DNA from: Calditrichota bacterium
Lineage (GTDB): Bacteria > Electryoneota > Electryoneia > Electryoneales > Electryoneaceae
Direction of reading: 5' to 3'
Assembly (NCBI GenBank): GCA_018263585.1
Contig: JAANWZ010000106.1
Coordinates: forward strand, 1 to 36,006
Length of the DNA: 36,006 nt
Each line of letters starts with the position of its first letter. The first letter of the stretch is position 1. Both the position numbers and the translations under genes were made by a program. The notes beneath the pieces were generated by a model that saw only the letters and a list, made by a program, of their open reading frames with translations, had not been told where the DNA came from and searched no databases. Positions 1 to 36,006 of this stretch are shown piece after piece.

Positions 1-37
1 CGAGGAACGGGGTGACGGGAGATACCCCCCCCCTGAA

Positions 38-62
38 CCCATGCCTGCACAGCAGGCATGGG
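38..62. repeat. Perfect hairpin repeat, CATGCCTGC family
   Basis: An 11-bp perfect stem (CCCATGCCTGC / GCAGGCATGGG) encloses a 3-nt loop and is followed by CATAGT. A second copy with the same flank lies at 12812-12834. There is no T-run, so it is not a canonical intrinsic terminator, although it lies just beyond the 3' end of the leftward BCCP gene. The rest of 1-241 holds a GACGGC/GCCGTC hairpin at 106-120 and the hairpin at 155-176; no gene is evident. Confidence 0.8.
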
Positions 63-154
63 CATAGTGCATACCCGGCCCGCAGCCCGTCGGATCTGCC
101 GCGGTGACGGCTGTGCCGTCCCCGCGGGCATGTGCCGGTGACCATTCAGGCCTC

Positions 155-176
155 CCCCGCAGGCGGAGCTGCGGGG
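155..176. repeat. Hairpin repeat CCCCGCAG/CTGCGGGG, copy 1 of 3
   Basis: Stem CCCCGCAG / CTGCGGGG with loop GCGGAG, followed by CTAC. The same unit, with the same loop and flank, recurs at 32216-32237, and a slightly degraded copy lies at 16757-16778. The copies lie only in intergenic DNA, which marks a dispersed repeat family. Confidence 0.8.
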
Positions 177-241
177 CTACGGCAACACGCAACCCGACAG
201 TTGACGTCATGCAAAGCGAATCGACTACGGGGATCAGCAGT

Positions 242-768
242 TCAGGATGTTTCTACTTCGAACAGGCCGGCGCCTTTTTCGACCGCTTCGCCTTCATCCA
301 CTTCGAGGTTGAGCACGCGGCCGGGGATCGGGGAGCGGATCTCGTTTTCCATCTTCATCGCTTCCATGATGAGCACGCCCTGGCCGGCTTCCACGCTGTC
401 GCCCGGTTTCACGAGGATCTTGCGGATCAGGCCGGGCATCGTCGCCTTCACGCGCCCTTCCTTCTTGCCGACGCCCGCCGCGCGCAGGTAGTCGTGGAGG
501 AATGACTCCCGCTCGGAGAGCACGTGCAGCTCGAAATCGTACCCGCCGGCGTTCACCCGGTACCGGTTCGGCTCATCGCCGGGTTCGATCGCGAGCAGGC
601 GTGATTCACGGTCGATGAGGAACGAGAAATGCCCGGGGGTCGTGTCCTCGACGACGTCGAGCGAGAGGACCGTATCGTCCACCTGCACACGCCCGTCGGG
701 GAGGAATGCGACCGTGCAGGTCACGCCATCGACCTCCACGCGGTAGCGGTCTTTCTGGTTCGTGTCCG

Positions 769-772
<4 letters not shown>
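242..772 (-). CDS. Biotin carboxyl carrier protein (acyl-CoA carboxylase type)
   Basis: A 176-aa biotin carrier subunit that shuttles carboxyl groups between biotin carboxylase and a carboxyltransferase in acetyl- or propionyl-CoA carboxylase. The C-terminal third is a biotinyl domain with the EAMKMEN motif; Lys140 is the predicted biotinylated residue, preceded by the usual MPG at 112-114. The N-terminal ~100 residues are a beta-rich region as seen in the carrier part of propionyl-CoA-type alpha chains. The start at 772 is preferred because its ATG overlaps the accC stop as ATGA, implying translational coupling; an in-frame ATG at 805 lies inside accC. No carboxyltransferase gene is visible; one could lie left of the window. 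Family membership is clear; acetyl- versus propionyl-CoA specificity is not. Confidence 0.9.
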
Positions 773-2283
<1,511 letters not shown>

Positions 2284-2390
2284 GGGGGGTGGTCTCTCCC
2301 ACGTTGCAGATTCATTGACCGGGTCACCGGCGATGAACCGGCCGCAGCCCGCACGCAGCCGGAGATGATCGGTGCAGGTGAACCCCGCGA

Positions 2391-2419
2391 AATGTACCGC
2401 TGGGCGCCGGCTCAGTCAA
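2391..2419 (-). promoter_or_regulatory. Probable promoter of accC-BCCP
   Basis: Reading leftward, TTGACT (2414-2419) is followed after 17 bp by TACATT (2391-2396). Seen as a Bacteroidota-type promoter it is TTG-N20-TACATTTC. It lies about 110 bp upstream of the TTG start, in the 180-bp gap after the regulator gene. Recognised by eye only. Confidence 0.45.
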
Positions 2420-2463
2420 TTCGCTCGCAGCGTGGAACCGGCGGGGAGGGTGGCGCAGGCCCG

Positions 2464-3084
2464 CTACTGCGCGCGCAGCTCCGCATCCACCGGACTGTTC
2501 GACGCGAGCAGCTCGGAGACGATCGCGTCGAGCCGGTCGAAATCGGGGGGCTTGTTGATGTAGTAATCGACGTGCAGGTCCTTCATCGCCTCCTGCACGA
2601 CCTCGTCGATATAGCCGGAGAGCACGATGATCCGCGTGCCGGACAGTTCCGCCTCCTTGCGCAGGATCGAGGCGAGGCGGATCCCGTCCGTGCCGGGCAG
2701 GTGGAGGTCGAGGATCACGACCTCCGGCCGGTATTTCATCAGCATGATCCCGGCCTGCGCGACATCTACCGCGCCGAGGATGCGCCGGTCCGGGTGTTCG
2801 AGATTCGGGATCAGCGCCTTGAGCAGATCGGGGTCGTCGTCGATGATCAGCACGGTCGGCGGCGTCGATCCGCTCTCCCACTCGGGCGGAACCTCGAAAC
2901 CGTGCAGCTTGCAGAAGCGGACGAGATCGTTGACGTTCACACGGTAGTGACCACCGGGAGTCGAGCTCGCCTTGAGCCGGCCGGCCTTGATCCAGTTTGC
3001 CACGGTCTCGGGTGTCACATGACAGTGCCGGGCGATCTGCCCGGTCGTGAATCGTTCGGTGTCTTTCCTTCGTCTCGTCGCCAT
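2464..3084 (-). CDS. Response regulator with N-terminal excisionase/MerR-type HTH
   Basis: A 206-aa two-domain regulator. Residues 11-62 form a helix-turn-helix of the excisionase/MerR type (TTGQIARHCHVTPETVANW, then a wing containing GGHYRV). Residues 76-195 form a receiver domain with the acidic pair at Asp82-Asp83, phosphoacceptor Asp126 in ILDLHLPG, Ser156 and Lys178 (INKPP). The order is unusual, because most DNA-binding response regulators have the receiver first. The start at 3084 is supported by AAGGAGG six bases upstream; an upstream in-frame ATG at 3111 lacks this. A strong promoter-like sequence lies at 3193-3224. No histidine kinase is adjacent, so the input signal is unknown. Phosphorylation-dependent DNA binding is inferred from the domains. 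Confidence 0.85.
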   Translation of the reverse strand: MATRRRKDTERFTTGQIARHCHVTPETVANWIKAGRLKASSTPGGHYRVNVNDLVRFCKLHGFEVPPEWESGSTPPTVLIIDDDPDLLKALIPNLEHPDRRILGAVDVAQAGIMLMKYRPEVVILDLHLPGTDGIRLASILRKEAELSGTRIIVLSGYIDEVVQEAMKDLHVDYYINKPPDFDRLDAIVSELLASNSPVDAELRAQ

Positions 3085-3192
3085 GCGCCCCTCCTTCGCT
3101 CCCGGATGCACGCGCCGGCAAACGCCGGATTCCCTGTGGGCGGGTGCAGATCGCGGGCCCGCAGTTCCCGTGTTTTCCTAAAACGGATCGAT

Positions 3193-3224
3193 CAAATATA
3201 ACTAGTGAAAGTATCGTTCCCAAA
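3193..3224 (-). promoter_or_regulatory. Bacteroidota-like promoter of the HTH-receiver gene
   Basis: On the minus strand TTTG (3221-3224) and TATATTTG (3193-3200) are separated by 20 bp. This matches the TTTG-N19-21-TAnnTTTG pattern known for Bacteroidota primary sigma factors. It sits in a conspicuous AT-rich island (3180-3240) within GC-rich DNA, about 110 bp upstream of the gene start. Confidence 0.6.
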
Positions 3225-3290
3225 GAATCCAAATTCTAACGGAAACTGAAAAGGGGCGCTCGAGAGCCAACGCGTGAGCGGCAGGTTGAG

Positions 3291-3363
3291 CCGCGGTTGC
3301 AGGCAACCGCGGGCCTGTTGGTCAAAGCCCGCCGGATCAACCGCGCTTGGCGAGCAAGCGCGG
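3291..3363. repeat. Two adjacent hairpin repeats, TTGC-core family
   Basis: The first hairpin is CCGCGGTTGC / GCAACCGCGG with loop AG (3291-3312), followed by GCCTG. The second is CCGCGCTTG / CAAGCGCGG with loop GCGAG (3341-3363), followed by GCACGAG. The second recurs with compensated stem changes at 16637, 32028, 32065 and 32102, and inverted at 31931. There is no T-run. The 306-bp gap 3085-3390 otherwise holds only the regulator promoter. Confidence 0.8.
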
Positions 3364-3390
3364 GCACGAGACAAGGGGGACAGGATTGCG

Positions 3391-3816
3391 TCAGACGGGA
3401 TAGCGCGGGGGCGGATTCATCGCCGGGTAGTGCGACCCATCGACGGGAGGCGGGATCGTCTCGTTCCTGGGGTCGCCGCCGGCGGCGCGCCACGCGCTGA
3501 TGAAGTCCGGGTGCTGCTCGAACGGCACGCCGGCGATAAACGGTTCATTGACCCTGTCGTGCGGCGCGAGCACGACCAGCTTGTGCGAGAACACGGCGGC
3601 GAAGATCAGTTTCGCGAGCTTCCTCTGTTCCCTCTCCGCGTAGCCGTGCGGACCGTTGTAGTCACCGAGGTCGAGGATGAACGACCACGAGTCGTCCGTT
3701 CCCGCGGTGATTCGCGGCCATTCGATCCGCATCAACTGCGCGTCCCACCCGTCCTGCGGGCCGTGCACGACGAGGAGCAGTATCTGCCGGTGCTCGTCAC
3801 GTTCATATCGGAACAT
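3391..3816 (-). CDS. Conserved-looking hypothetical protein
   Basis: A 141-aa soluble protein that I do not recognise. It starts MFRYERDEHRQILLLVVHG, with alternating hydrophobic strands (ILLLVVHG, WSFILDLG, HKLVVLAP) and a probable helix EREQRKLAKLIFAAVF. This suggests a small alpha/beta fold, possibly of the SpoIIAA/STAS kind, but that is a guess. The C-terminal ~25 residues are proline-rich (IPPPVDG, NPPPRYPV). There is no signal peptide or membrane segment. The start at 3816 has CCGGAGGATCTCCC directly upstream, a convincing ribosome binding site; an upstream in-frame ATG at 3858 has none. It is flanked by repeats on both sides, so it is probably a single-gene transcription unit. Its coding character rests on the RBS and codon bias. 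Confidence 0.65.
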   Translation of the reverse strand: MFRYERDEHRQILLLVVHGPQDGWDAQLMRIEWPRITAGTDDSWSFILDLGDYNGPHGYAEREQRKLAKLIFAAVFSHKLVVLAPHDRVNEPFIAGVPFEQHPDFISAWRAAGGDPRNETIPPPVDGSHYPAMNPPPRYPV

Positions 3817-3881
3817 GGGAGATCCTCCGGTGGAGTGCAGAAACCAGTGCCGGTTCATATCCAGTATGTGCGTTCCACTGC

Positions 3882-4034
3882 GTCATTCTGACGCCCGAAG
3901 GGCGGAAGAAGGTCCGAGTACGAACGGGGTTACTGTCTGGATCACCCTTGTTGGAACTGGACCTTCCCTTCACTTCGTTCAGGATAAACTTCACTGCGCC
4001 CGATAAACTGACATCGGGCTGCGTTCAGAATGAC
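3882..4034. repeat. Two-armed inverted repeat element, copy 1 (REPIN-like)
   Basis: A 153-bp element bounded by GTCATTCTGA (3882-3891) and its inverse (4025-4034). The left arm holds a CGCCC/GGGCG hairpin with a GAA triloop (3892-3904) and ends AAGGTCC (to 3915). The right arm begins GGACC (3959) and holds a GCCCGAT/ATCGGGC hairpin (3998-4019) whose loop reads GTCAGTTT on the minus strand. A 43-bp unique spacer separates the arms. Bases 3959-3992 are the exact reverse complement of 31663-31696 in copy 5. The 353-bp gap 3817-4169 contains nothing else that I can name. Confidence 0.85.
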
Positions 4035-4169
4035 GAACACACCGACTGGATTGGAACTGGCACCAGTACGTGGAAAGATAAGCGGCGCCCGGGCGCGGCC
4101 GCGAGCGGGCGTCGCCGACAGCGGCCGGTCGCGAGGAGGTGACAACCGCGCGGGCGGCGCAGTGGCCGC

Positions 4170-5594
4170 TTACTTCTGCGGCCGGCGGCCGTTCACAAGC
4201 GCGCTCCGGCGGCGGAACGCGTGCGTCCATTCCCCGACGGTGAGGCCGCGGTTGAGGCGAAACTCGGGCAACTCATTGTCGAGTCCGAGGTAGTAGCGCA
4301 TCAGGACCAGGTACTTGCGAACCAGCTCCGGGAGCAGGAAATTCGCGCGGACATGTTCGCGGCCGCGTTCGCCGAGTGCGCGCGCCTGGTCCGGGTTCTT
4401 CAGCACGCGCGCCATCGCCGCGCTGATCTGTTCGAGGCTGAGCGGATCGACGACGTATCCGGTCTTGTCCGTAATCACCTGCCGCGTGATTCCGCCGACA
4501 TTCGACCCGATCACCGGCGTGCCCTGCCACATCGCCTCGGTGACGACGAGCCCGAACCCCTCGCGCGTGGACGCGTGCACGAACACATCCGCGTAACGCA
4601 TCATCGCGCCGATCACCTCGTCGTTGTTTTCGACGTTGACCCAGAAGCGGACGTCCGGGTCGCCGTCGGCGCTCTCGCGGAGCATCTTCAGGATCTGGCC
4701 GCCCTCGGGATCATCGCTCGCCGTGTTCCCGATGAAGATCATGTACGGCGGCTTCCGGAACGAGGTTTCGCGCATCAGCAGCTTGAACGACTCGTAGATG
4801 CGGGTCTGGTTCTTGTGCGGGTCATAGCGGCTGATCGCGGCGATGATCGGCCGCTCCGGGTCGATGTCGTGCTTGTTGAACATCGGGGTGAGGATGCTCA
4901 GCGCCTCGTCGCGCGAATACTGCCGGTTCTTCTTCGCGAGCGGATCGATCGCGGGCGTGAGCTGGTAGATCGGGATCTGGAGGCCGGGGCCGACGAACTC
5001 GGGAAGCGTGAAGATCGCGCCGGCGGCCTGGTTGATGTACGGCCTGAGGAAACGCCAGATCACCGGGTACGGGTTGGACGTGTCGATGTGGCAGCGCCAG
5101 AGCACATTGCCGAAAATGCGGCCGGTGTTCAACAGCCCGACCGGCTGCGGGTCATGCACGACGACGAGGTCGCCGTAGATGTAGGTCGCTTCCGCGTTGT
5201 GCTCGGTCCAGCCGAGGTACGTGTCGAACAGCTCCTCCATCGACACGAACTGGGTCAGGCCCTGCAACGTGTTGTGGAACTTCTTCGTCACGCCGAAAAA
5301 CGCGTCATCGCCGCGGATGCAGTACCACTGCGCGTCGATCCCCAGCGAGCGCGCGAACGGGATCACGCTGTACAGCATCTCCGCGACTCCTCCGCCCGCG
5401 AACGTGGAATTGACATGCGCCCACGTTTTCCCGCGCAGCGGCTCCGCGAGACGCTTCAGCTCCTCGACCCGCTCCGTGCCGATGAACGGCTCGTATTGCC
5501 CGAGCGTGAGCTGGACCGTGGGTTCGTACGTTTCGAGAGGGAGGGCGCCGGGTGCGACGGCGCCGAGCTGGTTGGCCTGGGCTCGGAAATCCAA
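4170..5594 (-). CDS. treT: Trehalose synthase TreT-like GT4 glycosyltransferase
   Basis: A 474-aa GT-B retaining glycosyltransferase. TreT reversibly makes trehalose from an NDP-glucose and glucose. The motif VNSTFAGGGVAEML (residues 61-74) is characteristic of TreT-like enzymes. WRCHIDTSNP follows mid-protein, and the GT4 E-x7-E motif is EGFGLVVTE (345-353) with GTPVIGSNVGG after it. The frame stays open to 5837, but the residues upstream look non-coding. I place the start at TTG 5594, six bases after a perfect GGAGGA. A promoter-like site lies at 5725-5752. The gene stands alone and diverges from lspA. A related GT4 specificity is possible, but the N-terminal motif favours TreT. Confidence 0.82.
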   Translation of the reverse strand: MDFRAQANQLGAVAPGALPLETYEPTVQLTLGQYEPFIGTERVEELKRLAEPLRGKTWAHVNSTFAGGGVAEMLYSVIPFARSLGIDAQWYCIRGDDAFFGVTKKFHNTLQGLTQFVSMEELFDTYLGWTEHNAEATYIYGDLVVVHDPQPVGLLNTGRIFGNVLWRCHIDTSNPYPVIWRFLRPYINQAAGAIFTLPEFVGPGLQIPIYQLTPAIDPLAKKNRQYSRDEALSILTPMFNKHDIDPERPIIAAISRYDPHKNQTRIYESFKLLMRETSFRKPPYMIFIGNTASDDPEGGQILKMLRESADGDPDVRFWVNVENNDEVIGAMMRYADVFVHASTREGFGLVVTEAMWQGTPVIGSNVGGITRQVITDKTGYVVDPLSLEQISAAMARVLKNPDQARALGERGREHVRANFLLPELVRKYLVLMRYYLGLDNELPEFRLNRGLTVGEWTHAFRRRSALVNGRRPQK

Positions 5595-5724
5595 CGTCGT
5601 TCCTCCGTTCAGCGCAAGACCATCTGCTTCGTGCCGGACCACGTGTTCGCCGAACTCCCCAGCGCCGGAGATCGCCGTGCAGGGGCCGGCGGGCGGTGCA
5701 ACGACTGTCGAGCCGCGAAAGCAA

Positions 5725-5752
5725 CAAAAATAGCGATAAAACACGCGCGCGC
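5725..5752 (-). promoter_or_regulatory. Probable promoter of treT
   Basis: On the minus strand TTG (5750-5752) and TATTTTTG (5725-5732) are 17 bp apart, a match to TTG-N17-23-TAnnTTTG. The implied leader to the TTG start at 5594 is about 125 bases. A perfect 14-bp palindrome CCGGCCGCGGCCGG at 5871-5884 lies between this site and lspA and could be an operator for the divergent pair. Confidence 0.5.
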
Positions 5753-5912
5753 AAGGCCCTTCCGAGAGACGGGGACATTGAACGGGCGCACGTGGGAGAC
5801 ATCCCCGCGGGCGAGGCCGAGCCCTTGTCTCGGACATGGCGCGCGCTCACATTACCGTCTCTTTGCCTGTCCGGCCGCGGCCGGATTTGAACCGACTTGC
5901 GGGGAGATCCCG

Positions 5913-6524
5913 TTGAACTTCAACCTGCGACCGTTGCTGCCGCTCACGATCACCGCAACTGTGATCGTGATCGACCGGCTCACGAAGCAGCTTGTGATCA
6001 ACCTGATGGACTACGGCCAGTCCGTGCCGTTTGCCGGTGACGTTGTTCGCTGGACGTACATCCACAACTACGGGATGGCGTTCGGGATGAGCGTCACCGG
6101 CGGCGGGCTGCTCGGCTACGTTTCGATCATCGCCGTGGTCGTGATTCTCTACATCCTGCTCCGGAGCGCGCCGGGCGGCCGCGGAACCCGCTGGATCCTC
6201 GCGGTGATTCTCGGCGGGGCGATCGGGAACACGTACGACCGGCTCGTGTACGGATATGTGGTTGACTTCATCGACGTGGACCTTCCGGACGTGCTCATGG
6301 AGCGCTGGCCGGTGTTCAACATCGCCGACGCGGCCGTCTCGGTCGGCGTGCTGCTACTCGTGATCCTCTCCTTCGTTCGCAAGCGCGAGCAGCACGCTGC
6401 CGGCGGGCTACCGCCCGCATCCGTCGAGGAAAAGTACCCGACGGGCGGGGGACGGTACCGTGACGGCGGTCACGAGCTTGTTTCCGGCGAACGCGCGGAC
6501 GAACAGTTCGGGGAGCGGCGATGA
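5913..6524 (+). CDS. lspA: Lipoprotein signal peptidase II
   Basis: A 203-aa integral inner-membrane aspartyl protease that removes signal peptides from diacylglyceryl-modified prolipoproteins. Four hydrophobic segments are visible (about 7-25, 66-84, 93-106, 139-156). The signatures are HNYGMAF (51-57), GNTYDR with catalytic Asp109, and FNIADA with catalytic Asp139. The hydrophilic tail after residue 160 is longer than usual. The frame is open far upstream, but those residues are antisense to treT. The start is TTG 5913, six bases after GGGGAG. It ends in an ATGA overlap with the TPM gene, suggesting translational coupling. Confidence 0.93.
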   Translation: MNFNLRPLLPLTITATVIVIDRLTKQLVINLMDYGQSVPFAGDVVRWTYIHNYGMAFGMSVTGGGLLGYVSIIAVVVILYILLRSAPGGRGTRWILAVILGGAIGNTYDRLVYGYVVDFIDVDLPDVLMERWPVFNIADAAVSVGVLLLVILSFVRKREQHAAGGLPPASVEEKYPTGGGRYRDGGHELVSGERADEQFGERR

Positions 6525-7315
6525 ACGGTCTCAGCCGGTTGGTTTCGGCGTCGCTGCTCGTTGTCGGGCTCTCTGCGGGCTGCCTGCTCGCGCAGGACGC
6601 CGGCGTCTATCCCGAGCCGACCGGGTTGGTCAACGACTACGCCGGCCTGCTGACATCGTCCGAACGTTCGCAGCTCGAAGCGCTCGCGCGGGAAATCAAG
6701 AACAAGGCGGACATCGAGGTCGCGTTCGCGACGATGGACTCGATCCCGGAGGGGCAGGACATCGCGCTCTACACCACCGAGCTCGCGCACCGCTGGGGCG
6801 TGGGCGGGAAGGAGTCCGATCGCGGCGCGATGATTCTCTACAGCACCGGCCGTGCGGACGGCGACCGGCAGGTGTTCCTCGCGACCGGGTACGGGCTCGA
6901 AGGCGACATTCCAGACGGCTACGCCGGCCGCATCCGTGGCCAGGTGCTGATTCCGTATCTGAAGCGGGGGGAGACGCTGAACGCGTTTGCGGGAGCGGCG
7001 CTCGCGATCGTGGAACGCGTCGCCCCGAACGCGAATATCACCGGCAACGCGCCCTCGCGGATGAGCCGTGAGCAGCGCGAACCGAAAGGGCCGGGCGTGA
7101 TCGGGATCATCGTGATGATCGCGCTGCTCGTCCTGCTCTCGTCGAGCCGGCTCGGTCGCGGGATGCTGTTCGGAATGCTGCTCGGGAGCATGTTCGGCGG
7201 TCACCGCGGCCGCTGGGGCGGCGGAGGCGGTTTCGGCGGCGGCGGATTCGGCGGCGGTTTCGGCGGGTTCGGCGGCGGCGGATTCGGCGGCGGCGGAGCC
7301 GGCGGATCGTTTTAG
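6521..7315 (+). CDS. TPM-domain (YgcG-like) secreted or membrane protein
   Basis: 264 aa. An N-terminal signal peptide (about residues 1-24, ending LLAQDAG) precedes a TPM domain (about 25-175) with the typical VNDYAGLL opening and RGAMILYSTGRADGDRQVFLATGYGLEG core. A single membrane span follows (about 187-200, VIGIIVMIALLVLLSS). The protein ends in an extreme Gly/Phe-rich tail (about 225-264, repeated GGGGFGG units), as in YgcG-type homologues. The family has been linked to phosphatase activity in plants and to assembly roles, but its bacterial substrate is unclear. The ATG overlaps the lspA stop and has GGGGAG upstream. LemA, a frequent genomic partner of TPM proteins, lies two genes downstream. 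Confidence 0.85.
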   Translation: MNGLSRLVSASLLVVGLSAGCLLAQDAGVYPEPTGLVNDYAGLLTSSERSQLEALAREIKNKADIEVAFATMDSIPEGQDIALYTTELAHRWGVGGKESDRGAMILYSTGRADGDRQVFLATGYGLEGDIPDGYAGRIRGQVLIPYLKRGETLNAFAGAALAIVERVAPNANITGNAPSRMSREQREPKGPGVIGIIVMIALLVLLSSSRLGRGMLFGMLLGSMFGGHRGRWGGGGGFGGGGFGGGFGGFGGGGFGGGGAGGSF

Positions 7316-7327
7316 CGGAGGCGGACG

Positions 7328-8056
7328 ATGGACGACAAACTGCGCGCGAACATCGAGACGACCGCGGAGCTGTGGAAACGGTTCTGGGGCGGGAACCTCC
7401 ACTCGCTCCACCTGTACGGCTCGCTCGCCCGCGGCGACTGGGCGAGGAAGTCGAGCGACGTCAACCTGCTGCTCGTGCTCAACGAGCACGACTACGGCCG
7501 CTGGGAGGACGCCTCCGCGCTCGTCCGGCGCAAGCAGCGCAAGGGATTCGCGACTCCGCTCATGCTCACGCTGCGGTATATCAGGTCATCGCTGGACGTG
7601 TACCCGATCGAACTGCTCGACATCAAGCTGTTCCACGAGACGCTCTCCGGTGAGGACCCGTTTGCCGGGCTGGAGATCAACCCGAAGCACCTTCGCCTGC
7701 AGGCGGAGCGTGAGATCAAGGGAAAATGGGTCGCGCTCCGCGAAGCGGCGCTCGAACTCGGCGGGAACACGCCTGCGATGCGCGACCTGCTCGCGATGAG
7801 CGTGCCGACGTGGGCCGCCGTATTCCAGGCGCTGATCGTGATCGATGGGGGAGAGGCGCCCGCGGACAAGCGCGAGGTGCTCCGTCGCGGCGCGGAGCTG
7901 GCCGGACTCGACGCGGATGTGTTCGCCCGGCTCGCGAAGTTGCGCCGCGAGCGGACGTCGCTCAACCGGCGCGCGTCGTGGGCGCTGCTGAAGGAAACGC
8001 TGGTTCAGCTCGACAAGCTCGCTGCATATGCCGACACGTTGACTGTAAGCGTGTGA
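7328..8056 (+). CDS. Nucleotidyltransferase-fold protein with altered active site
   Basis: A 242-aa protein whose N-terminus has the pol-beta/MNT nucleotidyltransferase signature: LYGSLARGDWARKSSDVNLLLV (residues 29-50). Gly31-Ser32 form the expected GS turn. In place of the usual Asp-x-Asp metal pair it has Asp44-Val-Asn46, so one metal ligand is missing. The C-terminal ~120 residues are helical and resemble the substrate-binding helices that follow many such domains. The RBS GGAGG lies six bases upstream of ATG 7328. It sits between the TPM and lemA genes on the same strand with a 12-bp gap, so it is probably co-transcribed. The substrate is unknown and activity may be lost. Confidence 0.72.
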   Translation: MDDKLRANIETTAELWKRFWGGNLHSLHLYGSLARGDWARKSSDVNLLLVLNEHDYGRWEDASALVRRKQRKGFATPLMLTLRYIRSSLDVYPIELLDIKLFHETLSGEDPFAGLEINPKHLRLQAEREIKGKWVALREAALELGGNTPAMRDLLAMSVPTWAAVFQALIVIDGGEAPADKREVLRRGAELAGLDADVFARLAKLRRERTSLNRRASWALLKETLVQLDKLAAYADTLTVSV

Positions 8057-8110
8057 GTGGCCCGGTCCGACGCCGTGCGGAAGCGAAGGCCGTACACGTG
8101 GGGAGGGATC

Positions 8111-8716
8111 GTGCAACGGAGTTCAAGGGAAGTGAAGAAGAAGCGGAAGATCCTCGGCCTGGTCGCGTTCGCCGTGATCTTCCTCGTGATCGCGTTCAAC
8201 TACTCGTTCGTCAAGGGCACGTACAACAAGTTCGTGGACGTGCAGGAGACGGTTGACGCGCGCTGGGCGGACGTGGAGAACAACCTGCAGCGCCGCTACG
8301 ACCTGATTCCGAACCTCGTGAATACGGTGAAGGGATACGCGAAGCAGGAGCGCGAAGTGTTCCTCGGTGTCACGGAGGCGCGGGCGAAGGTCGGCCAAGC
8401 TCGGGACGGGACACGCGGCGAGCGGATCAAGGCGGAGCAGGGCCTGTCCGGCGCGCTGTCGCGGCTGCTGCTCGTCGTCGAAAACTACCCGCAGATCAAG
8501 TCGGACGCGAACTTCCGCGCGCTCCAGGATGAGCTCGCCGGCACGGAGAACCGGCTCGCGGTCGCGCGCAAGCGTTACAACGACGCGGTCCGGAACTACA
8601 ACGTCGCGATCCGCGTGTTTCCGCAGTCGCTGATCGCGAACATGTTCGACTTTGCGAAGCGGGAGTTCTTCGAGGCGCCGGAGGAGGCGCAGCAGGCCCC
8701 GCAGGTGGAGTTCTGA
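8111..8716 (+). CDS. lemA: LemA family protein
   Basis: About 201 aa. A basic N-terminus (REVKKKRK) and one transmembrane helix (about residues 13-30) are followed by the LemA helical domain with its signature VDARWADVENNLQRRYDLIPNLVNTV and the C-terminal YNDAVRNYNVAIRVFPQSLIA. The topology is a short cytoplasmic tail with the helical bundle outside the membrane. The molecular function is not established. Start choice: GTG 8111 follows GGGAGGG; GTG 8057 directly after the previous stop has no RBS, and GTG 8132 is also possible. It belongs to the operon lspA-TPM-nucleotidyltransferase-lemA-SAM hydrolase. Confidence 0.88.
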   Translation: MQRSSREVKKKRKILGLVAFAVIFLVIAFNYSFVKGTYNKFVDVQETVDARWADVENNLQRRYDLIPNLVNTVKGYAKQEREVFLGVTEARAKVGQARDGTRGERIKAEQGLSGALSRLLLVVENYPQIKSDANFRALQDELAGTENRLAVARKRYNDAVRNYNVAIRVFPQSLIANMFDFAKREFFEAPEEAQQAPQVEF

Positions 8717-8717
8717 C

Positions 8718-9542
8718 GTGGCCGCGCTCGCAGCGGAGGCGCCGGTCGTAGCCCTGCTCACCGACTTCGGTCTCGCGGACGACTACGTCGGGCAGATGCA
8801 CGCGCGCATTCTCACCGATCATCCCGGCGCGCGGATCGTCGATCTCTGCCACGACGTCGCGCCCGGCGACATCGCGCACGCCGCTTTCCTGCTCCTGCAT
8901 GACGCGCAGTATTTTCCGGCGGGGACGGCGTTCGTCGCGGTCGTCGATCCGGGGGTCGGCACCGAGCGGGACGTGCTCCTCGTCGATGCTGAATCCGCGG
9001 GGGCGGTTCGCTGGTTTGTCTCACCGGACAACGGACTGCTCGATCCGGTGATCGACCGCTCGGATCATGTGCGCGTGCGGGGGCTCGACCTCGCCGCGTG
9101 GCTCGCGAGCCGGGGGATGCGTGACGGCGACGTGTCGGCTACGTTCCACGGCCGCGATGTGCTCGCGCCGATCGGCGCCGATCTCGCCGCCGGTTACGAC
9201 GCCGGCATGTTCAGCGCCGAGGTCGATGGGTGGATGCGGCAGGCGTGGCGGCCGCCGTCCGCGCACGAATCCACCCGCGAGGGCCGGATCATGTACGCGG
9301 ACCGGTTCGGGAACCTGATCACCGACATCCCGGTGGAAGAAAGTTCCGGCACGGTGTACTGCGGTGAGTACACGTTTTCCAGCGTGCGCACGTTCGCCGA
9401 CATCGAGCCGGGCGCGGCCGGCTGGCTGCGGGGGAGCAAGGGAACAGTGGAAATCGCACGCAACGGCTCGTCGGCCGCCGAGGTGCTTGGACTCGGCCCC
9501 GGCGAGCCCGTTACCTTTTCCACGCTTCCGCGCGGCGGGTGA
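8718..9542 (+). CDS. SAM hydrolase / hydroxide adenosyltransferase (DUF62)
   Basis: A 274-aa member of the family that cleaves S-adenosylmethionine with hydroxide to adenosine and methionine and is related to fluorinases. The motifs run in order: LTDFGLADDYVGQM near the N-terminus, DLCHDVAPGDI, VDPGVGT.RDVLLV, VSPDNGLLDPV, ATFHGRDVLAPIGA, and DRFGNLITDIP in the C-terminal beta domain. The length matches the family (~260-280 aa). The start is GTG 8718, one base after the lemA stop, with GGTGGAG upstream inside lemA, so it is co-transcribed. The physiological role of bacterial members is not settled. There is no sign of the halogenase-specific loop, so hydrolase is the better call. Confidence 0.87.
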   Translation: MAALAAEAPVVALLTDFGLADDYVGQMHARILTDHPGARIVDLCHDVAPGDIAHAAFLLLHDAQYFPAGTAFVAVVDPGVGTERDVLLVDAESAGAVRWFVSPDNGLLDPVIDRSDHVRVRGLDLAAWLASRGMRDGDVSATFHGRDVLAPIGADLAAGYDAGMFSAEVDGWMRQAWRPPSAHESTREGRIMYADRFGNLITDIPVEESSGTVYCGEYTFSSVRTFADIEPGAAGWLRGSKGTVEIARNGSSAAEVLGLGPGEPVTFSTLPRGG

Positions 9543-9616
9543 CGGCGCCGGATGGGTGAGCCGGACCGGCAGTGCATGACAGCGCGGCCGGACCGGCGCG
9601 GAAACATGAGCGGATC

Positions 9617-11017
9617 ATGGCGGGACAGATGAAGCTGGACATCACGCGGATGATGGCCGAGGTGGTCGGCAAGCACGGCTCGTCTGGCGAGGAGATCGAG
9701 AAGCACTGGCCGCGCGTACAGTCGATCCTGCAGACGCTCGAGGCGCGGCGCAAGGCCGGCGAGCTCCCGTTCTACGACCTCCCCGACGGCGGCGAGTTCG
9801 TCGAACGGATCGAGGAGTACGCGGAGAAGGCGCGCGCGAAGTTCCGCAACGTGCTCGTGCTCGGGATCGGCGGGAGCGCGCTCGGGCCGATCGCGCTGCG
9901 CGACGCGCTCAAACCGGCGTGCTGGAACGAGCGCCCGGACGAGTTGCGTGACGGTCTGCGCCTGTTCATCCCCGACAACCCGGATCCCGAGCTGTTCTCT
10001 GCGGTGATGGAGATCTGCGATCCGGCGGAGACGCTGTACGTCGTGATCACCAAGTCGGGCGGGACGGCCGAGACGCTCGCCCAGTTCAGCGCGGTGCTCA
10101 CCGGGTTGAAACAGGCGGAGGGGGAGGGCTACGGCGACCACCTGCTGTTCATCACCGACCCGGCGAAGGGTGCGCTGCGCCAGATCGCGCGCGAGGAGGG
10201 GATCCAGAGCTTTTCGATCCCGCAGGCGGTCGGCGGGCGGTTCAGTGTGCTGAGCGCGGTCGGGCTCGTGCCCGCGGCGCTCGTCGGGATCGACATCCGC
10301 GCGCTGCTCGCGGGCGCGGCCGAGCAGCGGGAAACCGTGTTCCGGCGCGAGTTCGACCGCAACCCGAGCGCGGCGTTCGCGCTGTTGCAATACCTGGCGC
10401 ACGTCGAGCGCGACCAGCCGATCCACGTGATGATGCCGTACGCGAACGCCCTGTTCCGGCTCGCGGACTGGTTCCGCCAGTTGTGGGCGGAGTCGCTCGG
10501 CAAGAAGCAGTCGGTGACCGGGGAGACGGTCTATTCCGGGCCGACGCCGGTCGCCGCGCTCGGCGCGACCGACCAGCACAGCCAGGTCCAGCTCTACGTG
10601 GAGGGGCCGTTCGACAAGACGTTCACGCTGCTGCTCCCGCAGAAGTATCGCGCCTCGGTCAAGTGCGGCAAGCATTACCCGGACCTGGACAGCATCGACT
10701 ACCTGTCCGGCGAGGATCTCGGCACGCTGCTCAAGTTCGAGGGGCAGGCGACGCAGCGCGCGCTCACCGCCGCGCACCGCCCGAACATGGCGTTCATCAT
10801 CGACGAGATCAGCGAACGGACCGTCGGCGGACTGATGTACCTGCTCGAGGCGGCGACGCTCGTCGCGGGAGGACTGTACGAAGTGAACCCGCTCGATCAA
10901 CCCGGGGTCGAGGCCGGGAAGGTCGCGACCTACGCGCTGATGGGCCGGTCAGGATACGAGAGTGTGAAGGCGGAGATCGACAAGGAGCGGGAACGACCGC
11001 CCCGGATTCTCGAGTGA
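9617..11017 (+). CDS. pgi: Glucose-6-phosphate isomerase
   Basis: A 466-aa SIS-fold enzyme that interconverts glucose-6-phosphate and fructose-6-phosphate. It has the phosphate-binding GIGGSALGP near residue 80, VITKSGGTAETL near 140, the conserved GATDQHSQVQLYVEGP with the catalytic His, and the C-terminal YEVNPLDQPGVEAGK containing the active-site Lys. The length fits the shorter bacterial class rather than the ~550-aa E. coli type. ATG 9617 is chosen; ATG 9572 and ATG 9629 are alternatives, none with a strong Shine-Dalgarno. It lies 74 bp after the SAM hydrolase and may have its own promoter. It links sugar phosphates to the trehalose and glycogen enzymes elsewhere in the window. Confidence 0.93.
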   Translation: MAGQMKLDITRMMAEVVGKHGSSGEEIEKHWPRVQSILQTLEARRKAGELPFYDLPDGGEFVERIEEYAEKARAKFRNVLVLGIGGSALGPIALRDALKPACWNERPDELRDGLRLFIPDNPDPELFSAVMEICDPAETLYVVITKSGGTAETLAQFSAVLTGLKQAEGEGYGDHLLFITDPAKGALRQIAREEGIQSFSIPQAVGGRFSVLSAVGLVPAALVGIDIRALLAGAAEQRETVFRREFDRNPSAAFALLQYLAHVERDQPIHVMMPYANALFRLADWFRQLWAESLGKKQSVTGETVYSGPTPVAALGATDQHSQVQLYVEGPFDKTFTLLLPQKYRASVKCGKHYPDLDSIDYLSGEDLGTLLKFEGQATQRALTAAHRPNMAFIIDEISERTVGGLMYLLEAATLVAGGLYEVNPLDQPGVEAGKVATYALMGRSGYESVKAEIDKERERPPRILE

Positions 11018-11098
11018 CACCGGGCGGCTGACTGGCAGACATCGGCGTCGGACGGTGTGTGACCCGGCCGGCGTTTCGTGCTCAGGATATCGGTCGAA

Positions 11099-12544
11099 AT
11101 GGCTTGCGAAACGCTCAGGCACCACTGCGGAGTGATGGGCGTGTGGGGCGACGAGAACGCCGCCGAGCTCGTCTATCACGGCCTCTACTCGCTCCAGCAC
11201 CGGGGTCAGGAGTCGGCGGGGATTGTCAGCGCGGACAACGACCGCTTTCACCGGCAAATCGGGATGGGCACGCTCGCGCAGGTGTTCTCCGGCCCGGCGA
11301 CGCTGCGCGAACTGGCCGGTCGCTCCGCGATCGGCCACAACCGTTACTCGACAACCGGCTCCGCGAGCCAGTACAACATCCAGCCGCTGTACGCCGAATT
11401 GCGCGACGGCCCGGTCGCGGTCGCCCACAACGGCAACCTGGTCAACACGAAGAAGCTGCGCCGTTCCCTGCAGGAGGACGGCGCTATCTTTCACAGCACG
11501 ACCGACAGCGAGATCATCGTCCACCTGATGGCGCGCTCGCGCTCAGACCAGGTGCGCGGCAAGCTCGTGGAAGCGGTGTCGAACGTGCAGGGCGCGTTCT
11601 CGCTGATCGTGCTCAGCGATCACGCGCTCTATGCCGCGCGCGACCCGTACGCGTGGCGCCCACTCTCGATCGGTCGCAGCCCGGACGGCGCGTGGGCGAT
11701 CGCATCCGAAACCTGCGCGTTCGATCTGATTGGCTACGAATACGTGCAGGACGTGGAACCCGGCACCGTCGCCGTGGTCAACGACGGCGGCCTCGAGACG
11801 GAACGGTTCGCGGAAGCGGAGCACACGTACCACTGCGTTTTCGAGCACGTCTATTTCAGCCGCCCGGACAGCCGGGTCGGCGGCGAGTACATCGACAAGT
11901 TCCGCCGCAAGATGGGCAAGCACCTCTCGCAGGAGCACCCGGCGGATGACGCGGACATCGTGATCTCCGTGCCGGACAGCTCGAACACGGCCGCGCTCGG
12001 GTACGCGAAGGAGTCTTCGACGAAGTTCGAGATGGGGCTGATTCGTAACCACTACGTAGGCCGCACGTTCATCCAGCCGACGCAGACGATGCGCGAGATG
12101 GGGGTGAAGCTGAAGTTCAATCCGGTCGGTGGCGTGCTCAGAGACCGCAACGTGGTCGTCGTTGAGGACAGCATCGTGCGCGGGACGACGCTGCACAAGC
12201 TCGCCGCTCTGCTCCGGTCCGCGGGGGCGAAGGAGCTGCACGTGCGCGTCTCCTGCCCGCCGATCCGTTACCCATGCTATTACGGGATGGACTTCCCTTC
12301 CCGTGACGAACTGATCGCGACCGGGCGCGATGTCGAACAGATCAGGCGGCAGATCGGGGTCGATTCGCTCGGCTACCTGTCGGTGGAAAACCTGCTCGCG
12401 AGCGTGCCGCAGAAGCACGGCGTCGGCTACTGCACCGCCTGTTTCACCGGGGATTACCCGATCCCGGTCGAGGACGCTGAGGAGGAGACGGGCACGAAGT
12501 ACCGCTACCGCAGCGCGCGCGACGAGGAGGATGAAGAGGATTGA
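11099..12544 (+). CDS. purF: Amidophosphoribosyltransferase
   Basis: A 481-aa enzyme of the first committed step of purine synthesis, transferring glutamine ammonia to PRPP. A short propeptide precedes the catalytic Cys at residue 10 (HHCGVMGVWG), the start of the Ntn glutaminase domain (HRGQESAGI, GHNRYSTTG, HNGNLVN). The PRPP loop VVVVEDSIVRGTT lies in the C-terminal half. Cysteines in YHCVFEH, RYPCYYG and YCTACF match the four ligands of the 4Fe-4S cluster in the Bacillus-type enzyme. An acidic tail ends the protein. ATG 11099 gives the expected propeptide; a GTG at 11078 is a less likely start. It is flanked by a repeat-rich gap downstream and is not next to other pur genes. Confidence 0.95.
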   Translation: MACETLRHHCGVMGVWGDENAAELVYHGLYSLQHRGQESAGIVSADNDRFHRQIGMGTLAQVFSGPATLRELAGRSAIGHNRYSTTGSASQYNIQPLYAELRDGPVAVAHNGNLVNTKKLRRSLQEDGAIFHSTTDSEIIVHLMARSRSDQVRGKLVEAVSNVQGAFSLIVLSDHALYAARDPYAWRPLSIGRSPDGAWAIASETCAFDLIGYEYVQDVEPGTVAVVNDGGLETERFAEAEHTYHCVFEHVYFSRPDSRVGGEYIDKFRRKMGKHLSQEHPADDADIVISVPDSSNTAALGYAKESSTKFEMGLIRNHYVGRTFIQPTQTMREMGVKLKFNPVGGVLRDRNVVVVEDSIVRGTTLHKLAALLRSAGAKELHVRVSCPPIRYPCYYGMDFPSRDELIATGRDVEQIRRQIGVDSLGYLSVENLLASVPQKHGVGYCTACFTGDYPIPVEDAEEETGTKYRYRSARDEEDEED

Positions 12545-12621
12545 GGGCGTGTTGCGTATTGATGACTGCGGACGAATCTGCCATCCTGGCCGGGCGCGGG
12601 GCCTATTTGGCCCAGGTCACG

Positions 12622-12764
12622 GTGTCATCCTGAACAAGCGCGGCGTCTGTTTGCCGCGCGCTGTGAAGGATCTCGAGATCAAACGGTGAAGAACTGAGGG
12701 CACCTTCTGTGCTCGAGATCCTTCACCCCCGCACAAAAGGACGTGCGGGGATTCAGGATGACAC
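12622..12764. repeat. Two-armed inverted repeat element, copy 2 (REPIN-like)
   Basis: A 143-bp element and the cleanest copy. The terminal inverted repeats are GTGTCATCCTGAA (12622-12634) and its inverse (12752-12764). The left arm has a hairpin GCGCGGC/GCCGCGC with loop GTCTGTTT (12638-12659), then GTGAAGGATCTCGAG (12663-12677). The right arm is the inverse, CTCGAGATCCTTCAC (12712-12726), with a hairpin CCCCGCAC/GTGCGGGG (12727-12750) whose loop reads GTCCTTTT on the minus strand. A 34-bp unique spacer lies between the arms. The element fills much of the 440-bp gap between purF and pgsA. Confidence 0.88.
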
Positions 12765-12811
12765 GGAGGCCGCGCCACACTGACGGAGCGGTTCGCTTCC
12801 GCTGGTCGCAT

Positions 12812-12891
12812 CCATGCCTGCAGAACAGGCATGGGCATAGTACGGCATGGCCCGGGCGGATCTGGAGCAGCCGCGGTTGCGAGCACCGCGG
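12812..12891. repeat. Hairpin repeats of the CATGCCTG and CCGCGGT families
   Basis: CCATGCCTG / CAGGCATGG with loop CAGAA (12812-12834) repeats the unit at 38-62, including the GCATAGT flank. CCGCGGT / ACCGCGG (12871-12891) is a shortened relative of the 3291 hairpin and keeps the GCCTG flank. I see no gene in 12545-12984 beyond these repeats. Confidence 0.7.
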
Positions 12892-12984
12892 GCCTGAGGA
12901 GGATGTCGCGCGGGTGGGGGGGTGAAAGTCCGAAGGACTGATGGTTCACTGAATCCAGGGCAGGCACACGCGCGGGAAGCGAGC

Positions 12985-13620
12985 ATGACGGGGGCGAAAA
13001 CGGAGAGCAGGGTGGGGGAGGACCAGGCGCGGGAGCGGCCGCTCACGATCCGCCGCGGCGACTGGCTGCTCGTGCCGAACATCCTGTCGCTGGCCCGCCT
13101 GCTGTTCGCCGGGCCGGCGGTCGTGATCATCGCCGGTTCGGACGGGTCGGTCGATGACCAGATCGCCGCCCTGTTGCTCGTGATCTCGTTCATCACCGAC
13201 GGGCTCGACGGCATTTTGGCGCGCGCACTCCGGCAGCGCTCCGACCTCGGCAAGGTGCTCGACCCGATCATCGACAAACTCGTCGTGCTCTCCGTCGCAG
13301 CCGCGCTCACATTCACCGAACGCGACCCGTCGTTCCCGCTCGCCGTGCTGATCGGCATCTTCATCCGCGACACGATCGTCGTGATCGGCGCGTACATGGG
13401 CCTGTCACGGTACCGTCACCTGTTCACTAGCCGGTTGCTCGGGAAGACGGGGATGGCTTTCGTCTCCGCAGCGCTGCTCGCGCAACTGCTCGGCCGCTGG
13501 CTGCCGGAATGGCTGGTCGTGCTGCTCCCGTGGGCCGCGTTCGCCCTGTTGATGCTCTCGAGCGTTGACTATCTTCTCGTGTACCTGAGTCTCCGCACGC
13601 AGCAGAAACAGGAAGCGTGA
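12985..13620 (+). CDS. pgsA: CDP-alcohol phosphatidyltransferase, PgsA-like
   Basis: A 211-aa polytopic membrane enzyme that most likely makes phosphatidylglycerophosphate from CDP-diacylglycerol and glycerol-3-phosphate. The family signature D-x2-DG-x2-AR-x8-G-x3-D-x3-D is complete (DGLDGILAR ... LGKVLDPIID). It follows VPNILSLARLLFAGP, the usual first helix. Five to six hydrophobic segments follow. The polar N-terminal ~30 residues are longer than usual. ATG 12985 has GGGAAG upstream; an upstream GTG at 12922 is possible but reads through unrelated sequence. It overlaps the cysS start by four bases (GTGA). Other alcohol specificities in this superfamily cannot be excluded from motifs alone. 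Confidence 0.87.
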   Translation: MTGAKTESRVGEDQARERPLTIRRGDWLLVPNILSLARLLFAGPAVVIIAGSDGSVDDQIAALLLVISFITDGLDGILARALRQRSDLGKVLDPIIDKLVVLSVAAALTFTERDPSFPLAVLIGIFIRDTIVVIGAYMGLSRYRHLFTSRLLGKTGMAFVSAALLAQLLGRWLPEWLVVLLPWAAFALLMLSSVDYLLVYLSLRTQQKQEA

Positions 13621-15047
13621 CCCGACCACCGATGGCTTTGCAGTTCTACGACACCCGTCTGCGCAGGAAGATCCCGTTCGAACCGCTCGCGCCCGGCACG
13701 GTGCGGATGTACAACTGCGGGCCTACGATCTACGACCTCGCGCACATCGGCAACTTCCGCGCGTACATTTTCGCCGACCTGCTCCGGCGCTGGCTCGACG
13801 TGCGCGGGTTCGACGTCACGCAGGTGATGAACATCACCGACGTCGATGACAAGACGATCCGCCGCAGCCGCAACGAGGGCGTCAGCCTGGAAGATGTGAC
13901 CGGCCGCTACGGGCTCGCGTTCTTCGAGGACATCGACCGGCTCAACATCCGCCGCGCGACGCATTACCCGCGCGCGACCGCGCACATCGACCAGATGGTC
14001 GAGCTCGTGCAGGCACTGCTCGAACTCGGGCACGCGTACCGCGCCGAGGACGGCTCGATATACTTCCGCGTGAACAGTTTCCCCGAATACGGCTCGCTGT
14101 CCGGCAAGCGGCTCGCGGACTTGCGTCAGGGCGAACGGGTCTCCGACGACGAGTACGAATCGAAGGACGATGTGCGCGACTTCGCGCTGTGGAAGGCGTG
14201 GAGCGAGCGCGACGGCGACGTGTTCTGGGAGACCCCGCTCGGGAAAGGGCGCCCCGGCTGGCACATCGAATGCTCCGCGATGTCGATGGACCACCTCGGC
14301 CGCGAGTTCGACATCCACACCGGAGGCGTGGACAACATCTTCCCCCATCACGAAAACGAGATCGCGCAGAGCGTGTGCGGCGCCGGCGCCGGGTTCGCCC
14401 GCCGCTGGATGCACTGCGAGTTCCTCATCGTCGAGGGGAGGAAGATGTCGAAGTCGCTGGGGAACTTCTTCACGATCCGCGACCTGCTCGACCAGGGGTA
14501 CCGGCCGCGCGAGATCCGCTACGTGCTCGCGGCGACGCAGTACCGGAGCCGGCTCAATTTCACGCTCGACGGGCTGCGCGCGGCGCGCTCCGCGTTGCAG
14601 CGGCTCGATGAGTTCCGCGATGACTGGAAGCTGTACCCGGACGGCGACCCGACGCGCGAGGAGGTCGAGGTCGTCGAACGGGCCGCGCGCGGGTTCGACG
14701 AGGCGATGGACGATGACCTGAACGTGAGCGGCGCGCTGTCTCACCTGTTCACGCTCGTCCGTGAGCTGAACGCGATGCGGGCGGAGGGAAAGGCGACGGC
14801 GGGGATCGTCCCGCGCCTCGAACAGGTGTGGACACGCTGGGACGAGGCGCTCGGATTCGTGCTCCCGTTCGAGGAGGAGAGCGGGGACGGGCTCGAGACC
14901 GGCCACATCGAGGCGCTCGTCGAGCAACGCAACGAAGCGCGCGCGCGTAAGGACTGGAACCGGGCCGATGCGATCCGCGAACAGCTCGCGGAGGAGGGGA
15001 TAGAGCTGAAGGACGGCCCTGAAGGCACGGTGTGGCGGCGCAGGTGA
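13617..15047 (+). CDS. cysS: Cysteine-tRNA ligase
   Basis: A 476-aa class I aminoacyl-tRNA synthetase charging tRNA-Cys. It shows the zinc-binding YNCGPTIYDLAHIGN start with the HIGH box, DVTQVMNITDVDDKTI, the GWHIECSAMSMDHLG and FPHHENEIAQS zinc/substrate motifs, and GRKMSKSLGNFFT with the KMSKS loop. The DALR-type helical domain and the typical C-terminal ELKDGPEGTVWRR follow. The length is normal. The start is either GTG 13617, which overlaps the pgsA stop and follows AGGAAG, or ATG 13632, which matches the usual N-terminus but has no RBS. It is translationally coupled to pgsA. Confidence 0.94.
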   Translation: MTRPPMALQFYDTRLRRKIPFEPLAPGTVRMYNCGPTIYDLAHIGNFRAYIFADLLRRWLDVRGFDVTQVMNITDVDDKTIRRSRNEGVSLEDVTGRYGLAFFEDIDRLNIRRATHYPRATAHIDQMVELVQALLELGHAYRAEDGSIYFRVNSFPEYGSLSGKRLADLRQGERVSDDEYESKDDVRDFALWKAWSERDGDVFWETPLGKGRPGWHIECSAMSMDHLGREFDIHTGGVDNIFPHHENEIAQSVCGAGAGFARRWMHCEFLIVEGRKMSKSLGNFFTIRDLLDQGYRPREIRYVLAATQYRSRLNFTLDGLRAARSALQRLDEFRDDWKLYPDGDPTREEVEVVERAARGFDEAMDDDLNVSGALSHLFTLVRELNAMRAEGKATAGIVPRLEQVWTRWDEALGFVLPFEEESGDGLETGHIEALVEQRNEARARKDWNRADAIREQLAEEGIELKDGPEGTVWRRR

Positions 15048-15177
15048 GTCGTGAGCGAACGGAAGGGACGGACGCGTGTTCCTCCGTCGACAGCTCCACT
15101 GTTGCTGCGCAATCATGCCCGCGGGGACCGAAGGTCACCGCGGCTGATCGGAGGGGCTGCGGTCGCGCGGGCGGGAG

Positions 15178-15263
15178 ACCCGGGGTCAGTCCCGGGTTTC
15201 CCTGCGCCTCACGGCTGTGTGGCCCGGTAGGCGGGTGGCCCGGGGCTTCACCCTCGGGTTTCA
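15178..15263. repeat. CCCGGG-type hairpin repeats
   Basis: ACCCGGG / CCCGGGT with a 6-nt loop at 15178-15197. At 15234-15263 there is an inverted, degraded copy of the unit GAAACCCGGGGC...CCGGGCCACC found at 16303, 16569, 16726 and 22057. Together they make up most of the 250-bp gap between cysS and the DUF3108 gene; no RNA gene or terminator is recognisable. Confidence 0.65.
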
Positions 15264-15297
15264 CCGATCGACGGCAAGACCGCTCACACGGACAGCA

Positions 15298-16245
15298 ATG
15301 TTGCGCAGGAGGATAGCCACGCACCGCGATTCCGCAATGACTGTCACCATTGTCCTGTTTCTTCTGTCGGCTCCGTTCGCGCTCGCGGGTGCACAGGCCG
15401 GTGACGAACGACATGATCATTCCTCCGACTCCACGCAAACCCCGATCCGGTATCGCGCCACAGGCGACGGCGGCGTGGTCGCGGAAGCGTGCCCGGACGG
15501 GTCGGTCTATGATGTCCCGTTCGGCGTCGGCGAACGGCTCCGCTACTACATGGAGTTCTCGTTCGTCAAGGCCGGACTCAGCGAGATGGTGGTCACCGGG
15601 ATCGACTCGGTGAACGGCCGGCCCGCGTACCGGTTCCGCAGCCGTGTCCGGAGCACGCGGACGATCGACCTCATCTACAAGGTACGCGACGTGGTCGAGG
15701 CGTGGTTCGACGTCGGCGGGCTCTATTCGCAGCGTTACGAGCGGCGGATCAGAGAGGGCTCCTACCACAGCGAGAAGTTCTTCGACTACGACCACCGCAC
15801 CGGCTGGGTCTCGATCTCGAACGAGAACGGCCCGAAGGGGATCACTCCGTTCAAGCCGTACAGCCACAACATCATTTCCGCGCTCTACTGGGTGCGCTCG
15901 CAGGAGCTCGAGCCGGACAGCGAGTTGATCATCCCGGTGCATGACATGGACACGCAGTATCCGCTCACGGTGCGCGTGTACGGGCGCGAGCGGGTGACCG
16001 TGCCCGCGGGGACGTTCAACTGCGTCAAGGTCGAGCCGGTGATCGAATCGGAGGGCCTGTTCAAGAAGGCGGGCCGGCTGCTGGTCTGGATCACCGATGA
16101 CGAGCGGCGGCTGCCGGTGAAGATGAACTCGAAGATCTCGGTGGGCACGATCAAGGGCAATCTCGTCGAATACCAGCCGGGCGTGCCGTACACGCCCGGT
16201 GTGCAGTCTCCCCGCCGCCCCGATGACAACTCCTGGGACTGGTAG
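15298..16245 (+). CDS. DUF3108 domain protein, exported
   Basis: 315 aa from ATG 15298. A signal peptide (basic MLRRRIATHRD, then the hydrophobic stretch TVTIVLFLLSAPFALAGAQA) is followed by ~40 disordered residues. A DUF3108 domain then covers most of the rest: VGERLRYYMEFSFVKAG, a YKVRDVVEAWFD strand, DYDHRTG, and VTVPAGTFNCVKVEP, all typical of this beta-rich periplasmic family of unknown function. The tail is Pro/Asp-rich. ATG 15337 is an alternative start. An AGGAGG (15307-15312) lies inside the first codons but too far from 15337 to serve it well. The gene appears monocistronic, set between two repeat-rich gaps. Confidence 0.83.
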   Translation: MLRRRIATHRDSAMTVTIVLFLLSAPFALAGAQAGDERHDHSSDSTQTPIRYRATGDGGVVAEACPDGSVYDVPFGVGERLRYYMEFSFVKAGLSEMVVTGIDSVNGRPAYRFRSRVRSTRTIDLIYKVRDVVEAWFDVGGLYSQRYERRIREGSYHSEKFFDYDHRTGWVSISNENGPKGITPFKPYSHNIISALYWVRSQELEPDSELIIPVHDMDTQYPLTVRVYGRERVTVPAGTFNCVKVEPVIESEGLFKKAGRLLVWITDDERRLPVKMNSKISVGTIKGNLVEYQPGVPYTPGVQSPRRPDDNSWDW

Positions 16246-16302
16246 CTTCCAGTCGCCGCCCGTGCGGGCTCGCCCGCGCGGCTGATCCAACGGTGCATGA
16301 AA

Positions 16303-16320
16303 CCCGGGGCGAGCCCCGGG
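16303..16320. repeat. Palindromic repeat CCCGGGGC-GA-GCCCCGGG
   Basis: A perfect 8-bp stem with a 2-nt loop, preceded by GGTGCATGAAA and followed by CCACCCAGT. Relatives with the same flanks lie at 16569-16586 and 16726-16743. A copy sharing GTGAAA and CCAC lies at 22057-22074, inside a reading frame. Confidence 0.8.
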
Positions 16321-16332
16321 CCACCCAGTTTT

Positions 16333-16512
16333 GTCATCCTGAACGAAGCCCGATGTCGGTTTATCGGGCGAAGTGAAGGATCTCGAGCACAAACAGTCAC
16401 ACCACCTGCTCCGTACCCTTCTCTACTATCGAGATCCCTTCGCTTCGCTCAGGGCAGGCTCTTCACTCGCGCCGCCTCAACCGATACGAACGGCGGCGCG
16501 GTTCAGGATGAC
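16333..16512. repeat. Two-armed inverted repeat element, copy 3 (REPIN-like)
   Basis: A 180-bp element with 12-bp terminal inverted repeats GTCATCCTGAAC (16333-16344) and its inverse (16501-16512). The left arm has a hairpin GCCCGAT/ATCGGGC with loop GTCGGTTT (16348-16369) followed by GAAGTGAAGGATCTCGAG. The right arm has a hairpin GCGCCGCC/GGCGGCGC with a 15-nt loop (16469-16499). The inner ends carry the inverted ATCTCGAG / ATCGAGAT signal around a unique spacer. It sits inside the 631-bp gap 16246-16876. Confidence 0.85.
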
Positions 16513-16524
16513 ACTGTTACAGGC

Positions 16525-16778
16525 CCGTGGTTGCTTGCAACCGCGGCTCATCCACCGCTGTATGAAAACCCGGGGCGAACACCGGGCCACCCGTTGGAGG
16601 AAGGGGACGCTTGCTGGCAAGCGTCCCCGGAGTGCACCGCGCTTGGCAAGCAAGCGCGGGCACGAGTGGGGCGGGAACAGGTCCGTGGTTGCTTGCAACC
16701 GCGGTTCATCCACCGGTGCATGAAACCCGGGGCGAGCTCCGGGCCACCCAGTCGTCCCCCGCACGCGGAGCTGCGGGG
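16525..16778. repeat. Cassette of alternating hairpin repeats
   Basis: Seven hairpins lie in a row. They are CCGTGGTTGC/GCAACCGCGG (16525-16546), the CCCGGG unit (16569-16586), GGGGACGCTTGC/GCAAGCGTCCCC (16603-16628), CCGCGCTTG/CAAGCGCGG with GCACGAG flank (16637-16659), CCGTGGTTGC/GCAACCGCGG again (16683-16704), the CCCGGG unit again (16726-16743), and CCCCGCA/TGCGGGG (16757-16778). The first pair of modules recurs in the same order joined by a near-palindrome TTCATCCACCGGTGCATGAA. No gene is seen between 16246 and 16876. Confidence 0.8.
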
Positions 16779-16876
16779 CTACGTGCTCTTACGGGCCGTG
16801 TAACCGCGTCGAGCGCCGATCCGTCCTACGGGCGAACGGTGCGGAATCAATGCGATACACCCCGGAGGGTTTCCAG

Positions 16877-17728
16877 ATGAAGATGCGGCAGTATGTGTTG
16901 GTCGCGATCGCCGTGCTCGCTGTCGCGTCGCTCGCGGTCGCGGGAAAACGGATCTCGTTCTCCCATTCCGAGCCGGTCGCCGGCGCGCGTTTTCTTGAGG
17001 TGCAGGCCGATCTCGCGCTCGCCGAGACGACGATCCGGGCGGGAAAGCAGGATGTGCTCGTCCAGTTCAGCGGCCGCTACGACGCGCGCAACGACGAGCC
17101 GACGCTCGAGATCAACCGCAGCGGCAGGAAGGCGTACGTGCGGCTCGATTCGGGCGGGCACATCGGCCTGTTCGGGGGCCGCGACGGTGACGAGAGCGGG
17201 GAGTTCACGGTCGAAATCTCACCGGATGTCGAGCTCGCGTTGCGCTGCGATGTCGGCCTCGGCGACAACACGATCGACCTCACCGGGTTGAAGCTGCAAC
17301 GGCTCGACATCGACGCCGACCTCTCGAGCACGGAAATCGTGATGAACGAGCGCAACGAGCTCGCGGCGGACCGTGTCGAAATCGACACCGGGCTCGGGTC
17401 GATGACCAGCGAGTTTCTCGGCCATCTCCGCTTCCGCAGGATGATCATCGATGCGGGGATGGGCGACATCACGCTCGACCTGCGCGGGTACGAGGGGCAC
17501 GGCACGATGGACGTCAGCGTCGGCATGGGCGACTGCGAGCTGATCCTGCCCCGCGGGCTCGGAGTGCGTGTCTATCACGAGAAGGGCTTCATGTCGTCCG
17601 TCGACCTCGAAGGGCTGGAGAAGGTGCACGAGGGCGTGTGGGAGAGCGAGGATTACGACTCCGCGGAGCACACGCTCGACATCGACCTCTCGGTCGGAAT
17701 GGGCAGTGCTGACGTGCGTTGGCGCTGA
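16877..17728 (+). CDS. Exported toast-rack/LiaF-like repeat protein
   Basis: A 283-aa exported protein. A signal peptide covers about residues 1-24 (YVLVAIAVLAVASLAVAG). The mature part is a beta-rich domain of the DUF2154/LiaF C-terminal 'toast-rack' kind. A short motif recurs five times: VGLGDNTIDL, TGLGSMTSEF, AGMGDITLDL, VGMGDCELIL and, at the end, VGMGSADVRW. This is consistent with stacked strands of a beta-helix-like fold. The LiaF membrane domain is absent, so this is a periplasmic version of unknown function. ATG 16877 has GGAGG eight bases upstream, which favours it over ATG 16850. It is a single gene between repeat-rich gaps. Confidence 0.75.
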   Translation: MKMRQYVLVAIAVLAVASLAVAGKRISFSHSEPVAGARFLEVQADLALAETTIRAGKQDVLVQFSGRYDARNDEPTLEINRSGRKAYVRLDSGGHIGLFGGRDGDESGEFTVEISPDVELALRCDVGLGDNTIDLTGLKLQRLDIDADLSSTEIVMNERNELAADRVEIDTGLGSMTSEFLGHLRFRRMIIDAGMGDITLDLRGYEGHGTMDVSVGMGDCELILPRGLGVRVYHEKGFMSSVDLEGLEKVHEGVWESEDYDSAEHTLDIDLSVGMGSADVRWR

Positions 17729-17818
17729 TCGATCCCTCCGCGTGCTCGCGAGACGGAGAACGGATCGTTAGCTTTCTCTAACTTCTCTTGCATCGGCCGC
17801 AGTTCCATTCATAGCTTG

Positions 17819-17928
17819 CCGTCGCCATCAGGTCTGGCGAACCGAGCGGTTGTCCCCCCCTCCTGGGCGATCAGCCACCGGAGCGCCCCGTCGCCATCAG
17901 GTCTGGCGAACCGAGCGGTTGTCCCCCC
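17819..17928. repeat. 41-bp direct repeat, two exact copies
   Basis: The segments 17819-17859 and 17888-17928 are identical over 41 bp (CCGTCGCCATC ... GGTTGTCCCCCC), with a period of 69 bp. They occupy the 309-bp gap 17729-18037 upstream of the LOG gene. That gap also has a short GTTAG/CTAAC hairpin followed by TTCTCTT (17768-17790), a possible weak terminator for the preceding gene. Confidence 0.85.
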
Positions 17929-18037
17929 ACAGCCACTCGGGCGGAAGTACCTGATGGCTTTTTCTATATTGTCCCCGACCGAATGCCGGTGGCGAGACTG
18001 GCGCCGGCGCCCGCTGCCGTATTTCCCCGGGGGTGCT

Positions 18038-18586
18038 GTGAACCTGTCCGCGATTCGTGAGTTCAATGTGCGCCGGCCGTGCGCGGTGTTCGGCGGCGGC
18101 GCCTGCCGTGACGGCGACGATGAGTGGGAACTCGCCGTCGAGGTCGGCGCCCGTGTCGCGCGCGCCGGGTTCACCGTGGTCACCGGCGGGTACGGCGGCG
18201 TGATGGAGGCGGCCGGCCTCGGCGCGAAGCGCGCCGGCGGCGAGACGGCGGGAGTGCTCTATCTCCCACCGGAACAGTCGCTGCCGAACCGGTATCTCGA
18301 CCGGATGCACGTCGCCGCGGACTACCTGGAACGGATGGCGATGCTGCTGCGGCCGCCGGTCGCGATCGCGCTGCCGGGCGAGAGCGGGACGTTCGCTGAG
18401 ATCGCGGCGTCGATCGCGCTCGCGCGCAGGCACGGCGGCCGTTCGTTCGCAGTCTGGGCGCCGTTCTGGCTGGAACGGCTGCAGGCGGTGCTCGACCTGG
18501 TGCGCGCGGAGCCGTCCGCCGGTCCGGTGTGGATCGAGACCGCGCCGGACGTGTCGCAATGGCTGGATTCGCTGACGGGATCGTGA
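18038..18586 (+). CDS. LOG family (lysine decarboxylase-like) protein
   Basis: About 182 aa with a Rossmann-like LOG/TIGR00725 fold. The nucleotide-binding glycine-rich strand is VVTGGYGGVMEAAGLGAKRAGGETAGV, in two segments around residues 46-72. The PGG-GT-xE motif of the family appears as LPGESGTFAEI, with Glu in place of the second Gly. Homologues cleave the N-glycosidic bond of nucleoside 5'-monophosphates (cytokinin riboside hydrolase) or are uncharacterised. GTG 18038 after GGGGGTGCT is chosen; an ATG at 17954 would add 28 residues of poor coding quality. The stop is one base before the mltG ATG, so the two are co-transcribed. Confidence 0.78.
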   Translation: MNLSAIREFNVRRPCAVFGGGACRDGDDEWELAVEVGARVARAGFTVVTGGYGGVMEAAGLGAKRAGGETAGVLYLPPEQSLPNRYLDRMHVAADYLERMAMLLRPPVAIALPGESGTFAEIAASIALARRHGGRSFAVWAPFWLERLQAVLDLVRAEPSAGPVWIETAPDVSQWLDSLTGS

Positions 18587-18587
18587 G

Positions 18588-19667
18588 ATGGACGAATCGG
18601 GGACTGAATTCCGGGTGAGACGGAAGCGGCCGGTCCGGCTCGCGCTTGCCGCCGCGTTCGTGATCGCGGGCATCGCCGTGCTCGGCTACCTGATGCGCGA
18701 TTACCTGATCGGCGAGCCGGGCAACCCCGCGCTCACCGGCGAAGATACGCTCGTCGTGGACGAAGGCGAGAGCGCGTGGACAATCGCGCATGCGCTCGAC
18801 AAGCTCGGCTTGATCACGACTCCGGGCGCGTTCGTCGGCTACCTGAAGCTGCGCGGACTCACCGACGAGCTGCAGGCCGGCACGTATACCCTCCCGCGCG
18901 CGGCGTCAGTACCCGCGATCGTGGACCGGCTGCGCACCGGGCATGTCGCGCACAGCGCGTTCACGATCCCGGAGGGGTGGACGGCCGAGCGGATCGCGGC
19001 GCGAATCGAGCAGCGCGACATCTGTGACTCCGCGGAGTTCGTCGAGACGGTCCGGTCCGGGCAGGTTGCGAGGGAACTCGGCTTCGGCGAACTGCCCGCG
19101 CTCGACGGGTTGCTGTTCCCGGAGACGTACACGATGCCGCTGAACACGCCCGCCCGCGAAGTCGTCGCCGGGCTGGTGGATCAGTTCAGGCGGCGGATGG
19201 GGCGGGAGTGGATCGAGCGGGCGCGCGGGGACGAGTACGGCCTGCGCGGGGTGCTCACACTCGCGAGCATCGTCGAGGCGGAGATCGACATCGTGGAAGA
19301 GGCGGAGGATGTCGCCGCTGTCTATCGCAACCGGCTCGCGCGCGGGATGAAGTTGGAGGCGGACCCGACGGTGCAGTTCGCGCTTCCGGACGGCCCGCGG
19401 CGTCTGCTGCTCGAAGATCTTGAGATCGACTCGCCGTACAACACATACAGGGTCCACGGCCTCCCGCCCGGGCCGATCAACAACCCGGGCGAGCATGCGC
19501 TGCGCGCGGCGGTCGAATCTCCCGAGGCACCGTGGCTGTACATGGTCGCGCGCGGGGATGGCAGCCATACCTTCTCGAAAACGTACGCGGACCACCTGCG
19601 CGCGAAAGCGCGGTTCGACGCGCACCGGCGCGAGGTGGCGCGGCAACGACGGCACGGCGGCGGATGA
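18588..19667 (+). CDS. mltG: Endolytic murein transglycosylase MltG
   Basis: A 359-aa YceG/MltG enzyme that cleaves nascent peptidoglycan strands at the inner membrane and may act as a terminase of glycan synthesis. One N-terminal transmembrane helix (about 17-36) follows a basic cytoplasmic stretch. A LysM-like region (about 55-105) and the catalytic domain follow, with LASIVEAE holding the predicted catalytic Glu230 and the YNTYRVHGLPPGPINNPG motif near the C-terminus. The length is typical. ATG 18588 lies one base after the LOG stop, and the gene's own stop overlaps the pcrA ATG (ATGA). Confidence 0.92.
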   Translation: MDESGTEFRVRRKRPVRLALAAAFVIAGIAVLGYLMRDYLIGEPGNPALTGEDTLVVDEGESAWTIAHALDKLGLITTPGAFVGYLKLRGLTDELQAGTYTLPRAASVPAIVDRLRTGHVAHSAFTIPEGWTAERIAARIEQRDICDSAEFVETVRSGQVARELGFGELPALDGLLFPETYTMPLNTPAREVVAGLVDQFRRRMGREWIERARGDEYGLRGVLTLASIVEAEIDIVEEAEDVAAVYRNRLARGMKLEADPTVQFALPDGPRRLLLEDLEIDSPYNTYRVHGLPPGPINNPGEHALRAAVESPEAPWLYMVARGDGSHTFSKTYADHLRAKARFDAHRREVARQRRHGGG

Positions 19668-21964
19668 ACGTCCAGTTCAGGAAAGACATCTTCGCGGGGC
19701 TCAACGAGGTGCAGAAGGAGGCGGTGCTTTGCACCGAGGGCCCGGTGCTCGTGCTCGCCGGCGCGGGCAGCGGGAAGACGCGTGTGCTCACCCACCGGAT
19801 CGCGCACATCGTGCAGCGGAAGCTGGCCCGGCCGAGGCAGGTGCTCGCGGTCACGTTCACGAACAAGGCCGCGGGGGAACTGAAAGAGCGGGTCGCCGCG
19901 ATCACCGCCGGCGGCGACGAGGTGGCGGCGGGCACGTTTCATTCCACGATGCTGCGCGTGCTCCGGCGCGAGGCAAAGGCGCTCGTCTACCCGCAGGACT
20001 TCTCCGTCTTCGACAACGACGACTCCGTCCGGCTCGTGAAGCAGATCCTCGACGATGCGAATGAGGCGGGCAAGTTCCGGCCGAAACTGGTTCACGCCGT
20101 GATCAGCCGGCTGAAGAACGACTTCGTTGCGCCCGAGCAGTATGCCAAACATGCGAAATCTCCGCTGGACAGAGCAGTCGCGCACGTGTACCCCGAGTAC
20201 AACCGGCGGCTGAAGATCCTCGCGGCGATGGACTTCGACGACCTGATTGTGCAGGCGACCCGGCTGTTCCGCGAACACCCGTCCGTGCTCGCGACGTGGA
20301 GCTCGCGCTGGCGCTACCTGCATGTGGACGAGCTGCAGGACACGAACTTCGCGCAGTTCGAGCTGCTGCGCCTGCTCGCCGGCTCGCAGCGGCCGAACCT
20401 GTTCGCTGTCGGCGACGACGACCAGTCGATCTACGGCTGGCGCGGCGCGCGCGTGGAAAACGTGTTCCAGTTCCAGGAAGCGTTCCCGGAGACGAAGGTG
20501 TTCCGCCTCGAGCAGAATTACCGGAGCACGCAGGCGATCCTCGACCTCGCGAACGCGGTGATCGAGCAGTCCGACCGGCGCGAGCGGAAGCGGCTGTGGA
20601 CCGCGCGCGGCGGCGGACAGTTGCCGGAAGTGATCGGGCTCGCGACCGACCAGGATGAGGCGCGCGAGGTCGCCGATCGGATCGGGCGCGCGGTGATGAG
20701 CGGCAGGCGCGCGTTCAGCGACTTCGCGATCATGTACCGCACGAACGCGCAGTCGCGGCTGTTCGAGGAGGCGCTCCGCTCGCGCCGGTTTCCGTACCAG
20801 CTCCTCGGGGGAGTCGGTTTCTACAGCCGGAAGGAGACACGGGATGCGCTCGCATACTTCAAGCTCTGCTTGAACCCGCGCGACGACATCTCGCTGCGCC
20901 GGATTATCTCGGAACCGCCGCGCGGGATCGGCGCGACCACGCTCGAGCGGCTGAAGTCGTTCGCGGACGAACACGAGCTCTCGCTGTTCGAGGCGATGGA
21001 GCGTGCGTGCGAGCTGCGCGCGCTCAACGCTCGCGCGGCAAACGCGTGCGCGAAGTTCGTCGATCAGGTGAACGCGTGGCGGACCGCGCTCGCGAACGAG
21101 CCGCTCGAAAAATGGGCTGCTTCCGTGCTCGAGGAATCCGGCTATATCGCGCGCCTTCGCGACGAGAAGAGCTTCGAGTCGCAGGGCCGGCTCGACAACC
21201 TCGACAGCCTGATCGACAGCCTCGCCGAACACGCGGCGGCGGGACGATCGCTCACCGAATACCTCGAGCAGGCGGCGCTCGCCACCGACCAGGACAAGTA
21301 CGACCCGCACGCCGACTCCGTGCGCCTGATGACGATCCACGCCGCGAAAGGGCTCGAATTCCCGGCCGTGTTCATCACCGGGCTCGAGGGCAGGACCTTC
21401 CCGCTCCAGCGCCCGGACGAGTCCGAGGTGCGCGATCCGGACGAGGAACGGCGGCTGTTCTATGTCGCCGTCACCCGCGCGCACGACGAGCTCGCGCTCA
21501 CGTACTCCGGCCGCCGGCGCGTCTGGGGGCAGCTCCAGGAACGCTCGGCGAGCACGTTCCTGCGCGAGTTACCGGAGGACGCTGCCGAGTGGAGATCGGC
21601 GCGGTCGGCGTTCACGAGCTCGCCGGGCACTGATGAACCGGCCGCAGCGGGCAGCGCATCGGAGCGCATCAGGCGGCTGCAGCGGCGGAGGGCGGCGGAG
21701 GATTTGCCGATGCTCGGTCAGGCCGGAGCGGAGGAGGATGCGGAGCGGAGCGCGTCGCAGGAAATACGTGACGTTCCACCCGACGATGTCCCCGCGGTGC
21801 GGAACGGGGACCTCGTGCTGCATCACACGTACGGACAGGGGATCGTGCTCGATGTGAGCCCGTTCCGCGACACGGTGCGCGTGCTCGTCGAGTTCGACGG
21901 CGGCGTGCAGAAACGGCTGGTCCAGAGCGTCGCCCGGCTGCAGCCGGTGAAGGACTTCGAATGA
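19664..21964 (+). CDS. pcrA: UvrD/PcrA-type DNA helicase
   Basis: A 766-aa SF1A 3'-5' DNA helicase for excision repair and clearing of transcription and replication blocks. All motifs are present: Q-motif LNEVQKEAV, Walker A AGAGSGKT, Ia TFTNKAA, Walker B VDELQDT (Leu where Tyr is usual), III GDDDQSIYGWRGA, IV EQNYRST, V TIHAAKGLEFPAVF and VI RRLFYVAVTRA. The C-terminal ~50 residues (GDLVLHHTYGQGIVLDV ... VQSVARLQPV) form the Tudor-like domain by which PcrA contacts RNA polymerase. ATG 19664 overlaps the mltG stop. The frame is open further upstream, but that part is antisense-like. It is coupled downstream to the TPR gene by another ATGA. Confidence 0.94.
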   Translation: MNVQFRKDIFAGLNEVQKEAVLCTEGPVLVLAGAGSGKTRVLTHRIAHIVQRKLARPRQVLAVTFTNKAAGELKERVAAITAGGDEVAAGTFHSTMLRVLRREAKALVYPQDFSVFDNDDSVRLVKQILDDANEAGKFRPKLVHAVISRLKNDFVAPEQYAKHAKSPLDRAVAHVYPEYNRRLKILAAMDFDDLIVQATRLFREHPSVLATWSSRWRYLHVDELQDTNFAQFELLRLLAGSQRPNLFAVGDDDQSIYGWRGARVENVFQFQEAFPETKVFRLEQNYRSTQAILDLANAVIEQSDRRERKRLWTARGGGQLPEVIGLATDQDEAREVADRIGRAVMSGRRAFSDFAIMYRTNAQSRLFEEALRSRRFPYQLLGGVGFYSRKETRDALAYFKLCLNPRDDISLRRIISEPPRGIGATTLERLKSFADEHELSLFEAMERACELRALNARAANACAKFVDQVNAWRTALANEPLEKWAASVLEESGYIARLRDEKSFESQGRLDNLDSLIDSLAEHAAAGRSLTEYLEQAALATDQDKYDPHADSVRLMTIHAAKGLEFPAVFITGLEGRTFPLQRPDESEVRDPDEERRLFYVAVTRAHDELALTYSGRRRVWGQLQERSASTFLRELPEDAAEWRSARSAFTSSPGTDEPAAAGSASERIRRLQRRRAAEDLPMLGQAGAEEDAERSASQEIRDVPPDDVPAVRNGDLVLHHTYGQGIVLDVSPFRDTVRVLVEFDGGVQKRLVQSVARLQPVKDFE

Positions 21965-24900
21965 GCGGCCGGGACGCGCGAGCTCGTGTGGCCGCCCGAC
22001 CGGGAGGATCGTTCGTCCGTGCGCGCCGGTTCGGTGTCGCCCGTGCGGGCGTGAAACCCGGGGCAAGCCCCGGGCCACACCTGCCGGTTCTGGTTATCTT
22101 AGCTCTTGTTGCGACCTTGCTCGCGGCTGTGCCCGTGTATCCGCAGGCGGCGGGTGAACGCGAGGCCGCCGACCCGCTCACGAGCGACGGCGAGTTCCTG
22201 CACGCGCGCCGCCTCTATCAGCGGGGCATGTACGAACTTGCGGTGCCTGAGCTCGAGCGGTTTCTCAAGATGTATCCGGAGCATGATCGGACCGCCGAGG
22301 CCGCCGCGTTACTCGCGAATGCGCTGCGCGAGCAGGCGCGGTTTGACGAGGCGCGCACGGCGTACGAACTCGCCGCGGTGCACGAGTCCGACACGACGCG
22401 CACAATCGAGCTGCTGCATCGCGCCGCGGAGATGGACCTCGCGCTCGGCGACACGATGCGCGCGGTGCGCGGGTATCTCGCGGTGACGGTGCTGTTTCCG
22501 GAGGCGGAGGGGTTGCCGCGCACGCTGCTGCGCGCGTCACGGCTGCTCGTGTCCGCGGGCCGGTGGGCGGAGGCGGAGAACACGGCCGGCACGTTGCTGC
22601 GCGACTACCCGGGCACGCCGTGGTCGATGGAAGCACATTTGCTGCTCGCGCAGGCGTACGCGGGTCGCGGCGACCTCCCGCCGGCGATCAACGAGGCGCG
22701 CGGGGTGATCGACCGGGCGCGGGACGACAGCCTCGCGCTGCGCGCGCACCTGCTCGCGGGACGCTGGGAACTCGGGCGCTATGACCCGGTTGCAGCGGAG
22801 CACGTGTGGTCTGAAGGGCTGGAACGCGGTGGCCCGCGCGCGCTGCGGCTCGAACTCGCGGCCGCGCTCGCCGAGTTCGCACGCGAACGCGGACACGCCG
22901 CCGGCGCCCGCGACGCGCTGGAGACCGTCGCGCCCGGCGCGGCGGATTCCGTCGCGGGGACCGCGCTGCTCGCGCGGCTCGGCGACATCCGTTTCCTGCT
23001 CGGCCGCTATGACCGCGCGCTCGCCGCGTACGATTCACTCGATTCCGGCGCCGCGGAAATCGAGCTCCGGCGCGCGTACTGCCTCGCCTATCTCGGCCGT
23101 CACGAGCAGGCGTTTGCTGCCGCGACCGCTGCAGCGGGCGACAGCGGGGGGTATCGCGTCCCGGCGCTCGCGCTCGCAGCGCAGGAGGCGCGCGCGTTGA
23201 ACCGTGTGGATACGGCCGGCTCGCTGTGGCTGCGCGCGCTCGCCGACGCCGGCGATTCGATCACGGCCGCCGTCGCCGTTCACCAGGCCGCGCTCGCGAT
23301 CAGAGCTGAACAACCCGCCCGCGCGCTGGCGCTGCTCGGCGAGCACGAATCGGTCGCGTCGGAGACTCCGCTCGCGGACGATCTCGAGTGGCAGCGAATC
23401 GAACTGCTTCGCCGGCTCGGTCGCGTGGAAGAGGCGGCGGAGCGGTGCGACGAACTGGCGCGGCGGTGGCTGTGCAGCCCGTACGCCCCGCGCGCCCGGG
23501 AACTCGCCCGCGATCTACGCGCGCTGTTCGTGCAGGAAGACGCCGAGCACGAGCTGCTCGCGCTGATCGAAACCGCGAAGGACGGCCCGCTGAACGCCGC
23601 GCAGCGTCTCGAACTCGCGCGGCTGAACGCGGAAGTGCGCCGGGACTTCGAGCGCGCCGCGGCGGAACTCGTCCCGTTGCTCGACGGGCGGCATGTGCCG
23701 GACTCGATTCGGCGCGAGGCGGGAGGACTATACCGCGAGGTCGTCTGGCGGCGGTGGCGGAAGGAGACCGCGCAGCGCAAAGCGGGCGCGGACGGCAACT
23801 CGCGGGGGGCGGTCGAGGCGGAGACGATGATCTACGCCTCGCTCGCCGGCGACACGTCCCGCGCGATGCACGACCCGGATCTCGCGTACCGGCTTCATCT
23901 GCTGCACGAGGAAACGCTGGCGAAACCCTCTGAGCGCGTCCGGTTCGCGCGGGCGGTGTGGACGCGTTACCTCGCCGACCACCCGGGCTCGGTCCACGCC
24001 GCCGACGCCCGGCTCCGTCTCGCGCGCGCTCTGCTCACGCGCATCGGCGATGAGCCGTCCGGCGCGCTCGATTCACAGGCCGCGGATCAGCTCGCGCGGC
24101 TCGCGGAAACGGGCGGCGCGCTCCGGAACGAGGCGCTGCTGCGCTGGCGCGAGCTCGCGGTGCGCAACGACAACGCCGCGCTCGCGGACAGCCTGGAACG
24201 GGTGCTGCTCGCCGGGCCGGATGACCCGGGCAAGGTCGAGGCCGCGGTCGGGCGTCTCGCACGCGGGGAGGAGCTGCCGGACTCGCTCGCCCGTTGGCTC
24301 GCCGGGGAGGCGTCGTGCCATCCGGACGTGCTCGACAATCTGCCGCCGCTCGCGGACCGGCTCGTGGAAATGGGCGAGGCGGAGACGGCGGACCGGCTGC
24401 TCGCGACGAACCTGCGCATGCGTCCCGGCGACCCGGCGGCGGTGATCCCGGCGGTGCGCGAGAGTGTGAACAGGTTCGCGCGCGCCCGGATCGCGGAAGC
24501 GGCCGGCGACACGCTCGCCGCGATGCTCGCGTTCGAAGCGTACGTGCGCGAGTCGCCGAACGGCCGCCACGCGAACCGCGCCCGGTTGCGGATCGGCGAA
24601 TACCAGCTCGCGTACAACCGCTGGGAGCGCGCGCAGCCGTGGTTCGAGCAGATCCTCGCCGACGATGACGGCGCCCCGCGGTTGCAGCCGATCCGCCGGA
24701 AGATGGCCCGGCGCGCGTTCGAACAGGAGCGGTTCGAGCAGGCGCGGGAATGGGCGCGCCTCGCCGGCCGACAAGAGTCCGACCCCGATTCCCTGTTCCG
24801 GCTGGATGAACTCGCGATCGTGAGCCTGTACCGGGCCGGCCGTCTCAGCGAAGCGCGCAGCGAAGTGCGAGCGTTCATCGGCCGTTACGATGATCACGAT

Positions 24901-25749
24901 CACCGTGACGAAGCCGTCGCCCGCTTCGAGCTCGAAAAGGGGCGCTACCTGTCGTCGCAGGAGCGGTACGGCGAGGCGATGGATTCGTACAAGGCGATCC
25001 TGCGCAAGTACGAGGATACGATCCACGAGCCGGTCGCCCGTTACGAGATCGCCCGTGACTACCTCGAGCAGGACGAGAAGGAGAAGTCGTTCGAGATGCT
25101 GCTCGAGCTCGCGAACGATGAACCCGACCACCCGGTGATGGGCAAGGTGTACTGGCTGCTCGGCAACTATTACGCGAGCGAGGGCGGCTACTTCGACGCG
25201 TTTCGCATGTACGAAAAGGTGCTCGCGGACACGAGTTACCGCGGGAGCTGGCCGCATGTGCTCACGAACCAGGAGCGCGCGTTCAAGGAGGCGGGTTTCT
25301 ACGACGGCGCATTGCGCGCGGCGCGGAAGTATCTCGAACTGTACCCGGGCGCGGAGGACGCGTTCGACCACCGGATGAACATCGCGCTCGCGTATCTCGA
25401 GCTCGGGCAGTACGATCTTGCGATCTCCCAGTTCCGGCGTGCGAGCACGATGGCGGGCGCGGAAGATCAGGCCGCGTGCCGGTTCTACATCGCGGAGGCG
25501 ATGGAGAGATCCGGCCGGCTGAAGGAGGCGATCGGCGAGTACCTGCGTGTCGTGCACCTGAACCGTCCGACGAAGCTGAAATGGGGGGTGACCGCGCTGT
25601 ACAATGCGGCCGGCTTGTGGGAGCGGCTCGGCCGGCCCGACTACGCGGTAGACCTCTACGAGGAGATTGTGGACAGGGAGGGGCTCGGCACTCCGTTCGG
25701 CCGCAAGGCGCAGGAGCAGATGCAGCGGCTGGAGATGTTCGAGCAGTGA
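21961..25749 (+). CDS. Giant exported TPR-repeat protein
   Basis: A 1262-aa protein made almost wholly of tetratricopeptide-like helical repeats, for example LYQRGMYELAVPELERFLKMYPEH and WLLGNYYASEGGYFDAFRMYEKVL. The C-terminal third resembles YbgF/BamD-type TPR arrays, so a role as an envelope scaffold is plausible but unproven. A hydrophobic segment at about 41-60 (PVLVILALVATLLAAVPVY) is a signal peptide or anchor, with no lipobox Cys. It is preceded by ~40 Arg/Gly/Pro-rich residues partly encoded by an interspersed palindrome (22039-22074). ATG 21961 overlaps the pcrA stop and has AAGGA upstream; GTG 22051 would give a shorter signal peptide. It is translationally coupled to pcrA. Confidence 0.82.
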   Translation: MSGRDARARVAARPGGSFVRARRFGVARAGVKPGASPGPHLPVLVILALVATLLAAVPVYPQAAGEREAADPLTSDGEFLHARRLYQRGMYELAVPELERFLKMYPEHDRTAEAAALLANALREQARFDEARTAYELAAVHESDTTRTIELLHRAAEMDLALGDTMRAVRGYLAVTVLFPEAEGLPRTLLRASRLLVSAGRWAEAENTAGTLLRDYPGTPWSMEAHLLLAQAYAGRGDLPPAINEARGVIDRARDDSLALRAHLLAGRWELGRYDPVAAEHVWSEGLERGGPRALRLELAAALAEFARERGHAAGARDALETVAPGAADSVAGTALLARLGDIRFLLGRYDRALAAYDSLDSGAAEIELRRAYCLAYLGRHEQAFAAATAAAGDSGGYRVPALALAAQEARALNRVDTAGSLWLRALADAGDSITAAVAVHQAALAIRAEQPARALALLGEHESVASETPLADDLEWQRIELLRRLGRVEEAAERCDELARRWLCSPYAPRARELARDLRALFVQEDAEHELLALIETAKDGPLNAAQRLELARLNAEVRRDFERAAAELVPLLDGRHVPDSIRREAGGLYREVVWRRWRKETAQRKAGADGNSRGAVEAETMIYASLAGDTSRAMHDPDLAYRLHLLHEETLAKPSERVRFARAVWTRYLADHPGSVHAADARLRLARALLTRIGDEPSGALDSQAADQLARLAETGGALRNEALLRWRELAVRNDNAALADSLERVLLAGPDDPGKVEAAVGRLARGEELPDSLARWLAGEASCHPDVLDNLPPLADRLVEMGEAETADRLLATNLRMRPGDPAAVIPAVRESVNRFARARIAEAAGDTLAAMLAFEAYVRESPNGRHANRARLRIGEYQLAYNRWERAQPWFEQILADDDGAPRLQPIRRKMARRAFEQERFEQAREWARLAGRQESDPDSLFRLDELAIVSLYRAGRLSEARSEVRAFIGRYDDHDHRDEAVARFELEKGRYLSSQERYGEAMDSYKAILRKYEDTIHEPVARYEIARDYLEQDEKEKSFEMLLELANDEPDHPVMGKVYWLLGNYYASEGGYFDAFRMYEKVLADTSYRGSWPHVLTNQERAFKEAGFYDGALRAARKYLELYPGAEDAFDHRMNIALAYLELGQYDLAISQFRRASTMAGAEDQAACRFYIAEAMERSGRLKEAIGEYLRVVHLNRPTKLKWGVTALYNAAGLWERLGRPDYAVDLYEEIVDREGLGTPFGRKAQEQMQRLEMFEQ
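22039..22074. repeat. Hairpin repeats inside the TPR gene 5' end
   Basis: GCCCGTGCGGGC (22039-22050) is followed by GTGAAA and the palindrome CCCGGGGC-AA-GCCCCGGG (22057-22074), then CCAC. The same palindrome and flanks occur in the intergenic cassette at 16261-16330. Here it is read in frame and encodes KPGASPGPH just before the signal segment of the TPR protein. Confidence 0.8.
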
Positions 25750-25767
25750 CGTGCGGAGGTTTCGGGG

Positions 25768-26658
25768 ATGTCGTTGGCTGAAGCGGCCGGTCCGGAGTGG
25801 TTGCGCAGGCATGTCAAGGAGGCGCTCGCGGAGGACCTCGGCGGGCGCGGGGACATCACTTCGCTGGCGACGATCGGCGAACGCGTGCACGGCCGCGCCG
25901 AGTTGATCGTGAAGGGGGACGGCGTGATCGCGGGCATCGACTGGGCAATCGAGACCGGCCGGCGCGCCGACCCGCCGGTTGACTGGGAGTTCTCCGTGCG
26001 CGACGGCGACCCGGTCACCGCCGGGCAGGTGGTCGCGCGGGTGACCGGCTCGGTGCGCGGAATCCTGCTCAGCGAGCGCACCGCGCTCAACGGACTCGGT
26101 CGGCTGAGCGGGATCGCGACGTTTGCGCGCCGGGCGATGGAACGGGTGCGCGGCACCGGCGCGGTCGTGATCGACACGCGCAAGACAACGCCGGGCTGGC
26201 GGCTCGCGGAGAAATGGGCTGTCCACTGCGGCGGCGCGGAAAACCACCGGGTCGGCCTCTACGACGAAATGTTGATCAAGGAGAACCACATCGAGGCGGC
26301 CGGCGGGGTCGCGGAGGCGATCCGCGCGGCGCGCGAATGGGTCCGGGCGAACGCGCGCGAGGCAGTCCCGATCGAGGTCGAGGTCGAGACTCTGGACCAG
26401 CTTTCCGAGGCGCTCACAGAGCGACCCGACCGGATTCTGCTCGATAACTTCCCGCTCGACCGGATGCTCGAAGCGGTCGCGATCAACGACGGCCGCTGTG
26501 TGCTCGAAGCATCCGGCGGGATCACGCTCGACACGCTCGCCGATGTCGCCGGGACCGGTGTCGACCGGATCTCGCTCGGAGCGCTCACCCACTCCGCGAA
26601 ACCGCTTGATCTCTCGTTGCGGATGCGGAAAACGTATCAGGGAGCGTTGAAAAAGTAG
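25768..26658 (+). CDS. nadC: Nicotinate-nucleotide pyrophosphorylase (carboxylating)
   Basis: A 296-aa quinolinate phosphoribosyltransferase of de novo NAD synthesis, converting quinolinate and PRPP to nicotinate mononucleotide. Diagnostic segments are EDLGGRGDITS at the N-terminus, RTALNGLGRLSGIAT, DTRKTTPGWRLAEKWAVHCGG, HRVGLYDEMLIKENH, VEVE, LLDNF, LEASGGI and the phosphate-binding GVDRISLGALTH. The length is normal. ATG 25768 has GGAGG eight bases upstream and follows the TPR gene by 18 bp, so it is probably in the same transcript. The other genes of quinolinate synthesis (nadA, nadB) are not nearby. Confidence 0.95.
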   Translation: MSLAEAAGPEWLRRHVKEALAEDLGGRGDITSLATIGERVHGRAELIVKGDGVIAGIDWAIETGRRADPPVDWEFSVRDGDPVTAGQVVARVTGSVRGILLSERTALNGLGRLSGIATFARRAMERVRGTGAVVIDTRKTTPGWRLAEKWAVHCGGAENHRVGLYDEMLIKENHIEAAGGVAEAIRAAREWVRANAREAVPIEVEVETLDQLSEALTERPDRILLDNFPLDRMLEAVAINDGRCVLEASGGITLDTLADVAGTGVDRISLGALTHSAKPLDLSLRMRKTYQGALKK

Positions 26659-26691
26659 CGCAAGCTCGATGAATCACCGACCGCCGGTGAC

Positions 26692-26827
26692 GTGTCATTC
26701 TGACGCCGCCGCAGGCGGCGGAAGAAGGTCCTGCACGCAGTGAAGGAAAACTCCGAATTATCAACAGGTTGACTGTTGAGGATGACAGTCAGCAAACTTG
26801 GACCTGCTTCACTTCGTTCAGCATGAC
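26692..26827. repeat. Two-armed inverted repeat element, copy 4 (REPIN-like)
   Basis: The left arm is GTGTCATTCTGA, a CGCCGCC/GGCGGCG hairpin with GCA triloop (26704-26720) and GAAGAAGGTCC (to 26731). The right arm starts GGACC (26800) and ends with the inverse repeat TTCAGCATGAC (26817-26827); it lacks a hairpin. The spacer contains an extra GACTGT/ACAGTC hairpin holding a partial terminal repeat (GAGGATGAC), as if a third arm had decayed there. It sits between nadC and the GH57 gene. Confidence 0.8.
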
Positions 26828-26891
26828 GGTCGATCACGCTTTTGTCAACAGTCTCGTATCAGCCCGATCGATGAACTACACGAGTGACCCG

Positions 26892-28613
26892 ATGACAAGC
26901 CAACCGTTCGGACGTTTCACGTTCGTGCTCCATTCGCACCTGCCGTACGTGCTCTCGCACGGGAACTGGCCGCACGGGATGGTCTGGCTCAACGAGGCGG
27001 CCGCGGAGACGTACATCCCGCTGTGGCGCGTGTTGGAAAACCTGCGCCGAGAAGGCCGCAGGGCGGCGGTGACAATCGGGTTCAGCCCGGTGCTCGTCGA
27101 ACAGTTGCGCGACTCCTCGTTCGCCGCCGAGTTCGATGATTACCTCGCACAGCGGCAGGAGAGCGCGCGCGAGGACGCCGCCGCGTTCCGCGTCGAGGAC
27201 GATCAGAGAAAGGCGCGTGTCGCGGAGATGTGGCGCACGTTCTACCGCGGAATCGCGGACGATTTCAACGGTCCGCTCGCGCGTGACATCGTCGGCGGGT
27301 TCAAACGCCTGCAGGACGAAGGCGTGATCGAGATCATCACCTGCGGCGCGACGCACGGCTACCTGCCGCTGCTCGCGACGGACGAGGCGGTGAACGCGCA
27401 GATCGAGCTCGCGGTCGCGTCCTACCGCAGGCATTTCGGCCGCGACCCTAACGGGATCTGGCTGCCCGAATGCGCGTACCGTCCCGGCTACCGCTGGAAG
27501 AGCCCGGTCGATCCGGACGACCCGGGATTCGATCGCGCGGGCATCGAGGAGATCGTGCAGCGGCACGGGTTGCGCTACTTCGTTGTCGATACGCACCTGC
27601 TGCGGGGTGGGAAGGCGGTCGGGGCCTACCTTGACCGGTTCGAAGGGCTGAAACGGCTGTGGGATCAATCGAGCGAGGATGTACGCGGCAGGCGTTACGA
27701 GGAGAAGAGCGAGCGGTCGCCGTACCGCCTGTACTGGCTCGACCGCACGGTCGGGGAGGACAAGCCGGACCCGGTCGCGATTCTTACCCGTGACAGCAGG
27801 ACGAGCCTGCAGGTGTGGTCGGGCGAATACGGCTACCCCGGTGACGGCAACTACCTCGACTTCCACAAGAAGCACTACCCGGGCGGGCACCGCTACTGGT
27901 GTGTCACCCGCGCGACGGCGGATCTCGGGGAAAAGGAGGAGTACGTCCCCGAGAACGTCGAGGGCCGGATCCGCGAGAACGCGGACCATTTCTACTCGCT
28001 GCTGCGGGACACGCTGTCGTCCGTCGAAATCGACCCCGGCGAGCGGTTCGTCGTGTGCCCGTTTGACACGGAGCTGTTCGGCCACTGGTGGTTCGAGGGG
28101 CCGCGCTGGATCGAAAACGTGCTCGCGCAGGTCGCGCGCTCGCGAGAGGTCGGTGGCGCGCACGGGTCCGACCTCGTGGAGACGGCCGAAGACGCGCCCG
28201 TCGTGCAAATACCCGAAGGTTCGTGGGGCGAGGGCGGGTTCCACTACATCTGGTTCAACGAGCAGACGGAATGGACGTGGCCGTTGATCCACGCGGCGGA
28301 AAAGGAGATGACGCGGCTCGCGCGCAAACACGCGAACGCGTCCGGCAAGCTGAATGAACTGTTGCAACAGCTCGCGCGCGAACTACTCCTGCTCGAGGCG
28401 AGCGACTGGCAGTTCCTGATCAGCACGTTCGCCGCGGCCGATTACGCCGAGCTCCGGTTCAACCTGCACAACAACGACTTCCGCTTCATCCGCAGCCTGA
28501 TCGACAAGCAGGCGGCCGGCGAGCCGATCGATGATGACGCGTGGCGCAAGTACGAGCGAATCCGCGAGCGTGATTCGCTGTTCCCGGACCTCGACATCTC
28601 GATGTGGGCGTGA
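26892..28613 (+). CDS. GH57 family 1,4-alpha-glucan branching enzyme
   Basis: About 573 aa. It opens with FTFVLHSHLPYV, the first GH57 motif (HxH). The catalytic nucleophile is Glu193 in GIWLPECAY and the proton donor is Asp392 in CPFDTELFGHWW. The C-terminal helical domain (DUF1957-like) is intact, ending in a WQFLIS...AEYA-like segment typical of GH57 branching enzymes. Such enzymes introduce alpha-1,6 branches into glycogen; amylase or 4-alpha-glucanotransferase activity is less likely given the C-terminal domain. The start is uncertain: ATG 26892 gives the usual short lead, ATG 26871 adds seven residues, and neither has a strong RBS. galT begins two bases after the stop. Confidence 0.87.
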   Translation: MTSQPFGRFTFVLHSHLPYVLSHGNWPHGMVWLNEAAAETYIPLWRVLENLRREGRRAAVTIGFSPVLVEQLRDSSFAAEFDDYLAQRQESAREDAAAFRVEDDQRKARVAEMWRTFYRGIADDFNGPLARDIVGGFKRLQDEGVIEIITCGATHGYLPLLATDEAVNAQIELAVASYRRHFGRDPNGIWLPECAYRPGYRWKSPVDPDDPGFDRAGIEEIVQRHGLRYFVVDTHLLRGGKAVGAYLDRFEGLKRLWDQSSEDVRGRRYEEKSERSPYRLYWLDRTVGEDKPDPVAILTRDSRTSLQVWSGEYGYPGDGNYLDFHKKHYPGGHRYWCVTRATADLGEKEEYVPENVEGRIRENADHFYSLLRDTLSSVEIDPGERFVVCPFDTELFGHWWFEGPRWIENVLAQVARSREVGGAHGSDLVETAEDAPVVQIPEGSWGEGGFHYIWFNEQTEWTWPLIHAAEKEMTRLARKHANASGKLNELLQQLARELLLLEASDWQFLISTFAAADYAELRFNLHNNDFRFIRSLIDKQAAGEPIDDDAWRKYERIRERDSLFPDLDISMWA

Positions 28614-28615
28614 CG

Positions 28616-29644
28616 ATGCACGCTGAGATGCGTCACGATCCGCTCCAGCGGCGCTGGGTGATCATCGCGCCGGAGCGGGGGATCCGGCCGACCGATTTCA
28701 CGACGCGCGACGACGAGGTCGAGGAGTTCGACCCGTTCGCCGAGGGCAACGAGCAGCACACGACGCCGGAGATCACAGCGGTGCGCAAGCCGGGCACGAA
28801 GCCGAACACTCCCGGCTGGACGGTGCGCGTCATTCCGAACATGTACCCCGCGTTCCGCATCGAAGGCGAGCTCAACCGGCGCGGCGACGGGCTCTACGAT
28901 TCGATGAACGGGGTCGGCGCGCACGAAATCGTGATCGAGACGCCGGAACGGTTCCAGGACATCCCGCAGCTTCCCGACGAACAACTGCGCACGATCGGGC
29001 TCGTCTATCGCGACCGGATCATCGACCTGTACCGCGACCGGCGGATCAAGTACGCGATCCTGTTCCGCAATCACGGGCGCGCGGCCGGGGCGAGCCTGTC
29101 GCACCCGCACACGCAGATCGCGGCGATGACTGTCACGCCGCTGCAAATCGCGATGGAGCTGAACGCGGCGCGCGCTCACTACCACGCGAAGGAGCGTTGC
29201 CTGCTCTGCGACATGCTCGTGCAGGAGAAGCAGCAGCGGGTGCGGCTCGTGCAGGAGACGGAGAAGTTCGTCGCGTTCTGCCCGTACGCGAGCCGGTTCA
29301 ATTTCGAGACGTGGATCCTGCCGCGGAACCACATGTATGACTTTCGCAAGTTGCCGGACGAGGATGTGCGCGAGTTCATGCTCATCCTGCGTGATGTGCT
29401 CGACCGGATGCAGGGGGCGCTGAAAGACCCGCCGTACAACTTCATCCTCGTCACCGCTCCGAACACGGAAACCCACGACCCGCGCCCGGCGCAATGGTCC
29501 ACGCTCGAGCTCGACTGGCACTGGCGGGTGATGATCCTGCCGCGGCTCGGCTCGCTCGCCGGGTTCGAGTTCGGCACCGGATTCCACATCAACAGCACCC
29601 CGCCGGAACAGGCTGCGGAACTGCTGCGGTCGGTTGAGGTGTAG
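28616..29644 (+). CDS. galT: Galactose-1-phosphate uridylyltransferase family protein
   Basis: A 342-aa HIT-superfamily enzyme exchanging UMP between UDP-glucose and galactose-1-phosphate, or a related nucleotidylyltransferase. It begins MRHDPLQRRWVIIAPERG after a few residues. Positions normally holding the zinc Cys pair (CPFCPGNE) read DPFAEGNE, with Asp39 and Ala42, so that site is lost. A second Cys pair, ERCLLCDM, is present downstream. The catalytic HxHxQ-type motif is SHPHTQ, and ILPRNHMYDF and FHINSTPPE are family-typical. It lies two bases after the GH57 stop and nine before the GT2 gene. Its UDP- or ADP-sugar specificity is open. Confidence 0.85.
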   Translation: MHAEMRHDPLQRRWVIIAPERGIRPTDFTTRDDEVEEFDPFAEGNEQHTTPEITAVRKPGTKPNTPGWTVRVIPNMYPAFRIEGELNRRGDGLYDSMNGVGAHEIVIETPERFQDIPQLPDEQLRTIGLVYRDRIIDLYRDRRIKYAILFRNHGRAAGASLSHPHTQIAAMTVTPLQIAMELNAARAHYHAKERCLLCDMLVQEKQQRVRLVQETEKFVAFCPYASRFNFETWILPRNHMYDFRKLPDEDVREFMLILRDVLDRMQGALKDPPYNFILVTAPNTETHDPRPAQWSTLELDWHWRVMILPRLGSLAGFEFGTGFHINSTPPEQAAELLRSVEV

Positions 29645-29652
29645 GGGAGACG

Positions 29653-30600
29653 ATGCTCCGCGACGCACCGTTCGCCAGCGTGCTCACGATCCATCGCGGG
29701 CCGACGCGTGACCTCGAGCGCATGCGAACAGCCCTGCTCGCGCAGAGCTACCCCGCGGATCGGTTCGAATGGGTGGTCGTCGATGATGCGAGCCCCGGGC
29801 CTCAGCCCGATTGGCTCGATGCGTGGCGCGGGCCGTTTTCGCTGAACGCGGTGCGCCTCGAACACAACGCCGGCCGGGCGGCGGCGCGGAACACCGCGCT
29901 GAGCACCGCGTCCGGCGAGATCGTCGCGTTCCTCGACAGCGACATGGAGCCGGTTCCGGTGTGGCTCGAGATGCACGTGCGCGCTGTGCTGGGGACAGGC
30001 GGGGTGATCGTCGGCCGCTACGACCTGCACCCGTCGCTGCCGTCGGACGCGTTCCTCCGCTACGCACACACCCGCGGCGTGCACAAACACCCGCCCGGCG
30101 CGTGCGTGCCCGGGCGCTATTTCGTCAGCGGCAACAGCGCGTTTCCGCGCGCGCTCCATGAGACGTACGGTGGTTTCGACGAACGGTTCACCGGCTGGGG
30201 CGGGGAAGACCTCGAATATGGGTTGCGTTTCGAACGGGCGGGCGTGCCGATTCACTACGAGCCGCGCGCGCGCTCGTTTCACGATCACCGCGTTACGTGG
30301 GAGCGGCAGGAGGAACGCTACCGCCGGTTCGGCCGGCACGCGCTCCCGCTGCTGCTTGCCAAGTATCCAGAGGCGGAGCACCTGCTCTCGCTGTCACGGT
30401 TGCGCAACGACCCAAGAGCTGGTTTCTTCCCCGGCATCGTGCAGCCGGCGGCGTTGCGCGCCGTGTGCCGGGAGTCCGCGTACCGGCGCGTGCGGGACGC
30501 CGTGCGCCGCGCGCCGAATGCGCCGTGGCCGGCGTTCGTGTTCGACTACATGGTGTTCCATCTCTATTCACGCGGATACGAGGGGGATTTCGGCCGATGA
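29653..30600 (+). CDS. Family 2 glycosyltransferase
   Basis: A 315-aa GT-A glycosyltransferase. It shows SVLTIHRGP at the start, VVVDDASPG for nucleotide-sugar binding, RNTALSTASGEIVAFLDSDMEP with the DxD metal motif, and GWGGEDLEYGLR, in which the ED pair provides the catalytic base in GT2/GT27-like enzymes. There are no transmembrane segments, so it is a soluble cytoplasmic transferase. The acceptor and donor cannot be read from sequence. ATG 29653 has GGGGAG upstream. It sits directly after galT, and its stop overlaps the folD ATG (ATGA). Co-transcription with galT suggests it acts on cell-surface or storage sugars. Confidence 0.88.
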   Translation: MLRDAPFASVLTIHRGPTRDLERMRTALLAQSYPADRFEWVVVDDASPGPQPDWLDAWRGPFSLNAVRLEHNAGRAAARNTALSTASGEIVAFLDSDMEPVPVWLEMHVRAVLGTGGVIVGRYDLHPSLPSDAFLRYAHTRGVHKHPPGACVPGRYFVSGNSAFPRALHETYGGFDERFTGWGGEDLEYGLRFERAGVPIHYEPRARSFHDHRVTWERQEERYRRFGRHALPLLLAKYPEAEHLLSLSRLRNDPRAGFFPGIVQPAALRAVCRESAYRRVRDAVRRAPNAPWPAFVFDYMVFHLYSRGYEGDFGR

Positions 30601-31487
30601 TGGCGGCGGACAGGCGGATTGACGGGAAGGCCGTGGCGGCGGCGATTCGCGCGGAGGTGAAGGAAGAAGTCGAACGGCGCGCGCGGCAGGGGAGGCAGCC
30701 CGGGCTCGCGCTCGTGCTCGCCGGCGACGACCCCGCCTCGAACGTCTATGTGAACATGAAGCAGAAGGCGTGCGAGGAGACCGGAATCCGCTCGCTCGTT
30801 GAACGGATGCCCGCCGCCACCGACCAGCAAACCCTGCTCGCGAAGGTGCGCGAGATCAACGAAGATGCGCGCTACCACGGCCTGCTCGTGCAGTCGCCGC
30901 TGCCGGACGGACTCGACGAGGACGAGGTCGTGCGCGCGATCGATCCCGGCAAGGACGTGGACGGTTTCCACCCGGTGAACGTCGGCCTGCTCGCGCTCAA
31001 CCAGCCGCGGTTCGTCCCGTGCACACCGCTCGGCGTGATCGAGCTGCTCGCCCGCTACGGCGTAGATCCGAGCGGGAAGCACGCGGTTGTCCTCGGCCGC
31101 AGCCACCTCGTCGGAATGCCGATGACCCTGCTGCTGATGCGCAAAGCGGCGGGTGGGAACGCGACCGTCACCGTCTGCCACAGCCGCACGCCGGACATCC
31201 CGGACCAGGTTCGCCGCGCGGACATCGTCGTCGCGGCGATCGGGAGCGCGGGGTTCGTGAAGGGCGACTGGATCAAGCGCGGCGCGGTCGTGATCGACGT
31301 CGGCATCAACCGGGTCGAGGACGCGTCCCGGAAACGCGGATACCGGCTCGTCGGCGATGTCGAGTTCGAGGCGGCGCATGAGCGTGCGAGCCTGATCACG
31401 CCCGTGCCCGGCGGCGTCGGCCCGATGACCGTCGCACTGCTGCTCAAGAACACACTGCTCGCGGAAAAGCTGCAGGCCGGCGGGTAG
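30597..31487 (+). CDS. folD: Bifunctional methylene-THF dehydrogenase/cyclohydrolase
   Basis: A 296-aa enzyme catalysing NADP-dependent oxidation of 5,10-methylene-tetrahydrofolate and hydrolysis of the methenyl product, feeding purine and methionine synthesis. The catalytic Tyr and Lys lie in VYVNMKQKAC, Gln in LLVQSPLP, Asp in KDVDGFHP, and the dinucleotide loop is GRSHLVGMP; TPVPGGVGPMTVA closes the active site. The length is standard. ATG 30597 overlaps the GT2 stop and follows AGGGGG; a second ATG at 30600 is equally possible. It is the last gene of the rightward run before the 787-bp repeat-rich gap. Confidence 0.95.
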   Translation: MMAADRRIDGKAVAAAIRAEVKEEVERRARQGRQPGLALVLAGDDPASNVYVNMKQKACEETGIRSLVERMPAATDQQTLLAKVREINEDARYHGLLVQSPLPDGLDEDEVVRAIDPGKDVDGFHPVNVGLLALNQPRFVPCTPLGVIELLARYGVDPSGKHAVVLGRSHLVGMPMTLLLMRKAAGGNATVTVCHSRTPDIPDQVRRADIVVAAIGSAGFVKGDWIKRGAVVIDVGINRVEDASRKRGYRLVGDVEFEAAHERASLITPVPGGVGPMTVALLLKNTLLAEKLQAGG

Positions 31488-31620
31488 GGCGACGGGCTGC
31501 GGGGATATGTAGCCCGGGGTCGCCGATCCCGGGGAAGGTGACTTGCGGGGAGGCGGACGCTTGCTCGCAACCTGTTATCCCTTTGGCTCAGCCGCGTGCA
31601 ACTTCGGAGGTGGCAAGCGT

Positions 31621-31810
31621 GTCATTCTGACTGAAGCCCGACGTCCGTTTGTCGGTCGAAGGGAAGTTTATCCTGAACGAAGTGAAGGGAAGGTCCGGGT
31701 TCGACAGGGGTGGAGGATACCATGAAACTCGTGAAATGACCATTGGGTAACTTGGACCTTCTTCACCCGCCTTCACGCATACAGACGCGTGAAGCCGGTT
31801 TCAGAATGAC
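31621..31810. repeat. Two-armed inverted repeat element, copy 5 (REPIN-like)
   Basis: A 190-bp element with ends GTCATTCTGA (31621-31630) and its inverse (31801-31810). The left arm has a GCCCGAC/GTCGGTC hairpin with loop GTCCGTTT (31636-31657), then a 34-bp stretch 31663-31696 identical to the reverse complement of 3959-3992. The right arm, from GGACC at 31754, carries a CTTCACGC/GCGTGAAG hairpin (31771-31794) with loop GTCTGTAT on the minus strand. The unique spacer is about 57 bp. Confidence 0.85.
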
Positions 31811-31930
31811 GGCTCGGCCGCCCGGATGTGATCGAAGTTCCGGCTCATGCGCGTGGCTGAGCGAACGGCACAATCGGATGCGCGCAAGTGAGATGCCGGG
31901 CCTTGCATGCCCGCAACCCCCTCCCTCGTG

Positions 31931-31954
31931 CCCGCACTTGCTTGCAAGTGCGGG
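31931..31954. repeat. Hairpin repeat CCCGCACTTGC/GCAAGTGCGGG
   Basis: An 11-bp perfect stem with a TT loop, preceded by CTCGTG. On the minus strand it is therefore a CCGCACTTG...CAAGTGCGG hairpin followed by GCACGAG, matching the family at 3341, 16637 and 32028 with a compensated base-pair change. Confidence 0.8.
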
Positions 31955-32025
31955 ACCAGCATGAACGGTCGCGAGATCCCTGCGACATCCCGGCTTCGCC
32001 GGCCTGTCACAGGGGCACCTGTTGG

Positions 32026-32126
32026 GTCCGCGTTTGACGAGCAAACGCGGGCACGAGTTCAGGTCCGCGTTTGACGAGCAAACGCGGGCACGAGTTCAGG
32101 TCCGCGTTTGAACGAGCAAACGCGGG
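32026..32126. repeat. Tandem array of three 37-bp hairpin units
   Basis: The hairpin CCGCGTTTG / CAAACGCGG starts at 32028, 32065 and 32102, an exact 37-bp period. Loops are ACGAG, ACGAG and AACGAG. The first two units end GGGCACGAGTTCAGGT; the third diverges after its stem. Hairpins GGGGACGCTTGC/GCAAGCGTCCCC (32133-32158), GCGGGC-AA-GCCCGC (32175-32188) and CCCCGCAG/CTGCGGGG (32216-32237) follow. The 787-bp gap 31488-32274 contains no gene I can support. Confidence 0.88.
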
Positions 32127-32274
32127 AGCTTCGGGGACGCTTGCTCGCAAGCGTCCCCCCTCGTCAGCATCCGCGCGGGCAAGCCCGCATGGCCTGTACA
32201 CGGGAACGCCGTCTCCCCCGCAGGCGGAGCTGCGGGGCTACAGCTACTGCGGAGTTCCCCCAACGGCACTGCGC

Positions 32275-34521
32275 TCACCATCTCCGGAGATACCCGCCGA
32301 TCCAATCGAGCAGGTCGGCGCGCTCGAGCCCGAGCGCCTGCGCGTCCGCGACCCACGCGAGCGCTTCTTCGTAGTCAACGCCCGCGGGCTGGAGCTGGAT
32401 CCGGTATTCGCGCACGCGCTCGAGCGCGCCCGCGGCCGCGGCAAGATGCGACCGGCCCGTGAGCACGAGCACATGCCCGCCGTTGCCGGTGATCGTCTCC
32501 AGTGTCGCGGCGCTCACGCCCGTGAGATCATCCCAACTCCCGACGAACAACTCGTTGCCGGCGGACGCCGCGAGCGCTTCCCAGCGGTGGGCGTGGTGGA
32601 GCGGGAGCTGGACAACGAACCCGAGCTCGTCGATTGCGCCTGCGAGTGCGCTGCGATCCGCGCGCACGCTGTCGCCGGCGACCCACGCGGCGGGGTCGTC
32701 CAAGGTCAGCCAGCGCAGGCCGAGCGCGCGCCATTGTTCCAGCCGGGTCGTGTCGGCGGACGCAAGCGCGTCGCCGTCGATCGCGGGAAAAACCGTGCCG
32801 CGCAGATTGTATGCGGCGCCGCGCACGCCTGCGAGACCGTCGCCGAGCTCGAGCCACCGTCTCGCCTCGATCAGGTCGCGCACCCGGTCGAGGTTTGCCG
32901 CGAACCCGGAGTCGGCGGGGGAGAGGGGGAGCCGGAGCACGTGCGCGACGTAGCCGTGTATCGTCAGCCTCTCGAGTTCCGCGACCGCCGCTGAGTCGAG
33001 ATCCGCCGGTTCATGCCAGCGGAACGGGTACCCGCTGTGCCAGATCGTGCGCTGCGCGAGCGTCGGGGAGGCGAGCGGTTCGGGGTACGATGCGAGCGCG
33101 GCTGTCCAGCGCCCGACGGCGTCGAGCGCGCCGCCGATCGCGCGCGTGTCGATTGTCTTGAACCGGTCGTCGGTGCTGTGGTAGTGGTCGTGCGAACCGC
33201 GCGAGTAGGTGGTGAACGCGGGGATGCCGGCGTCACGGAACGGCGCGTGGTCCGAGCTCGACCCGCCCCACGCGCGCCGCCCGCTGATCGTCTCTGCGAC
33301 GCTGTCCGGCAGGCTCTCGTACCACGGGAACCACACCTCGTGCACCTGGTTGCCGCCGCCGAGACCGGTGATTCCCTCCCCGCGGCCCGCCATGTCGAGG
33401 TTGACCATCGTCACGTACTCGTAGCGGTCGGGCAGCGTCGGCACGATCGCCTTCGACCCGAGCAGCCCCTGCTCCTCGCCGCCGAAGATGATGAACACGA
33501 ACGTGCGCGGCTGCGGGTGCTTCGCGAACGCACGCGCGAGCTCCATCACGATCGACGTGCCGGACGCGTTGTCGTCCGCGCCGGGATACACATGCCCGAA
33601 CGCGTTTGTCCCGACATGGTCGCCGTGCGCGCCGAGCACGATCGCCTCGCCGCGCAGCGCCGGATCAGTGCCCGGCACGATCCCGGCGACGTTGTAGCCC
33701 GTCGCGCCTTCCACACGCTTCACCTTCGCCTCGATCCGCATCCGCTTCGGCAACGCGAGCGGCTTCGGATCCCGTTTCAGCACGCGCTCGTAGATGTCGA
33801 GCGTGAACCCGGTGCCGTACAATATGTGCTCGATCACACGCTTGCCGATGATCGCGCTCGGGATCTCGGGGTCGTACGCCTCCGCCATGATCGCCGCGCC
33901 GCCGGTCGCATCCTCCCCCATGTAGAACAGCACAGCCGCCGCGCCGCGTCTCTTCGCCTCGTTGAGCAGATAGGTGCGGCTGTATTCCTCGTCCCAGCGC
34001 TGCTTGTCGTCGGGCCGCCCGCGGAGGATGACGGCAATCCGGCCGGTGATGTCGATCTCGCCGTAATCGTCCCAGCCCTTGTCCGGCTTGCTGATCCCAT
34101 GCCCGACCACGGTTACCGGCGCAGTCACTTCGCCGGAACCGCTGTTCACGGTCAGCGTGAAATCATCGCCGAGCAGGAACTCGAGGTCGCCGTACCGGTC
34201 CGTGTCGAGCAGCTCGAGCTCGCCCTTTTTCTCCACCGTCGCCAGCATCGGGAACGGATCGAGCAGCTCGCCGCCGATCAACGGTTCGAGCCCCCAGCGG
34301 GCGAACTGCGCCGCGATCCACTGCTGCGAACTCGTGCCGGTTTCGACCCCGGACTTGCGGCCCGCGAACCGTGCCGGGTCGGCGAGGGTGTTCAGGTATG
34401 CCATCGCGGAGTCGGTGTTCGCCGACGCGACAGGACCGGGGGTTTCTCCGGCGCACACCGGCACGGCGATGAGCATGACCAGCGCGCATACGGTGAGTCC
34501 ATGCAGGCAGCGCGAGCTCAC
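32275..34521 (-). CDS. Secreted M28 metallopeptidase with C-terminal M19-like region
   Basis: A 748-aa exported aminopeptidase-type protein. A signal peptide covers residues 1-24 (VCALVMLIAVPVCAGE). A PA-type insert (about 130-260) precedes the M28 catalytic domain. Zinc and catalytic residues lie in GAHGDHVG (about 298-305), GADDNASGTS, FGGEEQGLLGS, VNLDMAGRG and DHYHSTDD. Residues ~494-748 are extra and resemble a decayed M19 (renal dipeptidase-type) barrel: WRALGLRWLTLDD, IDELGFVVQLPLHHAHRW, ETITGNGGHVLVLTG. The metal ligands of that family are not obvious there. The start is GTG 34521, preceded by AGGAGG. It is a single gene with its own promoter, probably periplasmic or extracellular peptide scavenging. 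Confidence 0.88.
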   Translation of the reverse strand: MSSRCLHGLTVCALVMLIAVPVCAGETPGPVASANTDSAMAYLNTLADPARFAGRKSGVETGTSSQQWIAAQFARWGLEPLIGGELLDPFPMLATVEKKGELELLDTDRYGDLEFLLGDDFTLTVNSGSGEVTAPVTVVGHGISKPDKGWDDYGEIDITGRIAVILRGRPDDKQRWDEEYSRTYLLNEAKRRGAAAVLFYMGEDATGGAAIMAEAYDPEIPSAIIGKRVIEHILYGTGFTLDIYERVLKRDPKPLALPKRMRIEAKVKRVEGATGYNVAGIVPGTDPALRGEAIVLGAHGDHVGTNAFGHVYPGADDNASGTSIVMELARAFAKHPQPRTFVFIIFGGEEQGLLGSKAIVPTLPDRYEYVTMVNLDMAGRGEGITGLGGGNQVHEVWFPWYESLPDSVAETISGRRAWGGSSSDHAPFRDAGIPAFTTYSRGSHDHYHSTDDRFKTIDTRAIGGALDAVGRWTAALASYPEPLASPTLAQRTIWHSGYPFRWHEPADLDSAAVAELERLTIHGYVAHVLRLPLSPADSGFAANLDRVRDLIEARRWLELGDGLAGVRGAAYNLRGTVFPAIDGDALASADTTRLEQWRALGLRWLTLDDPAAWVAGDSVRADRSALAGAIDELGFVVQLPLHHAHRWEALAASAGNELFVGSWDDLTGVSAATLETITGNGGHVLVLTGRSHLAAAAGALERVREYRIQLQPAGVDYEEALAWVADAQALGLERADLLDWIGGYLRRW

Positions 34522-34547
34522 TGTGCCCTCCTCGGTTGAACCGTTCG

Positions 34548-34576
34548 AAGCTACGGGACTTCGCCGCGAGGGACAA
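34548..34576 (-). promoter_or_regulatory. Probable promoter of the M28 peptidase gene
   Basis: On the minus strand TTGTCC (34571-34576) and TAGCTT (34548-34553) are 17 bp apart, equivalent to TTG-N20-TAGCTT. The implied leader is short (about 20 bases to GTG 34521) and contains the AGGAGG site. Confidence 0.45.
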
Positions 34577-34589
34577 GGTGCCGCGCGCG

Positions 34590-34619
34590 TTGACCACGAG
34601 CCGCCCGGGAGTGTACGTT
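34590..34619 (+). promoter_or_regulatory. Probable promoter of the small membrane protein gene
   Basis: TTGACC (34590-34595) and TACGTT (34614-34619) are 18 bp apart. It is divergent from the M28 promoter, with the -35 boxes facing each other 13 bp apart, and lies 30 bp upstream of ATG 34649. Confidence 0.45.
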
Positions 34620-34648
34620 ACCGGCGGTTTCACACGGGAAAGCGAACG

Positions 34649-34978
34649 ATGGCAAATCCACGCGAGACGAAGAAGGAACAGCGCCCGCGCGCTGCGACGA
34701 GACGGCCCGATCGGTCGCGGAAGGGAAGCAGGCCCGGGCGCCGCGGGAGACACACCGCCGTGAAGCAGGAAACATTCACCTGGCCGTTCGCACGGCGCAA
34801 CCTGATCGTGTTCGTCGCGGCGCTCGTCGTGATTCTGCTCGGCTACGTGTTCCTCAGCATCGGCCCGTACGACAGCTTCTGGTCGCTCACCGCCGGCCCG
34901 GTGCTGCTCGTGATCGGCTACCTGTTCCTGCTCCCGGCTGCGATCCTCGTCCGCGGGAAACCGGAACGCGCGGGCTGA
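34649..34978 (+). CDS. Small two-helix membrane protein
   Basis: A 109-aa protein. A strongly basic, disordered N-terminal ~37 residues (many Arg/Lys) precede two transmembrane helices, about 51-68 (NLIVFVAALVVILLGYVFL) and 81-101 (GPVLLVIGYLFLLPAAILV), joined by a short loop GPYDSFWSLTA. The layout resembles DUF3098-like small membrane proteins, but I cannot assign a family firmly. The start at ATG 34649 gives the natural basic N-terminus, with GGGAAAG upstream; the frame is open further upstream but runs through the promoter and the antisense of the peptidase gene. It lies 48 bp upstream of tRNA-Val. The function is unknown. Confidence 0.75.
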   Translation: MANPRETKKEQRPRAATRRPDRSRKGSRPGRRGRHTAVKQETFTWPFARRNLIVFVAALVVILLGYVFLSIGPYDSFWSLTAGPVLLVIGYLFLLPAAILVRGKPERAG

Positions 34979-35026
34979 ACGCCGGCGTGTCGCGCGGACA
35001 CGGGCCGTATTCCGCGTCCCGACGCG

Positions 35027-35101
35027 GGGCGATTAGCTCAGCCTGGTGAGAGCGCCGCCCTTACAAGGCGGAGGTCACTGGTTCGACTCCAGTATCGCCC
35101 A
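35027..35101 (+). tRNA. tRNA-Val (anticodon TAC)
   Basis: A 75-nt cloverleaf. Acceptor GGGCGAT pairs with ATCGCCC, D stem GCTC/GAGC, anticodon stem CCGCC/GGCGG with loop CTTACAA (anticodon TAC), variable loop AGGTC, and T stem ACTGG/CCAGT with loop TTCGACT. The discriminator is A; CCA is not encoded. Confidence 0.95.
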
Positions 35102-35208
35102 CCGCCCATGCAGCGAGCTTCCGGTGACGGCGTGGTCGGTGTCGGCGTCGCTGTGGGAGCAGACGCGGGCGGAGGCGATGATTGAGCGCGACTGCGGAGG
35201 GCTTCTTC

Positions 35209-35281
35209 GCCGGCGTCGTGATGGCCGAGGGCGCGACTGTTGCGGGCCGTGCCGGCGTCGTGATGGCCGAGGGCGCGACTG
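35209..35281. repeat. 31-bp direct repeat, two exact copies
   Basis: The copies at 35209-35239 and 35251-35281 are identical (GCCGGCGTCGTGATGG ... GCGCGACTG), with a period of 42 bp. A third partial match, GCGCGACTG, lies just upstream at about 35186. Confidence 0.85.
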
Positions 35282-35393
35282 CGCAGTGAGTGAAACCCGG
35301 TGAACCGTCGGTGCGTATCAGGCAACAGAGCGTGGACCGCCGCGGACCGCGGCCGCTGTGGTCTCCGCGGTGCGCGAGACGGAGCCCTCGGGC

Positions 35394-35423
35394 TTGCATG
35401 CGCCGCTCACGATTCCTCATTAT
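35394..35423 (+). promoter_or_regulatory. Possible promoter of tRNA-Asn
   Basis: TTGCAT (35394-35399) and CATTAT (35418-35423) are 18 bp apart and end 43 bp before the tRNA. Both hexamers are imperfect. Confidence 0.3.
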
Positions 35424-35466
35424 CAGGGCCGCGAAAACCGCCGGTCCGCGAACATCACCGGCCAAT

Positions 35467-35539
35467 TCCCCAGTAGCTCAATTGGCAGAGCGGGTGACTG
35501 TTAATCACTAGGTTGGCGGTTCGAGTCCGTCCTGGGGAG
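35467..35539 (+). tRNA. tRNA-Asn (anticodon GTT)
   Basis: A 73-nt cloverleaf. Acceptor TCCCCAG/CTGGGGA, D stem GCTC/GAGC, anticodon stem GGTGA/TCACT with loop CTGTTAA (anticodon GTT), and T stem GGCGG/CCGTC with loop TTCGAGT. The discriminator is G; no CCA is encoded. Its 3' half is a plausible integration site, because an integrase-like gene begins 424 bp downstream. Confidence 0.95.
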
Positions 35540-35549
35540 CATAATAAAC

Positions 35550-35578
35550 AAGGGCTTACGAGAAATCGTGAGCCTTTT
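35550..35578 (+). terminator. Intrinsic terminator after tRNA-Asn
   Basis: Stem GGCTTACGA / TCGTGAGCC with one T-G pair, loop GAAA, followed by TTTT. The preceding AAG can pair with the first Ts. It is the only canonical intrinsic terminator seen in the window. Confidence 0.8.
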
Positions 35579-35587
35579 CGTCGTTAT

Positions 35588-35819
35588 GAGGTGCAAATCA
35601 GGTGCACTTAGTCACGGCGCGCTCGTATCCCTGCACGCATCCCCCGCTCTCCGCGCCGCGATTCAGCGAATTCGGAAGCCACTCTGCGACTGCGCTGATG
35701 CATCTCCGCTGTCAGGCAGTTCGGACCTCGCGAGCGACGAACGACGGTCGCACAATTCACCCTCCTGTCGATCCCCGAACTGCACCAGTTGCACCTCGAC
35801 TGCACCGTATTTGCACCTC
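35588..35819. repeat. Phased TGCACC motifs, possible recombinase arm sites
   Basis: TGCACC occurs at 35781, 35790, 35801 and 35812 (spacings 9, 11, 11). In the opposite orientation, GGTGCA occurs at 35590 and 35601 (spacing 11). The ~20-bp unit [C/G]TGCACC...TTGCACCTC occurs three times: two direct copies on the right and one inverted copy on the left. The 423-bp stretch 35540-35962 holds this, the terminator and a promoter candidate, but no convincing gene. Confidence 0.7.
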
Positions 35820-35845
35820 ACAATTGATGGCACGGATTTTATCTC

Positions 35846-35874
35846 TTGATAATACTTGTGTTACGATATTATTG
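35846..35874 (+). promoter_or_regulatory. Candidate promoter of the edge recombinase gene
   Basis: TTGATA (35846-35851) and TATTAT (35867-35872) are 15 bp apart; read as the Bacteroidota type it is TTG-N18-TATTATTG. It lies in an AT-rich stretch (35835-35880) that contrasts with the surrounding GC-rich DNA, about 90 bp upstream of ATG 35963. Confidence 0.4.
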
Positions 35875-35962
35875 CTTCTGACCAGCAGTCCCCTGTTGCG
35901 TTGTGCTGGCCTGTTTTGTACCTTGCGGCCGAACACGAGCAGCGGCGACTTCGGAGGGATGG

Positions 35963-36006
35963 ATGGCGACGATCACAAAGAGGCAATCGAAGCGCACGGG
36001 AGCGGT
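35963..36006 (+). CDS. Start of a probable tyrosine recombinase (partial)
   Basis: Only 14 codons lie in the window. They read MATITKRQSKRTGA, which looks like the opening strand of the N-terminal arm-binding domain of phage/ICE-type tyrosine recombinases. GGAGGG precedes the ATG by five bases; an overlapping ATG at 35959 in another frame is worse placed. The context supports the call: it is downstream of a tRNA-Asn gene, an AT-rich leader and clustered TGCACC repeats. The catalytic domain would lie outside the window, so this is inference. Confidence 0.5.
   Translation, partial: MATITKRQSKRTGA

Follow-up and report, generated by a model that had tools for sequence, protein, structure and literature searches.

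Five intergenic elements in a contig of 36,006 nucleotides, contig C9 of a genome of 2.85 Mb in 165 contigs, belong to a family of several hundred short two-armed hairpin-forming repeats, and the whole of this stretch is referred to as the window in the following. On balance, the reading is favoured that these are nonautonomous REP/BIME-like elements with two unlike ends, which would be copied as a folded single strand by a loop-reading ssDNA enzyme other than a proven RAYT. The original prediction of a copied, two-armed family that acts as a folded strand and possesses compensated stems was borne out; its assignment of the movement to a RAYT (Y1 HUH) transposase was not, as the local RAYT is found amid a different palindrome.

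The elements of the window and their copies in the genome

Pattern reading of the window identified feet of the form GTCATYCTGA / TCAGRATGAC at 3882/4034, 12624/12762, 16333/16512, 26694 and 31621/31810. All five copies that had been announced were recovered in their places, and the end GTCATYCTGA, which had been claimed as common to all, was found in nine cases out of ten, with the exception of the 26694 copy, which reads TCAGCATGAC (GTCATGCTGA) on its right side. The six loops read beforehand were confirmed and are given below with the remaining features.

3291-3312, unstranded: copy of the RAYT-flanking palindrome (CCGCGGTTGCAGGCAACCGCGG)
3882-4034, unstranded: element 1, two-armed; feet GTCATTCTGA / TCAGAATGAC; TTC subfamily with ..AAGGTCC.. 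inner arms
3998-4019, minus strand: right head of element 1; stem GCCCGAT/ATCGGGC, loop GTCAGTTT at 4005-4012
12622-12764, unstranded: element 2, the central finding; GT + GTCATCCTGA...TCAGGATGAC + AC; feet at 12624-12633 and 12753-12762
12638-12659, plus strand: left head of element 2; stem GCGCGGC/GCCGCGC, loop GTCTGTTT at 12645-12652
12727-12750, minus strand: right head of element 2; stem CCCCGCAC/GTGCGGGG, loop GTCCTTTT at 12735-12742, a GTYNGTTT variant
16333-16512, unstranded: element 3; feet GTCATCCTGA / TCAGGATGAC; extra hairpin insert AGCCTGCCCTGAGCGAAGCGAAGGG in the right arm
16348-16369, plus strand: left head of element 3; stem GCCCGAT/ATCGGGC, loop GTCGGTTT at 16355-16362
16519-16547, unstranded: copy of the palindrome that flanks the RAYT (ACAGGCCCGTGGTTGCTTGCAACCGCGG), separated by 6 nt from the right foot of element 3 on its outer side
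26694-26827, unstranded: element 4; left foot GTCATTCTGA, short head GCCGCCGCAGGCGGC, right foot degenerate (GTCATGCTGA); without the GTCNGTTT loop
31621-31810, unstranded: element 5, 190-bp type; feet GTCATTCTGA / TCAGAATGAC
31636-31657, plus strand: left head of element 5; stem GCCCGAC/GTCGGTC, loop GTCCGTTT at 31643-31650
31771-31794, minus strand: right head of element 5; stem CTTCACGC/GCGTGAAG, loop GTCTGTAT at 31779-31786

The right arm of element 3 carries a related but longer loop (GTTCGTATCGGTTGA), and element 4 combines a headless right arm with a short left head, GCCGCCGCAGGCGGC, that is devoid of the family loop. Near-complete copies of element 1 reside at other places in the genome, and six complete elements have exactly the length of element 5 (190 bp). 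An insert hairpin of 23-25 nt (AGCCTGCCCTGAGCGAAGCGAAGGG or TTTATCCTGAACGAAGTGAAGGG), of which many copies exist, is found at a given point in some arms and is missing there from others that are similar apart from this (in the window it is located in the right arm at 16387-16512), as if one hairpin had been added into another. All five window copies are intergenic, each downstream of a gene, and in two cases the neighbouring genes converge: one lies before a convergent trehalose-synthase-like gene, one between amidophosphoribosyltransferase-like and CDP-alcohol phosphatidyltransferase genes, one between a DUF3108 gene and a LiaF-like gene, one between nadC and a GH57 gene and one between folD and a convergent M28 peptidase gene.

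Genome-wide, 111 strict arms (GTCATYCTGA-N20-40-GAAGGATCTCGA; reversed-pattern control 0) and 252 arms of a looser pattern (control 0) were counted, by which the search for further copies proposed with the original prediction was answered in the affirmative. Closer reading covered 61 stretches with 912 kb in total and identified 332 exact GTCATCCTGA feet (CC) and 119 exact GTCATTCTGA feet (TTC), with about 2 of each type being expected by chance according to our own estimate, and 101 complete single two-armed elements. Many arms locate within ~300 nt of contig ends (C7, C22, C31, C42, C92, C107, C115, C125, C128, C133 and C134), hence the assembly was probably broken by the repeats and the true copy number is probably higher.

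Loop, stem and the unit of copying

Among 119 eight-base loops, T2 was found in 117, G5 in 117, T6 in 115 and T8 in 114. Position 4 is taken by all four bases, as had been stated before, and variation extends to position 3, which is C or T, and to position 7. In several head groups these three positions are off consensus in 20-60% of the copies as compared to 0-6% for the median position, whereby it depends on the group which of the three is the most variable; longer heads possess the YNGT motif twice (e.g., GTYNGTATNNGTTGA). From the sequences, we read the fixed bases as those likely contacted by a recognising protein and the variable bases as those likely not contacted. Neutral drift at unread positions within a long-lived copying population is enough for the scrambled position 4, and hypermutation is not needed.

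For the stems, the claim that they differ between copies yet stay paired was found to hold in a larger set: when 174 distinct heads were chosen with the loop motif as the sole criterion, the six inner positions of the stem were paired in 83% of the cases as compared to 50% upon shuffling of the 3' halves, with 56% being the maximum of 1000 shuffles. A hand-picked alignment of 36 heads, drawn from heads already known as well paired and hence leaning towards structure, gave 94% paired positions versus 54% when shuffled and a covariation score of 0.985 versus 0.240, with all 7 pairs changed on both sides. Unique fully paired stems amount to 35, some of which differ at all six pairs on both sides. 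The foot pair was counted as C-G in 147 cases, T-A in 6, T-G in 1 and other in 1, which leaves 2 departures only. Mismatches among unique stems are G.T in 23 and A.C in 10 cases (p about 0.035), a weak bias that hints at the folded strand being the one which bears the GTYNGTDT loop.

Both heads are of the same known type in 3 of the 101 complete elements, with 13.3 being expected (p = 0.0005), and this rarity identifies the two-ended element as the unit, with its ends being distinguishable. The head types form two sets, defined after looking, that pair across (70 across versus 10 within); an alternative cause of unlike heads would be the avoidance of unstable perfect palindromes. The arms stand head-to-head, in line with the REPIN-like arrangement, an inverted pair of arms with a spacer in between, that had been assumed from the window. 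Further half-arms, each consisting of a foot, a head and a short linker, often precede the feet, the unit amounting to 41-46 nt in most cases in this genome and to 19-23 nt in relatives. Within one array, the linkers are 73-96% alike between neighbours; between loci they are different. That half-arm arrays result from plain flank-plus-foot duplication was considered and rejected for this genome, where outer flank and linker agree weakly (34% versus 29%); flank-linker agreement is clear at some loci of the relatives G017 and G006. In these relatives (G017, L103-L118; G006, L125), arrays of units with foot GTCATTCTGAAC and a locus-specific linker of 8-11 nt were observed on one or both sides of the core element, the linker closely resembling the outer flank at L113, L117 and L125.

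GTCAT elements keep an ordered register with other palindromes, and such arrangements are BIME-like mosaics. Other palindrome families that take part in ordered mosaics are CCCGGGGC-GCCCCGGG, CTTGACTTTAGTCAAG and GGGGACGCTTGC-GCAAGCGTCCCC (window positions 16260-16330, 16525-16752 and 22049-22078, and many other loci), of which the GGGGACGCTTGC-GCAAGCGTCCCC palindrome was found inserted inside the spacers of some 190-bp elements. The mosaics, like the locus-specific half-arm arrays, are of practical relevance, as they break assemblies and serve as markers of recent copying.

Of 39 genomes of the phylum, 24 contain feet of the GTCAT type, each with its characteristic heads. G006, a MAG of CAJVXH records that belongs to a different genus of the family, bears the same loop on an unrelated stem (CGGACGACTTG-GTCAGTTT-CAAGTCGTCCG), which documents that loop and foot outlast the stem. 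Matches to the GTCNGTTT head in Cloacimonadota, Planctomycetota and Desulfobacteraceae look like chance matches within other heads and were not counted as the same loop family. Comparison of G006 with its congener G005, whose syntenic stretches are 68-79% identical, revealed two orthologous intergenic gaps with GTCAT feet only in G006 and a third in which G005 alone possesses a full element. Elements were thus gained or lost in both directions, in gaps that are too diverged for an exact empty site.

Models for the copying of the elements

The favoured model assumes an intergenic, nonautonomous element with a tagged foot at each end (YGTC, followed by ATYCT pairing with AGRAT), each arm of which carries a head hairpin of free sequence under the loop GTYNGTDT. 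The proposed enzyme would bind hairpins and act as a single-strand endonuclease/transferase broadly similar to TnpA-REP or IS200/IS605 TnpA, and would recognise the folded arm via the foot and loop bases 1, 2, 5, 6 and 8. The stem would need to be paired only and loop bases 3, 4 and 7 would remain unread, and it is proposed that these bases are scrambled while the stems covary because the enzyme reads neither of them nor the stem sequence. Several points speak against this model: neither within the arms nor next to them was a gene for such an enzyme found, the gaps of the sister species are too diverged for an exact empty site, the G.T/A.C bias is weak, and the tandem half-arm arrays, in which many copies reside, are not predicted by a simple excision/insertion model. 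Likewise, no gene residing between two arms 0.3-6 kb apart, as in a composite element, was identified in the 912 kb. A more specific version is put forward tentatively and with less than even confidence: the repeats may be a CGTC-type family (see below) served by a distinct loop-reading, non-RAYT ssDNA enzyme, for which the fixed loop bases on interchangeable stems would represent the enzyme footprint and the two complementary head sets the left and right ends. If true, this would be the first concrete handle on the mobilisation of CGTC-tagged REPs. In this family of hundreds of copies, the putatively read parts (the foot and loop bases 1, 2, 5, 6 and 8) have been separated by evolution from a stem required for pairing only, which offers ready-made substrates for the search for the enzyme.

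It appears unlikely that the repeats are REPINs moved by the genome's own RAYT, handling the palindrome that flanks its gene and the GTCAT arms as one travelling mosaic. The Y1 genes of the genome comprise two genes for IS200-type TnpA without nearby arms and this RAYT, a real gene on contig C160 that matches NCBIfam NF047646 above the family cut-off. The edge GCAACCGCGGGCCTGT (the right edge GGCCTGT of the RAYT-flanking palindrome) occurs at most 60 nt upstream of a foot in 34 cases, and in 31 of these, among them the arm beside the RAYT gene, the distance amounts to 5-7 nt, a fixed spacing that possibly reflects a shared mobiliser. However, the surroundings of the gene comprise five exact copies of CCGCGGTTGC-NN-GCAACCGCGG (three upstream, two downstream; 252 copies genome-wide), a palindrome that has neither foot nor loop in common with the GTCAT arms, and a single GTCAT arm on one side only, 137 nt downstream and in the usual register beside the CCGCGGTTGC palindrome. 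Also the RAYT loci of other genera (L085, L094) are flanked by yet other palindromes, in G009 arms are present and a Y1 gene was not found, and GTCAT arms on both sides of a Y1 gene, for which the original prediction had suggested to look, were found at none of the 32 Y1 loci read in the phylum. The local RAYT was rejected as owner of the arms on account of the other palindrome around its gene and the one-sided GTCAT arm, and is kept as a rival. RAYT and CCGCGGTTGC palindromes clearly constitute a REPtron in its own right, and the RAYT is probably not the dedicated enzyme of the arms. On contig C160, the RAYT locus (L011, 1319-1444 and 2020-2112) presents itself as a low-GC coding sequence amid the CCGCGGTTGC-NN-GCAACCGCGG copies.

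Exact short terminal inverted repeats (GTCATYCTGA), fixed ends and intergenic dispersal would equally be expected of an ordinary MITE, the ends of which undergo double-strand cutting by a DDE transposase encoded elsewhere or lost, but we regard this as improbable. An apparent excess of target-site duplications (z about 5) dropped to z < 3 once copies with shared flanks were removed, and among the deduplicated elements (21 and 15, a small sample) none was clear, with the best z < 3 over 144 tests. Moreover, an enzyme that reads the duplex does not require stem covariation and a conserved loop, and the half-arm arrays likewise argue against a MITE.

Comparably low probability is given to host-maintained RNA structures, i.e., terminators or 3'-end stabilisers of mRNA, instead of mobile elements. 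The position of all five window copies downstream of genes, with two between convergent genes, would suit this idea, as would the strong hairpins, in which G-U pairs would be tolerated. Due to the inversion of the arms, however, each transcript would contain one loop-bearing orientation, yet the heads of both ends keep the same loop; the Rfam search of the window returned two tRNAs only and thus no match for the elements, and their presence or absence differs between sister species. Finally, that the repeats are mainly a by-product of replication, whereby hairpin slippage without an own enzyme duplicates them in place into tandem half-arms, is hardly credible, as it would account for the locus-specific arrays of foot, head and linker with their similar neighbouring linkers but cannot explain the dispersal of similar two-ended elements over numerous unrelated intergenic positions, the constancy of the loop bases on changing stems or the unique flanks on both sides of complete copies.

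Relation to known repeat systems

The favoured reading, a nonautonomous element copied by a loop-reading ssDNA enzyme, can be set against several described systems. CGTC-tagged REPs were reported as a superfamily of four described families without known transposase, the mover being left open in 2013 (Di Nocera, De Gregorio and Rocco 2013, PMC3733652). No later answer to this question was found in the literature searched, and a search for the arm sequences as text returned no paper. Like these REPs, the elements possess an unpaired YGTC tag (the base before GTC is T or C in 326 of 332 CC-feet and 110 of 119 TTC-feet), and their stem starts with A-T, T-A, seen here as an ATYCT/AGRAT foot with Y-R covariation that is most evident in the GTCATCC subfamily; in the majority of TTC feet, AAGGTCC follows instead. 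Also shared are the intergenic location without an adjoining dedicated transposase and the predominance of head-to-head dimers, represented here by the 101 complete elements in 912 kb. The published CGTC-tagged REPs differ in their stem of 8-9 bp, loop of 4-5 nt and mostly CCA tail (PMC3733652), whereas here a 5-bp foot stem, bulges, a separate head hairpin, a loop of 8 nt (or 15 nt) and a CTC/CTA tail were found, alongside frequent clusters and half-arm arrays.

REPINs (Bertels and Rainey 2011, PMC3116915) likewise consist of two inverted arms and a spacer that replicate as one unit, with compensatory changes and tandem clusters that include flanks. Unlike the elements described here, with their unlike heads and no RAYT flanked by arms, they have conserved ends that are nearly identical, with a cognate RAYT next to the same sequence. 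The class of RAYT-moved REPINs and GTAG REPs is characterised by the inverted doublet as copying unit, which is mirrored here by the non-random end types (p = 0.0005), and by a GTAG or GTGG tag 5' of the hairpin, in place of which YGTC is found here. Membership in the RAYT-served REPIN class therefore fails on tag and flanking gene. For the group 3 TnpA-REP/REP pairs of Stenotrophomonas maltophilia, it was reported that a loop base and an intact stem decide recognition, while changes of the stem sequence matter less (PMC8266576). The short tag, the perfect but loosely constrained stem and the critical loop base share the recognition task there in the way seen in the arms described here, which in this respect work like a REP, but a GTAG tag and a 3-nt loop are found there, and GTC and an 8-nt loop without known cognate enzyme here. 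A DDE-transposon MITE differs by its constant target-site duplication, as here no offset or length reached z = 3.

BIMEs are mosaic clusters of REP units in Escherichia coli. Their ordered palindrome mosaics are paralleled here by GTCAT elements alternating at fixed spacing with CCCGGGGC and CCGCGGTTGC palindromes, yet unit types and tags are others, and the two systems are set side by side by description. Taken together, the repeats are placed among the REP-type elements, a known kind of genomic parasite, of which they represent, as far as found, an undescribed variant.
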